Shown here one piece after another: positions 1 to 64,000 of a stretch of DNA of 64,000 bases (positions are counted from its first letter, which is position 1; every line of letters begins with the position of its first letter). A program made the position numbers and the translations under genes. Origin of the DNA: an uncultured Maribacter sp. (lineage in GTDB: Bacteria > Bacteroidota > Bacteroidia > Flavobacteriales > Flavobacteriaceae); contig NZ_CANMTX010000001.1 in the NCBI RefSeq assembly GCF_947500985.1, forward strand, positions 682,001 through 746,000, read 5' to 3'. The notes beneath the pieces were generated by a model. That model was not told where the DNA came from. It did no database searches and was given only the letters and a program-made list of their open reading frames with translations.

Positions 1-51
1 CGCAACGAACACAACACCTAACAACATCAATATATTCTTAATAGTTTTCAT
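1..51 (-). CDS. N-terminus of a secreted protein, cut by window edge
   Basis: An ATG at 51 on the - strand opens a frame that runs off the left edge. The 17 visible residues start MKTIKN and continue as a hydrophobic stretch (ILMLLGVVFVA), which is a typical Sec signal peptide start. Nothing about the mature protein can be seen. Confidence 0.5.
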   Translation of the reverse strand, partial: MKTIKNILMLLGVVFVA

Positions 52-116
52 GAATTTTATATTTTAAATTATTTCTATCAACACTTTACGCTACCAAAGG
101 TATATATAGAACTATC

Positions 117-779
117 TTATTCCAAAATAATTGTTGGCAAGTTCTCGTTAAACCACTTTGCCCTATGTATTATCATGGTGTGGGTTCCATTGGGCACATG
201 TATACATTTACCACAATTTTCAATTGGGAACACAGGGTCCTTCTCACCTTGTATATGTACCAATTTCTCACACGGCACCTCTTGCTTCCAATTTACTAGC
301 TCATTTATACACCAATCTATATAGCTTTTATCTCTAACAGATAAATACTTTTCATATAACGAAAGGCGTTTCGTTACACTTTCGCCAAATGCATATTTAG
401 CTAATAATTCTACATTGTTAACCAAACCAGTAGGTAGCAGTTTATGTACACTGGTATACCTCGCAAAAATCATACGTTTTGGCAACTCATATCTAGTTTT
501 TACACTCGACACAATTATCACTTTTCTTACTTCAATATATTTAGACATTTCTTGGACTAGGAGCCCGCCTAACGAAACCCCCAACAATACCACATTTTCA
601 TGTTGTATTTTACTATACATGTTTTTTGCATAATCAACAAATGAAATACCCTTTTCAGGAATACTCCATTCCAAAAAATGAAGCTCAAAGGTTTCTTTAG
701 GTAGTTTTATATACTCAAAAATAGCAGGACCTGCTGCCATACCAGGCATACAATACACATGAATTACATTATCTGTCAT
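117..779 (-). CDS. alpha/beta hydrolase
   Basis: Small alpha/beta-hydrolase fold protein of about 220 residues. The nucleophile elbow GVSLGG puts the likely catalytic Ser near residue 69. A late GEKDP supplies the probable acid and NGTHTM the probable His. There is no signal peptide, so it is probably cytoplasmic. I chose the ATG at 779 over a GTG two codons upstream. It is clearly paralogous to the hydrolase at 45264-45899: both have G-V-S-x-G-G followed by K-V-I-x-x-S-S and a late G-x-K-D. The substrate is unknown, and lipase, esterase or thioesterase activity are all possible. It stands alone, divergent from the next gene. Confidence 0.8.
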   Translation of the reverse strand: MTDNVIHVYCMPGMAAGPAIFEYIKLPKETFELHFLEWSIPEKGISFVDYAKNMYSKIQHENVVLLGVSLGGLLVQEMSKYIEVRKVIIVSSVKTRYELPKRMIFARYTSVHKLLPTGLVNNVELLAKYAFGESVTKRLSLYEKYLSVRDKSYIDWCINELVNWKQEVPCEKLVHIQGEKDPVFPIENCGKCIHVPNGTHTMIIHRAKWFNENLPTIILE

Positions 780-956
780 AGTCACGAAGCGTAGTAAAAA
801 CTAGGAAATTAAGTATTTTTTAACTACTTTTGTAAGAGAATGTGAAAAACATACGCAATTTGATATGTTATATTTTGTACAGCATTCTCGAATGATTAAT
901 TACGATATGAGAACATCGTAATTTTTTTGTCTAACAACAAAACTAAAATTTTCTAT

Positions 957-1253
957 ATGAACGATGTTATCATTAATGACAATTCTTTTCTGCGACAATT
1001 TGAAACTACTGTAGATGGTCATCTTGCCAGAATTGAATATTCTTCTCAAGAAAGAAAGATATTCCTTACCAAATTAGTCGTTCCAGAGGAAATTACAGAT
1101 GAAGATTTTAGAGAAAACTTCATAAAAGCTGTTTTGAGTATTATTCAAGATAGAAATCTTAGAGTTGTTCCTACTAGTCCTCATATCGCAGGATTTCTTA
1201 GAAAGAACAGAAGACAATACAAAGAAATGCTACCTATCGGTATTCGTATCTAA
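957..1253 (+). CDS. GNAT-like N-acetyltransferase domain protein (YidJ/PF14542 type)
   Basis: About 98 residues matching the compact GCN5-like domain family. It has a strand pair around FETTVDGHLARIEY, then LTKLVVPEEI, a helix, and the family's typical ending LRVVPTSPHIAGFLRKN. The usual acetyl-CoA pyrophosphate loop (R/Q-x-x-G-x-G/A) between the central strand and helix is not visible; ITDEDFREN occupies that place, so catalysis is uncertain. The ATG at 957 fits the domain start, but a TTG at 927 would add ten residues in frame. A strong terminator follows directly. The substrate is unknown. Confidence 0.7.
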   Translation: MNDVIINDNSFLRQFETTVDGHLARIEYSSQERKIFLTKLVVPEEITDEDFRENFIKAVLSIIQDRNLRVVPTSPHIAGFLRKNRRQYKEMLPIGIRI

Positions 1254-1262
1254 TAAATTAAA

Positions 1263-1284
1263 AAGCCTTTCAATTGAAAGGCTT
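1263..1284. terminator. bidirectional intrinsic terminator
   Basis: Perfect 22-bp palindrome with arms AAGCCTTTCAA/TTGAAAGGCTT, followed on the + strand by a run of T and on the - strand by five T. It sits between two convergent genes, so it should end both the GNAT-like gene and mtaB. The mtaB stop codon (1289-1291) lies right at the end of the T run. Confidence 0.9.
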
Positions 1285-1288
1285 TTTT

Positions 1289-2617
1289 TTATGCTTCTAC
1301 TTTTTCATTTACAAAATTAAACCGAACCAGACCATCCTTATCAATTTCGGTCAACTTTACTTGATGCAAAGTATTTACCAGTTCGGGATTCCAAGGTGAT
1401 TTTACTTTCACGTAATTCTCAGTAAACCCATGAATATATCCTTCTTTATTCTCTCCCTCGAACAACACCGTTAAATTATTACCCAACTGACTCTCATAGA
1501 ACGCTCGTCTCTTCTTTACAGACAATCCGCGCAACATTTTACTCCTTTTACTCCTTACTTTATTAGGAACCACTCCACCCATTGTAGCAGCTGGCGTATT
1601 ATCTCTTTCCGAATACGTAAAAACGTGTAAATAAGAAATATCTAAATCATTCAAAAAGTGATACGTTTCTAAAAAATGTGCTTCGGTCTCACCAGGGAAA
1701 CCAACGATTACATCAACCCCAATACAACAATTAGGCATTACCCCTCTAATCTTCGCTACTCGTTCTTTATAAAGATTCGTCATATAACGACGCTTCATTA
1801 ACTTAAGAAGATCATCACTACCACTCTGCAAAGGAATATGAAAATGAGGTACAAAGTTTTTACTTTGAGAAACAAACTCAATTGTTTCATTCTTTAAAAG
1901 GTTTGGCTCAATTGATGAAATTCTTAAACGATGAATACCATCTACATCATCTAAAGCGGTAACAAGATCCAAAAAAGTATGCTCATGCTTTTTATTACCA
2001 AACTCCCCTTTACCGTAATCTCCAATATTTACCCCAGTTAGAACAATTTCCTTAATACCCTGCTCAGATATATCAGCTGCATTCTTTAAAACGTTTTCTA
2101 AAGTATCGCTTCTAGAAATACCACGTGCTAAAGGTATTGTACAATACGTGCATTTATAATCACAACCATCTTGAACCTTTAAGAATGCCCTTGTTCTATC
2201 TCCAATAGCATAACTACCTACATAAAAATCGGCATCTGCTATTTCACAAGAATGAACCTTACCATGATCATTTTTGGTTAAGTCATTTATGTAATCGGTA
2301 ATCTTGAATTTTTCTGTAGCCCCCAAAACCAAATCTACGCCATCTACATCAGCAAGTTCTTCTGGTTTTAATTGAGCATAGCAACCTACAGCCGCAACAA
2401 AAGCATCGGGATTTACCTTCTGCGCTTTTTTAACTATAGTCTTAAATTTTTTATCAGCATTATCGGTTACAGAACATGTATTTATAACATACATATCTGC
2501 TTTTTCTGAAAAATCTACCCTATCGAATCCCTCGTCTGCAAAGCTGCGGGCTATGGTAGATGTTTCTGAAAAATTCAACTTACATCCTAAAGTGTAAAAG
2601 GCCACTTTCTTCTTCAT
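1289..2617 (-). CDS. mtaB: tRNA t6A37 methylthiotransferase MtaB
   Basis: Radical-SAM methylthiotransferase that converts t6A to ms2t6A at position 37 of ANN-decoding tRNAs. At 442 residues it is the usual length. The N-terminal UPF0004 domain carries the three auxiliary-cluster cysteines near residues 12 (TLGCKLN), 48 (NTCSV) and 79 (GCYAQ). The radical-SAM cluster motif CDYKCTYC lies near 152-159. A C-terminal TRAM-like region follows (LTVLFEG onward). TLGCKLN together with NTCSVT is typical of MtaB rather than MiaB or RimO. It is transcribed away from the shared terminator, with a separate - strand gene upstream. Confidence 0.95.
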   Translation of the reverse strand: MKKKVAFYTLGCKLNFSETSTIARSFADEGFDRVDFSEKADMYVINTCSVTDNADKKFKTIVKKAQKVNPDAFVAAVGCYAQLKPEELADVDGVDLVLGATEKFKITDYINDLTKNDHGKVHSCEIADADFYVGSYAIGDRTRAFLKVQDGCDYKCTYCTIPLARGISRSDTLENVLKNAADISEQGIKEIVLTGVNIGDYGKGEFGNKKHEHTFLDLVTALDDVDGIHRLRISSIEPNLLKNETIEFVSQSKNFVPHFHIPLQSGSDDLLKLMKRRYMTNLYKERVAKIRGVMPNCCIGVDVIVGFPGETEAHFLETYHFLNDLDISYLHVFTYSERDNTPAATMGGVVPNKVRSKRSKMLRGLSVKKRRAFYESQLGNNLTVLFEGENKEGYIHGFTENYVKVKSPWNPELVNTLHQVKLTEIDKDGLVRFNFVNEKVEA

Positions 2618-2701
2618 CTAATAATCTCTTTTGAGATTGTAAAAATACTTAATCTTAATTTGGCTTAAAAACACAACTATCTGTATTACAGCCTTAAGTA
2701 C

Positions 2702-3877
2702 TTAATACTTTCTCCATTTTTTGGTTAATTCAAATACATGAGTAAGAATATCTGCCTCAACATCATTAAACCCTACTCCCCTTCTAGCCATCATTACCTT
2801 AGCTGCATCAAATGCTTTTACAGGTTGATATGCCGTAAATCCAGATGCCCCACCCCAGCTAAAACTTGGAACAAAATTTCTAGGAAACCCAGGGACATAA
2901 ATATTAGAATTTACTCCAATTACAGTACCTGTATTAAACATCGTATTAATAGCCGTCTTACTATGGTCACCCATCATCAGACCACAAAATTGTAATCCTG
3001 TTTGTTCAAAACGCTCCGTTGCGTAATCCCACAAACGGACTTTAGCATAGTTATTTTTAAGGTTTGAATTATTGGAATCTGCACCTATATTACACCATTC
3101 TCCTAATACGGCATTACCCAAATAACCTTCATGGCCTTTACTTGAATATCCAAAAATAACCGAGTTACTAACTTCTCCACAAACCTTACTAAACGGACCA
3201 ATAGTTGTAGCTCCATAAAGCTTACCTCCCATTTTTATGATAGCATTGTTACAAAGTGCCAAGCCCCCTCGTATTAGGCTACCTTCCCAAATTTCAGAGT
3301 TCTTACCTAGGTAAATAGGTCCTTCAGTAGCATTTAGAATACTAAATTCAACTTTTGCTCCTTCTTCCAGAAATATGCGTTCAGGATGTATTAATCGATT
3401 AGTGTCTGAAATAGGTTGACTTTTTCTACCTTTTGTAATGAAATCAAAATCAAACTGTAAGATATCTGCATTTTTATCGAAAATATCCCAGGTGTTATTA
3501 ATTTGAACAATATCATCTTTAAATTCAACTATATTGAAATCACTTAATTCATCTACATTTTTAGAAGTCGCAGCTAAATAAGCTAATACCAATTCGCCCG
3601 ACATTAACCTTTCGCCCGATCGCAAAGCTTTTACCGCTTTTAGCAACTCGTTAGATGGTAATACCGATGCATCTATAAAAACATTAGATTCTTCTAAATT
3701 AACAGGGTATTTTACACTTAAATATTCTTCGGTTAAAGATGTAACCGAAACTTTTAAAAATGCTTCCCAACGCTCTTTCAAGGTCATAATACCCACTCGA
3801 ATTTCTGAAACGGGACGAGTAAAAGTGAAGGGCAAAAGATGATTCCTACGAGGACCATCAAAAAGAATAAAGTTCAT
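2702..3877 (-). CDS. GlmU-like sugar nucleotidyltransferase family protein
   Basis: 391-residue protein of the Bacteroidetes GlmU-like family (putative sugar nucleotidyltransferase). The N-terminal part (about 1-180) is a degenerate nucleotidyltransferase opening with NFILFDGPRRN and FTFTRPVSEIR. The C-terminal half (about 185-370) shows the glycine-rich spacing and hexapeptide-like pattern of a left-handed beta-helix, for example GPIYLGKNSEIWEG and GGKLYGATTIGPFSKV. The function is inferred to be nucleotide-sugar synthesis, and the real substrate is unknown. It lies just downstream of rpmE2 on the same strand, but a terminator separates them. Confidence 0.85.
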   Translation of the reverse strand: MNFILFDGPRRNHLLPFTFTRPVSEIRVGIMTLKERWEAFLKVSVTSLTEEYLSVKYPVNLEESNVFIDASVLPSNELLKAVKALRSGERLMSGELVLAYLAATSKNVDELSDFNIVEFKDDIVQINNTWDIFDKNADILQFDFDFITKGRKSQPISDTNRLIHPERIFLEEGAKVEFSILNATEGPIYLGKNSEIWEGSLIRGGLALCNNAIIKMGGKLYGATTIGPFSKVCGEVSNSVIFGYSSKGHEGYLGNAVLGEWCNIGADSNNSNLKNNYAKVRLWDYATERFEQTGLQFCGLMMGDHSKTAINTMFNTGTVIGVNSNIYVPGFPRNFVPSFSWGGASGFTAYQPVKAFDAAKVMMARRGVGFNDVEADILTHVFELTKKWRKY

Positions 3878-3969
3878 ACAAGATGATTTTTTTTCAAAAT
3901 TAACAAATATCCGTAGAGCATCTATATTTAATAGACAACTTCCTTTACTTAAAAGTTAAATGCAAAAGA

Positions 3970-3996
3970 AACGCCTTCGAAAATTTCGAAGGCGTT
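3970..3996 (-). terminator. intrinsic terminator after rpmE2
   Basis: Inverted repeat of up to 13 bp, arms AACGCCTTCGAAA and TTTCGAAGGCGTT around one central base; it would fold with a slightly shorter stem. On the - strand it is followed by TCTTTTGC. It lies 24 bases beyond the rpmE2 stop, so it probably ends that transcript. Confidence 0.75.
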
Positions 3997-4020
3997 ATAT
4001 AATATAAAGAAATAAAAGTA

Positions 4021-4305
4021 CTATTCTTGTTCTTTTGTCTCTTCTTTTGGCTCTTCCTTAACAAATTTCTTGTACTTGTTCTTGAACTTGTCGATACGAC
4101 CTGCTGTATCCAAGAATTTAGCTTTACCAGTGTAAAACGGGTGAGAGGTTCTTGAAATCTCCAATTTTACTAAAGGATACTCAACACCTTCAACTTCTAA
4201 AGTCTCTTTAGTGTCAGCTGTTGATTTAGTTAAAAATACTTCTTCATTAGACATGTCCTTAAAGGCCACTATCCTATAATTTTCTGGGTGTATATCTTTT
4301 TTCAT
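4021..4305 (-). CDS. rpmE2: 50S ribosomal protein L31, type B
   Basis: Ribosomal protein L31 of the type B (zinc-independent) class. It starts [11 protein letters not shown] and has the family motif [12 protein letters not shown] near residue 60. No CxxC zinc ligands are present, as expected for type B. The C-terminus is the acidic/lysine tail [12 protein letters not shown] common in flavobacteria. The start was set at the ATG at 4305, where the conserved N-terminus begins; an in-frame ATG at 4344 would add 13 residues without homology. Confidence 0.95.
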
Positions 4306-4486
4306 TTTAAAAACTTTAACGCACCCATTCCGACGGGCACTCATTTTAAGGCTGCAAAAATAGTGAAATTCTACAAATGCACAATTAGAAATCTAAAAAA
4401 ATATTGAAAATTAATTTTACCACATTTGTAACATTATCAATTATTGCCATACTAATATACAAAACAACCTATAATCACTATACATC

Positions 4487-5008
4487 ATGGAAGAAAACGA
4501 ACCAAAAACAGGAAAATTTGCAATGAATTACGGCTTACTTACAGGTCTTGTAGGTGTTATATTTGCAGTTATGCTTTTTGTAATGGACATGCATTACGAG
4601 CAAGTGACTTCTGTACAAATTATTCAAATAATAATATTGGCTGCCGGAATTGTACTCGCAATACTACAATTTAAAAAAGCAGGTGGCGGATTATTGTCCA
4701 TTTCTGAAGCTTTAAAAGTTGGTGCAGGTGTGGCGTTGATAGCTGGAATTGTTGGACTGCTATGGTTTTTCATACAATCTAACCTAATAGAACCCGATTA
4801 TTTAGATAAAGTGTATGAAATAGGTAAGATAAAAGCAATGAAAGACAACCCTAGTCTTACTGAAGAACAAATTGACCAAGGCATTGAAATGCAAAAAGGT
4901 CTTGCATGGATTATGTACCCAGTAGGTTTAATAATAAATGTTCTTATTGCTTTAATCATCAGCTTAATTACAGGATTAATTCTGAAAAAAGAAGAAGCTG
5001 CTTATTAA
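4487..5008 (+). CDS. DUF4199 integral membrane protein
   Basis: 173 residues with four hydrophobic segments (about 14-33, 40-60, 75-95 and 135-165), matching DUF4199, a Bacteroidetes-typical membrane family of unknown function. A soluble stretch between the third and fourth segments holds the EEQIDQGIEMQK region. It precedes the GT2 glycosyltransferase by 46 bases, an arrangement common in Flavobacteriaceae, which suggests a shared transcript and possibly a helper role in envelope lipid or glycan work. That role is inference only. Confidence 0.85.
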   Translation: MEENEPKTGKFAMNYGLLTGLVGVIFAVMLFVMDMHYEQVTSVQIIQIIILAAGIVLAILQFKKAGGGLLSISEALKVGAGVALIAGIVGLLWFFIQSNLIEPDYLDKVYEIGKIKAMKDNPSLTEEQIDQGIEMQKGLAWIMYPVGLIINVLIALIISLITGLILKKEEAAY

Positions 5009-5054
5009 TGCTAAGTAATTGTAGTATTTTTGGAGGCAATACCACAAGTCGCGC

Positions 5055-6014
5055 ATGCAATTATCAATAGTAATTCCTTTACTTAACGAAGAAGAGTCAC
5101 TTAAAGAACTTCATGATTGGATTGTATCTGTGATGCAAGCCAATCATTTTTCTTATGAAATACTATTTGTTGATGATGGCAGCACAGATGCCTCATGGAA
5201 GATTATCACCGCATTATCTGAGAAAAACCCCGCTGTTAAAGGAATTCATTTTTTACGTAACTTCGGTAAATCGCAAGCACTACATGCCGGATTTAAAGCT
5301 GTAAGCGGCGATGTTATCATCACCATGGATGCCGATCTGCAAGATAACCCAGAAGAAATTCCGGAGTTATATAATATGATAACTAACGAAGGTTACGAAT
5401 TGGTATCTGGCTGGAAAAAGAAACGGTACGATTCTATCGTCTTTAAAAATACCCCTTCAAAATTATTCAATTGGGCAGCTAGAAGAACATCTGGTGTTCG
5501 ATTGCATGATTTTAACTGTGGTCTAAAAGCATACGCGCATGATGTTGTAAAGAACATTGAAGTATCTGGCGAAATGCACAGATATATTCCTGTCCTTGCC
5601 AAAAATGCTGGTTTTTCTAACATTGGAGAAAAGGTAGTTCAACACCAAGCTCGTAAATACGGTAAAACAAAATTCGGAATGGAACGTTTCATAAATGGCT
5701 TTCTAGATTTACTGACCATTTGGTTCGTATCTAGATTCGGTAAACGACCTATGCACTTATTCGGTGCATTGGGCGTTTTAATGTTTTTGATCGGATTCGG
5801 ATTTGCTATCTATTTAGGCATAGATAAATTATTCATCAACAAGTTTGGAAGATTAATTACAGACCGACCTCAATTTTATATTTCACTGATAGCCATGGTT
5901 ATAGGAACTCAGTTATTCTTAGCTGGTTTTCTTGGCGAAATATTAATACGTTCTAAGAAAGAAGAAAAAAGATATATTGTCTCTGAAGAAATAAACACCG
6001 CACTTTTAGAATAG
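5055..6014 (+). CDS. GT2 glycosyltransferase, dolichol-phosphate-mannose-synthase/DPM1-like
   Basis: 319 residues. An N-terminal GT-A domain has SIVIPLLNEEESL, FVDDGSTD (near 40) and the metal-binding MDADLQDN (near 91). Two hydrophobic segments follow in the C-terminal third (LFGALGVLMFLIGF and ISLIAMVIGTQLFL). This layout is that of bactoprenol or polyprenyl-phosphate hexosyltransferases such as GtrB, DpmA or ArnC. It probably moves a sugar from a nucleotide donor to a polyprenyl phosphate at the inner membrane. The neighbours (phospho-sugar mutase, MsbA-like exporter) fit cell-envelope glycan or glycolipid synthesis. Confidence 0.9.
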   Translation: MQLSIVIPLLNEEESLKELHDWIVSVMQANHFSYEILFVDDGSTDASWKIITALSEKNPAVKGIHFLRNFGKSQALHAGFKAVSGDVIITMDADLQDNPEEIPELYNMITNEGYELVSGWKKKRYDSIVFKNTPSKLFNWAARRTSGVRLHDFNCGLKAYAHDVVKNIEVSGEMHRYIPVLAKNAGFSNIGEKVVQHQARKYGKTKFGMERFINGFLDLLTIWFVSRFGKRPMHLFGALGVLMFLIGFGFAIYLGIDKLFINKFGRLITDRPQFYISLIAMVIGTQLFLAGFLGEILIRSKKEEKRYIVSEEINTALLE

Positions 6015-6056
6015 TAAAATTCTCACTAACTTAATTGCACATAAAACTATAAACCA

Positions 6057-7766
6057 ATGGATAACATCCTAGATACAGCAAAAAGCTGGCTAACCGATTT
6101 TTTCGACCCAGCTGTAAAGAAAGAAATTGAACATCTTATCGCCAACGATAAAGAAGAGCTTAACGACCGTTTCTATAAAAATATGGAATTCGGTACTGGT
6201 GGTATGAGAGGCGTTATGGGCGTAGGCACCAATCGTATTAACAAATATACATTGGGCAAAAGCACACAGGGACTTAGTAATTACCTCAATAAAGTATACA
6301 AAGGCGAAGATATTAAAGTGGTTATTGCTTTTGACTGTCGTCATAATAGTGATACGCTAGCTAGAATTGTAGCTGAAGTATTCTCTGCAAACAATATTAA
6401 AGTATACCTTTTTTCAGATTTGCGTACTACTCCAGAACTTTCGTTTGCAGTAAGACATTTAAACTGCCATGCCGGTATTGTACTTACAGCATCTCATAAC
6501 CCACCAGAATATAATGGGTATAAAGTATATTGGACAGATGGCGGACAAATTGTACCACCGCAAGACGGAGCTATAATTTCTGAAATTAACTCTCTTGACT
6601 TTGAAGATATAAAGTTTGATGCAAATGATAGCCTTATTCAAGTAATTGATAAGGAAGTTGATGAAGCTTTTATTTCACAGTCTGTAGCTGCAGGAAACTT
6701 TAATGCTGCCGGTAAAGATGATTTCAAAATTGTTTTCACATCACTACATGGAACTTCAATCACGGCTATACCAGAAGTATTGAAACGTGGCGGATATGAA
6801 AACGTAACTATTATAGAAGAACAAGCTAAGCCTGACGGAAACTTCCCAACGGTGAAGTCTCCGAATCCAGAGGAACCCGAAGCGCTTTCTATGGCTGTTA
6901 AAAAGGCTGAAGAAATTGGTGCCGATATGGTTGTAGGCACAGATCCTGATAGTGATCGTTTAGGTATTGCCGTTCGTAATCTTGATGGAGAAATGGAAAT
7001 TGTTAACGGAAACCAAGCAATGGTTTTAATGACAAAATTTCTTCTTGAAAAAAGAAAAGAAAAAGGATTCAAAGGCAATGAGTTTATTGCAACCACTATA
7101 GTTTCTACTCCTATGATGGAAGCTATGGCGAAAGCATATGGCGTTGAATTCAAAACTGCACTTACAGGCTTTAAATGGATCGGTAAAATGATTAAAGATT
7201 TTCCACAATCAGATTTTATTGGTGGTGGTGAAGAAAGCTTCGGTTATATGGTTGGTGATTTTGTTCGTGATAAAGACGCGGTTACCTCTACCCTATTGGC
7301 TTGTGAAATTGCCAGCCAGGCGAAAGCTAATGGTAGTTCTTTTTACAAAGACTTAATTCAATGTTATGTTGATTATGGCTTCTACAAAGAGCATTTAGTT
7401 TCTATTACCAAAAAAGGTATTACCGGTGCTGAAGAAATCAAGCAAATGCTAAAAGATTTCAAGGAAAATCCGGTGGAGTCTGTTGCTGGCTCTAAAGTAA
7501 AGTGGATTGAAGATTACAACACTTCAATTGCTAAAAATGTATTGACTGGCGAAGAGAAAACTATTGATATTCCAAAATCCAACGTTTTAATTTACGAAAC
7601 AGAAGACGGAACTAGAATAGCAGCTAGACCTAGTGGAACAGAGCCTAAAGTGAAATTCTACATAAGTACAAACACGAAATTAGAAAAAACTGAAGATTAT
7701 AAAAAAGTGGCAGCAGAACTTGACAACAAAGTTAAGAGCATTCTTGCTGAGCTTAATTTAGCTTAA
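6057..7766 (+). CDS. phospho-sugar mutase (phosphoglucomutase/phosphomannomutase)
   Basis: 569-residue alpha-D-phosphohexomutase that interconverts hexose 1- and 6-phosphates. The phosphoserine loop TASHNPPEYNGYK is near residue 143. The metal loop GTDPDSDR is near 295. The sugar-binding loop GGGEESFGY is near 390, and the phosphate-binding loop RPSGTEPK is near 523. The length fits the PGM2/YbbT-type long form found across Bacteroidetes. Glucose versus mannose specificity cannot be read from the sequence. Its stop codon overlaps the ATG of the ABC exporter (TAATG), which implies translational coupling. Confidence 0.95.
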   Translation: MDNILDTAKSWLTDFFDPAVKKEIEHLIANDKEELNDRFYKNMEFGTGGMRGVMGVGTNRINKYTLGKSTQGLSNYLNKVYKGEDIKVVIAFDCRHNSDTLARIVAEVFSANNIKVYLFSDLRTTPELSFAVRHLNCHAGIVLTASHNPPEYNGYKVYWTDGGQIVPPQDGAIISEINSLDFEDIKFDANDSLIQVIDKEVDEAFISQSVAAGNFNAAGKDDFKIVFTSLHGTSITAIPEVLKRGGYENVTIIEEQAKPDGNFPTVKSPNPEEPEALSMAVKKAEEIGADMVVGTDPDSDRLGIAVRNLDGEMEIVNGNQAMVLMTKFLLEKRKEKGFKGNEFIATTIVSTPMMEAMAKAYGVEFKTALTGFKWIGKMIKDFPQSDFIGGGEESFGYMVGDFVRDKDAVTSTLLACEIASQAKANGSSFYKDLIQCYVDYGFYKEHLVSITKKGITGAEEIKQMLKDFKENPVESVAGSKVKWIEDYNTSIAKNVLTGEEKTIDIPKSNVLIYETEDGTRIAARPSGTEPKVKFYISTNTKLEKTEDYKKVAAELDNKVKSILAELNLA

Positions 7767-9592
7767 TGAACTATTTCAAAAAGATTCTTCGCTTTGCGAA
7801 GCCTTACAAGCTATATGCGATTTTAAACATCATATCTAACATCTTTTATGCACTGTTTTCAACATTGGCGATGATTTCATTATTTCCAATGTTGACAGTT
7901 CTTTTTGGTAAAACAGAGGAGGTATTCTCCAAACCAAAATGGAATGGCTTTTCTGATTTAAAGGATTATGGTACAGATTATTTAAACTATTTCGTTACGG
8001 AAAGAAGTAAAGATAATGACCCTGGCGAAGTGCTTATGTTCATGGTTGGTTTAATTATCACCATGTTCCTTTTAAAGAATTTGTTTAATTATTTAGCCAT
8101 GTATTTCATAACGTTTTTACGTAATGGTGTACTTAAAGATTTACGTAATGAGCTCTATGACAAAACTGTAGAACTACCTATTTCGTATTATTCTGAAAAA
8201 AGAAAAGGTGATACGATTGCGCGTATTACTTCAGATGTACTAGAAATCCAACATTCATTTTTATCTATTTTAGAATTAATTGTTAGAGAACCTTTGACGA
8301 TTGTATTTACGATAATAGCTATGCTGGCTATTAGTCCGAAACTAACATTGTTCGTATTTCTATTTCTACCACTTTCAGGATTTCTAATCTCCTTAATCGG
8401 AAAATCATTAAAACGAAAGTCAGATAAGGTTCAACAAGAACAAGGCTACTTCTTATCCATTTTAGAAGAAACATTAGGCGGATTACGAGTTATAAAAGCA
8501 TTTAATGCCGAGTCTGTTTTTGCCAAAAAATTTCAAGCTTCCACTAAAAGATTTTTCAATTTTTCTAACAGCTTACTTAACAGACAAAACTTAGCTTCAC
8601 CTACAAGTGAATTTTTTGGTATTGCTGCTATCGGAGTCATTCTTTGGTATGGAGGGCAAATGGTACTTGTAGATAAAACGCTTGAAGGCAGTTTATTCAT
8701 TACTTATATGACATTGTCATATCAAATACTAACGCCTGCAAAAGCAATTAGCAAAGCTTCTTATAGTGTTAAGAAAGGAAATGCAGCAGCAGAACGTGTA
8801 TTAGAAATATTAGAGACAGAAAATCCGATTTCTGAAATTGAAAATCCTATAAATCAAGAAACTTTTACTACAGCTGTTAACATTAACAACATCTCATTCA
8901 AATATGAAGATGATTACGTGTTGAAGAATTTCAACTTAACCGTTGAAAAAGGCAAAACAGTTGCCCTAGTCGGGCAATCTGGTAGTGGAAAAAGTACCAT
9001 TGCTAATCTTGTTACTCGTTTTTACGACGTTAATGAAGGAGATATTAGTATTGACGGAAATAACATTAAAAACCTCAGTAAAAAATCGCTTCGTGGTTTA
9101 TTAGGCTTGGTTACTCAAGATTCTATTTTATTTAATGACACTGTTAAAAACAACATCGGATTAGGAAAAGAAAATGCTACCGACGAAGAAATTATTGCAG
9201 CCGCTAAAATTGCAAATGCACATGATTTTATAATGGATTTACCTAAAGGCTACGAAACTAACATTGGTGATAGCGGTAATAAGCTAAGTGGAGGACAAAA
9301 ACAGCGATTGTCTATTTCTAGAGCGGTTTTAAAGAATCCGCCTATAATGATATTAGACGAAGCTACATCTGCTTTAGATACTGAAAGCGAACGTCTGGTT
9401 CAAGATGCGCTTGAAAAAATGATGAAAAACAGAACGTCTATTGTCATTGCTCACCGTCTTTCTACCATTCAAAATGCAGATACGATTGTAGTACTTCTAA
9501 AAGGTGAGATTGTAGAACAAGGAACTCATGCTGAACTTTTAGAACTCAATGGCACGTATAAGAAACTAGTGCAAATGCAATCGTTGGTATAA
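7766..9592 (+). CDS. ABC exporter, fused permease and ATPase (MsbA-like)
   Basis: 608-residue half-transporter. The N-terminal ABC transmembrane domain spans about residues 1-330 with hydrophobic helices. The nucleotide-binding domain follows, with Walker A GQSGSGKST near 401, signature LSGGQKQR near 508, Walker B IMILDEATSALD near 528 and the switch His in IVIAHRLST. Such proteins homodimerise and flip lipids, lipid A precursors or drugs across the inner membrane. The start codon shares one base with the phosphomutase stop. The neighbouring glycosyltransferase supports a lipid or glycolipid substrate, but a multidrug role cannot be excluded. Confidence 0.93.
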   Translation: MNYFKKILRFAKPYKLYAILNIISNIFYALFSTLAMISLFPMLTVLFGKTEEVFSKPKWNGFSDLKDYGTDYLNYFVTERSKDNDPGEVLMFMVGLIITMFLLKNLFNYLAMYFITFLRNGVLKDLRNELYDKTVELPISYYSEKRKGDTIARITSDVLEIQHSFLSILELIVREPLTIVFTIIAMLAISPKLTLFVFLFLPLSGFLISLIGKSLKRKSDKVQQEQGYFLSILEETLGGLRVIKAFNAESVFAKKFQASTKRFFNFSNSLLNRQNLASPTSEFFGIAAIGVILWYGGQMVLVDKTLEGSLFITYMTLSYQILTPAKAISKASYSVKKGNAAAERVLEILETENPISEIENPINQETFTTAVNINNISFKYEDDYVLKNFNLTVEKGKTVALVGQSGSGKSTIANLVTRFYDVNEGDISIDGNNIKNLSKKSLRGLLGLVTQDSILFNDTVKNNIGLGKENATDEEIIAAAKIANAHDFIMDLPKGYETNIGDSGNKLSGGQKQRLSISRAVLKNPPIMILDEATSALDTESERLVQDALEKMMKNRTSIVIAHRLSTIQNADTIVVLLKGEIVEQGTHAELLELNGTYKKLVQMQSLV

Positions 9593-9638
9593 GTTTTATA
9601 TCTAATTATTTTTAATTTTTTTACGAATAAGGCTTAAA

Positions 9639-10313
9639 CTATCGAGCCACTTTAATATCAACAATCATAATTTGACCATCGTTACTCTTCATTTTAATAG
9701 CACCTTTATGTCCCGCTGCATTCTCAAATAAAACAACAACCGGATAATCTTGTGGTCCCATTGCCTCGTCTTCATTCTCAATTACTAAGTCAACAAGTGA
9801 ACTTTCATCGCTTATAGCATCAAATTCTGCAACTGTCATTTGGTCTGCAGTATTTTCCATTTTTGTCGTTGTACCTCCTTCTATTTGCTCATCTATGAAC
9901 AAATCATCAGGACTCATCCAAAATAAGAATCCAGGATTTGATGGACTCATATCATACCAAGCTAAATCAATAGATGGTGCTATTTCTGCATCGATTTCAT
10001 TGTAAGTGTATAAATTTCCAGTGCTTGTAGAAAAGAAACGCTTAGTATCCAACCCATCAGTATCAACTATGAACTCCACATTTTCATATAAAACATAACT
10101 TGACAATTCTTCAGCTTCCTCTTCTTCTACTTCCTCTTCGGTTTCTTCTTCAGCTTCCTCCTCAGCCTCCTCTTCCTCTACTACTATCTCTTCTTCATCT
10201 GTTTGTTCAGTTAAGTCTTCGATAATTACATCTTCATTATCATCACTACATGAGATTACAGAAAATGCAGTTATAAAAAGGCAAATCAATAAAAAATTCT
10301 TCTTTAAAATCAT
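9639..10313 (-). CDS. lipoprotein with a long Glu-rich linker
   Basis: 224-residue secreted lipoprotein: signal peptide with lipobox FSVISCSDD (Cys near 22). An extremely acidic low-complexity stretch of almost only Glu, Ala, Thr and Val follows at about residues 37-70. The globular C-terminal domain begins near SSYVLYENVEF and shows no family I recognise. The acidic linker probably holds the domain away from the membrane. The gene is divergent from the ECF sigma factor operon and convergent with the ABC exporter. Confidence 0.8.
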   Translation of the reverse strand: MILKKNFLLICLFITAFSVISCSDDNEDVIIEDLTEQTDEEEIVVEEEEAEEEAEEETEEEVEEEEAEELSSYVLYENVEFIVDTDGLDTKRFFSTSTGNLYTYNEIDAEIAPSIDLAWYDMSPSNPGFLFWMSPDDLFIDEQIEGGTTTKMENTADQMTVAEFDAISDESSLVDLVIENEDEAMGPQDYPVVVLFENAAGHKGAIKMKSNDGQIMIVDIKVAR

Positions 10314-10453
10314 AAAAATAAGTTTTGGTTTATTTTACAACGGATAGATTATATAATTATTAGGATACCTATTAAAAAGCATCAAATATCATTCGGAATG
10401 ATTAAACCTTTCCCTAATTTCATTGTCTAAGAATAAACAAACCTCATTTATAG

Positions 10454-10996
10454 GTGATTGAAGAGGAAACATTAGTATTAGATTTAAAAACTAAAAGCAA
10501 GCAAGCACATGCTTTTGAGGTATTAGTTAATACCTATAAAGAACGCTTGTATTGGCAGATACGAAGTATTGTATTAAGCCATGACGATGCTGATGATGTT
10601 TTACAGAACACTTTTATTAAAGTCTATAAAAACATAGACGGATTTAAAGGAGATAGCAAACTCTTTTCTTGGATGTACCGTATTGCAACTAATGAGGCTT
10701 TGAATTATATAAAGCAACGAGCAAAATTACAGGGCGTATCTGATACAGACTATCAAAATAAATTAGTATCTAATCTAGAAGCTGATGTTTATTTTGAGGG
10801 AGATGAAATTCAACTTCAACTTCAGAAAGCGATTGCAACTTTACCCGAGAAGCAAAAATTGGTTTTCAATATGAAGTATTTTCAAGAGTTGAAATATGAA
10901 GAAATCTCTAAAATTCTAGATACTTCAGTAGGTGGCTTAAAAGCCTCTTATCACTTAGCAGTAAAAAAATTAGAACAGTATTTAAAAGAAGATTAA
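10454..10996 (+). CDS. ECF-type RNA polymerase sigma factor
   Basis: 180 residues with sigma region 2 (about 20-90, including LSHDDADDVLQNTFIKVYKN and SWMYRIATNEAL) and region 4 (about 120-175, including LPEKQKLVFNMKYFQ and the helix-turn-helix LKYEEISKILDTSVGGLK). The long acidic linker between them is normal for Bacteroidetes ECFs. The only start upstream of the conserved region is a GTG at 10454. It heads a tight three-gene cassette with a membrane protein that could be its anti-sigma factor and a small periplasmic protein. The target regulon is unknown. Confidence 0.92.
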   Translation: MIEEETLVLDLKTKSKQAHAFEVLVNTYKERLYWQIRSIVLSHDDADDVLQNTFIKVYKNIDGFKGDSKLFSWMYRIATNEALNYIKQRAKLQGVSDTDYQNKLVSNLEADVYFEGDEIQLQLQKAIATLPEKQKLVFNMKYFQELKYEEISKILDTSVGGLKASYHLAVKKLEQYLKED

Positions 10997-11029
10997 ACCT
11001 TTTATACAATTGATTGTCAAACTAGTATC

Positions 11030-11536
11030 ATGAACAAAAAGAACAAAATTCCGTTTAAAACTCCAGAAGGCTATTTCGATAGTTTTGAGGATAAACTAAT
11101 GGATAAATTATCTAAAACCGAAAGTACTATCCCTAAGGATAGCGCATTTAAGGTACCTGATAATTATTTTGAGTCGTTCAATGAATCTCTTAAAGGAAAA
11201 CTTGAAAATGAACCAAAGGTAATTTCGTTTTTTCCAATTAAAAAAATAATAGCTGTAGCTGCTTCAATTGCCGCTATTGCAATTATAGCTTTAAATTACA
11301 ATTGGAACTCATCAAGTGAATTAAGTTTTAGTGATTTAGCCAATACTGATATTGAAGCTTATTTTGAAAATAACGATTTTGAGCTTTCACCTTATGAGAT
11401 TGCTGAAGTTTTGCCAGTAACGAATACTGAATATTCAGATTTTTTAAGCTCTCCTATTGAGAGCGATAACCTTCTCGATTACTTAAATGAAAATGTTAGT
11501 GATTTTGATGAACTAAATATTGACTACAATGAATAA
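11030..11536 (+). CDS. single-pass membrane protein, probable anti-sigma partner
   Basis: 168 residues: a cytoplasmic N-terminal half, one transmembrane segment (about 76-94, IIAVAASIAAIAIIAL) and an acidic outer C-terminal half. The N-terminal part holds an imperfect duplication: PFKTPEGYFDSFEDKLMDKL and AFKVPDNYFESFNESLKGKL, i.e. F-K-x-P-x-x-Y-F-x-S-F-x-x-x-L-x-x-K-L twice. The position between an ECF sigma factor and a periplasmic protein, and this topology, suggest an anti-sigma factor, although no standard anti-sigma domain is recognised. Its end overlaps the next gene by eight bases. Confidence 0.75.
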   Translation: MNKKNKIPFKTPEGYFDSFEDKLMDKLSKTESTIPKDSAFKVPDNYFESFNESLKGKLENEPKVISFFPIKKIIAVAASIAAIAIIALNYNWNSSSELSFSDLANTDIEAYFENNDFELSPYEIAEVLPVTNTEYSDFLSSPIESDNLLDYLNENVSDFDELNIDYNE

Positions 11537-11966
11537 ATTTATAATTACAATATTCTTACTTGTAACTACCCTTTCTTTTGGACAGAGAAACCAAGATTGG
11601 GAGAAAATAAATACCTTAAAAGTAGCTTTCATTACTGAAAAGCTTTCTTTAAATACAAAAGAAGCTCAAGAGTTTTGGCCCGTGTACAATGAGTACCAAG
11701 AGAAAAGAAATGCTTTACGTAAAAAAGGTCATCAAGAAATTAAAAGCAAAATAAAAGATGCTGACACGCTTTCTGAAAAAGAAGCTCAAAAACTTCTAGC
11801 GCTTCATATGCAAATAGAAGAGGAAGAAGAAGTATTGGACAACGATTTTCTTAAAAAAATCAGTAAAGTTATTTCCGCAAAGAAGACACTTTTACTATTA
11901 CGATCAGAAGAAGAATTCAAGCGTCAATTAATGAAGCAATATCGTCAAAACAAGGGCGGTAAATAA
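11529..11966 (+). CDS. periplasmic sensor-like protein of an ECF cassette (Spy/CpxP-like)
   Basis: 145 residues from the ATG at 11529, which lies inside the end of the previous gene (ATGAATAA); a TTG at 11520 would add three residues. Signal peptide TIFLLVTTLSFGQ, then an almost wholly helical, charged domain with FITEKLSLNTKEAQEFWPVYNEYQ. This is the pattern of flavobacterial proteins called sensors of ECF sigma factors, similar in style to Spy/CpxP and other LTxxQ proteins. The probable role is sensing envelope stress or metals and controlling the anti-sigma factor. That role is inferred from context. Confidence 0.78.
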   Translation: MNKFIITIFLLVTTLSFGQRNQDWEKINTLKVAFITEKLSLNTKEAQEFWPVYNEYQEKRNALRKKGHQEIKSKIKDADTLSEKEAQKLLALHMQIEEEEEVLDNDFLKKISKVISAKKTLLLLRSEEEFKRQLMKQYRQNKGGK

Positions 11967-12989
11967 CTACTTAAAGGTTAATTTAGATATACGATTCTTA
12001 CCAGCAGCATAGGCAATAGAATCGTTTTGAAAACGTATGGTAAAGAAAGGCTCTTTTGATAGTTCTTTCCAATTAATTCCCATATCTGATGAATATGATA
12101 TTCCTGTAAAACCAATAGCTACAAGCCCAGTTCCGTTTGTACCCGGAACAAATTGCACACAACTTTTATAACCTGGGGCATTGCCGTCAGCTACCAAGCT
12201 CCAAGTTTGTCCACCATCTTTTGTGATTGCTTTGTTAGCCATAGCATTATCTGGATTAGTGTAATCTCCGCCAATGGCAAATCCTAAATTTTCATCATAG
12301 AAATCAATGGAATAAATACCCTCTGTTGCTTCGGCATTTTTGATGGGAGTTTGATAAGTTTCCCATGACCTCCCTTTATCCGAAGAAAACAGAATTCTTC
12401 CAGATGTGGTTGCCATCCAAATGTTATCACCTATTATCTTGATATTTGTATTACTTGCAGCAAAAGCTCCTTCACCTTCTATACCTTCTGGTAATTGTGA
12501 ACATGGTAGCTTAGACCACGTGTTTCCACCATCCGAAGTTATTATAACACTTAAACATCCGTCAACAGAATCTCCTATTGCAATTCCGTCTTTATCATTC
12601 AAAAAGGTCATAGCATCATAAAACACGCCTTCTCCCTCTTCTTTATACACCAATTCCATTCTACCGTTATCTCCTGTTTTATATAACAGCGCGGGCGATT
12701 CTATAGAAAGCATAAAAAAATCGGTAGATGTATGTGCCACTGCTCTAAATGCTGGTACACTCGTATGGTATTTTTCAACATTCGCACGCACTTTGGCAGT
12801 AGCCAAATCTACAGTACCAAAAGTACCTTTATTAGCAGCAAAGGCCAAACTATTACCCATAAGTTCTATAGCTCTAATACTTAAAGAATCTGAATATATT
12901 GTTTCGATAGTTACCGAATTAAATGTAGTTGGTTGCACACTTTCTGAACATGAAACCATTAAAACAATCAAAAGAAAAGTATAACGCAT
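11967..12989 (-). CDS. BNR/Ycf48-like beta-propeller lipoprotein
   Basis: 340 residues. Signal peptide with lipobox LMVSCSES (Cys near 14). A repeated pattern of Asp-box-like motifs follows: SDGGNTW, SSDKGRSW, KDGGQTW and SSDMGINW, typical of sialidase/Ycf48/VPS10-type propellers. Flavobacterial relatives are often called oxidoreductase, but no cofactor site is visible, so it is better described as a surface propeller of unknown function. Its stop codon abuts the stop of the convergent ECF cassette with no bases between. Confidence 0.82.
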   Translation of the reverse strand: MRYTFLLIVLMVSCSESVQPTTFNSVTIETIYSDSLSIRAIELMGNSLAFAANKGTFGTVDLATAKVRANVEKYHTSVPAFRAVAHTSTDFFMLSIESPALLYKTGDNGRMELVYKEEGEGVFYDAMTFLNDKDGIAIGDSVDGCLSVIITSDGGNTWSKLPCSQLPEGIEGEGAFAASNTNIKIIGDNIWMATTSGRILFSSDKGRSWETYQTPIKNAEATEGIYSIDFYDENLGFAIGGDYTNPDNAMANKAITKDGGQTWSLVADGNAPGYKSCVQFVPGTNGTGLVAIGFTGISYSSDMGINWKELSKEPFFTIRFQNDSIAYAAGKNRISKLTFK

Positions 12990-13041
12990 AGGATTATGGT
13001 ATAAAGTTGATCAAAAATAAATGGAATCGCTTCTAAAACAA

Positions 13042-13049
13042 TACCTTTG
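13042..13049 (+). promoter_or_regulatory. possible -7 box (TACCTTTG) for the rRNA methyltransferase
   Basis: TACCTTTG matches the Bacteroidetes -7 consensus TAnnTTTG. It is 98 bases upstream of the ATG at 13147. No well-spaced -33 TTG was found, so this is a weak call. Confidence 0.4.
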
Positions 13050-13146
13050 CAGCCATAATTTTTTGGAGGACTAAAGCCTATCTAATCGATAATCAATACA
13101 ATGACGGCTTCAAATCTTCTGACCATGTAAAATAATATCACTTCTA

Positions 13147-14361
13147 ATGAAATTACACAGAAATTTGGTGTTTGCCGTAATCGACGCCTTAAACCTAATA
13201 TTTAACGAAAACGAATATGCCGATAAGGTGGTTCAAAAAGTACTACGATACGACAAACGTTGGGGCGCTCGCGACCGCGGCTTTATTGCCGAAACTACCT
13301 ATGAAATGGTACGTTATAAGCGTTTATATACTGAAATAGCTGAAGTTAAAGCTCCTTTTAGCAGACCAGATCTATTTCGTATGTGGGCCGTTTGGGCCGT
13401 ACTAAAAGGTATTAGTTTACCAGATTGGAAACAGATAGAACCTACACCAGAAAGAAGAATTAAAGGTAAATTCGACGAGCTCTCTCAAATAAGAAAATAT
13501 AGAGAAGCTGTGCCAGATTGGATCGATGAGTTATGCGAAAAAGCTTTGGGTGAAAAATTATGGACCGAAGAGTTAGCCAAACTTAATGTACCTGCAGATG
13601 TTATTTTACGTACAAATACATTAAAAACGAACAAAGAAGAATTACGTAAAGCACTTTTAGACGAGAATATCGTTGCCGAACCTGTAAAAGGTCATCCTTC
13701 TGCATTGAAATTGGTTGAGAGAGCAAATGTTTTTGTTACCCAAGCTTTTAAAAACGGAATGTTCGAAGTTCAAGATGCCTCTTCTCAGTTAGTTGCCGAG
13801 TTTTTAGATGTTGAACCAGGGCAACGCGTGGTTGATACATGTGCCGGTGCTGGTGGTAAATCTTTACACTTAGCAGCGTTAATGGAAAATAAAGGTCAAT
13901 TGATTTCTATGGATATTTACGTAAGTAAATTGAAAGAACTTAAAAGACGTGCCAGACGTAACGGTGCTCATAATATTGAAGTACGTGAAATAGATTCTTC
14001 TAAAGTTTATAAAAAACTTTACGGAAGTGCAGACAGAGTATTAATTGATGCACCTTGTACCGGATTGGGGGTTCTTAGAAGAAACCCAGATTCTAAATGG
14101 AAAATGCAACCAGAATTTCTTGATAAAATTGTAAAAACGCAACACGAAATTATTAGAAGCTACAGTAAAATTGTTAAACCAGGCGGTAAAATGGTTTATG
14201 CTACATGTTCTATCCTACCTAGAGAAAATAGTCATCAGGTTCAGTCTTTCTTAAAATCAGAAGAAGGTAAAGACTTTAGCTTGGTCAAAGACAAAAAAAT
14301 ATACGCTTCTAAAAGTGGTTTTGACGGATTCTATATGGCATTGCTAGAGAAGAAAATCTAA
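13147..14361 (+). CDS. RsmB/NOP2-family RNA cytosine-C5 methyltransferase
   Basis: 404 residues. An N-terminal helical region resembles RsmB/NusB. The SAM-binding core starts with DTCAGAGGKSLHLAAL near residue 233. The two catalytic cysteines of m5C methyltransferases are present: motif IV DAPCTGLG (Cys near 302) and motif VI ATCSILPREN (Cys near 353). The likely substrate is 16S rRNA, but the target base cannot be assigned. A terminator follows 19 bases after the stop. Confidence 0.92.
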   Translation: MKLHRNLVFAVIDALNLIFNENEYADKVVQKVLRYDKRWGARDRGFIAETTYEMVRYKRLYTEIAEVKAPFSRPDLFRMWAVWAVLKGISLPDWKQIEPTPERRIKGKFDELSQIRKYREAVPDWIDELCEKALGEKLWTEELAKLNVPADVILRTNTLKTNKEELRKALLDENIVAEPVKGHPSALKLVERANVFVTQAFKNGMFEVQDASSQLVAEFLDVEPGQRVVDTCAGAGGKSLHLAALMENKGQLISMDIYVSKLKELKRRARRNGAHNIEVREIDSSKVYKKLYGSADRVLIDAPCTGLGVLRRNPDSKWKMQPEFLDKIVKTQHEIIRSYSKIVKPGGKMVYATCSILPRENSHQVQSFLKSEEGKDFSLVKDKKIYASKSGFDGFYMALLEKKI

Positions 14362-14380
14362 ATACTCTTTTTACAATTTA

Positions 14381-14417
14381 AAAAGCCTTTCAGTTCAAAA
14401 TGAACTGAAAGGCTTTT
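14381..14417. terminator. bidirectional intrinsic terminator
   Basis: 17-bp stem AAAAGCCTTTCAGTTCA / TGAACTGAAAGGCTTTT with loop AAA, continuing into more T on the + strand. It lies between convergent genes and should stop transcription from both sides. The AAAGGCTTTTT end resembles that of the terminator at 1263-1284. Confidence 0.9.
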
Positions 14418-14440
14418 TTTAATGGATAGTATTCAATAAC

Positions 14441-16033
14441 CTAATCTTTCAAAGTAGGATACTCGATACCCAGTTGTTCTAAATATGTATCGTATTTGGT
14501 TTCATCGTAATAGAACTTTTCTAATTCTGGTCTAAACTTGTCTTGCTTGTCTTTATTTAAATAAATTGGTGGCATATCACTTTCGGAAAGCATTGGTTGA
14601 TACTTTGTTTCTTTTTGTTGTTCATTATTGAAATAATCCCAAGCACCTTTTAACAACTCCGGCTTCAACAAAAAGTCCATAATTGTCATTGCCTCTACCT
14701 TTGCTCCAGCAATAACCCCTTTGTGAGCTATTGGTGTTGCCATAGCTATTGAATTACTCCAATGATGACCTTGTAGCCCAGGTATGTTAGAAGGGTAACG
14801 CAAAGTAACTGTAGGTACTTTCCATGAAACATCGCCAACGTCATCAGAACCTCCACTAATTGGTTCAACAACAGGAAGTCCTAATTCGGCTAATTCAACC
14901 GATAGACCTTCTATTTTCTTTGAATTGACTTCTGTTTGCACTGCTTTTGCTAGGTTTTGATCAGCTTCTGACCATTCTGGCAATCCCACTTCTTTAATGT
15001 TGGAAAACATGGTCTCTGCAATTATCTTATTATAATGTCGCGGCCATGCCGTACCTAAAATTTTAGATTTCATTGTGGTTCCTGTCATTAATGCCGCTCC
15101 TTTTGCCATATCATTAGCTATATCATACATTTCCATAATTCCTTCGTATTCAATATCTCTAAAATAGAACCAAATAGCTGCTTTTGAAGGCACAACATTA
15201 GGTTGATCCCCAGAATCGGTAAAGATAGAATGTGAACGTTTTAAAGGATGCAAATGCTCTCTTTTATAATTCCAAGCAACATTCATTAGTTCTGCAGCAT
15301 CCAAGGCACTTTTTCCTCTCCATGGCGATCCTGCAGAATGTGCAGCTTCACCTTCAAAAGCATATTCCACAGATATTAACCCTGTACCTGTTGTTGGTCC
15401 ATAAGACACACTTAAATTATTACTTACATGAGTAAAAATACACATATCGATATCGTCAAAAAGACCATCTCTTACATACCAAGCCTTTGCCGCAAGTAAT
15501 TCTTCGGCAATACCAGGCCATACTAATAATGTGCCTCCAATATTCTCACGTTCCATTATTTCTTTAACAGCCAAAGCTGAAATAATATTCATAGGTATAC
15601 CAGAATTATGACCTTCGCCATGTCCCGGACCTCCCTCTACTATAGGTTTGTGATAGGCTACACCTGGATATTGAGATGCCTTTGGAATACAATCTACATC
15701 ACTACCTAAAGCAATTGTAGGCCCTTCGCCATTGCTCCAAGTAGCAAACCAAGCCGTAGGAATCCCTGAAATAGAATTCTCTATTTCAAACCCATTTTCT
15801 GCCAGAATACCTGTCAAATATTTAGATGATTCTATTTCTTGGAATCCTAATTCTGAAAAACTAAAAACTTTATCTACCATAACCTGGGATAGTTTTTTAT
15901 TTTCTTCAACCAAAGTAGATACTTCAGTTTTTAATTTTTCAATTTGCTTGTTTGATTTTTTCTTTTGTGCAAATACGCCGCTTAAAATAAATAGACAGCA
16001 TGCAACTGTAAGTAGTGCATTTCTTTGTTTCAT
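14441..16033 (-). CDS. exported M20-family amidohydrolase, AbgB-like
   Basis: 530 residues with a signal peptide (LLTVACCLFILSGVFAQ) and then a M20D peptidase/amidohydrolase similar to p-aminobenzoyl-glutamate hydrolase subunit B. Likely metal ligands lie in GSDVDCIP, the GHGEGHNSG segment and PGIAEELLAAK, with a late GGSDDVGDVSW. A dimerisation domain interrupts the catalytic domain (EYAFEGEAAHSAGSPW). Expected activity is hydrolysis of an amide such as an N-acyl or folate-derived amide in the periplasm. The exported location differs from cytoplasmic E. coli AbgB. Confidence 0.85.
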   Translation of the reverse strand: MKQRNALLTVACCLFILSGVFAQKKKSNKQIEKLKTEVSTLVEENKKLSQVMVDKVFSFSELGFQEIESSKYLTGILAENGFEIENSISGIPTAWFATWSNGEGPTIALGSDVDCIPKASQYPGVAYHKPIVEGGPGHGEGHNSGIPMNIISALAVKEIMERENIGGTLLVWPGIAEELLAAKAWYVRDGLFDDIDMCIFTHVSNNLSVSYGPTTGTGLISVEYAFEGEAAHSAGSPWRGKSALDAAELMNVAWNYKREHLHPLKRSHSIFTDSGDQPNVVPSKAAIWFYFRDIEYEGIMEMYDIANDMAKGAALMTGTTMKSKILGTAWPRHYNKIIAETMFSNIKEVGLPEWSEADQNLAKAVQTEVNSKKIEGLSVELAELGLPVVEPISGGSDDVGDVSWKVPTVTLRYPSNIPGLQGHHWSNSIAMATPIAHKGVIAGAKVEAMTIMDFLLKPELLKGAWDYFNNEQQKETKYQPMLSESDMPPIYLNKDKQDKFRPELEKFYYDETKYDTYLEQLGIEYPTLKD

Positions 16034-16203
16034 GTTGGTTTTTTGAATTAGTTGCTAGAAGTTACATAAATTGATTGTGACGCGTGCGCAAACTATCAAT
16101 TTTTATCTAATTCAAAACCTGAGTTAACTATATTGAAGTAATAGTATTTTTTAAGGTATTAAAATCCACATTTGAAAACTTATGAGATTATTCTAAAGAG
16201 AAA

Positions 16204-16650
16204 TTAAAAAAGTGGCAACTGCTGATTTTGTGGAACTTCTGGAGTTTCTTTAACTTCGAGTAATTCTTGAATTTTAGGTACTTTTTTCACTTCTAGAACC
16301 TCTTTAATCTTTTTAACTTCAGGAATTGCTACAGTCTCAGCTATTTGTTTCTGCCCCCAGCCGGTCATCGCCTTCACAACCGGCAACAATGATTTACCTA
16401 ATGGTGTTAACGTATATTCTACTCGTGGTGGAATTTCACCATATAAGGTACGATCCAAGATACCCGTTCTCTCCAAAGACTTTAATTGCTTGCTTAACAT
16501 CTGGCGGTTTATCCCCTGAATTTCTGAAAAAAGCTTATTAAATCGATTGGTACCCTTATTGATATGATACAAAATTATTGGTTTCCATTTACCACCAATC
16601 ATATCCATACAATATTCAAGTGCTTCGGTATCATTATTTTGCTTCGCCAT
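16204..16650 (-). CDS. HxlR-family transcriptional regulator with an extra C-terminal tail
   Basis: 148 residues. The HxlR winged helix spans about 10-105, opening YCMDMIGGKWKPIILYHI and including NRQMLSKQLKSLERTGI and RVEYTLTPLGKSLLPV. HxlR proteins are redox- or electrophile-responsive repressors (YodB, HypR); the single Cys near residue 14 sits where the sensing Cys of YodB-type proteins lies. After the normal end near residue 108 there is a low-complexity tail of V-K-K, E-V-L-E and V-P repeats ending NQQLPLF, which is not typical of the family. Two dyads in the upstream region are likely operators. The regulated genes are unknown. Confidence 0.88.
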   Translation of the reverse strand: MAKQNNDTEALEYCMDMIGGKWKPIILYHINKGTNRFNKLFSEIQGINRQMLSKQLKSLERTGILDRTLYGEIPPRVEYTLTPLGKSLLPVVKAMTGWGQKQIAETVAIPEVKKIKEVLEVKKVPKIQELLEVKETPEVPQNQQLPLF

Positions 16651-16680
16651 GCTATTTTATTTAATCTTCGAACCCTCCTA

Positions 16681-16703
16681 AGTGGTTATACTATACAATC
16701 ACT
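16681..16703 (-). promoter_or_regulatory. imperfect dyad near the HxlR gene, possible operator
   Basis: 23-base imperfect palindrome beginning AGTGGTTATAC and ending ATCACT, with AGTG/CACT outer arms and about 8 of 11 matching pairs. It lies 30 bases upstream of the HxlR ATG and contains TACTATA, which is also in the second dyad. Confidence 0.45.
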
Positions 16704-16720
16704 TTAAAGTCCAACAAACA

Positions 16721-16742
16721 TACTATAATTATATTTATAGTA
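16721..16742 (-). promoter_or_regulatory. TACTATAA-N6-TTATAGTA dyad, probable HxlR operator
   Basis: Perfect 8-bp inverted repeat with a six-base spacer in the region between the divergent HxlR gene and purL. It resembles known YodB-type boxes (TACTATT-spacer-AATAGTA) bound by HxlR-family repressors in Bacillus. Autoregulation is the simplest reading. Confidence 0.6.
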
Positions 16743-16887
16743 AAAATCTAGTTTTCATACCATAAAGTAAAACTTTACGTAAAACAAATATTAAGATTAT
16801 AAAGGTAAAACAAAATCTCACTTATTTCATTAACAATCACTGTTTAAAAGTGTTTCAGATTACCGTAAATAGTTTCCCGTAAAGTCT

Positions 16888-16895
16888 TAATTTTG
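16888..16895 (+). promoter_or_regulatory. -7 box (TAATTTTG) of the purL promoter
   Basis: TAATTTTG fits TAnnTTTG and lies 31 bases before the purL ATG, a good distance for a short leader. No convincing -33 element is seen. No riboswitch-like fold was recognised in the leader. Confidence 0.5.
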
Positions 16896-16926
16896 TATTT
16901 CAAAAATCAATACCAGACACACTACA

Positions 16927-19900
16927 ATGATTCACTTTTTTGGGGAACCTAGCAAAAAGGTTTTTGCGGTACAGACCGCTAATGAACTTTCATCTGAAGA
17001 TATAAGTAAACTTATATGGTTGTTCGGCAACCAACCTAAAATAAATGCGGCGTCTCTTGACGCCTTTTTTGTTGGTCCAAGAGCCGCTATGATTACTCCT
17101 TGGAGTACGAATGCTACAGAGATCACTCAGAATATGGGTGTTACTGGAATTATTCGAATTGAGGAATTCAATGCTATAGAAGAAAAATTTACAGGATTCG
17201 ATCCTATGATTTCTCAAAAATATAGCAATCTAAATCAAGAAGTTTTTGATGTTCATGTAGCACCAAAACCTATATTGAATATTGAAGATATTGCTGCTTT
17301 CAATAAACAAGAAGGCTTGGCCCTTAATGATGAAGAAGTAGATTACTTAGAGAACCTCAGCAGAAAAATTGATAGAAAACTAACCGATTCTGAAGTATTT
17401 GGTTTTAGTCAAGTAAATTCTGAGCATTGTAGACATAAAATATTCAATGGCACTTTCGTTATTGACGGTGAAGAAATGCCTTCTTCACTATTTAAATTGA
17501 TTAAGAAAACTTCTCAAGAGTTTCCTAACGAAATAGTATCTGCCTATAAAGACAATGTTGCTTTTGTAAAAGGACCTAGAGTAATGCAATTTGCTCCTAA
17601 AACAGCAGACAAGCCAGACTTTTATCAAGAGAAGGAGTTTGACTCCGTAATTTCCATAAAAGCAGAAACACATAACTTCCCTACAACTGTAGAGCCTTTT
17701 AATGGTGCTGCAACTGGTGCAGGTGGAGAAATAAGAGATCGTTTGGCTGGTGGCAAGGGTTCATTACCTCTTGCTGGTACTGCAGTTTACATGACAGCTT
17801 ACTCTCGTCTAGAAAAAGAGAGACCTTGGGAAAAAGGAATGCAAGAGAGAGATTGGTTATACCAAACTCCTATGGACATTCTTATAAAAGCTTCTAATGG
17901 TGCTTCTGATTTTGGAAACAAATTCGGACAACCATTAATTACTGGTTCTGTTCTTACATTTGAATATGATGAAGCTTCTACTCCGTTTGAATCTTCTGAA
18001 GACAAGACTTCGGCTTCGCTCAGTCACCGCAGGCTCGGTTATGACAAAGTGATTATGCAAGCTGGCGGTATTGGCTACGGTAAAGTTGAACAAGCTATAA
18101 AAGACAAACCTGAAACAGGTAATAAAATAGTAATATTAGGTGGTGACAATTACCGAATTGGTATGGGTGGTGCTGCAGTTTCTAGTGCAGATACGGGGGA
18201 ATTTAGCTCTGCTATCGAGCTAAACGCTGTACAGCGTTCTAATCCTGAAATGCAAAAAAGAGCTGCCAATGCTATTCGTGGTATGGTTGAGAGTGATGTA
18301 AACACTATTGTTTCTATTCATGATCATGGTGCTGGCGGACATTTAAATTGTTTATCTGAACTAGTGGAAGAAACCGGTGGGAAAATAGATTTAGATAAAT
18401 TACCGGTTGGTGACCCTACCCTATCTGCTAAAGAAATTATAGGTAATGAATCTCAAGAACGTATGGGTCTTGTTATCGGTAAGAAAGATATTGACTTGCT
18501 ACAACGTATTGCTGACCGTGAGCGTTCGCCTATGTACGAGGTTGGTGATGTTACTGGTGACGACCGTTTCACTTTTGAGTCTAAAACCAACGGTGCTAAG
18601 CCTATGGATTTGGCTTTGTCTGATATGTTTGGTAGTTCTCCTAAAACTGTAATGACAGATAAGACGGTTATTCGTGATTATAAGAATGCAGAATACTCTT
18701 TAGAATTCTTTCATGATTATTTAGACGCAGTGCTTCAACTTGAAGCTGTTGCGAGTAAAGATTGGCTTACGAACAAAGTTGACCGTTGTGTTGGTGGTCG
18801 TGTTGCAAAACAACAATGTGTTGGTCCGTTACAGATTCCTCTTAACAACTGCGGAGTAATGGCTTTGGATTTTAAAGGAAAAGAAGGAATTGCTACTAGT
18901 ATTGGGCACTCTCCTATTTCAGCTCTGATCGATCCTGCAGCAGGTAGTAAAAATAGTATAGCAGAATCATTGACCAACTTAGTTTGGGCGCCGTTAAAAG
19001 ATGGATTAGCTTCTGTTTCTTTATCTGCCAACTGGATGTGGCCTTGTAAAAACGAAGGTGAAGATGCACGTCTTTACAAAGCTGTACAGGCCGTTTCTGA
19101 ATTTGCTATCGATTTAGGAATCAACGTACCTACAGGAAAGGATTCTCTTTCCATGAAACAAAAATATAAAGATGGTGATGTTATTTCTCCTGGTACCGTA
19201 GTAATTTCAGCTGCTGGTAACTGTAGTGACATTACCAAGGTTGTGGAGCCAGTTTTACAGAAAGGCGCTGGTTCTATTTACTATATTAATTTATCAAAAG
19301 ACAACTTTAAATTAGGTGGCTCGTCGTTTGCTCAGACTAGAAATAGTATTGGCAACGAAACTCCAACAATTACTGACTCTGCATACTTTAAAACTGTTTT
19401 TAATACAATTCAAGATTTAATTAAAGAAGATAAAATTGTTGCCGGGCATGATGTTGCTTCTGGAGGATTAATTACTACGCTTTTAGAATTATGTTTTGCA
19501 GATACTAATCTAGGTGCAAATCTTGATCTAACTGATTTAGGTGAAACTGATACTATTAAAGTATTGTTTTCTGAAAATGCAGGTATCGTTTTTCAATCTA
19601 AAGATGATAGTATTGAAGCTATATTGAAGTCTAAAAATATCGATGCCAAGAAAATTGGAAACGTTTCAAATAAAGCCACTCTTGCCGTTAAGAATAATGG
19701 TATGGAAATGGGACTTAGCATTGAGACTCTGCGAGATACTTGGTTTAAAACATCTTACTTACTAGACAATCAGCAAACTGCAAATGGTTTGGCAAAAGAT
19801 AGATTTGATAATTATAAGATTCAGCCTTTAGCTTATAATTTCACTTCTTCGACACCTTTACATCTTCCAAGTCGATCGCTTAGCGGAGGCGAAGTGAGAC

Positions 19901-20646
19901 CCAAAGCGGCGATTTTACGAGAAAAAGGAAGTAATTCTGAACGTGAAATGGCAAATGCTATGTATTTAGCCGGATTTGATGTGAAAGATGTTCATATGAC
20001 CGATTTAATCTCTGGTCGTGAAAATTTAGAAGACATTCAATTTCTAGGTGCCGTAGGCGGCTTTTCTAATTCAGATGTGTTAGGTAGTGCAAAAGGTTGG
20101 GCAGGTGCCATTAAATACAATGAAAAGGCAAATACAGTTATTAAAAACTTCTTTGGAAGACCAGATACATTATCTGTAGGTATTTGTAATGGTTGTCAGT
20201 TGTTTATGGAGTTGGATTTAATTAATCCGGAACATGAATCTCATGGCAAAATGACGTACAACGATTCTCATAAGCACGAGAGTAATTTTACATCAGTAGA
20301 AATTCAGAAAAATAACTCTGTAATGCTTTCTTCCTTAGAAGGTAGTAAACTTGGCGTTTGGATTTCTCATGGTGAGGGTAAATTCCAATTACCGCAGTCT
20401 GAAGAAAATTATGATATTGTTGCTAAATATAGTTACGAAGGTTATCCGGCAAACCCTAACGGTAGTGATTTCAACACCGCTATGCTTTGCGATAAAACTG
20501 GTCGTCACCTGGTGACAATGCCACATATTGAACGTTCTATTTTCCCATGGAACTGGGCACATTATCCAACGGATAGAACTGATGAAGTTTCCCCTTGGTT
20601 AGAAGCTTTTAAAAATGCTAAAGAATGGGTCGTTAATCAGAAATAA
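16927..20646 (+). CDS. purL: phosphoribosylformylglycinamidine synthase
   Basis: 1239-residue single-chain FGAM synthase (fourth step of purine synthesis, glutamine-dependent, large PurL form). A PurS-like N-terminal domain is followed by the linker with VNSEHCRHKIFNG, two AIR-synthase-like halves (AETHNFPTTVEPF and GAGGEIRD in the first) and a C-terminal class I glutaminase. The glutaminase Cys is in GICNGCQ near residue 1090, and MPHIERSIFPW supplies His and Glu. Two segments, about residues 350-368 (containing DKTSASLSHR) and 975-990 (containing HLPSRSLSGGEV), look like insertions derived from a dispersed DNA repeat, and all key motifs remain intact. A hairpin terminator follows. Confidence 0.96.
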   Translation: MIHFFGEPSKKVFAVQTANELSSEDISKLIWLFGNQPKINAASLDAFFVGPRAAMITPWSTNATEITQNMGVTGIIRIEEFNAIEEKFTGFDPMISQKYSNLNQEVFDVHVAPKPILNIEDIAAFNKQEGLALNDEEVDYLENLSRKIDRKLTDSEVFGFSQVNSEHCRHKIFNGTFVIDGEEMPSSLFKLIKKTSQEFPNEIVSAYKDNVAFVKGPRVMQFAPKTADKPDFYQEKEFDSVISIKAETHNFPTTVEPFNGAATGAGGEIRDRLAGGKGSLPLAGTAVYMTAYSRLEKERPWEKGMQERDWLYQTPMDILIKASNGASDFGNKFGQPLITGSVLTFEYDEASTPFESSEDKTSASLSHRRLGYDKVIMQAGGIGYGKVEQAIKDKPETGNKIVILGGDNYRIGMGGAAVSSADTGEFSSAIELNAVQRSNPEMQKRAANAIRGMVESDVNTIVSIHDHGAGGHLNCLSELVEETGGKIDLDKLPVGDPTLSAKEIIGNESQERMGLVIGKKDIDLLQRIADRERSPMYEVGDVTGDDRFTFESKTNGAKPMDLALSDMFGSSPKTVMTDKTVIRDYKNAEYSLEFFHDYLDAVLQLEAVASKDWLTNKVDRCVGGRVAKQQCVGPLQIPLNNCGVMALDFKGKEGIATSIGHSPISALIDPAAGSKNSIAESLTNLVWAPLKDGLASVSLSANWMWPCKNEGEDARLYKAVQAVSEFAIDLGINVPTGKDSLSMKQKYKDGDVISPGTVVISAAGNCSDITKVVEPVLQKGAGSIYYINLSKDNFKLGGSSFAQTRNSIGNETPTITDSAYFKTVFNTIQDLIKEDKIVAGHDVASGGLITTLLELCFADTNLGANLDLTDLGETDTIKVLFSENAGIVFQSKDDSIEAILKSKNIDAKKIGNVSNKATLAVKNNGMEMGLSIETLRDTWFKTSYLLDNQQTANGLAKDRFDNYKIQPLAYNFTSSTPLHLPSRSLSGGEVRPKAAILREKGSNSEREMANAMYLAGFDVKDVHMTDLISGRENLEDIQFLGAVGGFSNSDVLGSAKGWAGAIKYNEKANTVIKNFFGRPDTLSVGICNGCQLFMELDLINPEHESHGKMTYNDSHKHESNFTSVEIQKNNSVMLSSLEGSKLGVWISHGEGKFQLPQSEENYDIVAKYSYEGYPANPNGSDFNTAMLCDKTGRHLVTMPHIERSIFPWNWAHYPTDRTDEVSPWLEAFKNAKEWVVNQK
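18006..18025. repeat. repeat-like hairpin inside purL (copy A)
   Basis: GACT-TCGGCTTCGCTC-AGTC, a hairpin whose 12-base loop differs by one base from the intergenic copy at 53832-53857. It is read in frame as part of the PurL segment DKTSASLSHR, which lies between the conserved SVLTFEYDE and LGYDKVIMQAGG. Confidence 0.6.
19876..19897. repeat. repeat-like segment inside purL (copy B, inverted)
   Basis: TCGCTTAGCGGAGGCGAAGTGA; its reverse complement (TCACTTCGCCTCCGCTAAGCGA) is similar to the copies at 18006 and 53832. It encodes part of SRSLSGGEV in the linker just before the PurL glutaminase domain. It is more diverged than copy A. Confidence 0.45.
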
Positions 20647-20675
20647 TCGATTTATTCTAAATATTTACAAAGATG

Positions 20676-20710
20676 AAAGCTGTGTACTCCCAAATACGAT
20701 ACACAGCTTT
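20676..20710. terminator. hairpin between convergent purL and T9SS gene
   Basis: 11-bp stem AAAGCTGTGTA/TACACAGCTTT with a 13-base loop. The T run afterwards is weak (CTTTG), but the position 30 bases after the purL stop and before the convergent gene end suits a bidirectional terminator. Confidence 0.65.
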
Positions 20711-20736
20711 CTTTGCAACCAAAACATCTTACCGGA

Positions 20737-23334
20737 TTATCGGACCAATAATCTTCCGCTCCATCTTTTTTCATTGGAGTTCTGTAGTTTATACAGATAT
20801 AAACCAGGAGCTAAATCCTTTCTTTCAACAATAATTTCATTTTGTCCTGCTACGCTTTCACCTTCCATATGGTGGTTACCTAATAACCTACCGCTTAAAG
20901 AGTAAATATCTAATTGATAGGTATTTGCGTTTTCTTCATAAAAATATAAACTAGTATTTTCAATCATTGGGTTTGGATATACGACTGACTTGTTCAAATC
21001 AGAATCTACAAATTCTTGACCCAACTCACGATTATGAAAATCTATATTCTGTAACTCCATAGACTTCTCTTCTGCATACCCATTTTCGGCAACTAGATTA
21101 AATGAAAGCACTTTTATATCAGAGAAATCAGTACCTGCATCTGAGTCATTTTTAAAATCGGTTGCAGATAAGGTGTATTCATCCATTTCACTTTCTAAAC
21201 TAATAGTAGTTTTAAATATTGAACCATCACCATTTATCAACTGTACATTTAAATTACCTGTTCCCTTAGCCTCAAAACTTACCTTGCCATAATCACTTAA
21301 ATCGACAGCGGTAAACCTCGGACTCAAAGCACGGTACACCCCTAAATAATTACTAGTAGAACCTTGTAATTTTATATTTCTTTCAATAGGATATCCCTCA
21401 CCAACATATGGTCCATCTGCAGGTAAAACTTCATAATTACCTACAGTTGTCTCTTCTGCAGAGTCATCTAAACCCCATGGTGCGTCGGCTACAAAAAGAT
21501 CATCTGGTGTTGTACCCAAACCGGCACTTATTCTAAAACCTAAATCGAACAAAGTTCCTGTTTTTAAAGCTACAGAATCTAAATATCCATCTATATCTGC
21601 GGTTACTCCCAATACCTCAGTATCACTAGTTTCAGTAAGTTTCAAACCTCCTTCTAGATTAATACTTTCTGAATTGTTATTGTTCACTAAGTTCAATAAA
21701 ACTTCACCATTTTTATAGCTAGCAGACTTTACGAATACTGGTGGAGGCGTCGACCCATTATACTGGGTGATATCTGCATTAACCTCTAAAAGATTTAAAA
21801 TTTCATCGGCTAGTAATAATAAGTCATCTACTGAATTAGACCATATCTGAAAATTATAATAAGCTGTATCCCCTGCATAGGCATCAATATTCCAATGCGA
21901 TTCTATGGTGAAATTTTCATCTGCATTTACCCTAGCTGAGAAAGTAAGAGCAAATTCAAGACTACCGTCCGGTTGTTTAATAATGGACTTGATAAAATCT
22001 TTTTCTCGTAACTGAATATTTGAAACAGAAAGTAATTGTGCCCCTAGAAAACGGTCGCAAATAAATTTGCTATGCTCATAAACCTTGTTATCTGTTTTAA
22101 TGACCATTAAGGATCCCAAGTTTTCAGAACCGTTTAAATAATCTACAGAATAGATATCTGATGCATTCGTTAAATCTAGCAAATCGCTAGGTGATGACTC
22201 TATTGTACTTGTCTCACCTACTACACCTAATGGTACCAAACTATTTAAAGGTATCTCATCGATCTCTGTTTTAGAAGTCAGTCCGTAGAAAGCATTTTTA
22301 ACAAGTTTCTTCGCATTTAATTTATCAAAAACATAGTTCGTTTTTGCTCTATTAAAGTTTCTTTTGCTAATTAAATTCGCTAACCTATCATTACTTTCTA
22401 GTCCGCCTTTATTGGCACTTGAAGTTGTAACTATTACAGGACAAGCAGAAACACCTGAACACGAAGGATCATCACAATCTACTAATCCGTCACCATCATC
22501 ATCTACACCATTCATACAATCTTCTTGTGGTACAGGTGCAGTGGGGCAACGTGCACCATCATTACTAGATGCAGCAGGACCGAATGCAAAAATATTTGAA
22601 TTCATGTTTCCGTCCGTAATATTTTGCACTTTCTCAATTTTATAAACCGAACCTGTTTGGTTGGCAGAAATATAGAAGTTACCATCAACATCAAAATAGA
22701 CTGCGCCAAAAGTATAGCTTAACCCTTCTATAATAGGCACTTCACCTAAGTTGTAAACTTTACCAGTATCAGGATCAATTTTATACAAAATTCTACTTCT
22801 ACCTTCTACAGTATACAAATTACCGTCAGCAGCATTAAATGCCCAATCTGCTATTGACAAACTCTGACTTAATTCAAAAGCACCTAAATACTCAAGATAA
22901 GTTGGTGAATCAGGATTAATATCAACCTTAAAATAAGAGGAACCTCCTGCTTTAAAATAATAAATACCATTTGGCGATATATCACCAACATACTTATTTC
23001 CTGTTGGTAATTCTGGTATGGTATACTGGTCTACCGTATAATTTTTTCCAATTCTTACTATTGTGCTAGATGGTGTTGATAAATATCCCCATAAATAACC
23101 GTCTGTTGGGTTGTAACCTACACCGTTTACATTGCCCGGAGTAATATTTTCGGCTACTAAGTAAGAACTACCCGAAGCTAGATCTAATGCATATATATCA
23201 TTATACTGAAACAAGTAAGCGTTAAAATCGCAGTTGAAAGGTTCTGCTTGTGCGTTCATATTCCAACCAAAAAAAGCTATAAAAACTACAGCAATTGAGT
23301 TCAAGAATATGTTTTTAAAGTATTTTTTTTCCAT
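20737..23334 (-). CDS. T9SS-sorted secreted protein with an N-terminal DUF6923-like propeller
   Basis: 865 residues. Signal peptide (about 1-30), then a DUF6923-like domain to about residue 260 (NDIYALDLASGS, GVGYNPTDGYLWGYL). A Cys/Asp-rich segment follows (CMNGVDDDGDGLVDCDDPSCSG), which looks like a calcium-binding thrombospondin-3-type motif. A long middle region without a recognised fold leads to a beta-sandwich with a carbohydrate-binding look (about 640-770). The type A T9SS sorting domain closes the protein (VYPNPMIENTSLYFY to the end, GRLLVR). It should cross the outer membrane through the type IX system and be attached or released. The substrate is unknown. Confidence 0.88.
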   Translation of the reverse strand: MEKKYFKNIFLNSIAVVFIAFFGWNMNAQAEPFNCDFNAYLFQYNDIYALDLASGSSYLVAENITPGNVNGVGYNPTDGYLWGYLSTPSSTIVRIGKNYTVDQYTIPELPTGNKYVGDISPNGIYYFKAGGSSYFKVDINPDSPTYLEYLGAFELSQSLSIADWAFNAADGNLYTVEGRSRILYKIDPDTGKVYNLGEVPIIEGLSYTFGAVYFDVDGNFYISANQTGSVYKIEKVQNITDGNMNSNIFAFGPAASSNDGARCPTAPVPQEDCMNGVDDDGDGLVDCDDPSCSGVSACPVIVTTSSANKGGLESNDRLANLISKRNFNRAKTNYVFDKLNAKKLVKNAFYGLTSKTEIDEIPLNSLVPLGVVGETSTIESSPSDLLDLTNASDIYSVDYLNGSENLGSLMVIKTDNKVYEHSKFICDRFLGAQLLSVSNIQLREKDFIKSIIKQPDGSLEFALTFSARVNADENFTIESHWNIDAYAGDTAYYNFQIWSNSVDDLLLLADEILNLLEVNADITQYNGSTPPPVFVKSASYKNGEVLLNLVNNNNSESINLEGGLKLTETSDTEVLGVTADIDGYLDSVALKTGTLFDLGFRISAGLGTTPDDLFVADAPWGLDDSAEETTVGNYEVLPADGPYVGEGYPIERNIKLQGSTSNYLGVYRALSPRFTAVDLSDYGKVSFEAKGTGNLNVQLINGDGSIFKTTISLESEMDEYTLSATDFKNDSDAGTDFSDIKVLSFNLVAENGYAEEKSMELQNIDFHNRELGQEFVDSDLNKSVVYPNPMIENTSLYFYEENANTYQLDIYSLSGRLLGNHHMEGESVAGQNEIIVERKDLAPGLYLYKLQNSNEKRWSGRLLVR

Positions 23335-23589
23335 GTTTTCTACAATTTGGGATTAATATCTATTATTCAAACCTAATTAATTTAAATAAAGAATTTTCCT
23401 ACAAATTAATGAGATGTATACATAACACGTTCAAATACAATTTATTGTAGTTTAATGGTAAAAATAGATAACCTACATGATGCAATACTTTAATTAAGGA
23501 TATTGTAACGAGATGCCATTTTATTTAACAATACAATTTTAAAATGTGGAGTTCTTTCACTATTTTGCAATACTTATTAGAAATCAAGT

Positions 23590-25362
23590 ATGCAAAAAGT
23601 AACCCGTCTTTTTGACTTTCCATATTATCAGCTTGAAAAGCATGCCTTAAAAGAGGCGTTGGTGTCAAAAAAAAATGGAGAGTGGATTAAAACTTCCACT
23701 CAAGAATATATAGACAAAGCAAATACCATTAGCCGTGGGCTTTTACGCCTAGGGGTCAAACCTAATGACAAGATTGCCGTAATATCACTCACCAATAGAA
23801 CTGAGTGGAATATTATGGACATCGGTATTCTTCAGCTGGGTGCACAGAATGTGCCAATTTACCCAACTATATCTGAAGAAGATTACGCCTATGTGCTTAA
23901 TCATTCTGAAGCGAAATTCTGTTTTGTTTCTTGCGATGAAGTATATGAAAAAGTACTTTCAATTAAAGACCAGGTCAAAAGTTTAGAAAATGTATATTCT
24001 TTTGAAGAACTTTCTAATTGCGATAATTGGAGCAAGGTTTTAGAATTAGGTGCAGATACTTCAAACCAAGATGAAGTTCAAAAATCAATGAATGCCGTTA
24101 CACCAAACGATTTGGCAACATTAATTTATACTTCAGGTACTACAGGTAGACCTAAAGGTGTTATGTTATCGCATAATAACCTTGTAACTAATGCCATTGA
24201 AAGCTCTAAACGATTCCCTATTGAAGACGGAAAAACAAAAGCATTAAGCTTCTTGCCTCTATGTCATGTATATGAGCGAATGTTAATTTACTTATATCAA
24301 TTTAGAGGTGTTTCTATTTACTACGCTGAATCTTTAGATAAAATCAGTGACAACTTAAAAGAAACTAGTCCGCATGTTATGACAGCGGTGCCTCGTCTTT
24401 TAGAAAAGGTGTATGATAAAATCTATGCCAAAGGAACAGAGCTTACCGGTATTAAAAAGAAACTATTCTTTTGGGCTGTAGACTTGGGTCTTAGATACGA
24501 ACCATACGGTCAAAACGGATGGTGGTACGAAACACAACTTTCTATTGCCAGAAAATTAATTTTCAGTAAGTGGAAAGAAGGCTTAGGCGGCAACCTAGGT
24601 TTAATTGCCTCTGGTAGCGCGGCTTTACAGCCTAGATTATCGCGAATATTTAATGCTGCGGAATTCGGACTCATGGAAGGGTACGGATTATCTGAAACGT
24701 CACCTGTAATTTCGGTTAATGATATGCGCGAAGGCGGATTTAGAATTGGTAGCGTTGGTAAACCTATAGACCGCACTGAAGTTAAGATTGCCGCAGATGG
24801 TGAAATATGCATTAAGGGTCCACAAGTTATGCTAGGCTATTATAAAGATGAGGCAAAAACTAAAGAGGTGATTGTTGACGGTTATTTCTTAACTGGTGAT
24901 ATTGGTGAATTAGATAGTGACGGATTCTTGAAAATTACGGATCGTAAAAAGGAAATGTTTAAAACCTCTGGTGGTAAATATGTCGCTCCTCAACTTCTAG
25001 AAAATCGCTTTAAACAATCGCAATTCATAGAGCAAATTATGGTAGTCGGTGAAAGCGAAAAAATGCCTGCTGCATTAATACAGCCAAATTTTGAATATAT
25101 TAAAGAATGGGCTAAAAGAAAGAATATCCCTGTTGGCGATAATTCCGATATCGCAACTAACGAAAAAATTATTGCCAGAATTAATGAAGAAGTAAGTCTA
25201 GCAAATGAAAGTTTTGCCAAATGGGAGAAAATCAAACAATTTAGACTGACCCCTGATATTTGGAGTATGGAAGATGGACATCTGACACCTACAATGAAAA
25301 TGAAAAGAAAGATAATTAAGCAAAAATATATTGCTCTTTATAATGATATTTATGAGCATTAA
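23590..25362 (+). CDS. long-chain acyl-CoA synthetase (AMP-forming)
   Basis: 590-residue ANL-superfamily ligase that activates fatty acids to acyl-CoA with ATP. The P-loop-like motif YTSGTTGRPKGVMLSH is near residue 180. GYGLSETSPV is near 364, LTGDIGELD near 434 and ITDRKKEMFKTSGGKYVAP follows, typical of long-chain acyl-CoA synthetases of the FAA1/FadD15 kind. It stands just upstream of, but separated by a strong terminator from, the beta-oxidation operon, so the substrate supply makes sense. Chain length preference is not visible. Confidence 0.93.
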   Translation: MQKVTRLFDFPYYQLEKHALKEALVSKKNGEWIKTSTQEYIDKANTISRGLLRLGVKPNDKIAVISLTNRTEWNIMDIGILQLGAQNVPIYPTISEEDYAYVLNHSEAKFCFVSCDEVYEKVLSIKDQVKSLENVYSFEELSNCDNWSKVLELGADTSNQDEVQKSMNAVTPNDLATLIYTSGTTGRPKGVMLSHNNLVTNAIESSKRFPIEDGKTKALSFLPLCHVYERMLIYLYQFRGVSIYYAESLDKISDNLKETSPHVMTAVPRLLEKVYDKIYAKGTELTGIKKKLFFWAVDLGLRYEPYGQNGWWYETQLSIARKLIFSKWKEGLGGNLGLIASGSAALQPRLSRIFNAAEFGLMEGYGLSETSPVISVNDMREGGFRIGSVGKPIDRTEVKIAADGEICIKGPQVMLGYYKDEAKTKEVIVDGYFLTGDIGELDSDGFLKITDRKKEMFKTSGGKYVAPQLLENRFKQSQFIEQIMVVGESEKMPAALIQPNFEYIKEWAKRKNIPVGDNSDIATNEKIIARINEEVSLANESFAKWEKIKQFRLTPDIWSMEDGHLTPTMKMKRKIIKQKYIALYNDIYEH

Positions 25363-25404
25363 TCCATAATATATTACCAAATAATTTTGGAATAATAAAT
25401 TATG

Positions 25405-25450
25405 AAGCCCAACTAAATATTGCAAAAGATATTTAGTTGGGCTTTCGTTT
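25405..25450 (+). terminator. intrinsic terminator of the acyl-CoA synthetase gene
   Basis: 16-bp stem AAGCCCAACTAAATAT / ATATTTAGTTGGGCTT with an 8-base loop and then TCGTTTTTG. It lies 42 bases after the stop and separates this gene from the MarR operon. Confidence 0.9.
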
Positions 25451-25612
25451 TTGATATAGGTATTTCAAAATAATTAATAGGGTCGCTAAATATAAAAAAA
25501 TATATTATTCATCTATCTAGTTAATAAACATACCTCTACACAATAAATAGACCTTAAAAACAATAGATAAGAAATTACACCTATAGTTACGCTAGTAACA
25601 TCTGATTAACTA

Positions 25613-25660
25613 AAATATAAGAAAATTTATTATGCATGCATAATAAATTTTCTTATATTT
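25613..25660. promoter_or_regulatory. perfect 48-bp palindrome, probable MarR operator
   Basis: Every base from 25613 to 25660 pairs across the centre at 25636/25637. The core is TTATTATGCATGCATAATAA. The dyad continues outward through AATTT and AAATATAA-type arms. It overlaps the -7 box of the MarR gene, so binding should block transcription. Palindromes of this kind are usual MarR operators but are normally about 16-20 bp, so the length is remarkable. Confidence 0.85.
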
Positions 25661-25661
25661 G
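25654..25661 (+). promoter_or_regulatory. -7 box (TATATTTG) of the MarR-fad operon
   Basis: TATATTTG fits TAnnTTTG and lies on the right edge of the palindrome, 20 bases before the ATG at 25681. An AAGGAG-like sequence sits before that ATG, unusual for this phylum, and supports the start. Confidence 0.6.
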
Positions 25662-25680
25662 GGAACCAACTAAAAGGAGT

Positions 25681-26112
25681 ATGAAAGAAGCAACGATAGA
25701 TTATGCGTTGAGAGCTACATGGCAAGCAGTAGCTAGAATGTATAATGAAGAAGCAAAGAATTTTGATTCTACTATGGCTGTTGGTTTTACATTACTAAGT
25801 ATTGATCCAAAAACGGGCACACCATCTACTTCCCTAGGTCCAAAAATGGGAATGGAAGCGACTAGCCTTTCTAGGATTCTAAAAAGTATGGAACAAAAAG
25901 GTCTTATATTAAGAAAGCCTAACCCTAAAGATGGCAGAGGTGTTCTTATTTATTTAACAGACTTCGGACTTGAGAAAAGGAACGATTCTAAAAGTACCGT
26001 TCTTAGATTTAATGAGGCTGTAAAAAATGAAGTTACCGATGAAAAATTAGAAAGTTTTTTTGAAGTTACAAATGCCATCAATAAACTCATTGCAGACAAA
26101 AAATTATTTTAA
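25681..26112 (+). CDS. MarR-family transcriptional regulator
   Basis: 143 residues with the MarR winged helix: TLLSIDPKTGTPSTSLGPKMGMEATSLSRILKSMEQKGLI (in pieces) for the helix-turn-helix and KPNPKDGRGVLIYLTDFG for the wing. The start is the ATG at 25681, preceded by AAGGAG; the in-frame ATG at 25636 lies in the centre of the palindrome and is not used here. The fadN gene follows after 33 bases. The likely role is a repressor of beta-oxidation that senses acyl-CoA or a related ligand, which is inferred from context. Confidence 0.9.
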   Translation: MKEATIDYALRATWQAVARMYNEEAKNFDSTMAVGFTLLSIDPKTGTPSTSLGPKMGMEATSLSRILKSMEQKGLILRKPNPKDGRGVLIYLTDFGLEKRNDSKSTVLRFNEAVKNEVTDEKLESFFEVTNAINKLIADKKLF

Positions 26113-26145
26113 TTCAACTTATCAAATTAATACAGCATAAAGTAC

Positions 26146-28551
26146 ATGAACAAGCACATTAAAAAAGTAGCGGTCATTGGCTCAGGAATTATGGGTAGCG
26201 GTATAGCCTGTCATTTTGCAAATATTGGCGTAGAGGTTTTATTGTTAGATATTGTTCCTAGAGAACTAAATGACAAAGAGAAATCGAAAGGTTTAACCTT
26301 GCAAGACAAGGTAGTTCGCAATAGAATGGTAAATGATTCTTTAACCGCAGCGTTGAAATCAAAACCATCACCTATTTATCATCAAAAATTTGCTAACCGT
26401 ATTACTACAGGTAATATGGAAGATGATATTTCAAAAATATCTAAAGTTGATTGGATTATTGAGGTTGTTGTTGAAAGATTAGATATTAAAAAACAAGTAT
26501 TTGAAAATATTGAAAAGTACCGTACTCCGGGTACTTTAATTACTTCTAACACTTCTGGTATTCCTATCAAATTTATGTCTGAAGGCAGAAGTGATGACTT
26601 TCAAAAGCATTTTTGTGGTACCCACTTTTTTAACCCTGCACGTTACTTAAAACTTTTTGAGATTATTCCTGGTCCAAAAACAGATGATGATGTATTAAAC
26701 TTTTTAAATGGTTACGGAGAAAAGTTTTTAGGTAAGACTTCTGTAGTTGCCAAAGATACTCCGGCATTTATAGGTAATAGAATTGGAATCTTTAGTATTC
26801 AAAGCCTTTTCCATATGGTAAAAGATATGGATATGACCGTTGAAGAAGTAGACAAACTTACTGGTCCTGTGATCGGTAGACCAAAATCTGCTACATTTAG
26901 AACTGTTGACGTTGTTGGTTTAGATACTTTGGTACATGTTGCCAATGGTATTTATGATAACTGTAAAGATGATGAGCGTCACGATTTATTTAAACTACCA
27001 GGTTTCATCAATACCATGATGGAGAACAAATGGTTAGGTAGTAAAACAGGACAAGGTTTCTATAAGAAATCGAAAGACGCAAAAGGTAAAACTGAAATAT
27101 TAACGCTTGATTTAGGTTCGATGGATTATCGTTCCAAAAAGAGTGCAAAATTTGCCACGTTAGAATTAACAAAAACGGTTGACAAGGTAGTTGATCGCTT
27201 TGCTGTTCTTTGTGGTGGAAAAGATAAAGCAGGTGAATTCTACCGTAAGAGTTTTGGACAGTTGTTCGCTTACGTTTCTCATAGAATACCTGAAATTACA
27301 GATGAGCTTTATAAAATTGACGATGCCATGAAAGCTGGTTTTGGCTGGGAACATGGTCCATTCCAAATTTGGGATGCTGTTGGTTTAGATAAAGGTCTTG
27401 AATTTATTAAAGCTGAAGGTTTAGAAGCTGCAGCATGGGTTCAAGAAATGAAATCTGCTGGTAAAGAATCTTTTTACTCAGTAAAAGAAGGAAGCACCTA
27501 TTTCTATGATATTCCGAAAAAATCCATGGAAAAAATTCCTGGACAAGATTCATTTATCATATTAGATAATATTAGAAAATCTAAAGAAGTATTTAAAAAT
27601 GCCGGTGTTGTTGTAGAAGATTTAGGTGATGGAATTTTAAATGTAGAATTCCAATCTAAAATGAATACCATTGGTGGTGATGTTTTAGCTGGCTTGAATA
27701 AAGCAATAGACATGGCCGAAAAAGATTTTCAAGGTTTGGTTGTTGGTAACCAAGCTCCGAATTTCTCTGTAGGTGCAAATATTGGTATGATTTTCATGAT
27801 GGCAGTCGAGCAGGAATATGACGAGCTTAACATGGCTATTAAAATGTTTCAAGATACCATGATGCGTATGCGTTACTCTGCTATTCCAACAATTTCTGCC
27901 CCTCATGGTATGGCATTAGGTGGTGGTTGTGAAATTTCTCTGCATGCAGATAAGGTTGTTGCGGCAGCTGAAACTTATATGGGACTTGTAGAATTTGGAG
28001 TTGGTGTTCTTCCTGGTGGAGGTGGCTCTAAAGAGATGGCATTACGTGCACAAGATACCTTTAAGAAAGGTGATGTTGAATTGAATGTATTGCAAGAATA
28101 CTTTTTGACCATAGGTATGGCAAAAGTATCTACTTCAGCCTACGAAGCTTTTGATTTGGGATTACTTCAAAAAGGTAAAGATGTAGTAGTGGTTAATAAA
28201 GATCGTCAAATTGCAACTGCAAAAGCACATGCTATTTTAATGGCAGAATCTGGATACACACAGCCAGCAGCCCGAAACGATATCAAAGTTTTAGGTAAAC
28301 AAGCTTTAGGTATGTTCGTTGTAGGTACAGATGCTATGGAAGCTAGCCACTATATTAGCGAACACGACAAGAAAATAGCAAACAAGCTTGCTTATGTAAT
28401 GGCAGGTGGTGATTTATCAGAACCTACATTAGTATCTGAGCAATATCTATTGGATATAGAGCGTGAAGCTTTCTTATCATTATGTACTGAGAGAAAAACT
28501 CTAGAACGTATTCAGCATATGTTGAAAACGGGTAAGCCATTACGTAACTAA
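26146..28551 (+). CDS. fadN: 3-hydroxyacyl-CoA dehydrogenase/enoyl-CoA hydratase
   Basis: 801-residue bifunctional beta-oxidation enzyme. The NAD-binding dehydrogenase comes first (IGSGIMGSGIACHFAN near residue 11, then GTHFFNPARYLKLFEI), followed by 3HCDH C-terminal domains (about 210-420). The enoyl-CoA hydratase domain is last (about 480-690), with GNQAPNFSVGANI, GMALGGGCEISLHAD and GVGVLPGGGGS. This dehydrogenase-then-hydratase order is that of Bacillus FadN and opposite to E. coli FadB. It catalyses hydration of enoyl-CoA and NAD-dependent oxidation of 3-hydroxyacyl-CoA. The symbol is given by family and by the fadN-fadA-fadE gene order. Confidence 0.93.
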   Translation: MNKHIKKVAVIGSGIMGSGIACHFANIGVEVLLLDIVPRELNDKEKSKGLTLQDKVVRNRMVNDSLTAALKSKPSPIYHQKFANRITTGNMEDDISKISKVDWIIEVVVERLDIKKQVFENIEKYRTPGTLITSNTSGIPIKFMSEGRSDDFQKHFCGTHFFNPARYLKLFEIIPGPKTDDDVLNFLNGYGEKFLGKTSVVAKDTPAFIGNRIGIFSIQSLFHMVKDMDMTVEEVDKLTGPVIGRPKSATFRTVDVVGLDTLVHVANGIYDNCKDDERHDLFKLPGFINTMMENKWLGSKTGQGFYKKSKDAKGKTEILTLDLGSMDYRSKKSAKFATLELTKTVDKVVDRFAVLCGGKDKAGEFYRKSFGQLFAYVSHRIPEITDELYKIDDAMKAGFGWEHGPFQIWDAVGLDKGLEFIKAEGLEAAAWVQEMKSAGKESFYSVKEGSTYFYDIPKKSMEKIPGQDSFIILDNIRKSKEVFKNAGVVVEDLGDGILNVEFQSKMNTIGGDVLAGLNKAIDMAEKDFQGLVVGNQAPNFSVGANIGMIFMMAVEQEYDELNMAIKMFQDTMMRMRYSAIPTISAPHGMALGGGCEISLHADKVVAAAETYMGLVEFGVGVLPGGGGSKEMALRAQDTFKKGDVELNVLQEYFLTIGMAKVSTSAYEAFDLGLLQKGKDVVVVNKDRQIATAKAHAILMAESGYTQPAARNDIKVLGKQALGMFVVGTDAMEASHYISEHDKKIANKLAYVMAGGDLSEPTLVSEQYLLDIEREAFLSLCTERKTLERIQHMLKTGKPLRN

Positions 28552-28560
28552 AATTACGTA

Positions 28561-28636
28561 GCTGTTAGCCTGTAGCAATTAGCTATCGGTCTATTATAAA
28601 ACAACAATTAAATGCTAATAGCTAAAAGCTAATAGC
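28561..28636. repeat. imperfect 23-bp inverted repeat inside the fad operon
   Basis: Arms at 28561-28583 and 28614-28636 match as reverse complements in 19 of 23 positions, around a 30-base spacer. The right arm is part of a tandem 14-bp repeat GCTAATAGCYAAAA (28614-28641). Built from TTAGC/GCTAA words, it sits between fadN and fadA, where it may stabilise or process the mRNA, or it may be a copy of a dispersed repeat. Confidence 0.7.
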
Positions 28637-28650
28637 CAAAAGCATAAAAA

Positions 28651-29841
28651 ATGAAAACTGCATATATAGTAAAAGGATATAGAACTGCTGTTGGAAAAGC
28701 TCCGAAGGGTGTTTTCCGTTTTAAGCGAACAGATGAATTGGCTGCCGAAACCATCGAATATATGATGAAGGAATTGCCACAATTCGACAAAAAACGTATT
28801 GATGATGTAATCGTAGGTAATGCGATGCCTGAGGGTTCTCAAGGTTTGAACATGGCAAGACTAATTTCATTAATGGGATTGGATATTGTTGATGTACCGG
28901 GCGTAACCGTAAATCGATTCTGTGCATCAGGATTGGAAACTATTGGTATTGCTGCAGCTAAGATTCAAGCTGGTATGGCAGATTGTATTATTGCTGGTGG
29001 TGCCGAAAGTATGAGCTCTGTTCCAATGACGGGTAATAAGCCAGAACTGAACTACGATTTAGCAAATTCTGGTCATGAAGATTATTACTGGGGAATGGGT
29101 AATACTGCTGAAGCCGTTGCAAATGAGTACAAAGTATCTCGTGAAGACCAAGATAATTTTGCTTACAATTCTCATATGAAAGCTTTAAAAGCACAAGCAG
29201 AAGACCGTTTTCAAAGTCAGATAGCACCAATTGAAGTTGAGGAAACATATTTAGATGCTAACGGAAAAAAAGCACATCGTAAATATACAGTAACCAAAGA
29301 TGAAGGCCCGAGAAAAGGAACTTCTGTAGAGGTTTTGAATAAACTTCGCCCAGTTTTTGCTGCTGGCGGAAGTGTAACTGCTGGTAACTCATCGCAAATG
29401 AGTGATGGTGCAGCATTCGTTTTAATAATGAGTGAAGAAATGGTGAAAGAATTAAATCTTGAACCGATTGCTCGTTTAGTAAACTATGCAGCCGCTGGTG
29501 TACCACCTAGAATAATGGGTATTGGTCCTATCGCTGCTATACCAAAGGCATTAAAACAAGCAGATATAAAACTAAATGATATTGGTTTAATAGAATTGAA
29601 TGAAGCTTTCGCTTCACAATCTTTGGCAGTAATGCGTGAATTGAATATCAATCAAGACATCGTAAACGTAAATGGTGGTGCAATTGCACTTGGTCATCCA
29701 TTAGGATGTACAGGAGCAAAATTATCAGTACAGCTATTTGATGAGATGCGTAAAAGAAATATGCAAGGTAAATACGGTATGGTAACCATGTGCGTAGGTA
29801 CAGGTCAAGGAGCTGCCGGAATATTTGAATTTTTAAATTAA
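28651..29841 (+). CDS. fadA: acetyl-CoA C-acyltransferase (thiolase)
   Basis: 396-residue degradative thiolase that cleaves 3-ketoacyl-CoA. The nucleophilic Cys is in NRFCASGLETI (Cys 91). GGAIALGHPLGCTGAK carries the catalytic His, and CVGTGQG near the C-terminus carries the second Cys. NEAFASQSLAV is also present. It is the second enzyme of the fadN-fadA-fadE operon, after a 99-base gap that holds an inverted repeat. Confidence 0.95.
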   Translation: MKTAYIVKGYRTAVGKAPKGVFRFKRTDELAAETIEYMMKELPQFDKKRIDDVIVGNAMPEGSQGLNMARLISLMGLDIVDVPGVTVNRFCASGLETIGIAAAKIQAGMADCIIAGGAESMSSVPMTGNKPELNYDLANSGHEDYYWGMGNTAEAVANEYKVSREDQDNFAYNSHMKALKAQAEDRFQSQIAPIEVEETYLDANGKKAHRKYTVTKDEGPRKGTSVEVLNKLRPVFAAGGSVTAGNSSQMSDGAAFVLIMSEEMVKELNLEPIARLVNYAAAGVPPRIMGIGPIAAIPKALKQADIKLNDIGLIELNEAFASQSLAVMRELNINQDIVNVNGGAIALGHPLGCTGAKLSVQLFDEMRKRNMQGKYGMVTMCVGTGQGAAGIFEFLN

Positions 29842-29904
29842 CAACTTTTACTAATTAATATTACAGTGTTTACTTAATACTTGATACTAAATACTATTAA
29901 CAAC

Positions 29905-31716
29905 ATGAGTACAGATACAGTAAAAAAAGACATTCTTAGAGGAGGACAGTTCCTTGTTAAAGAAACCAATTGTGAAGATGTTTTCACATTAGAAGATTTG
30001 AATGAAGAGCAACGCATGATGCGTGAGAGTACCAGAGAATTCGTTGACAGAGAACTTTGGGCACATTGGGAGCGTTTTGAAAATAAAGATTATGCTTTCA
30101 CTGAAGAAACTATGCGTAAAGCAGGTGAGTTAGGATTATTGAGTGTTGCTGTACCAGAATCATATGGTGGTATGGGAATGGGCTTTGTTTCTACCATGTT
30201 GGTATGTGATTACATTTCTGGAGCAACTGGTTCTTTCAGTACTGCTTTTGGTGCACATACCGGTATTGGTACAATGCCAATTACGCTTTATGGATCTGAA
30301 GAACAAAAACAAAAATATGTGCCAAGATTAGCTTCTGGAGAATGGTTTGGTGCTTACTGCCTTACTGAGCCAGGTGCTGGTTCTGATGCAAATTCAGGAA
30401 AAACGAAGGCTGTTCTTTCTGATGACGGAAAAACATACAGCATTTCTGGTCAGAAAATGTGGATTTCAAACGCAGGTTTCTGTAATATGTTTATCGTATT
30501 TGCTCGTATTGAAGATGATAAAAACATTACTGGTTTCATTGTAGAAAATGATCCAAGTAATGGTATTACCTTAGGTGATGAAGAAAAGAAATTAGGTATT
30601 CACTCCTCTTCTACGCGTCAGGTTTTCTTTAACGAAACTAAAGTTTCAGCTGAGAATATGTTATCTACAAGAGGTAACGGATTCAAAATTGCAATGAATG
30701 CATTAAACGTAGGTCGTATAAAATTAGCGGCTGCTTGTTTAGATGCACAAAGAAGAGTTATCGGTGAAGCTACTAAATATGCTAACGAGCGTATTCAGTT
30801 CAAAACTCCCATTATGAACTTTGGTGCTATTAAGTCTAAAATTGCCGAAATGGCAACTAGCGTTTATGTTGATGAATCTGCAAGTTACCGTGCTGCAAAA
30901 AATATAGAAGATCGTATTGCTATGCGTGAAGCTGAAGGCAATACACACCAAGAGGCTGAACTTAAAGGTGTTGAAGAATATGCTATTGAATGTTCTATTC
31001 TTAAAGTAGCTGTTTCTGAAGATTGTCAAAAAACTACAGATGAAGGTATTCAGATTTTTGGAGGTATGGGCTTCAGTGCTGATACTCCGATGGAATCTGC
31101 TTGGAGAGATTCAAGAATTGCCCGTATCTATGAAGGTACAAACGAAATCAACAGAATGTTGGCAGTAGGTATGCTAGTGAAAAAAGCAATGAAAGGTCAT
31201 GTTGATCTTTTAGGTCCTGCTACGGCAGTTGGTGAAGAATTAATGGGGATTCCTTCTTTCGATACTCCAGATTTTTCTGAACTATTCGCTGAAGAAAAAG
31301 ATATCTTGAAGAGACTTAAAAAGGTTTTCTTGATGGTTGCTGGATCTGCGGTTCAGAAATACGGAGCAGAATTAGAAAATCACCAACAATTAATGTTGGC
31401 TGCATCTGATATTCTTATTGAAGTATACATGGCAGAATCTGCTTTATTACGTACCGAGAAAAATGCAAAACGATTTGGAGAAGAAGCACAAGCTACTCAA
31501 ATAGCGATGTCTAGACTATATTTGTTTAATGCTACTGAAACTATCATCAATAAAGGTAAAGAAGCTATCGTTTCTTTTGCCGAAGGTGATGAGCAAAGAA
31601 TGATGTTAATGGGACTTAAACGTTTCACTAAATATACAAACTACCCTAATGTAGTTGCCTTACGCACACAAATTGCCGATAAGGTTGCTGCAGATAACGG
31701 TTATACGTTTGACTAA
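29905..31716 (+). CDS. fadE: acyl-CoA dehydrogenase
   Basis: About 603 residues, FAD-dependent acyl-CoA dehydrogenase for the first step of beta-oxidation. The N-terminal helical domain starts near FTLEDLNEEQRMMRE. FAD and substrate motifs include YCLTEPGAGSDA and MWISNAGFCN. The catalytic Glu region appears as RIYEGTNEINRML. A 180-residue C-terminal extension (from about residue 430) is like Bacillus FadE and mammalian VLCAD. The ATG at 29905 was chosen over a TTG at 29881, since MSTDTV begins the conserved part. The terminator at 31754 ends the operon. Confidence 0.94.
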   Translation: MSTDTVKKDILRGGQFLVKETNCEDVFTLEDLNEEQRMMRESTREFVDRELWAHWERFENKDYAFTEETMRKAGELGLLSVAVPESYGGMGMGFVSTMLVCDYISGATGSFSTAFGAHTGIGTMPITLYGSEEQKQKYVPRLASGEWFGAYCLTEPGAGSDANSGKTKAVLSDDGKTYSISGQKMWISNAGFCNMFIVFARIEDDKNITGFIVENDPSNGITLGDEEKKLGIHSSSTRQVFFNETKVSAENMLSTRGNGFKIAMNALNVGRIKLAAACLDAQRRVIGEATKYANERIQFKTPIMNFGAIKSKIAEMATSVYVDESASYRAAKNIEDRIAMREAEGNTHQEAELKGVEEYAIECSILKVAVSEDCQKTTDEGIQIFGGMGFSADTPMESAWRDSRIARIYEGTNEINRMLAVGMLVKKAMKGHVDLLGPATAVGEELMGIPSFDTPDFSELFAEEKDILKRLKKVFLMVAGSAVQKYGAELENHQQLMLAASDILIEVYMAESALLRTEKNAKRFGEEAQATQIAMSRLYLFNATETIINKGKEAIVSFAEGDEQRMMLMGLKRFTKYTNYPNVVALRTQIADKVAADNGYTFD

Positions 31717-31753
31717 TTCAGATTACCTTTTGTTGTTTGGTAACTTGAATACT

Positions 31754-31781
31754 AAACCGTCCCAATTGGGGCGGTTTTTTT
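31754..31781 (+). terminator. intrinsic terminator of the fad operon
   Basis: Stem AAACCGTCCC / GGGGCGGTTT (one G-T pair) with loop AATT and then a T run. It starts 38 bases after the fadE stop. Confidence 0.9.
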
Positions 31782-31818
31782 GTTTGGTAAATATTGATAT
31801 TGCGACTACTTTTAAACC

Positions 31819-33243
31819 ATGCATAAAAAATTACTTGAACAGGTTTATAATACTCCCGAATTTAATTCGAATGGTCATATTCTAATCGACCAATTGACTT
31901 CTCACTTAGAGGATAAACTGAATGCTTCTTCTCGTAATACAATCAATTGGAAAGAACCTGAAGAGGAACTAGAATTCTGGAAGAAATTTTTAGCTGATGG
32001 TATTGAAACAGACCTTTTTCCAGAAATAATAAAACGTACCACCTACGTTCACCATCCTAAGTATATGGGACATCAAGTAAGTCCGCCAGCCCCAATTACT
32101 GCACTCACTGGATTAATTAGTTCATTATTAAATAATGGCACTGCAGTTTATGAGATGGGTATGTCTTCTAATGCTATTGAACGCATTATTATAGAATTGA
32201 TTTGCAAGAAAATTGGTTTTGATGACTCTTCTGGAGGATTCTTAACCTCAGGCGGAACACTTGCAAATTTAACTGCGTTATTAAGTGCACGAAAAGCAAT
32301 TACCAAAAGAGATATTTGGAACGAGGGCAACCAAAATCAATTAGGTATTATGGTAAGTGAAGAAGCGCATTATTGCGTTGATCGTGCTGCAAGAATAATG
32401 GGATTGGGAGATCAAGGAATTATTAAGGTCCCTGTAACCAAAGATTTTAGAATGGATACTGATTTAATGGTGTCAAAATTTAAAGAAGCAAAGGAAAAGG
32501 GAATTGAAATATTCGCTATTATTGGTAGTGCTCCTTCTACTGCTACCGGTATTTTTGATGACTTAGAAGTGATTGGAGAATTTGCTAAAAAACAAAATAT
32601 TTGGTTTCATGTTGATGGAGCACATGGCGGAGCTGGAATTTTCTCCAAAAAATACAAGCACACCCTAAAAGGCATTGAATTGGCTGATTCAGTTGTTATC
32701 GACGGACATAAGATGATGCTAATGCCAGCGCTGACCACTGCCCTACTCTATAAAGATGATAAAAATGCTAACGTCACTTTTAGCCAAAAAGCAGATTACC
32801 TACTTACAGATTCTGAACATGAAGATTGGTATAACTCTGGTAAACGTACGTTTGAATGCACCAAAAATATGATGGCTATCCATTGGTTTACACTGCTAAA
32901 ATTATACGGCGAAGAAGTATTTGATGCTAATGTTACCCAACTTTATGATACGGGCGCATTATTCGCTAAACTTATTGAACAAGAGGATAATTTTGAATTA
33001 GCACTCCAACCGATGTCCAATATAATTTGTTTTAGGTTTTGCCCTGCTGATATGGATGAAGAACATATAAATGCTCTTAATGTAAAAATTCGCCAATCCC
33101 TTTTAGAAGATGGCGAATTTTATATTGTACAAACGAAATTAAAAGGTACACATTACATGCGTATAACGGTGATGAATCCGTTTACAACTGATCAACATTT
33201 TAAAGCCTTAATCAATAAGATTAAGTCCCTTGCTACTCGCTGA
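31819..33243 (+). CDS. PLP-dependent group II decarboxylase family protein
   Basis: 474 residues of the fold-type I pyridoxal decarboxylase family (aromatic amino acid, glutamate or diaminobutyrate decarboxylase-like). GGFLTSGGTLANLTAL is the phosphate-binding region. HVDGAHGGAGIFS follows, and the Schiff-base Lys is in VVIDGHKMMLMP. The substrate cannot be fixed: L-2,4-diaminobutyrate, tyrosine and aspartate are all options. The stop codon abuts the stop of the convergent GH15 gene. Confidence 0.86.
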   Translation: MHKKLLEQVYNTPEFNSNGHILIDQLTSHLEDKLNASSRNTINWKEPEEELEFWKKFLADGIETDLFPEIIKRTTYVHHPKYMGHQVSPPAPITALTGLISSLLNNGTAVYEMGMSSNAIERIIIELICKKIGFDDSSGGFLTSGGTLANLTALLSARKAITKRDIWNEGNQNQLGIMVSEEAHYCVDRAARIMGLGDQGIIKVPVTKDFRMDTDLMVSKFKEAKEKGIEIFAIIGSAPSTATGIFDDLEVIGEFAKKQNIWFHVDGAHGGAGIFSKKYKHTLKGIELADSVVIDGHKMMLMPALTTALLYKDDKNANVTFSQKADYLLTDSEHEDWYNSGKRTFECTKNMMAIHWFTLLKLYGEEVFDANVTQLYDTGALFAKLIEQEDNFELALQPMSNIICFRFCPADMDEEHINALNVKIRQSLLEDGEFYIVQTKLKGTHYMRITVMNPFTTDQHFKALINKIKSLATR

Positions 33244-35046
33244 TTATTCCCTTAAAGACTCTAGCATTTGATCTTCACTTTCTTTCTTAGAAAAGTTGAT
33301 TGCACACTCTATTAACGCTAAATGCGAATAGGCTTGTGGAAAGTTCCCTAATAATCTTTTTGTCTTAAAATCAATATCTTCACTAAAGAGACCTAAATGA
33401 TTACTATAGCTCAATAATCGCTCAAAATACTCCAACGCTTTTTTACGTTCTCCTATTTTAAATAAGCTATTTATATACCAAAATGTACATACTGTAAATG
33501 ATGATGAAGGCAAACCAAAATCATCCTCGTTTTTATATCGATAAAGTAATCCGTCATTATTTAACTCCTTCCCTATGGCATGTACTGTACTTATGTATCT
33601 TTCGTCTTTAGCTTTTATACAGCCATAGGACTCCATTAACAATACAGATGCATCTAACTCTTTAGATCCGTAAGATTGCGTGTATGCGCCTACTTCTTCA
33701 TTCCAAGCATTGTCATATATATCTTTCCAGATTTCTGCTCTAATAGGCTCCCATTTCTCAATTTTGTGCTTCTTATCTAACATCTCGGCAACCTTGATTG
33801 CACGATCCAAAGCTGTCCAACATAACACTTTTGAGAATGTAAAATGTCTATCCTCTGTTCTGAACTCCCAAATACCTTTATCGGCATCTTTCCAATTATT
33901 ACTTACAATCCAAACGATTCCTTTTGTAATCGCCCATAAGTCTTCACCATTATCGATATCTACACTAAATTTCGCCATCTGTTCGTAGATAACATCCATA
34001 AGTATACCATAGATATCGTTTTGCTTTTGGTGATAAGCTGCATTACCTATTCTTACTGGCTTAGAACCTTTATAGCCCGCTAGGTGTTCTAAGGTTACTT
34101 CGGTCAACTTCTTTTCTTTATTAATACCGTACATGATTTGAAGCTTCTCTGCCTTATCTGGTATCAAATCTATAATGAACTGTAAATAACGTCTTGCAAC
34201 GTTCTTATGACCCAATTCTGATACTACCTTAATTACCATAGATGCATCGCGGATCCAACAGAATCGGTAATCCCAATTACGTACTTCGCCTATTGTTTCT
34301 GGTAATGATGTGGTCGCTGCCGCTAAAACAGCACCTGTCTTGTCATAACTTAATAGCTTTAAAGTAAGTGCACTTCTAGAGATTTCTTCGTTAAATTTCT
34401 TGTAGGTAGGTGTCAAATTAGACCAATTCAACCAATATACTTTTGTATTTTGTAAATCTAAGTAAGCCCTATCTGTAGTAGGCAGCAATAATTTTTCATT
34501 GTAACCTACCAAAATATAACCATCTTCTTTTAATTCAATTTCACCACTATCTATAATAGTCTGTTTATCAAAAGAAGAATATAAGAATATAGTATCGAAT
34601 TTTACGTCATGTGTAAGACTCGCTATAAAATCTTTTTTTATAAATGATTCTGTTTTACCCATAGCATACTCAAGCTTGGGGTCATATACTACCGAAAATT
34701 TTGGAGCACCAGATATATGTTTAAAATATCTAATCAACTCTGGTGGTGCATGGTAAGCATTGCCTTCTTTTCTATAACGTGGCATGAAATCATTAATCTC
34801 AAAATGGTCGTCGCCAGATTTAAAAGAAGTGATTAATATATTCGTGAATTGCTCATATTTTTGGGTAATTATATAACTGTCATCCACATTAATTTCAAAA
34901 CTGCCTCCAATTTCTTCATCTAATAATTTTGCAAAAATAGATGGACTATCAAATTCTGGTAAGCAGCACCATTCGATGCTTCCTGTCTTTGAAATTAATG
35001 CTGCACTTCTACAATTCCCTATTATTCCGTAGTCTAAATTATCCAT
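33244..35046 (-). CDS. glycoside hydrolase family 15 protein, probable trehalase
   Basis: 600 residues of the GH15 glucoamylase/trehalase family. An N-terminal beta-domain opens with LDYGIIGNCRSAALIS and WCCLPEFDSPSIFA. An (alpha/alpha)6 barrel follows, with the catalytic-site signature NWDYRFCWIRDAS near residue 260 and the late FPQAYSHLALIECA. There is no signal peptide, so it is cytoplasmic. It is divergent from the OtsA-OtsB fusion, separated by about 100 bases. GH15 trehalases are known next to trehalose-phosphate synthases, so trehalose hydrolysis is the best guess, while glucoamylase cannot be excluded. Confidence 0.87.
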   Translation of the reverse strand: MDNLDYGIIGNCRSAALISKTGSIEWCCLPEFDSPSIFAKLLDEEIGGSFEINVDDSYIITQKYEQFTNILITSFKSGDDHFEINDFMPRYRKEGNAYHAPPELIRYFKHISGAPKFSVVYDPKLEYAMGKTESFIKKDFIASLTHDVKFDTIFLYSSFDKQTIIDSGEIELKEDGYILVGYNEKLLLPTTDRAYLDLQNTKVYWLNWSNLTPTYKKFNEEISRSALTLKLLSYDKTGAVLAAATTSLPETIGEVRNWDYRFCWIRDASMVIKVVSELGHKNVARRYLQFIIDLIPDKAEKLQIMYGINKEKKLTEVTLEHLAGYKGSKPVRIGNAAYHQKQNDIYGILMDVIYEQMAKFSVDIDNGEDLWAITKGIVWIVSNNWKDADKGIWEFRTEDRHFTFSKVLCWTALDRAIKVAEMLDKKHKIEKWEPIRAEIWKDIYDNAWNEEVGAYTQSYGSKELDASVLLMESYGCIKAKDERYISTVHAIGKELNNDGLLYRYKNEDDFGLPSSSFTVCTFWYINSLFKIGERKKALEYFERLLSYSNHLGLFSEDIDFKTKRLLGNFPQAYSHLALIECAINFSKKESEDQMLESLRE

Positions 35047-35149
35047 TCAATAAAAATCTTAATTCATATGAGGTTTCAATTGGTAATACCCTCCTTTTTC
35101 CCGAAATTTAGAGAAATAATTATCAAGAAGTAGCAAAAAAATCTCTTTT

Positions 35150-37363
35150 ATGGCGAAAACTATCATTATCTCAAATAGACTACCTGTACAATTACAAATT
35201 AGCAATGGAGACATTACTGCGGTACCAAGTGTTGGTGGTTTAGCAACCGGAATGAAATCTGTACACTCGGGTGGAGATAGCCTATGGATTGGCTGGAGCG
35301 GATTGACAGATGAAGAAATACCAGAAGAGTTAATCCCTAAAATTGATAAGGCACTAGCGGAACATGGATCTTCTAAAGTAAATCTTACAGAAAAAGAAGT
35401 TGATGGTTTTTATTACGGATTTAGCAATAGAACCATATGGCCTTTATTCCACTATTTTTTAGAATACTCTGAATTTGAGCTTGAAAGTTGGGAAGTTTAC
35501 AAGGCTGTTAATCAGAAATTTGCAGATGCTATTCTTGAAAAAGCTGATAATGATTATACGATTTGGATACACGATTACCAATTAATGCTAGTACCACAAA
35601 TGGTTCGTGCCCAAAGACCTGATATTTCAATCGGTTTCTTTTTACACATTCCTTTTCCATCGTATGAAATATTTAGAACACTACCTTGGCGACAAGAAGT
35701 ATTACAAGGCTTATTAGGCTCAGATTTAATTGGTTTTCATACCTATGACTATGAACGTCACTTTTTAAGCTCTGTGCGCAGACTATTGGGCTTAGAGGTT
35801 AGTTTTAATGATATTTACTTAGATGATAGAGTTATTAAAGTTGACTCTTTCCCCATGGGAATCGATTATAAGAAATTCAGCGAAGCAGCTAAAGAACATT
35901 CACAACGAAGTGAAGATGAAAAGTCTGAATTGCAAAAACGATTAGATACTCATAAAAAATCAGCTCCAGATGCTAAGTTCTTTTTATCTATTGACCGTTT
36001 AGATTACACAAAAGGTATTGCGAAACGACTTAATGCTTTTGAATATTTCTTAAATAAATACCCGCAGTATAAAGAGAAAGTTAGACTTATTATACTTGCC
36101 GTGCCTTCGCGCTCCAATGTACCGCAATATCAATTACTAAAACGTGAAGTTGATGAATTAGTTGGTCGCATTAATGGAGAACTTTCAACCGTAAGCTGGA
36201 CACCTATTTGGTATTTCTACAGATCTATGCCTTTTGAAAACCTAATTGACCTATATACGTCTTCTGACATTGCTTGGTTGACACCAATTAGAGATGGTAT
36301 GAATTTGGTAGCCAAAGAATATATTGCCACTAGAACTGATAAAACAGGGGTTTTAATACTTAGTGAAATGGCGGGTTCTGCCAATGAAATGAACGAATCG
36401 CTATTGATCAACCCTAACAATTTTGAACAAATTGCGGATGCTTTGAATGAAGCTATTAATATGCCAAAGGAAGAACAGATTGCCAGAAACACGCTATTAC
36501 AAAAGAGATTAGAGCGTTATAACGTTGAAAAATGGGCGAATGATTTTATGACTTCGTTAGTGGGTCAAAAAGAAAAAGACCAAACTTATAAGTCTAGAAA
36601 ATTTTCAGTAGACATCATGAATACAGTGATGGATAGCTATAAAAAAGCCAAAAGAAGATTAGTATTCTTGGACTATGACGGCACGTTGGCAGGTTTTCAT
36701 GCTGATCCTCAAAAAGCATCGCCAGACGAAGAACTGTATAAACTGTTAGATGCCATTTCTTCTCAACCAAATACAGATATGTATTTAATTAGCGGACGAG
36801 ATAAAGAAACATTCACCAAATGGTTCTTGCCCAAAAAATATAATATGATCGTTGAACACGGCGTATGGATCTCTCAAGGTGGTGAAGAATTTAGAATGTT
36901 AGAAAACGTTAAGAAAGACTGGATGGAGAAGATTTTACCAGTGTTAGAATCTTTTGTTGACCGTACCCCTGGTAGTTTTATTGAAGAGAAAAATTATTCT
37001 TTAGCATGGCATTACAGAAAAACAGATCCCGACTTTGGTCAAAAACGTTCTGTTGAACTGAATACGGTACTAACAAGCCTTATTGCAAATGATGACCTCA
37101 GTGTTTTAAATGGCAACAAGGTGATGGAAATTAAAAGTAGTAACGTGAATAAAGGTAGAGCTTCTATGCGCGTGTATTCTGAACATGATTACGATTTTGT
37201 GTTTGCTATTGGTGATGACTGGACCGATGAATTTATGTTTCAAGAACTTCCAGAGGAATCTATTACAGTAAAAGTAGGGCGCCAAAAAACACAAGCAAGG
37301 TACTTCGTTGATAACACGAAAAATGTTCGTGCAATTTTAAAGAGATTTGCCGACAAAGAATAA
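35150..37363 (+). CDS. trehalose-6-phosphate synthase/phosphatase fusion
   Basis: 737 residues. The OtsA (GT20) part spans about 1-470, with SNRLPVQL, SVGGLATGMKS, IWIHDYQLMLVPQ, IPFPSYEIFRTLPWR, SIDRLDYTKGI and RDGMNLVAKEY. The OtsB phosphatase (HAD) follows at about 500-730, with FLDYDGTLAGFH near 505, LISGRDKE and GDDWTDEFMF. It makes trehalose from UDP-glucose and glucose-6-phosphate via trehalose-6-phosphate in one chain, a stress-protectant pathway. The next gene starts 22 bases after the stop, so it may be cotranscribed. Confidence 0.95.
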   Translation: MAKTIIISNRLPVQLQISNGDITAVPSVGGLATGMKSVHSGGDSLWIGWSGLTDEEIPEELIPKIDKALAEHGSSKVNLTEKEVDGFYYGFSNRTIWPLFHYFLEYSEFELESWEVYKAVNQKFADAILEKADNDYTIWIHDYQLMLVPQMVRAQRPDISIGFFLHIPFPSYEIFRTLPWRQEVLQGLLGSDLIGFHTYDYERHFLSSVRRLLGLEVSFNDIYLDDRVIKVDSFPMGIDYKKFSEAAKEHSQRSEDEKSELQKRLDTHKKSAPDAKFFLSIDRLDYTKGIAKRLNAFEYFLNKYPQYKEKVRLIILAVPSRSNVPQYQLLKREVDELVGRINGELSTVSWTPIWYFYRSMPFENLIDLYTSSDIAWLTPIRDGMNLVAKEYIATRTDKTGVLILSEMAGSANEMNESLLINPNNFEQIADALNEAINMPKEEQIARNTLLQKRLERYNVEKWANDFMTSLVGQKEKDQTYKSRKFSVDIMNTVMDSYKKAKRRLVFLDYDGTLAGFHADPQKASPDEELYKLLDAISSQPNTDMYLISGRDKETFTKWFLPKKYNMIVEHGVWISQGGEEFRMLENVKKDWMEKILPVLESFVDRTPGSFIEEKNYSLAWHYRKTDPDFGQKRSVELNTVLTSLIANDDLSVLNGNKVMEIKSSNVNKGRASMRVYSEHDYDFVFAIGDDWTDEFMFQELPEESITVKVGRQKTQARYFVDNTKNVRAILKRFADKE

Positions 37364-37385
37364 TGTTACTCACAAACTATTCAAT

Positions 37386-38909
37386 ATGAAACAAATTTAC
37401 AACCTTGTATTTGTAGGTGTTTTTTGCTGCCTAACAACTTTTGCCCAACATGGCACAGAAGTTTATTTAGCAAATTTAGATTTGAATAATGACAGTTTGA
37501 AAATTAATGGAGTTATAAACATATCTCAAAATGAAGGTTATGACAATCAACCTTCATTTTTTTCTGATGATAAAATTCTATTCGCATCAACAAGAAATAG
37601 GCAAACCGATATAACCCTCTATGATATAAACGATAAAACAACAACTTGGCTTTCAAATACACCAAATGGTAGTGAATATTCTCCTCTGAAAATTCCAGGT
37701 AGAGATGCCATTTCTTCAGTTCGTTTAGACGAAGATGGTTTGCAACGTTTATACGAGTATGATTTAAAAACTGGTGACTCAAAAGTTTTAATACCAAATC
37801 TTAAAGTAGGCTACCATGTTTGGTATTCTAATGACATTATTGTTTGCACGGTTTTAATTGAAAACCGAATGGATTTAGTGGTGTATAATCTAAAAGAAAA
37901 TACCTACTACACCGCTCAGAAAAATGTAGGTAGGTCATTGCACAAAATTCTGAATTCTAAACTTATTAGTTTTATTTCAAAAGATATAGATAAGAGTATT
38001 ATAAAATCACTAAACCCTAGCACTAGAGAAATAAATAAGATTATTACAATTTTAGGAGAAACCGAAGATGTTTGTTGGACTGCTGATGGAAGCTTAATAA
38101 CTGCTAATAATAGTGACCTTTTAACCTTCAAGCCATCACTTGACAAAGAATGGAATTCATTATTCAAATTTCAACAAACTGATATTCATGGCTTATCAAG
38201 ACTAGCAATTAGTCCTAACGGAAAGTTTATTTCGTTCGTTTCTAAAGATGCTCCGCATAAGATTGTTCAAAAACAGGTAGAAACCTTCAATGCTCGTGAT
38301 TTAGAAGCGTTCGCAAATTGTTATTCAGAAGATGTCTTAGTAAAAAATTTCTCAAAGGATACCATATCCGTTGGCAGGGAACAATTAAAAGAGGGCTATG
38401 AAGCATTTTATAAAAGAACACCTGCTGTAGAAGTTAAAGTCTCTTCAAGAATTATAATTGGTTCTGCTGTAATTGACCAAGAATTTGTTTCTATTGGAGA
38501 TAAACAAAAACAGCAAGTGGCTATTTATGAAGTTGACGGACTCATAAAAAGCATGACTTTTATTAGAGATGAAAAAACAACTTTTGACCCAGAGGTCATT
38601 GTTCAAAGGCAACTTGAAGCTTATAACAATAGAGATATCGAAGGATTTTTGGCCACGTATTCTAAACAAACTAAAATTTATAGTTATTCAGGAACATTGC
38701 AGTCAGATGGTTTAGATGCATTAAGAACAGGCTACACTGACTTCTTTAATTCTGCCCCTGATTTACATTGTGAGATAATTAACAGAATTGTCATCGGAAA
38801 TAAAGTTATAGACGAAGAATCAATTACCGCAAATGGTAAAACTTTTAAAGGCGTAGCTATTTATGAAGTTGAAAATAATGAGATTGTTAAAGTAACATTT
38901 GTTAACTAA
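37386..38909 (+). CDS. secreted TolB-like propeller fused to two SnoaL/NTF2-like domains
   Basis: 507 residues from the ATG at 37386. An in-frame start at 37347 would overlap otsAB and precedes the signal peptide (YNLVFVGVFCCLTTFAQ). Residues about 25-300 show WD40-like repeats of the TolB/DPP type (PSFFSDDKILFASTRNRQ, SPNGKFISFVS). Two tandem SnoaL-like domains follow: the first has QVETFNARDLEAFANCYSED and the second QLEAYNNRDIEGFLATYSKQ, and both end with V-A-I-Y-E-V and V-T-F/M-T-F motifs. The domains are about 110 residues each and clearly duplicated. Function is unknown. Confidence 0.82.
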   Translation: MKQIYNLVFVGVFCCLTTFAQHGTEVYLANLDLNNDSLKINGVINISQNEGYDNQPSFFSDDKILFASTRNRQTDITLYDINDKTTTWLSNTPNGSEYSPLKIPGRDAISSVRLDEDGLQRLYEYDLKTGDSKVLIPNLKVGYHVWYSNDIIVCTVLIENRMDLVVYNLKENTYYTAQKNVGRSLHKILNSKLISFISKDIDKSIIKSLNPSTREINKIITILGETEDVCWTADGSLITANNSDLLTFKPSLDKEWNSLFKFQQTDIHGLSRLAISPNGKFISFVSKDAPHKIVQKQVETFNARDLEAFANCYSEDVLVKNFSKDTISVGREQLKEGYEAFYKRTPAVEVKVSSRIIIGSAVIDQEFVSIGDKQKQQVAIYEVDGLIKSMTFIRDEKTTFDPEVIVQRQLEAYNNRDIEGFLATYSKQTKIYSYSGTLQSDGLDALRTGYTDFFNSAPDLHCEIINRIVIGNKVIDEESITANGKTFKGVAIYEVENNEIVKVTFVN

Positions 38910-38913
38910 TTTA

Positions 38914-40077
38914 TTGAAACAAAAGCTACATATTCTCCCCATCATTATTCTCTCGCAATTTGCCTGCACTTCTACATGGTTTGCTGGGAATGCAATATTA
39001 GAATCGCTAACTAAAAAATTAGATTTTGGTGCAGACATTGTAAGCCATGTCATTTCTTCAGTACAATTCGGATTCATTATCGGGACCCTAATATTCGGCG
39101 TTTTAATGATTGCAGATCGGTTTTCTCCTTCGAGAGTATTTATGATTTGTGCCTTTCTAGCATCCGTTTCCAATCTGACATTAATTTATCCAAATTTAAA
39201 CGTAGGTGGTTTACTATTGGCTAGATTTAGTACAGGTTTCTTTTTAGCAGGTATTTATCCCGTAGGAATGAAAATAGCAGCAGATTATTACGAAAAAGGA
39301 CTCGGAAAAGCATTGGGATTTTTAGTCGGAGCATTAGTTCTAGGCACCGCTTTTCCTTTTTTAATTAAAGGAAGCCCTTTAGCAAGTCATCCAGACAAGG
39401 TTATTATGTTAACTTCTGGCATTACTGCTTTTGGCGGACTCATACTTTTTTTACTAGTGCCAAACGGTCCTTATCGAGTGGCAAGTACTACTTTAAAATT
39501 TGATGCGGGACCGAAGCTTTTCAAAAATTTCGAATTTAAAAAAGCTGCATTTGGGTATTTTGGTCACATGTGGGAACTCTATGCCTTTTGGGCTTTTACA
39601 CCTATTGCCATTCAATATTTTGCGATTCAATCAGGTAGTGATATTTCGGTCTCACTTTGGTCAGGAATCGTTATTGCCCTTGGCGGATTATCTTGTGCCT
39701 ATGGAGGTATTCTTTCGCAACGCATTGGCAGTAAGAAAGTAGCATTGATAGCTTTAATAGCATCGGGTTTTCTATGTTTAATTTCTCCACTTCTATTTTC
39801 TCTCCCTATTTATTTATTCTTGGTAGGTTGGTGTTTATGGGGCATTGCCGTTACCGCAGATTCTCCTCAATTCTCAAACTTGGTGGCATCAGCCGTAGCA
39901 CCCGAATTAAAAGGTACTGCTCTAACTCTAGTAAATTGTATTGGTTTTGCCATTACTATTATAAGTATTCAACTTCTAGGATCACTTCAATCGATCATCT
40001 CTATTGATCTTTTATTTATTCCTTTAGCTATAGGTCCGTTGCTTGGTGTATACTATTTATTGATTAAAAGACGATGA
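38914..40077 (+). CDS. MFS transporter
   Basis: About 390 residues with some 12 hydrophobic segments, matching the major facilitator superfamily. LESLTKKLDFG lies between TM1 and TM2 and the loop LMIADRFSPSRVF follows TM2. GLGKALGFLVGALVLGTAFPF follows in the N-terminal half. The substrate is unknown. There is no ATG at the 5' end. TTG at 38914 (MKQKLH after initiation) or TTG at 38899, which would overlap the previous stop, are the options; I prefer 38914. The close spacing suggests cotranscription with the propeller/SnoaL gene. Confidence 0.82.
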   Translation: MKQKLHILPIIILSQFACTSTWFAGNAILESLTKKLDFGADIVSHVISSVQFGFIIGTLIFGVLMIADRFSPSRVFMICAFLASVSNLTLIYPNLNVGGLLLARFSTGFFLAGIYPVGMKIAADYYEKGLGKALGFLVGALVLGTAFPFLIKGSPLASHPDKVIMLTSGITAFGGLILFLLVPNGPYRVASTTLKFDAGPKLFKNFEFKKAAFGYFGHMWELYAFWAFTPIAIQYFAIQSGSDISVSLWSGIVIALGGLSCAYGGILSQRIGSKKVALIALIASGFLCLISPLLFSLPIYLFLVGWCLWGIAVTADSPQFSNLVASAVAPELKGTALTLVNCIGFAITIISIQLLGSLQSIISIDLLFIPLAIGPLLGVYYLLIKRR

Positions 40078-40138
40078 TAAGTCCTGCTTATAAAGAAATC
40101 TCTTTATTATCCTATTAATACTATAGTATATGCTTCTA

Positions 40139-40146
40139 TACTTTTG
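40139..40146 (+). promoter_or_regulatory. -7 box (TACTTTTG) upstream of the M28 peptidase
   Basis: TACTTTTG matches TAnnTTTG and lies 85 bases before the ATG. No clear -33 element. Confidence 0.4.
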
Positions 40147-40230
40147 TGCCTGAAATTATGCTCAACCCTATATTTTACTTAATTTTAGAATTGTATTAAC
40201 CACACTAGCTTTACTCATAAAAAAATTGAA

Positions 40231-41562
40231 ATGAAAAAAATTTTACTGTTTACCTTTTTAACCTCAGCCATTACGTTAACTGCGCAAACCGACCAACGTA
40301 TTTATGATATTATTGATGCGGTTTCTGCTGAACGAATAGAAAACGATGTTACTAAACTTGTCAATTTTGGTACTAGACATACCTTAAGCGATACGGTTTC
40401 AACCACAAGGGGTATTGGTGCTGCAAGACGTTGGATCAAAAATGAATTCGAAAAAACATCTACTGAATGTAATGGGTGTTTAAATGTTTTCTTTCAAAAA
40501 GACTTAGTTAAAAAAGGTGCAAACGATCGTATTGTAAAAGATGTAGAAGTAGTTAATGTACTTGCTATTCAAAAAGGGACAAAATATCCTAATCGCTATA
40601 TAATTATGAGTGGCGATATCGATTCTCGTGTAAGCGATCCAACCAATTTCACAGATGATTCTCCGGGTGCGAATGATAACGCTAGCGGAATGGCAGGTAC
40701 CATAGAAGCTGCTCGCGTACTGTCAAAATATAAATTCGAGAACAGCATTATCTATATGGGTCTTTCAGGTGAAGAACAAGGTCTTTTTGGTGGTGGCGGT
40801 ATTGCGCAATACGCTAAAGATAAAGGCTGGGAAGTTATTGGTATTTTCAATAATGACATGATCGGTAATATTACTGGTGTGGATGGTACTGTAAGTAATG
40901 TAGATTTTAGAATTTTCTCTGAACCTGTACCACCAACAGAAACTGAAAAACAACGAAAAGCAAGACGTTTTTATGGTGGTGAAGTGGACGGAATTTCTAG
41001 ACAACTGGCGCGTTATGTACATAAAAACGTGAAGCAGTACATGCCAGAAATGAACCCAATGATGATTTATCGTTTGGATCGTTTTGGTCGTGGTGGACAC
41101 CATAGACCTTTTAACGATGCCGGTTTTCCTGGTATTCGTATTATGGAAGCTCATGAGAACTACACACAACAACATCAAGATATTCGTGTTGAAGATGGTA
41201 TTGCCTATGGCGATGTTCTAGAACATGTAAACTTTGAGTATGCAGCTAAATTAACTGCTGTAAACGCTATAAACTTGGCATCTATAGCTTGGGCACCGCC
41301 TGCACCAGAAACGGTTAAAATAGGTGGTATTGTGGAACCTGCCGCAAAATTTCAATGGAGCAAGGTTGATGGAGCAAAAGGATATAAAATATACTGGAGA
41401 GATACTACATCTCCCACTTGGGATTATAGCAGATATGTTGGTGACGTTTCTGAATTCTTATTGAAAGGCATCGTTATCGATAATTTTTTCTTCGGTGTTT
41501 CTGCTGTTGGCGAAAACGGATTTGAGAGTCCGGTTGTTTTTCCTAACGGAATTTTTAGATAG
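40231..41562 (+). CDS. exported M28-family zinc aminopeptidase
   Basis: 443 residues. Signal peptide (LLFTFLTSAITLTAQ), then the M28 catalytic core with the zinc ligand region DDSPGANDNASGMAG (near 145-160), the Glu pair in MGLSGEEQGLFG (near 177-185), FNNDMIGN and a late His in IRIMEAHENY. A C-terminal fibronectin-III-like domain (about 350-443) has FQWSKVDGAKGYKIYWRD. It cleaves N-terminal residues from peptides in the periplasm or outside. The M1 peptidase gene begins 18 bases after its stop, so the two are likely a peptide-degrading pair. Confidence 0.9.
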   Translation: MKKILLFTFLTSAITLTAQTDQRIYDIIDAVSAERIENDVTKLVNFGTRHTLSDTVSTTRGIGAARRWIKNEFEKTSTECNGCLNVFFQKDLVKKGANDRIVKDVEVVNVLAIQKGTKYPNRYIIMSGDIDSRVSDPTNFTDDSPGANDNASGMAGTIEAARVLSKYKFENSIIYMGLSGEEQGLFGGGGIAQYAKDKGWEVIGIFNNDMIGNITGVDGTVSNVDFRIFSEPVPPTETEKQRKARRFYGGEVDGISRQLARYVHKNVKQYMPEMNPMMIYRLDRFGRGGHHRPFNDAGFPGIRIMEAHENYTQQHQDIRVEDGIAYGDVLEHVNFEYAAKLTAVNAINLASIAWAPPAPETVKIGGIVEPAAKFQWSKVDGAKGYKIYWRDTTSPTWDYSRYVGDVSEFLLKGIVIDNFFFGVSAVGENGFESPVVFPNGIFR

Positions 41563-41580
41563 GCATAATCCATATTAGAC

Positions 41581-43188
41581 ATGAACAAATTACTTGTTGC
41601 TTTTACCCTTGGAATATTTACTTTTTCACAAGCTCAAACTTTTACTGAGCAAGATACGCTTAGAGGTAGTATTACCCCTGAACGTGAATGGTGGGACCTT
41701 AACTATTATCACTTAGATATTGATGTTAATCCTGATGATAAATTTATAAACGGAAGCAATACAATTCGCTACAAAGTACTGAAACCTCATCAAGTTCTAC
41801 AGGTAGATTTGCAACCACCATTGCAAATTAAAAAAGTGACACAAGACGGGGTCGAACTTAAATTGACGCATAACATTAATGCCCATTTTATACAATTAAC
41901 CAAACCTCAGCAAGTAGGTGATTTTAATGAGGTTGTTGTCACGTATTCTGGCCACCCAAAAGAAGCGGTTAAAGCTCCTTGGGATGGTGGATTCTCTTGG
42001 AAAAAAGATGCTAATGATAACGATTTCGTTGCTACTTCTTGCCAAGGTTTAGGGGCTAGCGTTTGGTGGCCGAACAAAGATCACATGTACGACGAAGTAG
42101 ATAGTATGTTAATCAGTGTAAAAGCACCAAAAGGATTAATGAATGTCTCTAATGGTCGCCTTAGAAGTGTTGACAAAGAGACAAATACCTACAATTGGTT
42201 TGTTTCTAACCCAATCAATAACTATGGTGTTAATGTCAATATCGGTGATTATGTACATTTTGATGAAATATATCAAGGAGAAAAAGGTGCACTTGATATG
42301 GATTATTATGTTTTAAAAGATAATCTAGAGAAAGCAAAGCCCCATTTTAAAGATGCTCCCAAAATGATGCAAGCCTTTGAATATTGGTTCGGACCCTACC
42401 CTTTTTATGAAGACTCATTTAAACTGGTCGAAGTCCCCTATTTAGGTATGGAACACCAAAGCTCTGTTACGTATGGCAATCAATATCAGAAAGGATATTT
42501 AGGTAGAGATTTATCGGGAACCGGTTGGGGATTAAAATTCGATTTTATTATTATTCATGAAGCTGGGCACGAATGGTTTGCAAATAATATTACTTATAAA
42601 GATGCCGCAGATATGTGGATCCACGAAGGGTTCACCTGTTATTCTGAAAGTTTGTTTTTAGACTATCATTATGGTACAGAGGCGGCAAATGCATATGTAC
42701 AAGGTATTCGAAATAATATTAAAAACGATAAGCCCATTATCGGTATCTACAATGTAAATCACGAAGGTAGTAGCGATATGTATTATAAAGGCTCTAATAT
42801 TCTTCATACGTTACGCCAGGTGGTAAATGATGATAGAAAATGGCAGACTATTTTACGTGGTCTAAATTCAGAATTCTATCATAAAACAGTTACTACTGAC
42901 GAAATTGAGAAGGTAATCGGTATAGAAATGAACCGCGATTTAAAACCCTTTTTTGATCAATACTTAAGAACGACCAAGATTCCTGTTTTTGAGTATAAAG
43001 TGAAAGGCAAAAAGCTATCTTATCGTTTTACTAATACTGTAGAGAACTTCACCCTGCCCATAAAAGTATATATCGATGAAATCCCTGTTTGGCTAGAACC
43101 TAGTAACGAATGGCAATCGGAAAAAATGAAAGGCAGCTTTGAAAACTTACGTGTAGATCCAAATTTCTATATTGAGACTAACCCTTAA
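41581..43188 (+). CDS. exported M1-family metallopeptidase
   Basis: 535 residues with a signal peptide (LLVAFTLGIFTFSQA). An N-terminal beta-domain includes YYHLDIDVNPDDKFINGS. Next comes a GMEHQSSVTYG segment (the place of GAMEN), and the thermolysin-like zinc site HEAGHEWFANN with the second Glu in WIHEGFTCYSE (near 345-372). The C-terminal ARM-like domain found in larger M1 enzymes is short. Role: aminopeptidase acting on exported peptides, working with the adjacent M28 enzyme. A 106-base AT-rich gap separates it from the next gene. Confidence 0.91.
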   Translation: MNKLLVAFTLGIFTFSQAQTFTEQDTLRGSITPEREWWDLNYYHLDIDVNPDDKFINGSNTIRYKVLKPHQVLQVDLQPPLQIKKVTQDGVELKLTHNINAHFIQLTKPQQVGDFNEVVVTYSGHPKEAVKAPWDGGFSWKKDANDNDFVATSCQGLGASVWWPNKDHMYDEVDSMLISVKAPKGLMNVSNGRLRSVDKETNTYNWFVSNPINNYGVNVNIGDYVHFDEIYQGEKGALDMDYYVLKDNLEKAKPHFKDAPKMMQAFEYWFGPYPFYEDSFKLVEVPYLGMEHQSSVTYGNQYQKGYLGRDLSGTGWGLKFDFIIIHEAGHEWFANNITYKDAADMWIHEGFTCYSESLFLDYHYGTEAANAYVQGIRNNIKNDKPIIGIYNVNHEGSSDMYYKGSNILHTLRQVVNDDRKWQTILRGLNSEFYHKTVTTDEIEKVIGIEMNRDLKPFFDQYLRTTKIPVFEYKVKGKKLSYRFTNTVENFTLPIKVYIDEIPVWLEPSNEWQSEKMKGSFENLRVDPNFYIETNP

Positions 43189-43294
43189 AATTCACTTTAC
43201 AACATATTAATTTTTAGCGTTCATCATAAATTAAATAGGATTAATTTCCTTTTTAAATTATGGTATTTTTACCGCATCTATTTGATAGGTCTCC

Positions 43295-44410
43295 ATGAAA
43301 AAAACGCTTGCCAGATATAGAAATAGTGCCTTCAGAAGTTTTATTCGAAGGCATTCTAAATATGCGCCAATACTGTTCTTTATTGGAGGATTCATTTTTG
43401 ATACCTTAACTTTAGGTCGTATTGACCGTACGTATGACCTTACGGTTTTATGTCTACACATGACCTCTTTATCTATTGCGCTATACCTCTATAATTTAGC
43501 TGATGATGGCAAATGGAAAAATACGTTTTTAGCACGGTATGAAGAATATTTGCCTTTAGCTATTCAGTTCTTTTTCGGCGGATTATCTAGTGCTTATGTA
43601 ATCTACTTCTCTAGAAGTGTTTCTTTATCTAAAACAGCATCGTTCTTTATAATTCTTGTTCTATTGTTGATTGCCAATGAGTTTTTAAAAAAAAGGATTT
43701 CTAATAAATACCTTCAATTTGGAGTGTACTACTTTATAAGTTTTACTTTTTTCACGTTTATGATTCCTGTTTTCTTAAAGGAATTAAACACCACGATATT
43801 CTTAATCTCCGGTGCGGTTAGCCTAGTAAGTACCTTAGTGCTTCTCACCTTTATCTATGGAAAAAGTCCTAGTACTCGTAAAGAAATTAAACTGGGTAAA
43901 ATGATTGTCATAATTTTAGCTATTTATGGCATTATTAATCTATTCTATTTTCTAAGATTAATACCACCCGTTCCATTAGCATTAGATAAAGGTATTGTTG
44001 CTCATGATGTTGTATTAAAGAATGGTAACTATGAGGTAACCTACGAATCTGAAGAATCGTTCATTTTTTGGAGAAAACACAAACTAGAATATAACTATAC
44101 TCCAGACCAAAGGGTGTATATATTTTCTTCAATCTTCGCTCCTACAGATTTAAAAAAGTCCATTTTTCATCGATGGAGAAGATATAATGACAAAACCAAA
44201 GAATGGGTAACTGTAGATGATATCGGTTATGATATTACAGGTGGTAGAGATGGCGGATTTAGAGGTTACACCTACAAGACCAATGTGATGCCGGGTGAAT
44301 GGGAAGTACAAGTACTTACTGAAGAAGAACAGGTATTAGGTGTTATTGGTTTTCATATTAACCTTAAAACAGACCAAGAACCTTTGCGTCTGAAGACAAC
44401 AAAGTTTTAA
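43295..44410 (+). CDS. DUF2914 membrane protein
   Basis: 371 residues. The first about 230 residues hold some seven hydrophobic helices (for example YAPILFFIGGFIFDTLTLG, FFIILVLLLIAN). The last 110 form the soluble DUF2914 domain, with VYIFSSIFAPTDLKKSIFHRW and GYTYKTNVMPGEWEVQVLT. This arrangement is known from Bacteroidetes and proteobacteria, but the function is undefined; the Trp- and Arg-rich soluble domain may bind sugars or polymers. It is a stand-alone gene. Confidence 0.85.
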   Translation: MKKTLARYRNSAFRSFIRRHSKYAPILFFIGGFIFDTLTLGRIDRTYDLTVLCLHMTSLSIALYLYNLADDGKWKNTFLARYEEYLPLAIQFFFGGLSSAYVIYFSRSVSLSKTASFFIILVLLLIANEFLKKRISNKYLQFGVYYFISFTFFTFMIPVFLKELNTTIFLISGAVSLVSTLVLLTFIYGKSPSTRKEIKLGKMIVIILAIYGIINLFYFLRLIPPVPLALDKGIVAHDVVLKNGNYEVTYESEESFIFWRKHKLEYNYTPDQRVYIFSSIFAPTDLKKSIFHRWRRYNDKTKEWVTVDDIGYDITGGRDGGFRGYTYKTNVMPGEWEVQVLTEEEQVLGVIGFHINLKTDQEPLRLKTTKF

Positions 44411-44500
44411 GTTGATAACAACATATTAAATTATTCAATTTCAAAACGTTAACTTCTAAATTAGAGTCTATAATTATAACTAGTTATTTAATTTTTTAAA

Positions 44501-44533
44501 TTGTTTACCGCATTAAAACATAGTCTACCTTCG
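44501..44533 (+). promoter_or_regulatory. possible promoter for the YkgJ gene cluster
   Basis: A TTG at 44501 is followed after 22 bases by TACCTTCG (44526-44533), a one-mismatch form of TAnnTTTG. It is 20 bases before the GTG start of the cysteine-cluster gene. Confidence 0.4.
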
Positions 44534-44552
44534 TACAACCTTAAATACATAA

Positions 44553-45158
44553 GTGACCATATATCAAAAAGTTCAAGCGGTAGATCGTATTTTCAACCAA
44601 TTGGATAAGGAGTTAGGCTCCTTTCAACAATCTACAGGACTTAGTTGTGTTGCCAATTGCGGACTATGTTGTTTAAAACCGGACATCAACGCTACTGCAT
44701 TAGAATTTTTACCACTAGCCTATCATCTTTTACTAAATGGCGAAACAGAACAATGGTTAGCGCAATTGCAAAATAATACTGAGGATAAACTCTGTCCTGT
44801 TTTGAACAAAGTTATTGCTCCGGGTTCTAAAGGCTTTTGCTCAGAATATGCACACCGTGGCCTTATTTGTAGACTATTTGGGTTTTCTGCCATGCTACAC
44901 AAGAACAAAACTCCTACTCTGGTTACCTGTAAACCTATTAAGGAACAAAAAACAGAAGCTTTTAATAATGCCAATGCTCATATTGCAGCTAATAAAAAAT
45001 ATCCGCTTATTAGTAATTACTATATGCAACTGCGCTCCATAGATGAATCTTTAGGAGAAGAATTGTTTCCGATAAGAATTGCCATAGAAAAAGCTATCTA
45101 TGCTGTTCTGGCATATTATGCCTATAGAGAACTACCTGGCAAAGACAATGTAGTATAA
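44553..45158 (+). CDS. YkgJ-family cysteine-cluster protein
   Basis: 201 residues with the CxxxxC-type cluster expected for UPF0153/YkgJ: SCVANCGLCCLKPDI (near residue 30), GFCSEYAHRGLICRLFGF (near 95-112) and VTCKPI (near 125). Such proteins are thought to bind zinc or an iron-sulphur cluster, with no proven role. The start is GTG at 44553. It is followed in the same direction by an alpha/beta hydrolase (105-base gap) and a GAF protein. Confidence 0.85.
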   Translation: MTIYQKVQAVDRIFNQLDKELGSFQQSTGLSCVANCGLCCLKPDINATALEFLPLAYHLLLNGETEQWLAQLQNNTEDKLCPVLNKVIAPGSKGFCSEYAHRGLICRLFGFSAMLHKNKTPTLVTCKPIKEQKTEAFNNANAHIAANKKYPLISNYYMQLRSIDESLGEELFPIRIAIEKAIYAVLAYYAYRELPGKDNVV

Positions 45159-45263
45159 TGTAGATTACTTTAAAAAAGAGATTAAACGTATCTTTATCAT
45201 TAGATTTTTCATCTTCCAAATTATTGCTTTGTGAGATTATAGTCATTTCTATAAAAGTTTATT

Positions 45264-45899
45264 TTGAAAATATACGCTATTAGTGGATTAGGTGCTGACC
45301 AAAGAGTTTTTAATCATTTAACTCTAGATTTTGAGCTAATAGCTATAGATTGGATTACTCCCCACCACAACGAATCTATTAAAGAATATTCGAGAAGGCT
45401 TAGCGCAGTTATAGACACCAATGAAGAGTTCTGCTTAATCGGAGTTAGTTTCGGCGGATTAATTGCCACAGAAATCAATCAAATACTTCATCCGAAAAAA
45501 GTAATTCTTATTTCTTCTGCACAAACAAAACGTGAATTAAGACCCATTTATAAATGGGTAGGCAAATCAAGAATTTTAAAGCTTGTACCTGCTTCTCTTT
45601 TCAATCCACCAAGGTTTCCTGCGAGGTATATCATCGGAGCCAATAACGCTAAACTATTTTATGAGATATTAGATGATACCGATTTAAACTTTGTGAAATG
45701 GGCTTTACAAGAATTTACTACTTGGCAGAATTTAAAGCAATCAGCAAACGTTATTAAGATTAATGGCACAAAAGATAAATTGATTCCCCCTAGAGGGACT
45801 ACAAAAATGAAGCTAATTGAGGGTGGCGAACACTTTATGATAGTTGACCGAGCAAATGAAATCAGCGAAATCATTAATTTTGAATTGAAAAATTCTTAG
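45264..45899 (+). CDS. alpha/beta hydrolase (paralogue of the one at 117-779)
   Basis: 211 residues from a TTG start at 45264, the only in-frame start that keeps the N-terminal strand KIYAISGLGADQRVF. The nucleophile elbow is GVSFGG (Ser near 62), the acid probably in NGTKDKLIPP and the His in GGEHFMIV. It is similar to the window's first gene in length, in the KVILISSAQTKREL region and in the C-terminal part. Substrate unknown. The GAF protein starts 12 bases downstream. Confidence 0.82.
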   Translation: MKIYAISGLGADQRVFNHLTLDFELIAIDWITPHHNESIKEYSRRLSAVIDTNEEFCLIGVSFGGLIATEINQILHPKKVILISSAQTKRELRPIYKWVGKSRILKLVPASLFNPPRFPARYIIGANNAKLFYEILDDTDLNFVKWALQEFTTWQNLKQSANVIKINGTKDKLIPPRGTTKMKLIEGGEHFMIVDRANEISEIINFELKNS

Positions 45900-45911
45900 A
45901 AAAGAAATAAA

Positions 45912-46379
45912 ATGAACAACTCTAAAGAAATTATAGCAGCTATACATACTCAATTATCAAAGGATTCCCCAAATTGGGATAGCCTTTTAAAAACAGTTAT
46001 AGAGCATTTTGACTGTTCTACCGGCACCTTACACTTTTTAGATAAAGACGATTTATTACAGCTTCAATCGCAAGTAGGTATTCCTGAGTTTTTGATTCCG
46101 AAGTTGTCTACTATCCCTATCGGTAAAGGTATGGCGGGTATTGCTGCAGAACGTAGAAAACCTGTTGAAATGTGTAATCTACAAACGGATGATTCTGGCG
46201 TAGCTAGACCTTCAGCAAAAGATACAAAAGTAGAAGGTTCATTAGCCGCACCATTATTATACAATGAAAAGCTTTTTGGAACTATAGGTATCGCTAAACC
46301 TGTACCTTATGATTTTACAGCACCTGAAATGGATTTACTAATGGAAATTAGTGAATTGATAAGCAAAAAATTGATCTAA
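45912..46379 (+). CDS. single GAF-domain protein
   Basis: 155 residues, essentially only a GAF domain: DWDSLLKTV-like N-terminal helix, then CSTGTLHFLD, IPIGKGMAGIAAERRKP and GSLAAPLLYNEKLFGTIGIAK. There is no kinase, output or transmembrane part. It may bind a small ligand such as a cyclic nucleotide, or act like free-methionine-sulphoxide reductase relatives, but the two catalytic cysteines of that enzyme are not present. Closest spacing is to the hydrolase gene 12 bases upstream, and a strong terminator follows. Confidence 0.82.
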   Translation: MNNSKEIIAAIHTQLSKDSPNWDSLLKTVIEHFDCSTGTLHFLDKDDLLQLQSQVGIPEFLIPKLSTIPIGKGMAGIAAERRKPVEMCNLQTDDSGVARPSAKDTKVEGSLAAPLLYNEKLFGTIGIAKPVPYDFTAPEMDLLMEISELISKKLI

Positions 46380-46401
46380 TTATTTAGCTTATGTAAATAA
46401 A

Positions 46402-46427
46402 AAAAGCCCGCTATATCGCGGGCTTTT
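46402..46427. terminator. bidirectional intrinsic terminator
   Basis: Perfect 10-bp stem AAAAGCCCGC / GCGGGCTTTT with a 6-base loop, flanked by A on the left and T at the right arm end. It lies between convergent genes, 23 bases after the GAF stop and 22 before the end of the large lipoprotein gene. Confidence 0.9.
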
Positions 46428-46448
46428 CAATTCAAATTAATCGTTATT

Positions 46449-49400
46449 TTATTTATTGGACTTACCTGGTATCACTACAGATTTAGAACCCGTTAAAGGT
46501 ATTGTACCTTCAGCACCTGCATCAGTATAACTTGCTGTAATAACCATTACATGATCAGGAGCTGATGCTGCTGCAGTAATAACCCCTTTTGATGGTAGCG
46601 ATTTTTCTTTCTTATCATCACCGTTCAAGGAAAGAATGTATAATCCTATTTGTCTAGTTTCATCTGAGGTTACATTAGGATGCGCTGGCATAGTAACTTC
46701 TCCCCAAACACCATTACCACCTGTTTTAATTTTACCCTGTAAGTACTTTAAAGCATCTTTACGCTCTTTATACTTTGCTGCCACATCTTTATAATTTGGC
46801 CCTATAGAAGCTGCAGCCTCTTTATGGCACACTTTACAATCCATTGCTTGGGTTAATGCTTTACCAGTAACCGCTGCAGAAACCTGTTGATGTCCTAAAT
46901 TCATAGCTACCTCATCCATTCCCTCCAAATAATCAACACTTACAAAAATATTACTAGGGTCAATGACAGTTCCATCAGCATCGGTCACAGAAACATCATA
47001 TTTGATTTTTTGTCCAGGTACATAAAATTCAGGAACACCATCTGCGAGAGAAATACTTACCTCTGGTGCAGTATTACCAGCAATAATACTAGTACCCTCA
47101 CTAATTGTTTCTGCTCCTTTATTATCAAATACTGTTACTTTTAATTTAAAAGCCCCTGCATCTAGATAGGTATAATCAACAGAAGGTGCTGTTGTCTCTT
47201 TGCTTTCACCATTACCAAAATCCCATAAATAAGAAACAGTATCATTATCTCGATCATCTGCTTCTATTTTAGCGCTAACTTTTAAGGGTGTCTTACCATT
47301 GGTTTCACTAGTGGTTACAGAACTTATTACAGGTGGTCTATTACCGCCATTATATTCTATATAACCTAATGCTGAATTTGCGTTTTGTGAAAACCAGCCA
47401 CTACCATATTCTAAAAGATAGATTTTACCATTTGGTCCAACTTCCATATCAATTAAACTATTGACATTAACCTCGGGTGCAAACGGTTCCATTTTACTGA
47501 AATCTCCGTTTTTATCTAAATGTACGGCGAACATCCATCCACGCATCCAATCATAAATAATCACTTTACCATCATAGTAACTTGGTAGTTTCTCATCTCC
47601 TTGGTACATATCTGAGTAATAAGTAGGTCCTGCCATTGCATTTCTACCACCAGTTGCTGTTTGTGGAAAATCTTGAGAATCGTCATACGGATAATACACA
47701 TATGCTGGCATTGCAGGTGGCAATTCTGTTAGCCCTGTATTATTACGAGAGTTATTTATAGGTTTTTTAGGATCAAATGCTGCACCTGTTTTACCTGTTT
47801 CATAGTCGTATGCATTATAAGCAAAATTGTTACCTATAAATAATGGCCATCCAAAATTACCTGCTTTTTTAGCCTGGTTCATTTCATCATATCCTCTTGG
47901 ACCTCTAGTGCTTAAACTATCTGCTCTTGCATCAGGACCAACGTCGCCCCAATACAAATACCCTCTCTTCATATCTATAGATATTCTATACGGATTTCTA
48001 TGACCCATAGTATAAATTTCTGGTCTCGTTTTATCTGTACCTACTGGGAATAAATTTCCTTCGGGTATGTCATACGTACCATCTTCCCTTACTTTAATTC
48101 TAAGTATTTTACCTCGTAAATCATTCGTATTACCTGAAGAACGACGAGCATCGTACTGCTCATGACCTGGTATATCATTCAAAGGTGCAAATCCGTTATT
48201 TACATATTTTACTTCTTTCTCATTAAACGGCGTTGAGTTATCACCTGTTGAAAGATATAGTAAGTTATCTGGACCAAAAGCTATGGAACCACCGGTATGA
48301 CAGCAAATCTCTCTCTGGCTATCTACATCCATAATTACCTGCTCAGAAGCTACATCAAACTTATCATCCTCAAATTTGAATCTTGACAAACGATTTACCC
48401 ATTCATCACCTGTTGGTGAGTAGTATACGTAGATCCAATGGTTATCGGCAAAATCAGGGTCTTTTTGTAAACCCATTATTCCTTCTTCTGCATTTACACC
48501 CGGTGTATTCAATGTTTTGCTGTATACATCAAGCTTTAATACTTCACTAATTTCTTTGGTCTCATTATTATATAACATAACCTCTCCCCTACGCTGAGCT
48601 ACCAAAACATTTCCGTTAGGCAAAACAGTCATTTCAGTAGGTTCAAAAAACTGACCTTCACTTAAAGTAACTTTTGCAAAACGATCTGCATCTGGTGGTA
48701 TTTGAGAAGTTACTTTAGAATAATCTAAATTTAAATTCTCACCTATGGCATATTGAATTCCACCTAACAAATGCTTTAAAAATAAATCTTCAGAATAACT
48801 TTCATCTCCATGTCCACCGCCAGTATAAAATGCGCGTCCGCCATCGAAATCATGAAACCATGCTATAGGATGAAAATCTCCGTTAGCACCACCCTCATAG
48901 GTAGACTCATCTAAGGTCATCAGAACATTTATATCTGGATTGATGTTTTTGTAGTTATACAATTCATCTTTTCTAGTCCATACAGAGTCGGTAAAAAACT
49001 GTGTAGCCTTAAAGTTCTTGTCCTTAATGATGAAATCAGCTGTTGGCATGCCCTTTGGGTGACTCAAAAATTGTGCTCCTGCCAGGTCATTGTACCAACC
49101 CCAATCATATTCGGTATCTGCCGCAGCATGTACACCAACATAACCACCACCAGCTTGAATATAACGCTCAAAAGCAGCTTCTTGATACTGATCTAATACA
49201 TTACCAGTAGTACTTAAAAATATAATAGTTGAATATTGTTTTAGGTTTTCATCTGTAAATAAATCTGCATTCTTGGTAGTATCGACTGCAAATCCGTTTT
49301 CTGTTCCTAACTTTTGAATGGCTGCAACGCCCGCAGGTATTGACCCATGCTTAAAACCCATAGTTTTTGAGAAAACTAAAACTTTAGGTTCTCCTTCTCG

Positions 49401-49469
49401 TTTATTGCCACCACATGAGACAATAATAAGCGCAAAACCCAAAAGCAGCGCAATGAAGATTTTTTTCAT
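46449..49469 (-). CDS. multidomain lipoprotein: ThuA, PQQ/glucose-sorbosone dehydrogenase-like propeller, PKD and cytochrome c
   Basis: 1006 residues. Lipobox LIIVSCGGN (Cys near 19). A ThuA-like domain spans about 30-240 (LVFSKTMGFKHGSIPAG, GGGYVGVHAAADTEYDWGWY, FYTGGGHGDES). A soluble glucose/sorbosone dehydrogenase-type propeller follows at about 265-700 (GLQKDPDFADNHWIYVYYSP, GNTNDLRGKILRI, MGHRNPYRIS). A PKD domain follows at about 715-800 (YLWDFGNGESKET). A c-type cytochrome with CKVCH is near 877-881 and its Met ligand probably in VTMPAHP. A short C-terminal beta tail ends the protein. It probably oxidises a sugar or polyol and passes electrons through its own haem. Confidence 0.9.
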   Translation of the reverse strand: MKKIFIALLLGFALIIVSCGGNKREGEPKVLVFSKTMGFKHGSIPAGVAAIQKLGTENGFAVDTTKNADLFTDENLKQYSTIIFLSTTGNVLDQYQEAAFERYIQAGGGYVGVHAAADTEYDWGWYNDLAGAQFLSHPKGMPTADFIIKDKNFKATQFFTDSVWTRKDELYNYKNINPDINVLMTLDESTYEGGANGDFHPIAWFHDFDGGRAFYTGGGHGDESYSEDLFLKHLLGGIQYAIGENLNLDYSKVTSQIPPDADRFAKVTLSEGQFFEPTEMTVLPNGNVLVAQRRGEVMLYNNETKEISEVLKLDVYSKTLNTPGVNAEEGIMGLQKDPDFADNHWIYVYYSPTGDEWVNRLSRFKFEDDKFDVASEQVIMDVDSQREICCHTGGSIAFGPDNLLYLSTGDNSTPFNEKEVKYVNNGFAPLNDIPGHEQYDARRSSGNTNDLRGKILRIKVREDGTYDIPEGNLFPVGTDKTRPEIYTMGHRNPYRISIDMKRGYLYWGDVGPDARADSLSTRGPRGYDEMNQAKKAGNFGWPLFIGNNFAYNAYDYETGKTGAAFDPKKPINNSRNNTGLTELPPAMPAYVYYPYDDSQDFPQTATGGRNAMAGPTYYSDMYQGDEKLPSYYDGKVIIYDWMRGWMFAVHLDKNGDFSKMEPFAPEVNVNSLIDMEVGPNGKIYLLEYGSGWFSQNANSALGYIEYNGGNRPPVISSVTTSETNGKTPLKVSAKIEADDRDNDTVSYLWDFGNGESKETTAPSVDYTYLDAGAFKLKVTVFDNKGAETISEGTSIIAGNTAPEVSISLADGVPEFYVPGQKIKYDVSVTDADGTVIDPSNIFVSVDYLEGMDEVAMNLGHQQVSAAVTGKALTQAMDCKVCHKEAAASIGPNYKDVAAKYKERKDALKYLQGKIKTGGNGVWGEVTMPAHPNVTSDETRQIGLYILSLNGDDKKEKSLPSKGVITAAASAPDHVMVITASYTDAGAEGTIPLTGSKSVVIPGKSNK

Positions 49470-49595
49470 ACGTAAATTGTTGTTGTTTAGTTGATTTTAG
49501 AAAGCATAAAAATAGGGTGCGCATCTGTATTAACCAATACTTTCTGTGTTAATCATTGTACATTTATGATAAATTTATACCCCTATAATAGATTT

Positions 49596-50177
49596 ATGAT
49601 AAACAAACCCGAGTTATATTTTAAAAATGATAGTGAATTCAAAAATTGGTTACACTATAATCATTCTGATCATACGGGAGTTCATCTCATTTTCTACGCT
49701 GTAGCACATGAAAACGAAAGTATGCGATGGGAAGAAGCTGTACAAGTAGCACTTTGTTATGGATGGATAGATAGTACGGTTAAAAGCTTAGGCAATGGTA
49801 AACGAAGACAGTACTTCTGCCCAAGGAAACCTAAAAGTGTTTGGAGTAAAGTAAATAAGAACTATATAAAAGAGCTCAAAGCTAATAGCAGAATGCAAGC
49901 CGCTGGGTTAGCTGCAATTAAAATTGCTAAAGAAAATGGATCTTGGACTTCTCTAGATGATGTGGAAAACGGAGTAATACCTGAAGAATTACAACTTGCT
50001 TTCGATAAAAACCCCGATGCATTTAGCAACTTTAAGAACTTTACCCATAGCCAACGTAAAGGCTACCTCTATTGGTTAAATCAAGCAAAACGATTAGATA
50101 CACGCAATAAAAGAATAAATGAAATTATATGCCACTGCGCTGAAAACATAAAATATAGAAATGGTGGCGGACGATAA
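49596..50177 (+). CDS. YdeI/OmpD-associated family protein
   Basis: 193 residues from the ATG at 49596, where the conserved N-terminus begins; upstream in-frame starts at 49491 add only non-conserved sequence. Family motifs include HTGVHLIFYA, WEEAVQVALCYGWIDSTVKSL, RRQYFCPRKPKSVWSKVNK and FKNFTHSQRKGYLYWLNQAKR. YdeI-like proteins are linked to bacteriocin or antimicrobial-peptide resistance, but the mechanism is not established. No neighbours suggest a role. Confidence 0.85.
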   Translation: MINKPELYFKNDSEFKNWLHYNHSDHTGVHLIFYAVAHENESMRWEEAVQVALCYGWIDSTVKSLGNGKRRQYFCPRKPKSVWSKVNKNYIKELKANSRMQAAGLAAIKIAKENGSWTSLDDVENGVIPEELQLAFDKNPDAFSNFKNFTHSQRKGYLYWLNQAKRLDTRNKRINEIICHCAENIKYRNGGGR

Positions 50178-50311
50178 AATAGAAAAAAACATTTAAACTG
50201 CAATCGATTAATACGTTAGCTAATTATCAATTAAACCTTATTTTTACATTCGCTTTTGTGGTGTACCAAGCCAACGTGTTTCCGTTATTGGTTTTCCCGA
50301 AGATGTATTAA

Positions 50312-51079
50312 ATGTCTAAATTACCTAAAGAACATCAGTTCTTAGATTTATCTGATTACGGTCGCCCTTTTGCCTTTATAATTGCCAACCGTTTAAAAAC
50401 AACCATTTTTACACCAATTCACGTTACGCTGGCATTTACGGTCTGCGGACTTCTAGCTATTGGCTTTATCTTAGAAGGGTTTTATTGGTCAGCTTTACTT
50501 TTTCTAGTTTTAAAATCTATTCTTGACGCTGCAGATGGCGAGCTGGCACGTATTAAGAAAATACCTTCGCATATTGGTCGATACTTTGATTCTATTTCAG
50601 ATTTCATACTTAATTTGTTATTCATACTTTCAATTTGGTACATAAATGATAGTACTATTTTCTTTGCATTGGTGGCTTTCGTAGGACTACAATTACAAGG
50701 CACACTCTATAATTATTACTATGTAATTTTGAGAAATAAGTATGATGGTGATACCACAAGTAGGGTATTTGAAAATAAAACACCCAAAGCCCTCAGCGGA
50801 GAAAATCAACAAACTGTAGACTTACTATATCGCATTTACTCATTTTGTTATGGTCCTTATGATCGTATTATTTATGGTCTTGATAAGAATGCCATTAAAG
50901 GAATATATCAACCCAAATGGTTAATGACCGCAGTCTCTACTTTTGGGCTGGGCTTTCAATTACTGCTCATTGGGCTCTTTTTAGTATTGGGTTTAAAAGC
51001 CTATATAATTCCCTTTTTCATAGGGTATAGCCTACTAATTTTTGTTTTTATCTTAATCAGACAATTATTAAATAAGTAA
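50312..51079 (+). CDS. CDP-alcohol phosphatidyltransferase family protein
   Basis: 255 residues with several transmembrane helices. The full active-site motif D-x2-D-G-x2-A-R-x8-G-x3-D-x3-D reads DAADGELARIKKIPSHIGRYFDSISD (split at the metal-binding Asp positions) near residue 72. Such enzymes move a phosphatidyl group from CDP-diacylglycerol to an alcohol, making for example phosphatidylglycerol phosphate, phosphatidylserine or inositol lipid. The acceptor cannot be read from the sequence. The next gene follows after 36 bases. Confidence 0.9.
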   Translation: MSKLPKEHQFLDLSDYGRPFAFIIANRLKTTIFTPIHVTLAFTVCGLLAIGFILEGFYWSALLFLVLKSILDAADGELARIKKIPSHIGRYFDSISDFILNLLFILSIWYINDSTIFFALVAFVGLQLQGTLYNYYYVILRNKYDGDTTSRVFENKTPKALSGENQQTVDLLYRIYSFCYGPYDRIIYGLDKNAIKGIYQPKWLMTAVSTFGLGFQLLLIGLFLVLGLKAYIIPFFIGYSLLIFVFILIRQLLNK

Positions 51080-51115
51080 TTATTTTTACCTTTCTAATCC
51101 AACCAAAAAAACAAC

Positions 51116-52546
51116 ATGAATATTTCAATTATATTAAAACAGTCTTGTCTAGTCTTATGCTGTTTAACAATGCTTTTATCATGTAAATCTGAACCGCAAA
51201 CAACCTACGATGTAATCATAAAAAATGGTAATCTTATTCATCTAGAAGATGGTTCTGTTTCAATTTCAAATATTCTTATTAATGACAATAGAATCACAAA
51301 AATCATATCTGATTCTGACTTAACCTACATTCAAGCTGAAACTATAATTGATGCAAAAGGTAAATTTATAGTACCAGGCTTTTGGGACAATCACACACAT
51401 TTTAGAGGTGGAGATTCATTAATCAATGCAAATAAGAACTTCTTGAAACTCTTTATGGCAAATGGAATTACCACAGTTCGTGATGCGGGTGGCGATCTTA
51501 CCTCGTCTGTTTTAGAATGGCGAAAAGCTATTGCAAAAAATGAACTTGTTGGACCTACAATTTTTACATCTGGACCAAAAATTGACGGACCAGGTGGTAC
51601 TTGGGCCGGTTCTTTAGAAGTAGATACTGATGAAGATATTTCTAAGGCTTTGGACTCTTTGCAAGCTATACCATCTGACTTTGTAAAAATTTATGATAGC
51701 CGTATTTCGGGAGAGAATTATTTAAAGGTGATTCAAGAAGCCGAGAAACGAAATTTAATTACATCGGGGCATATGCCTTTTACAGTGGAGCTTGACGCTA
51801 CTATTGATGCTGGCATTGATGCGGTAGAACATTTGTACTATATCATGAAAGGGTGTTCTAGCTATGAGAAAGAAATCACACAACAATTGATTAATAAAGA
51901 AATCGGATTTTGGGATGCCATGCCCCTACTCCAATCTTCATTTTCTGACTCCACCGCTTTAAAAACATTCGAGCATTTAAAATCGAATGACGTATTTGTA
52001 GTACCTACACTACATATTGGCGGAGTGCTTAGCTATTTAGATGAAGTTGATCATACGAATGATGCCTATTTAAAGTATATGAGCTTCGGAATTCAGCAAA
52101 CCTATAAAGGTAGAATTGACCGTGTAAAAAATGCAACCGTAAAGCAAGTGACAGACCGTAAAGCACTTGATACTTTTTTCGGTAAACTTGCTTATAAACT
52201 GAATGAAAACGGAGTATCTCTTTTGGCTGGATCAGATAGCGGAGCATATAACAGTTATACGTATCCCGGTATATCATTACATAAAGAAATGGAAGCCATG
52301 GTCGCTACCGGAATTTCTCCTTTAGATGCACTTAAATCATCTGCTTATAATGGTGCTAAATTTTTAAAACAAGATGCTGATTACGGAACTATTTCTGAAG
52401 GTAAAATTGCTGATATCGTTTTACTGAACAGTAACCCGTTAGAAGATATTAAAAGTACCAAAGACATCTTTATGGTAATTTCTAACCGAAATCAACATTC
52501 CAAAACTGACTTAGACAACTTATTAACCTCTGCTATTGCCAACTAA
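51116..52546 (+). CDS. amidohydrolase family lipoprotein
   Basis: 476 residues with lipobox TMLLSCKSE (Cys near 23). The amidohydrolase barrel carries metal-ligand motif DNHTHFRGG near residue 91. A metal-bridging Lys lies in DFVKIYDSR, later His in SGHMPFTVE and VEHLYYIMK, and an Asp in LAGSDSGAYN. It resembles imidazolonepropionase/prolidase-type amidohydrolases. The substrate is unknown. A second, related amidohydrolase starts 14 bases downstream, so the two are probably an operon. Confidence 0.87.
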   Translation: MNISIILKQSCLVLCCLTMLLSCKSEPQTTYDVIIKNGNLIHLEDGSVSISNILINDNRITKIISDSDLTYIQAETIIDAKGKFIVPGFWDNHTHFRGGDSLINANKNFLKLFMANGITTVRDAGGDLTSSVLEWRKAIAKNELVGPTIFTSGPKIDGPGGTWAGSLEVDTDEDISKALDSLQAIPSDFVKIYDSRISGENYLKVIQEAEKRNLITSGHMPFTVELDATIDAGIDAVEHLYYIMKGCSSYEKEITQQLINKEIGFWDAMPLLQSSFSDSTALKTFEHLKSNDVFVVPTLHIGGVLSYLDEVDHTNDAYLKYMSFGIQQTYKGRIDRVKNATVKQVTDRKALDTFFGKLAYKLNENGVSLLAGSDSGAYNSYTYPGISLHKEMEAMVATGISPLDALKSSAYNGAKFLKQDADYGTISEGKIADIVLLNSNPLEDIKSTKDIFMVISNRNQHSKTDLDNLLTSAIAN

Positions 52547-52559
52547 ACAAACTACCTTT

Positions 52560-53804
52560 ATGAAATCAATATTATTTTTATTTCTATTATCTGTAAGTCT
52601 ATGTTCTGCTCAAACACTCTTAAAACCAGACCAAGTATTCGACGGTAGTGAATTACATACAAATTGGGTGGTGTTAGTCGAAGGAAATCAAATTACGTAT
52701 GCAGGAAATGCGAACGGAATAAATCTACCGAACAACACCACAGAAATAGATTTGACTGGCAGTACTTTAATGCCTGGAATTATTGAAGGTCACTCCCATG
52801 TTTTATTACACCCATACAACGAAACCGATTGGAATGATCAGGTACTTAAAGAATCGCCTGTTGAACGTGCAGTTAGAGGTACCGTTCATGTAAAGAATTC
52901 TTTAATGGCAGGTGTAACCACCATGCGAGATTTGGGCGCTGAAGGTGCCGGTTATACGGATGTTTATTTAAAGAAAACTATTGATAAGGGAATTATAGAT
53001 GGACCACGTTTATTGGTTGCGGGACCTGCAATTGTAGCTACAGGAGCATACGGACCAAAAGGATTTCACGACGGTGTAACTGTGCCCTTAGGTGCCGAAG
53101 CTGCAAGCGGAGTTGATCAGTGTATTGAAACCGTTCGTAGACAAATGGGTAACGGTGCCGATTTAATAAAAATATATGCCGATTATCGTTGGACACCAGG
53201 TGCCGATTCTAAGGCGACATTTTTACAGGAAGAAATTAATGCAATGGTTGCGACCGCTACTACTGCAGGAAAATATGTAGTCGCACATGCCGGTACTCCC
53301 GAAGGAATGAAAAGAGCCATTCTCGGTGGCGTTGAAACTATTGAACATGGTGATGGCGGTACACCTGAAATTTTTAAGATGATGAAGGATAAAGGTATCG
53401 GTCTATGCCCTACTCTTGCTGCTGGCGATGCCATTACGCAATACCGAGGTTGGAACAAAGCTACAGACCTAGAACCTGAGCGTATTAAACAGAAACGCAA
53501 GTCTTTTAAAATGGCGTTAGATTCTGGTGTACAAATTGTATTTGGTGGTGATGTGGGTGTTTTTACCCACGGAGAAAATTATCGTGAAATGGAATTGATG
53601 GTAGATTACGGAATGAAGCCTTTAGCGGTCTTAAAATCTGCTACCTCTGGTAATGCCAGTATGTTTCATTTAAATCAATTAGGAAGCTTAAAAGAGGGGT
53701 TTTTAGCTGATATTATTGCAGTAAAAGGGAATCCCGTAAAAGATATCTCTTCTGTGAAAAATGTGTCTTTTGTAATGAAAGATGGTGTGGTTTATAAGGA
53801 GTAG
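52560..53804 (+). CDS. exported amidohydrolase (second of a tandem pair)
   Basis: About 414 residues. Signal peptide (ILFLFLLSVSLCSAQ), so periplasmic. Metal motif EGHSHVLLHP, Lys in LIKIYADYR, His in VAHAGTPEG and IEHGDGG, and Asp in VFGGDVGVF match the amidohydrolase superfamily. The start is the ATG at 52560, giving the signal peptide its first Met; an upstream in-frame start at 52536 overlaps the previous stop. It shares its family with the preceding lipoprotein, so both may act on related amide or cyclic substrates (inferred). Confidence 0.88.
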   Translation: MKSILFLFLLSVSLCSAQTLLKPDQVFDGSELHTNWVVLVEGNQITYAGNANGINLPNNTTEIDLTGSTLMPGIIEGHSHVLLHPYNETDWNDQVLKESPVERAVRGTVHVKNSLMAGVTTMRDLGAEGAGYTDVYLKKTIDKGIIDGPRLLVAGPAIVATGAYGPKGFHDGVTVPLGAEAASGVDQCIETVRRQMGNGADLIKIYADYRWTPGADSKATFLQEEINAMVATATTAGKYVVAHAGTPEGMKRAILGGVETIEHGDGGTPEIFKMMKDKGIGLCPTLAAGDAITQYRGWNKATDLEPERIKQKRKSFKMALDSGVQIVFGGDVGVFTHGENYREMELMVDYGMKPLAVLKSATSGNASMFHLNQLGSLKEGFLADIIAVKGNPVKDISSVKNVSFVMKDGVVYKE

Positions 53805-53831
53805 TTGTTGGTTGTTGGTTTTTCGAGACAC

Positions 53832-53857
53832 GGTCACTTCGGCTACGCTCAGTGACC
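53832..53857. repeat. palindromic repeat element (copy C), possible terminator
   Basis: Hairpin GGTCACT-TCGGCTACGCTC-AGTGACC with a 7-bp stem and a 12-base loop. The loop is nearly the same as in the copy inside purL at 18006. It sits between convergent genes, where it could serve as a terminator or be a member of a dispersed repeat family. A GTTGTTGG-rich stretch lies just before it. Confidence 0.7.
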
Positions 53858-53898
53858 TTTAAATTTAATATCTTCTACAGATTACTTTGTACTTCGTA

Positions 53899-54522
53899 TT
53901 AATCCACACACTTATTAATTCGCAAGGCACTAGAAACCATAAAAGTGATAAACGAGATTTCTATAACTCGCTGTAGAACTCCTCGGTAACCTGAATTGGG
54001 GTCGGAAAATAGGGAGAATATGAAAATGCCACTTATAATTCCTGTGATCATTGCAATTTGAGATAAACGCTCGTAGTTTTCAAACTTCTTTAACCCTAAT
54101 CCTATACCTATTAAACAAATTGGAAAAAAGATATAAGTTAAAGAAGCCACTGCATTATGTATAAGTTGTGCAAGGCTAGAATCTATGACATCTGTTGGGC
54201 AGCCTGCATCACACGGAAAAAATCCGACTAATACAGTACCCAATCCGTAGAATAATGCCAATCCGAAAAACCCGGCTACTATCAATTTGGAACTTGGAAA
54301 ATATTTAGGAACACTAAAGCAAAAGATAGTAATGAGAATTCCGCTAGGCACATATCCGAAGTACTGTAAATACTGACCATATTCAGTATTAGACGCAAAA
54401 GATTCACTTATGTACTGACTTACCACACTGTAGTCTTCTATTAATAATGGACCAACGATGGCGGCTATCGCAAATAAACTTACTCCTAAAATTCCTATGT
54501 ATGCTACTAGTTTATTGGTCAT
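53899..54522 (-). CDS. DUF998 membrane protein
   Basis: 207 residues with six hydrophobic segments matching DUF998: SVVSQYISE, a GLGTVLVGFFPCDAGCP segment holding the two conserved Cys near residue 115-120, and LIHNAVASLTYIFFPICLI. The family is of unknown function. The gene is in the same direction as the sterol desaturase 56 bases upstream. Confidence 0.85.
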   Translation of the reverse strand: MTNKLVAYIGILGVSLFAIAAIVGPLLIEDYSVVSQYISESFASNTEYGQYLQYFGYVPSGILITIFCFSVPKYFPSSKLIVAGFFGLALFYGLGTVLVGFFPCDAGCPTDVIDSSLAQLIHNAVASLTYIFFPICLIGIGLGLKKFENYERLSQIAMITGIISGIFIFSLFSDPNSGYRGVLQRVIEISFITFMVSSALRINKCVD

Positions 54523-54578
54523 TCTTCTGGTGGTTGGTTTTTATATGACGCTCAAAAGACCTTTATGTTACACAAAAA

Positions 54579-55478
54579 TTATACTTCTACCTTTTTATGC
54601 TCTTCCCACTCTCTTCTTAAATCTGTAGAAAGAATACTGGTACCATCATGTTTCCAGCCTGGTGGTTTTGTTAGGTATTTGAACCTATTTACCAATGATG
54701 TTTTTGATGTGAAGAAATCTCCTAGCATCTTGTACCATTCTGCAAAGGCAATTTTAATAGGATTATAGGTATTAATATTCGCTACTAAACCATAAACAGG
54801 CTTTTCATCTTCTGGCTCGAAGGTGCCTAACAACCTATCCCAAATAATAAATACTCCGGCATGATTTCTATCTAAATACTGCGGATTGGTAGCATGGTGT
54901 ACCCTGTGATGGCTTGGTGTATTAAAAATGGCTTCGAACCACTTGGGCATTTTAGTAATGAACTCGGTATGTATCCAATATTGATAGATTAGACTGACTG
55001 ACATCTGCACCAAAATCATCACTGGGTGAAAACCGATAAGCACTAACGGAGTCCAAAATATGAAGGTATAAAATCCGCCAGACCATGACTGTCGTAATGC
55101 AGTGCTTAAATTATAATTTTTAGAGGAATGATGCACCACATGGCTCGCCCAAAAAAAACGGCTGACATGGCTAGTTCTATGAAACCAGTAATAACATAAA
55201 TCTTCTGCAAAAAGTAAAATCAACCAAGACCACCAGGCAAAGGGAATTTCAAACATGTGATAAAAGTTATATAACAAATAAAAGAAGCCTAGCGCAATGC
55301 CTTTGGTTACCAAACCAATTGCCACATTGCCCAAACCCATAAGAATAGAAGTACCGGCGTCTTTAAACTCATAATCATGGAGTTTCACTTTAACCGATAG
55401 AATAACTTCTAGAATTACGGTCACCGTAAAAAACGGAATGGCGTAGTGAATTAAATTGGGGATTTCAGGAATTTGCAT
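54579..55478 (-). CDS. sterol desaturase/fatty acid hydroxylase family protein
   Basis: 299 residues with several transmembrane helices and the di-iron histidine boxes of the family: WFHRTSHVSRFFWASHVVHHSS and FNTPSHHRVHHATN (three His clusters near 115, 132 and 195). Such enzymes hydroxylate or desaturate lipids, carotenoids or sterol-like molecules at the membrane. The substrate is unknown. It may be cotranscribed with the DUF998 gene. Confidence 0.9.
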   Translation of the reverse strand: MQIPEIPNLIHYAIPFFTVTVILEVILSVKVKLHDYEFKDAGTSILMGLGNVAIGLVTKGIALGFFYLLYNFYHMFEIPFAWWSWLILLFAEDLCYYWFHRTSHVSRFFWASHVVHHSSKNYNLSTALRQSWSGGFYTFIFWTPLVLIGFHPVMILVQMSVSLIYQYWIHTEFITKMPKWFEAIFNTPSHHRVHHATNPQYLDRNHAGVFIIWDRLLGTFEPEDEKPVYGLVANINTYNPIKIAFAEWYKMLGDFFTSKTSLVNRFKYLTKPPGWKHDGTSILSTDLRREWEEHKKVEV

Positions 55479-55524
55479 GATCTGTAATTAGTCTCTTTAA
55501 AGATAAAGATTAATTACAAAAAAT

Positions 55525-56163
55525 CTACTTACTTATTTTAGAGCGCTTTTCAATCTCCAATGCTCTTTTATAAAATATTCTAAACTCCTTTTCAGAATAT
55601 TTAGCGCGCATAGCAGAAAGAACATCAGACAAACCTAAGCTGCACCAATCCCACAACATAGTATCAAAATTATAGGCATACATCTGGTCTTTTACTTCTG
55701 CCCTAATAGTATCTACCTCTAGAGATGTAAATCCATTTTCTATGAGTCTAGCCAAACAACGTTCTTCGCTTTCTTTGGTAAATTCGGTATCTAGATAAGG
55801 CTCTAGAATCCAATCCCAGTTCCAACTTTGAGGTATAAGTCTAATATTGTTACTTTTATAAAACTGCTTCAATCTTTGTTTATGTTCTGACGAAACAAAT
55901 ATGATATCGCTTTCAGTATAGACTTTACACACTCCGAAATCAACCGACATACCTTCGATATCACTTGCAGAAATTAGTGTTTTAGAATAGGCAATCGATG
56001 GTTCAAAAGGATAGTCGGTAATTACAATTTCACTTTCTCGTATTTCAGATTTACCGATACCGCATAATAAGTTTTTAGTATTAAAAAGATTCAATGAACT
56101 ACTAGAATCCGATAAGGGTTTTTTATACTTGAAATTGAATATTTTTTTAAGAGATTTACACAT
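55525..56163 (-). CDS. protein of unknown function (212 aa)
   Basis: I do not recognise a family. It has no signal peptide or membrane segment, a basic N-terminus (KSLKKIFNFKYKK) and a mixed alpha/beta look, with LIPQSWNWDWILEPYL near residue 115 and an aromatic DTMLWDWCSLGLSDVLSAM near 170. Codon use looks like the neighbours. It lies 26 bases downstream of the VOC gene on the same strand, so it may be in one transcript with it. Confidence 0.6.
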   Translation of the reverse strand: MCKSLKKIFNFKYKKPLSDSSSSLNLFNTKNLLCGIGKSEIRESEIVITDYPFEPSIAYSKTLISASDIEGMSVDFGVCKVYTESDIIFVSSEHKQRLKQFYKSNNIRLIPQSWNWDWILEPYLDTEFTKESEERCLARLIENGFTSLEVDTIRAEVKDQMYAYNFDTMLWDWCSLGLSDVLSAMRAKYSEKEFRIFYKRALEIEKRSKISK

Positions 56164-56189
56164 CTTTCCGCAGTGATAAAATGACCAAC

Positions 56190-56612
56190 TTATTGTTGCT
56201 GTTGCTGCTGTTGTTTTAGATTTTCAATAGGCTGAAGTAAATCCCACATGTTGCCGTATAAATCCTCAAAAACTGCTACCATACCATAAGGCATTTTTTC
56301 TGGTGAACGCACAAATTTAATTTTACGTTCCATCATTTTGTAATAGTCCCTCCAAAAATCATCGGTGTATAGAAACAGAAAAACACGACCGCCCGTCTGG
56401 TTACCAACACTTGCCATTTGCTTTTCGTTAGCTGCTTCTGCCAATACCAACGAACATTCTTTTGAACCTGGCGGAGCTACTATTACCCAACGTTTACCAT
56501 CGCCCAAGTCGGTATCTTCGATAAGGTTAAAATCTAATTTCTTGGTGTAAAATTCAATGGCTTTATCGTAATCACCGACTACTAATGCTACTCGTGCTAT
56601 GGTCTGTTTCAA
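56190..56612 (-). CDS. VOC/glyoxalase-like family protein with a C-terminal polyGln
   Basis: 140 residues of the vicinal oxygen chelate fold (glyoxalase/bleomycin-resistance type): RVALVVGDYDKAIEFYTKKLDF at the N-terminus and MVAVFEDLYGNMWDLLQP near the end, with two beta-alpha-beta-beta-beta modules. The last residues are a run of seven Gln (CAA/CAG codons) before the stop, which may be a slippage-prone tract. Substrate unknown. Confidence 0.85.
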   Translation of the reverse strand: MKQTIARVALVVGDYDKAIEFYTKKLDFNLIEDTDLGDGKRWVIVAPPGSKECSLVLAEAANEKQMASVGNQTGGRVFLFLYTDDFWRDYYKMMERKIKFVRSPEKMPYGMVAVFEDLYGNMWDLLQPIENLKQQQQQQQ

Positions 56613-56937
56613 AGTATTCTTATTTTATGGATATTAAAAATACCGCTTATAAATTAGTTATCGATGTAAACTGGTTTTATTGGATACCTGGAGTTTTGTT
56701 TTCCGCTTATTATCCATCTCATGAATTATTGGTGAATTAGCATTTTTACTCAGTGTTTATTTTTCATATTAATTCTATAGAAGAGCTTACCTTTAATAAT
56801 TAAGTTTCTATGAGAAGGATCATCACCTTAAAAAGGTGATATTAATATTGAATACAATTTCTGAATAGGAAAGTTTTAGAAAGTATTTCGAATACCAAGT
56901 ATTCCATTTAGAGCATTAATAGGACAAAGAAAAGAAT
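56613..56937. other. 325-base non-coding stretch
   Basis: No credible ORF on either strand. A small hairpin ATCACCTT-AAA-AAGGTGAT sits at 56822-56840, with no T run after it. The region should carry the divergent promoters of the VOC gene (-) and the carbonic anhydrase gene (+), though no clear TAnnTTTG was found. Confidence 0.6.
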
Positions 56938-57579
56938 ATGAAATTAGATTTTTATAAAAGCTTAATTGAAAATAATAAAAAATGGGTCGAATCTAAATTA
57001 GATGATGACCCAGATTTTTTTAAGAAACTAGAGAAAGGTCAACAACCACCTTTGTTATGGATCGGTTGTTCTGATAGTCGGGTACCTGCCAACGAAATAA
57101 TTGGAGGTAAACCAGGAGAGGTTTTTGTACATAGAAACATAGCCAACATGGTGGTACACTCAGACATGAATATGCTTAGTGTTTTAGATTACGCGGTAAA
57201 TGTGCTTAAAATTAAACACATTATTGTGTGTGGTCATTATGGGTGCGGTGGTGTAAAAGCTGCCATGGGAAGTAAATCTTACGGATTAGCAGATAACTGG
57301 ATCCGGCATATTAGAGATGTCTACAGACAACATCAAAAAGAGCTCGGAGACATAGTAAATGAAGAGCAACTCTTTGACCGTTTTGTTGAGTTCAATGCTA
57401 TGGAACAGGTTTATAATCTTGCTAAAACTTCTATTGTACAAAACGCATGGGAAAGAGGTCAAGAATTATTTTTACATGGCTGGGTATATGGTGTAGGTAC
57501 AGGAATTGTAAAAGATTTAGAGGTAAATTTTAGCTGTAATTCTCAATTAGAGGAGTTCTATAAACTAGGGATTATATAA
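56938..57579 (+). CDS. can: beta-class carbonic anhydrase
   Basis: 213 residues. Zinc ligands and active site are visible: WIGCSDSRVPANEI gives Cys 44, Asp 46 and Arg 48, and VCGHYGCGGVKAA gives His 100 and Cys 103. It interconverts carbon dioxide and bicarbonate in the cytoplasm, supplying bicarbonate for carboxylases. The length is typical for the CAN/CynT type. There is no signal peptide. It is a single gene with its own upstream region. Confidence 0.95.
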   Translation: MKLDFYKSLIENNKKWVESKLDDDPDFFKKLEKGQQPPLLWIGCSDSRVPANEIIGGKPGEVFVHRNIANMVVHSDMNMLSVLDYAVNVLKIKHIIVCGHYGCGGVKAAMGSKSYGLADNWIRHIRDVYRQHQKELGDIVNEEQLFDRFVEFNAMEQVYNLAKTSIVQNAWERGQELFLHGWVYGVGTGIVKDLEVNFSCNSQLEEFYKLGII

Positions 57580-57605
57580 TTATAGATTGATTACGAATAG
57601 AAGCA

Positions 57606-58151
57606 TTAATCTTCAAGAATATTAGTTTCAAATCCGTCAATACTTTTGATGTTTTTATTTTTCCAATATGCTTCAATCTTATCCTCTCCTTGCTTTTTAT
57701 ACCAATTATTTAAGGTTGTTCGCTCTTCTTTAAAATCCATGAACGGAACTGCAAAACCACACGAGGTCTGAACCAAATCTACTTGCATTTCAATAATTTG
57801 CCTTGCCCCTATATTTTCAGGAAACAGTTGAGAAAAGTGATTAAAAACACTGTCACGTTTATGATATATTTTGGCTTCGCCATATAATCTTAAAATCATG
57901 GGCTTACCTTCAAAAGCACAGAACATGATGGTCATTCTATTATTCTTCAACAAATGAGCTGCAGTTTCATTACCACTACCCGTAAGATTTAACCAAACAA
58001 TTTTACTCTGATTAATCACCCTAAAAGAATCTGTGCCTTTGGGCGAGACATTTACATTGCCTTCAACAGCTGCTGTGCCTACAAAAAATATCTTCTGGTT
58101 TTCTATGAATTCTTGTAATGCGGGAGTGATAGCATCTAATTTCTTTCCCAT
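57606..58151 (-). CDS. PNPOx-fold flavin-binding family protein
   Basis: 181 residues of the pyridoxamine 5'-phosphate oxidase-like split barrel (FFVGTAAVEGNVNVSPKGTDSFRV, IVWLNLTGSGNETAAHLLKNNRMTIMFCAFEG), which usually binds FMN or F420. It is not PdxH itself, lacking its long substrate region. The substrate is unknown. A second PNPOx-fold gene lies 52 bases away on the same strand. Confidence 0.84.
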   Translation of the reverse strand: MGKKLDAITPALQEFIENQKIFFVGTAAVEGNVNVSPKGTDSFRVINQSKIVWLNLTGSGNETAAHLLKNNRMTIMFCAFEGKPMILRLYGEAKIYHKRDSVFNHFSQLFPENIGARQIIEMQVDLVQTSCGFAVPFMDFKEERTTLNNWYKKQGEDKIEAYWKNKNIKSIDGFETNILED

Positions 58152-58203
58152 GGTTTCTTGTTTGGTTGATGATTGTCCTAATTTACTACCCTTAAAATGG
58201 TTA

Positions 58204-58689
58204 TCATAAACTGGCTGTCATTTTTCCTAAATTAATCTTCTCTGCTTTGGTGAAGTTAATATCGCGTACATACTCCATCTTGCCCCATAAATAGGCATTC
58301 CCTTTAAGTCCTTTGGTTATTCGCATTCTGCGGTTGAGTCGTTTTGTTTCTTGTTCGGTCGCTAATCTTCTTTCGCCAAGCTCACCGTATAATTTTATTG
58401 CGGGATAGTCTGAAAATTTTTCTTTGAACAATGCTCTAAGCCAAAAGAACCTACTACCATTTACACCAAGCAGACATACATTCTTATTCATTTTTGCATG
58501 TAACGGTAATTTCTTTGGAAACTTTTCGAAATAAAATCCGGACTGATTATCATTTAGAAACAAAGAACCAATTGGTGTAACAGTCGGATTATTCTCTACA
58601 TCTACAGAGGCAACGGAAATATGAAAATTTGAACTAAAACTCTTATTGAAATGTGTTCTTATCTTCTTCCAGTCTTGAGTGATGTTCAT
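58204..58689 (-). CDS. PNPOx-like split-barrel protein (second copy)
   Basis: 161 residues. The pattern FHISVASVDVENNPTVTPIGSLFL and KNVCLLGVNGSRFFWLRALF is that of the pyridoxamine-5'-phosphate-oxidase-like fold, likely FMN-binding. It is only distantly similar to the neighbour at 57606-58151. Tandem but diverged copies suggest an old duplication or a small redox cluster. Function unknown. Confidence 0.75.
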   Translation of the reverse strand: MNITQDWKKIRTHFNKSFSSNFHISVASVDVENNPTVTPIGSLFLNDNQSGFYFEKFPKKLPLHAKMNKNVCLLGVNGSRFFWLRALFKEKFSDYPAIKLYGELGERRLATEQETKRLNRRMRITKGLKGNAYLWGKMEYVRDINFTKAEKINLGKMTASL

Positions 58690-58759
58690 TACTATGTAAT
58701 TTATAAGTACGAATATTATCTAGCTAACAAGTTAAACTAAAAAACAATCTGAAGTAGTT

Positions 58760-59008
58760 TTACGAATAAGTCATTTCTATAAACATAAAAATATACTTTG
58801 GCAATTTTAACAATATCACTAAAGCAAAGGAAGCCAATAAACTGTATAAAAACTTCCTGTTATGGTTTTTAAATTTCCGATTTATAAAATATAGCTGTAC
58901 GGGAATAAATAGTAGTAAAGCAAAAATAGCCGAGGCTATAGATGCATAGAAAAAGAACATTAGTGCCATGCCTTGCAAAACATCAAAAAAAGCATTAAAA
59001 CCTTCCAA
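58760..59008 (-). CDS. small membrane protein (82 aa)
   Basis: Two to three hydrophobic segments (MALMFFFYASIASAIFALLLFIP, FLYSLLASFALVILL) joined by a basic loop NRKFKNHNRKF. No family recognised. It starts 12 bases downstream of the 44-codon ORF at 59021-59155 and probably forms a two-gene unit with it. Confidence 0.65.
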   Translation of the reverse strand: MEGFNAFFDVLQGMALMFFFYASIASAIFALLLFIPVQLYFINRKFKNHNRKFLYSLLASFALVILLKLPKYIFMFIEMTYS

Positions 59009-59020
59009 TAGAGCATCTAT

Positions 59021-59155
59021 TTAATCAAATCCAGAAACTCCACTATTACTTGAGTCGTTGGTATCAAATAAAATACTTACTTCAATGAAAAATAATACCG
59101 TGTTGAACAGTAAATAAAGTAATAACCAAATTAGCTTTTTAAGTATGTTGTTCAT
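59021..59155 (-). CDS. very small membrane protein (44 aa)
   Basis: ATG at 59155, stop at 59021. The product is MNNILKKLIWLLLYLLF and continues hydrophobic to about residue 30, then a polar tail NDSSNSGVSGFD. The positively charged start, single transmembrane stretch and tight spacing to the next gene make it credible, though its shortness keeps it uncertain. Confidence 0.5.
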   Translation of the reverse strand: MNNILKKLIWLLLYLLFNTVLFFIEVSILFDTNDSSNSGVSGFD

Positions 59156-59725
59156 GGTAATCTGCAATTTTCAAAACCACAAGTATAAAATGAACTTTTA
59201 CGGTCAAATGAGGTGATATAACTGTTTATTTAAACTAAAATTATATTGTTGTTCTTCAAATTGACATTACTATTAACTTCTACAATTGCTAATTCGCTTT
59301 TCCAAAAATTAGGTTTTAATACCTTCCCTTCTTTCATAGCTTTTGCTTTTTTACACTTTTTCTTAATTAGCTTAAATACTTCGGAGTATAATTTAAACGT
59401 AGAAAATTCTAATGTTGAAAGCACTTTATTATTTTTTAAATAGATAATTTCTTTAGAATACGTTAATTGAATACCCAGTACGAAAACTTGCTTTTATATT
59501 TGAATACTTTATCATTCATTACTTATAAATTTACGTGTAACAATAATTTCAATTGATTAGAATTTGATAATCATGCACACTGTAGTTAGCGGAGTTTGTA
59601 TTATTATCATTTCCATTTTTTTACATTACTATATGTTTTAAAAGATAATTTAGTCTCTATAAATTCGTCTTAGGTCCCTAACTTATTATTTTTACGTTCT
59701 TTTGTAATGCGTTTTAATACGCTGC
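59156..59725. other. 570-base AT-rich stretch without a confident gene
   Basis: A - strand frame at 59230-59424 (64 codons: Lys-rich, EGKVLKPNFWKSELAIVEV) and a + strand frame at 59246-59443 overlap each other; neither has a known family or good context, so neither is called. A 22-codon + frame from 59573 is even weaker. The stretch is very AT-rich with no clear hairpin or promoter. Confidence 0.5.
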
Positions 59726-60202
59726 TTAGCTTACAGGTTTTAATCGGTTAAATTTGGACTCTTGAACATTGTCAGTCTTCCAAATATCAAGTTCATAATA
59801 GTCTTCTCCATCAAGTCCATCTTCTGAGCGTTTATCTAAATTGGAATAATATACTCTTACTCTATAGATACCATTGTCTATTTCAATCCGTTTTGCATCA
59901 GGAAAATATTCTGTACATCCAATTACCACCAACTTTCCAGATATTATAGATAAATCAGCTTCATTAATTTGAAAAACTTGTTTTAAGTTTTCTTTTATTT
60001 TTGGTTCTGATTCATATATTTTAAGAGTTACTGGGACGTCCATATTTCGAACAGTTCCAATTCCGATTCCATCACTAGTATACGCAAGAAAATTATCAAA
60101 TGAATACTGGTCCCATGCATCTCCAAAATTGGGTATCATATTTTCATCATGAAGATGAAATTGAAAATAATCTGCAAAAATCTCCAACTGATATTCTTTC
60201 AT
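59726..60202 (-). CDS. conserved hypothetical protein (158 aa)
   Basis: Soluble mixed alpha/beta protein without a signal peptide. Motifs are LEIFADYFQFHLHDEN near the start, a central GIGTVRNMDVPVTLKIYES, and YRVRVYYSNLDKRSEDGLDGEDYYEL near the end. This is a pattern I have seen in uncharacterised proteins of several phyla, sometimes labelled ComJ-like, but I cannot give a function. Its ATG overlaps the stop of the upstream GNAT gene by one base (TAATG), so the two are translationally coupled. Confidence 0.7.
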   Translation of the reverse strand: MKEYQLEIFADYFQFHLHDENMIPNFGDAWDQYSFDNFLAYTSDGIGIGTVRNMDVPVTLKIYESEPKIKENLKQVFQINEADLSIISGKLVVIGCTEYFPDAKRIEIDNGIYRVRVYYSNLDKRSEDGLDGEDYYELDIWKTDNVQESKFNRLKPVS

Positions 60203-60651
60203 TATTTCAACTTATATACATTTGGGTTATGTTTCTCCATATAAAATTTAGGATTTGGTAATTCTGTAAAGCCAAACTTTTTATACAACCATTCAGCTGT
60301 ATCAGTTAATAAAATCCAGCGCCTTAACCCCTGAAGATTTGGATGCTCCATAATTTCATTCATTAGCAATTTACTTAACCCCTTTCCTCTATATTCATTT
60401 AAAACATAAACATCTCCTAGATATGCAATAGTTGAATAGTCTGAAATTATTCTAGCAAAACCAATTTGCTTGTTATTATGATAAAGCCCAAAGTTCAATG
60501 AGTTATCAATTGATGTTTTCAAGGTATGGATAGGAATTCCATTTGCCCAATCGGTTTCATTTGCAAGGAATTTGTGAATGCTCAGAATATCTAGCTTATC
60601 CTTATCTGTTGAAATGGTATATTCATTTCTATGAGCTTCTCTAATTGTCAT
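60202..60651 (-). CDS. GNAT family N-acetyltransferase
   Basis: About 149 residues from the ATG at 60651; the upstream in-frame ATG at 60672 adds seven unlikely residues. The acetyl-CoA-binding motif is clear: LGDVYVLNEYRGKGLSKLLMNEIM, with R-G-K-G-L. It ends with WLYKKFGFTELPNPKFYMEK, as in many small GNATs. The acceptor is unknown. It is coupled to the downstream hypothetical protein by the TAATG overlap. Confidence 0.88.
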   Translation of the reverse strand: MTIREAHRNEYTISTDKDKLDILSIHKFLANETDWANGIPIHTLKTSIDNSLNFGLYHNNKQIGFARIISDYSTIAYLGDVYVLNEYRGKGLSKLLMNEIMEHPNLQGLRRWILLTDTAEWLYKKFGFTELPNPKFYMEKHNPNVYKLK

Positions 60652-60943
60652 TTCTATTTTTATAATTAACACCTAAAGGCTAAAAATGCATAGTTCGATA
60701 GCACACTGTTATTTGCTTTTCGCCACGCACGTAGGGCTATCTTTTGGATATTGCTTTTATCAAAGCAAAATCACAAAGATTTTGTACTATTCTAATCACA
60801 CACAAATCTTCGAGTAAGGTATAAGTACTTATTGTTTATAGGTTGGGTGGTAAAACCTTTAAATACTTGTAACTTTAATTTTTATAAAATATAGCAAAAT
60901 TTCAAGAATACTGTTGCTCTTTCAGTATATAAAATATTATCAA

Positions 60944-62332
60944 TTACATACATGTTCCAAAAATTAATTTTTTCTCTTGAAGAATGAAAGGGTTACGCCT
61001 CCAAAAATTAGAACTCCTTTTAGAATTTTCTAATACCGAAATAGAAGAAAGAGGTTGTTTTATTTTTGTAATATTTGAAGGCTTATAATGAATTGATAAT
61101 ATCTCTTGTTTTGTTATAATTTGATTTTTAATGGCATCATCATTCTTTGACGTTAAAATTATTTCTTCAATCACCTGACCATGCCTAATATAATGCGATT
61201 TATCTGCCTTTTGTTTACAAGAAAAAAGTATTTTCTGATTTTGCTCTACTATTTTACCAGGATAGTTATTTAATTCTGAAGGCTCTTTTTTAATGCAATG
61301 TTCATACCTTAATACTGCATAATTACCTTTGTCAATGTAAATTAATCCTGAAGATTCTTTGATTGCTGAATGACCGCGATAAGATGCCAGGTTATTTGGG
61401 GATTTCTCTACAAACCTAATTTTATAAACTTCTTTATTATTATAATCAATAACTCCCACCTTAGTAAGAGAATAAGACTTAGTTCTATATAAAACATTTG
61501 ATTTACTTAATAATAAATCCCAATTAAACATCTCTGTCATTTCGACAAAATTGGTTTCGTTATCTTTTAAATTCTGTTTCTTACCAATCGTTTTAAATTG
61601 TTCTATTTCACCGTATAAATTTTTACTTGTCCTAAACGATTTCTTCATTCCCTTAGAATTGAAGGTTTCTACAATTGCTTTAAGACCGTATACTGAATCG
61701 GAATCAATAGATTTGATATAGTTATAGAAAAACTTTTGATTGTAGGGGTTTTGAGTATAATTGAATGAAACATTTTTTCTAGCTTTTTGAATAATCTCTT
61801 CTGCTGTAAGATTAATGTTGCTTGCAGTCACGGTAACTCCATCAAGATTTATTTGATTAAAACTTTGAGTTTGTAACCAAATTTCATGAATTTTTTTTGG
61901 AGCTTTTGCTAATTCTTCAATGCTAATGGTATCATTTATGAAGCCCATTGCAGATATAACAATTTTGTCATCAATAAAATCTTTTGATAATGAAATCTCA
62001 AATTCTCCATTTTGATTAGAGAGAATATTTCTATTATTTTTTAAAAATGTAATTTCCGCATTTGGAATCGCTAAGCCGTTTTCGATATTTAATACAATTC
62101 CTTTTGCATCAATCAGTTCTTGTTGATTTGAAACTATATAAGCATTATCTATATTTTTTAAATTGTGACATGAAAAACCCGAACTTAAAGTCTTAAAATT
62201 AGCCAACGATTTGTTATTACATATTGGCTCTATAATAGGATTTGAACTATATTTTTTTTCAACTGTATGCCCAAATGCGGAGTTTAGAAAAATTAAAATA
62301 AGCAATGAACTAATAAGTTGAAGATTCTTCAT
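60944..62332 (-). CDS. exported protein with a CarboxypepD_reg-like domain
   Basis: 462 residues. Signal peptide (LLILIFLNSAFG). A carboxypeptidase-regulatory-like beta-sandwich follows at about 73-150 (GIVLNIENGLAIPNAEITFLK, NGEFEISLSKDF). A longer C-terminal domain (about 175-440) contains VTASNINLTAEEIIQKARKN and KEVYKIRFVEK, as in flavobacterial proteins of unknown function next to SusC-like or TonB-linked systems. No SusC/D partner is seen here. It is probably anchored or periplasmic, and the role is unknown. Confidence 0.78.
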   Translation of the reverse strand: MKNLQLISSLLILIFLNSAFGHTVEKKYSSNPIIEPICNNKSLANFKTLSSGFSCHNLKNIDNAYIVSNQQELIDAKGIVLNIENGLAIPNAEITFLKNNRNILSNQNGEFEISLSKDFIDDKIVISAMGFINDTISIEELAKAPKKIHEIWLQTQSFNQINLDGVTVTASNINLTAEEIIQKARKNVSFNYTQNPYNQKFFYNYIKSIDSDSVYGLKAIVETFNSKGMKKSFRTSKNLYGEIEQFKTIGKKQNLKDNETNFVEMTEMFNWDLLLSKSNVLYRTKSYSLTKVGVIDYNNKEVYKIRFVEKSPNNLASYRGHSAIKESSGLIYIDKGNYAVLRYEHCIKKEPSELNNYPGKIVEQNQKILFSCKQKADKSHYIRHGQVIEEIILTSKNDDAIKNQIITKQEILSIHYKPSNITKIKQPLSSISVLENSKRSSNFWRRNPFILQEKKLIFGTCM

Positions 62333-62515
62333 GATAATATATTTAAGCTGTTATTAAAAGAATATCAAATTTGTAATAATCTTTTAATTAAAAATTTATT
62401 TATTTTATAATAACAACCAACAATTGAGCTAAGCATTTTTAAGAGACAAGAAATTCTTCTTTTCTATTAAAGAACAGAGCTAAAATATTAGTCTACTTAG
62501 TTGGCAATCATAGTT

Positions 62516-62683
62516 TTATTTTTTTACCCGCTCAATAACCAACATTATAACCACTGACAGAATAGCCACTACAATTGCTTTAACCCAGTCGATTTCATCT
62601 TTTGCAAAGGCATCATAAATTATAAAACCAATTGCGAAACCTATTACCAATTTTAAATTTAAACCTTTAAGCTCTTCTTGCAA
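62516..62683 (-). CDS. small membrane protein (55 aa), TTG start
   Basis: Reads MQEELKGLNLKLVIGFAIGF and then IIYDAFAKDEIDWVKAIVVA and ILSVVIMLVIERVKK. Two hydrophobic segments are linked by the charged KDEIDW, with lysine ends. No ATG is available, and TTG at 62683 is the best start because a stop lies four codons upstream. The coding-like composition and its place 9 bases downstream of the next gene on the same strand support it. Confidence 0.6.
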   Translation of the reverse strand: MQEELKGLNLKLVIGFAIGFIIYDAFAKDEIDWVKAIVVAILSVVIMLVIERVKK

Positions 62684-62692
62684 TAGGCATTC

Positions 62693-63223
62693 TTACCCAA
62701 CGTTTTTCTCCTTTTTCATTAATAATTTTGAAATTCTATTGTTAGCGGTTAAAAATATAATTCCAATAAAAATATTAAGCCCATAGGTAAACCACCAATT
62801 ATAGTCAATAAATAAGCCCAAGTTTATCGCTGAACTTTCGTCAGTTCCGTTTGTTGAAACTTGCTTTTTAAACTCTAAATAACAAAAGTTTAAAAAGGGA
62901 GCAATATTGTCAACAATCATTAAAAGTCCAATTATTATTATTCCAAATTTAAAAAGTCCAACCTCGTTTAGATTTTTTATATTAATTATTTGGGAATCAA
63001 ACCCCTTATTAAGTCTAAAGAGTTTAATTAACCTGTCCGTTTTGAACAGAAAAAGGAAAACAATTAATCCCATAACAACCATGTAAATTACATTAATTAT
63101 AAAGTCGAAAAAAACAAATCCAAAATTGACCGTCATTCTTGGCTGTAATCGATACATTAAAGTTGTAAAACAGTATATTCCAAAGATTTTAATTATTACT
63201 CTGAAAAGGTCGGTTGTGGTCAT
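62693..63223 (-). CDS. four-segment membrane protein of unknown function
   Basis: About 176 residues from the ATG at 63223; the in-frame ATG at 63250 is possible but precedes the plausible start MTTTDLFRV. Four hydrophobic segments appear (IIKIFGIYCFTTLMY, FIINVIYMVVMGLIVFLFLF, LFKFGIIIIGLLMIV, YGLNIFIGIIFLTA). It loosely resembles DUF2975-type proteins, but I am not sure. The 55-codon gene follows closely on the same strand. Confidence 0.65.
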   Translation of the reverse strand: MTTTDLFRVIIKIFGIYCFTTLMYRLQPRMTVNFGFVFFDFIINVIYMVVMGLIVFLFLFKTDRLIKLFRLNKGFDSQIINIKNLNEVGLFKFGIIIIGLLMIVDNIAPFLNFCYLEFKKQVSTNGTDESSAINLGLFIDYNWWFTYGLNIFIGIIFLTANNRISKLLMKKEKNVG

Positions 63224-63352
63224 TCTATTTGTTTTTTTAAAGTATTGCAAGCTGCTATTTTACTAATTATACAGAGCGTAATTGGATTTTGCTTTCTGCT
63301 ACGAAATTTTAAGTCATAGCGCTTAAGAAACACAAATCTTTAGAATTAGTTT

Positions 63353-63775
63353 CTAGGTGCTTATTCTCGTCATTGTTATGAAAATCAATAATAATGTCAA
63401 TATTCCCACAGTTGTCGTAAATATTCCAATTTTTTTTGATTTAGTCCATCCGGATAATGAAATCATAGCAGTTAACGAAAATAATCCAACCATAAATGTT
63501 ATCATTCCGATAATTCTAGCTACCAAAAAATCGTCAGCTACAACGTCTTTTATGTAACCACCAGGTGTTGTTATCATTGATATTTGAATCATAGCAAATA
63601 CAGAGACTAGAAAACAGCCAGCAGACAATGTTGCAGATTTTAAAATTCTATTAGTCAGTTTATCATTTTTATCTGAAACTAATATATTCGCTACTACCGT
63701 TATTGAAAAACCACTGAGTAACGAGCTTATCAAAATAGTTTGTTTAGCTAATTCATTCCAATATTCTATTGTCAT
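63353..63775 (-). CDS. membrane protein of unknown function (140 aa)
   Basis: Four hydrophobic segments: ILISSLLSGFSITVVANIL, ATLSAGCFLVSVFAMIQI, IIGMITFMVGLFSLTAMISL and IFTTTVGILTLLLIFI. An early Trp-rich N-terminus (MTIEYWNELAKQT) precedes them. No family is recognised. All neighbours in this stretch are also - strand small or membrane proteins. Confidence 0.65.
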   Translation of the reverse strand: MTIEYWNELAKQTILISSLLSGFSITVVANILVSDKNDKLTNRILKSATLSAGCFLVSVFAMIQISMITTPGGYIKDVVADDFLVARIIGMITFMVGLFSLTAMISLSGWTKSKKIGIFTTTVGILTLLLIFITMTRIST

Positions 63776-63839
63776 ATCCTTTTAACTATAAGTTTGATTT
63801 AATTGCAGATGCTATTAAAGTTTAATTCAAATAGTAATT

Positions 63840-64000
63840 CTACTCCACCTCTTTCATCAACACCTCAATTGACTTCTCCCATTGCTCATCAATGAATTTT
63901 ACAATAACCTCTGGCTGATTTTTAATGATAATTTCTGGGTTAGTTTCGTCGTTTTCTATCCACTCTCGTCAGCTTTGTTTTTGGCACTTTTCGATTTTAC
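63840..64000 (-). pseudogene. C-terminal end of a gene cut by the window edge, probably frameshifted
   Basis: The - strand reads NDETNPEIIIKNQPEVIVKF and ends LMKEVE before a TAG at 63840-63842. Just upstream the frame is closed by TGA, while the neighbouring frame continues as KSAKNKADES before its own stop. The two frames together read like one continuous C-terminus, so a one-base shift near 63965 (either a real mutation or a sequencing error) is likely. Family unknown. Confidence 0.4.

Follow-up and report, generated by a model that had tools for sequence, protein, structure and literature searches.

A perfect 48-bp palindrome upstream of a marR gene most likely contains a 24–26-base switch for fatty-acid burning, its extra length being a local addition in a few relatives. 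Comparison of related sequences indicates that the inner 24–26 bp are, very probably, the operator of an autoregulating MarR repressor of a Flavobacteriales-wide fatty-acid-degradation regulon, and that the outer arms lie outside this operator. The sequence supports this through the conservation of the site, its narrow placing, the existence of other sites and its co-occurrence with marR.

The palindrome, its promoter and the marR-fad operon

The palindrome occupies positions 25613–25660 of the window (the whole 64-kb stretch of DNA analysed), with two arms of 24 nt each (25613–25636 and 25637–25660) that are 100% complementary and have no spacer between them. It is the longest perfect spacer-free palindrome of the window, the runners-up having arms of 14 and 9. 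A chance origin is ruled out by 100 dinucleotide-Markov sequences of 64 kb, in which the longest arm was 7–13 as against 24; approximately 2e-9 arms of at least 24 are expected per window. The palindrome is thus as perfect as the preliminary description had claimed, and the −7 box that was placed at its right edge is indeed there: TATATTTG (TAnnTTTG) of the marR-fad operon lies at 25654–25661 on the + strand, so that the right arm contains all of its bases except the last. The TAnnTTTG consensus and its placing at −12 to −5 are given in the excerpt of PMC9723704, and this rule sets the predicted transcription start (+1) near 25666. The conserved core ATTTATTATGCATGCATAATAAAT (25625–25648, unstranded), described below, therefore spans approximately −41 to −18, and the palindrome would not be transcribed from this promoter. 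Two more perfect inverted repeats in the window, at 1260–1287 and 14380–14418 (AAAAAGCCTTTCA.../...TGAAAGGCTTTTT), have the look of intrinsic terminators.

The first gene of the operon, marR (25681–26112, + strand), encodes the proposed repressor of 143 aa. It is followed on the same strand by genes for a fadB/fadJ-type 3-hydroxyacyl-CoA dehydrogenase/enoyl-CoA hydratase (26146–28551), a fadA-type thiolase (28651–29841) and a fadE-type acyl-CoA dehydrogenase (29905–31716; NF058590, 713.1 bits versus 600), for which an ATG start was picked within a longer TTG open reading frame. Directly after fadE, at 31754–31777, a near-perfect palindrome AAACCGTCCCAATTGGGGCGGTTT with a T run is a likely operon terminator. 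Upstream lies a fadD-type acyl-CoA ligase gene (23590–25362, + strand), probably a separate unit with its own terminator behind it; an unstranded intrinsic-terminator-like hairpin with 16-bp arms is located between fadD and the operator (25405–25444). FadB, FadA and FadE are encoded 3′ of marR in all 71 loci of sufficient length (of 80), and in 70 of the 71 long loci FadD is encoded 5′ of marR in the same orientation.

The gene next to the palindrome encodes a MarR regulator, as had been proposed: its product scores 40.6 bits with PF01047 (gathering cut-off 24.6), beta-oxidation genes come next, and its own promoter contains the palindromic site sought for a member of this family. None of the nine listed NCBIfam families naming a MarR equivalog reached its cut-off, the best being Saro0803TransReg with 42.4 versus 200 bits. 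The host genome is Maribacter-like and belongs to the Flavobacteriaceae; among named records, the closest MarR proteins are those of Maribacter, with identities of up to 99%, and of other members of this family. Residues E59, S62, L63, R65, D84 and R86 are invariant across 14 aligned MarR proteins; by analogy with the family, they presumably lie in the recognition helix and wing.

The conserved core and its occurrences

We compared 110 marR upstreams, made up of 30 loci among the matches in 49 of 60 genomes and the best 80 of 563 named loci; they represent 100 distinct upstreams, with some genomes in both sets, and, because the genomes are related, the counts are not independent events. The core ATTTATTATGCATGCATAATAAAT, which corresponds to the inner 24–26 bp and is the proposed site of a MarR dimer, was found with at least 20 of 24 letters in all 110 upstreams (100 distinct) and with all 24 in 76 of them. 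The distance from the palindrome centre to the marR ATG is 33–50 bp over the 110 loci and 42–45 bp in 98, and the offset from the centre to the first base of TAnnTTTG is 17 or 18 bp in 105, with an earlier match to the pattern in 4 and TATATTTA in L078. Positions 1–13 on either side of the centre are paired and conserved throughout this set. Further out, left positions 14–18 and 22–24 carry less than 0.7 bit, and the T-rich left positions 19–21 carry 1.0–1.45 bit and pair at frequencies of 0.74, 0.20 and 0.49, compared with 0.74, 0.21 and 0.48 predicted from column composition; on the right side a T run extends to position 15, and the −7 box takes up positions 18–25. Within the genus, the core lies upstream of marR in all 35 genomes having the gene (30 upstreams and five more). 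The comparison thus supports the original proposal that an operator sits on the promoter of this MarR-led beta-oxidation operon. In L275, L186, L296 and L297 two operator-like dyads stand in tandem upstream of marR.

Searching the genome and its relatives for the dyad before other fad genes, as the preliminary description had suggested, was productive. The 12-bp core TATGCRYGCATA occurs seven times in the genome itself, against three occurrences of the reversed control. Besides marR, the sites are at a fadH-like gene (Oxidored_FMN + Pyr_redox_2; 2,4-dienoyl-CoA-reductase-like), at etfB (electron-transfer flavoprotein) with pdhB divergent, at a thioesterase gene with a nitronate-monooxygenase-like gene divergent, and at a KAS III-like gene, the names fadH and pdhB being our reading. 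The sixth site (L289, G000:C3:85348), which is also among five strict 18-mers, lies 124 bp upstream of biotin carboxylase and may tie anaplerosis to the regulon. The seventh (L292, G000:C4:90565) has the variant core TACTATGCACGCATAATT and lies 84 bp upstream of a CarbopepD_reg-domain gene, in our reading a TonB-type receptor and a candidate importer. For both of these sites the fatty-acid link is less obvious.

In 36 same-genus genomes the exact 14-mer TTATGCATGCATAA gave 60 sites, compared with two for the reversed control. By coordinates, 34 of them are at marR; of the 26 elsewhere, 24 are upstream of fadH-like, etfB/pdhB, thioesterase/nitronate monooxygenase or KAS III-like genes, and in the other two (L149 and L146, from two genomes) the exact core precedes what we read as an SGNH-type lipoprotein gene. 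When looser sites, picked by us among the matches listed, and the own-genome sites are added to the 14-mer sites, 39 of 44 non-marR sites of the genus precede fadH-like, etfB, thioesterase or KAS III-like genes. The remaining five comprise the two lipoprotein sites and three matching no reference gene, and three of the five have a broken TGCATGCA centre. Distances from the centre are narrow by class: 31–35 bp for fadH-like, 61–63 bp for etfB, 21–23 bp for thioesterase and 54–58 bp for KAS III-like genes. A scattered repeat element was considered and rejected, as there are 2–6 sites per genome among the matches listed, mostly at the same gene positions.

Of 296 genomes of the order, 190 have a marR relative at E 1e-15 or better and 106 have the strict 18-mer TWYTATGCATGCATARWA; the 18-mer was found in 103 of the 190 genomes with marR versus 3 of the 106 without, an association whose Fisher value is inflated by the relatedness of the genomes. 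The strict 18-mer is missing from 87 of the 190, and all 17 such same-family genomes that were read carry a variant of at least 16/18 upstream of marR. In another 60 marR upstreams of the order, chosen by us, the degenerate core TWYTATGCNNGCATARWA matches at 16/18 or better in 54, versus 0.25% of mononucleotide shuffles, and six show no clear site. Compared with the 22-mer, 12 of 13 orthologues outside the genus have 16–20 letters and one (L185) has 12 letters and no clear site, as is also the case for a second marR copy (L191, 37% identical) with 15 letters. The 30 strict 18-mer loci listed are at marR (7), etfB (13), fadH-like (2, one of them in the own genome) and KAS III-like (1) genes, and 7 are at none of the reference genes. 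Five loci of the order (L197, L198, L199, L205 and L206) have marR and a gene for a FadD-like ligase (~32% identity) in divergent orientation, with the site between them. Beyond the order, a relative at E 1e-20 is present in 21 of 118 genomes of the phylum, eight of which belong to other orders of the class. In those eight (311 bp scanned, gene start included) the core matches at 16/18 or better in five and at 15/18 or better in seven, against a baseline of approximately 4% for at least 15/18 in shuffles of the 60 further marR upstreams, which is suggestive only of an operator reaching beyond the order.

It is very unlikely that the core is bound by another protein, such as a global regulator, with marR as its neighbour by happenstance, given that the core precedes marR in 35 of 35 same-genus genomes with the gene and that only 3 of the 106 genomes in which no marR was found have the strict 18-mer. 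In favour of a MarR with activating or mixed effects at part of its sites are the other units: there, the offset of the operator from −7-like boxes varies and in some units a box close downstream is missing, so that repression is less clear. At marR, however, the core covers approximately −41 to −18 against the −7 box, which is a repressor position, and we regard activation or mixed effects as quite unlikely. 

The outer arms and their history

The preliminary description had treated all 48 bp as the functional unit, large enough for two stacked dimers; conservation and pairing, in contrast, reach only about 13 bp out from the centre in either direction. The left outer arm (25613–25624, unstranded) is a lineage-specific mirror copy of the promoter side, and it is perfect only in 5 of the 35 same-genus genomes with marR; the right outer arm (25649–25660, unstranded) overlaps the −7 box. 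The full 48 bp are present in L005 (the window), L007, L008, L019 and L022, with 36 genus genomes searched and marR found in 35 (G024 being without it). The 48-bp form exists in two versions at offset 17, G-C (L005, L007, L008) or T-A (L019, L022), and the left arm of each version agrees with the right arm of its own locus. In close relatives the palindrome is retained only in part: the core is present and the full 48 bp are absent, for example in L006, L010 and L012, despite MarR proteins that are 98–99% identical.

To quantify the outer pairing, right flanks were dealt out anew among the 100 upstreams in 5000 shuffles. In all 100 upstreams there were 488 paired outer cells versus a shuffle mean of 476.2, a number reached by 396 of the 5000 shuffles; with the five 48-bp genomes left out (95 upstreams), positions 14–24 had 433 paired cells versus 433.3. 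Outside the five 48-bp genomes, outer positions thus pair at the level of chance, and two stacked dimers are not indicated. Pairs running outward from position 13 to position 17 or beyond were found in 13 of 100 upstreams (shuffle mean 2.4; none of 5000 shuffles reached 13), and five runs reached position 24 (average 0.57; none of 5000 reached 5).

These runs to position 17 or beyond, the perfect arms of five genomes and the one outer pair that covaries (G-C versus T-A) speak for the whole 48 bp being a functional extended operator in this lineage, contacted by two dimers or widely by one, with tighter repression as a result. We nevertheless think this unlikely, in view of the outer pairing just described, of the close relatives that lack the 48 bp with nearly the same MarR, and of the other own-genome sites, none of which had such outer arms when inspected by eye. 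Still less weight is due to a role of the palindrome as a cruciform in DNA or a leader-RNA hairpin, which we consider most improbable. As a single DNA strand the palindrome does fold well (−17.2 kcal/mol, z −8.0), but it is the letters of the core and not the length of the stem that are conserved, and the palindrome ends before the predicted start near 25666, which makes the leader-RNA hairpin of the preliminary description unlikely to arise from this promoter. The comparison is best explained if the outer 11–12 bp of each arm lie outside the operator, the right one being the −7 box under its own constraint and the left one its mirror copy.

The left outer arm probably was, or at least may have been, made by template switching at a quasi-palindrome, a type of mutation described for E. 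coli thyA and lacZ reporters (excerpt of PMC7202029). The likeness is that an imperfect inverted repeat turned perfect; unlike those reporters, the present case comes from comparison only and is located at a promoter. In the gene tree the two 48-bp versions stand apart, and at least four trait changes are needed. With 1.9 kb of gene sequence from 30 rows, the five 48-bp genomes are rejected as a single clade (p 6e-16); with 179 bp of upstream from 11 rows hand-picked as alignable, they are not (p 0.058). Since one origin is rejected by the genes but not by the short upstream, the form may also go back to a 48-bp ancestor, given several losses and a double change; in our view two arm-copying events fit best. 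We hold tentatively, at somewhat below an even chance, that within one genus the operator was turned on two or more occasions into a perfect palindrome of 48 bp, through template switching that copied the −7-box arm into the opposite arm. If true, transcription-factor dyads would be hot spots for mirroring a promoter element onto the other strand.

Proposed mechanism and known regulators

In the scheme that we infer for binding, repression and ligand, a MarR homodimer on TATGCATGCATA (approximately −41 to −18) would block sigma-A RNA polymerase and thereby repress marR-fadB-fadA-fadE and other fatty-acid-breakdown units, namely the 2,4-dienoyl-CoA-reductase-like gene, etfB, the thioesterase gene and the KAS III-like gene. 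When fatty acids arrive, a pathway intermediate, most likely fatty acyl-CoA, would release MarR. For MarR repressors of catabolic operons, release by an early intermediate is common, the releasing compound being a CoA thioester in several cases (excerpt of PMC5487221). By analogy, an acyl-CoA is thus the likely inducer here.

FadR, a GntR protein in Escherichia coli and a TetR protein in Bacillus, represses a scattered fad regulon and is released by acyl-CoA. Its role is alike, but the protein family differs (PF01047 here): GntR and TetR domains are absent from the present protein, and all four listed Pfam families are of the MarR or winged-helix type. CouR, HcaR and FerC, regulators of aromatic-acid catabolism, are likewise MarR repressors of catabolic operons, with CoA-thioester inducers in several (excerpt of PMC5487221); they differ in pathway and sequence, CouR giving weak matches only (6c28, E 0.0024; 5cyv, E 5.9e-5). 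FabT, a MarR-family protein of Lactobacillales, is likewise encoded at the head of the fatty-acid operon under its control, and has further regulon units (excerpt of PMC13046290). However, FabT governs synthesis, and acyl-ACP improves its DNA binding, whereas the genes downstream of the present marR encode beta-oxidation enzymes, not a fatty-acid synthesis operon, and release by a ligand would be expected. The 45 listed sequences that include the CouR matches contain none named FabT.

In the literature that we searched, we came across neither a MarR-fad regulon of Bacteroidota nor a description of this operator, the single hit for the latter being unrelated. In F. psychrophilum, beta-oxidation genes were reported to be up with fish mucus and plasma, and the excerpt of PMC9723704 that describes this names no regulator. 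The device is ordinary in kind, an autoregulating MarR repressor with a palindromic operator, and its headline length is a lineage-specific extension; as a caution, a long palindrome need not mean a long binding site. The finding supplies a regulator together with a precise operator, a list of targets and a class of ligands that can be tested.
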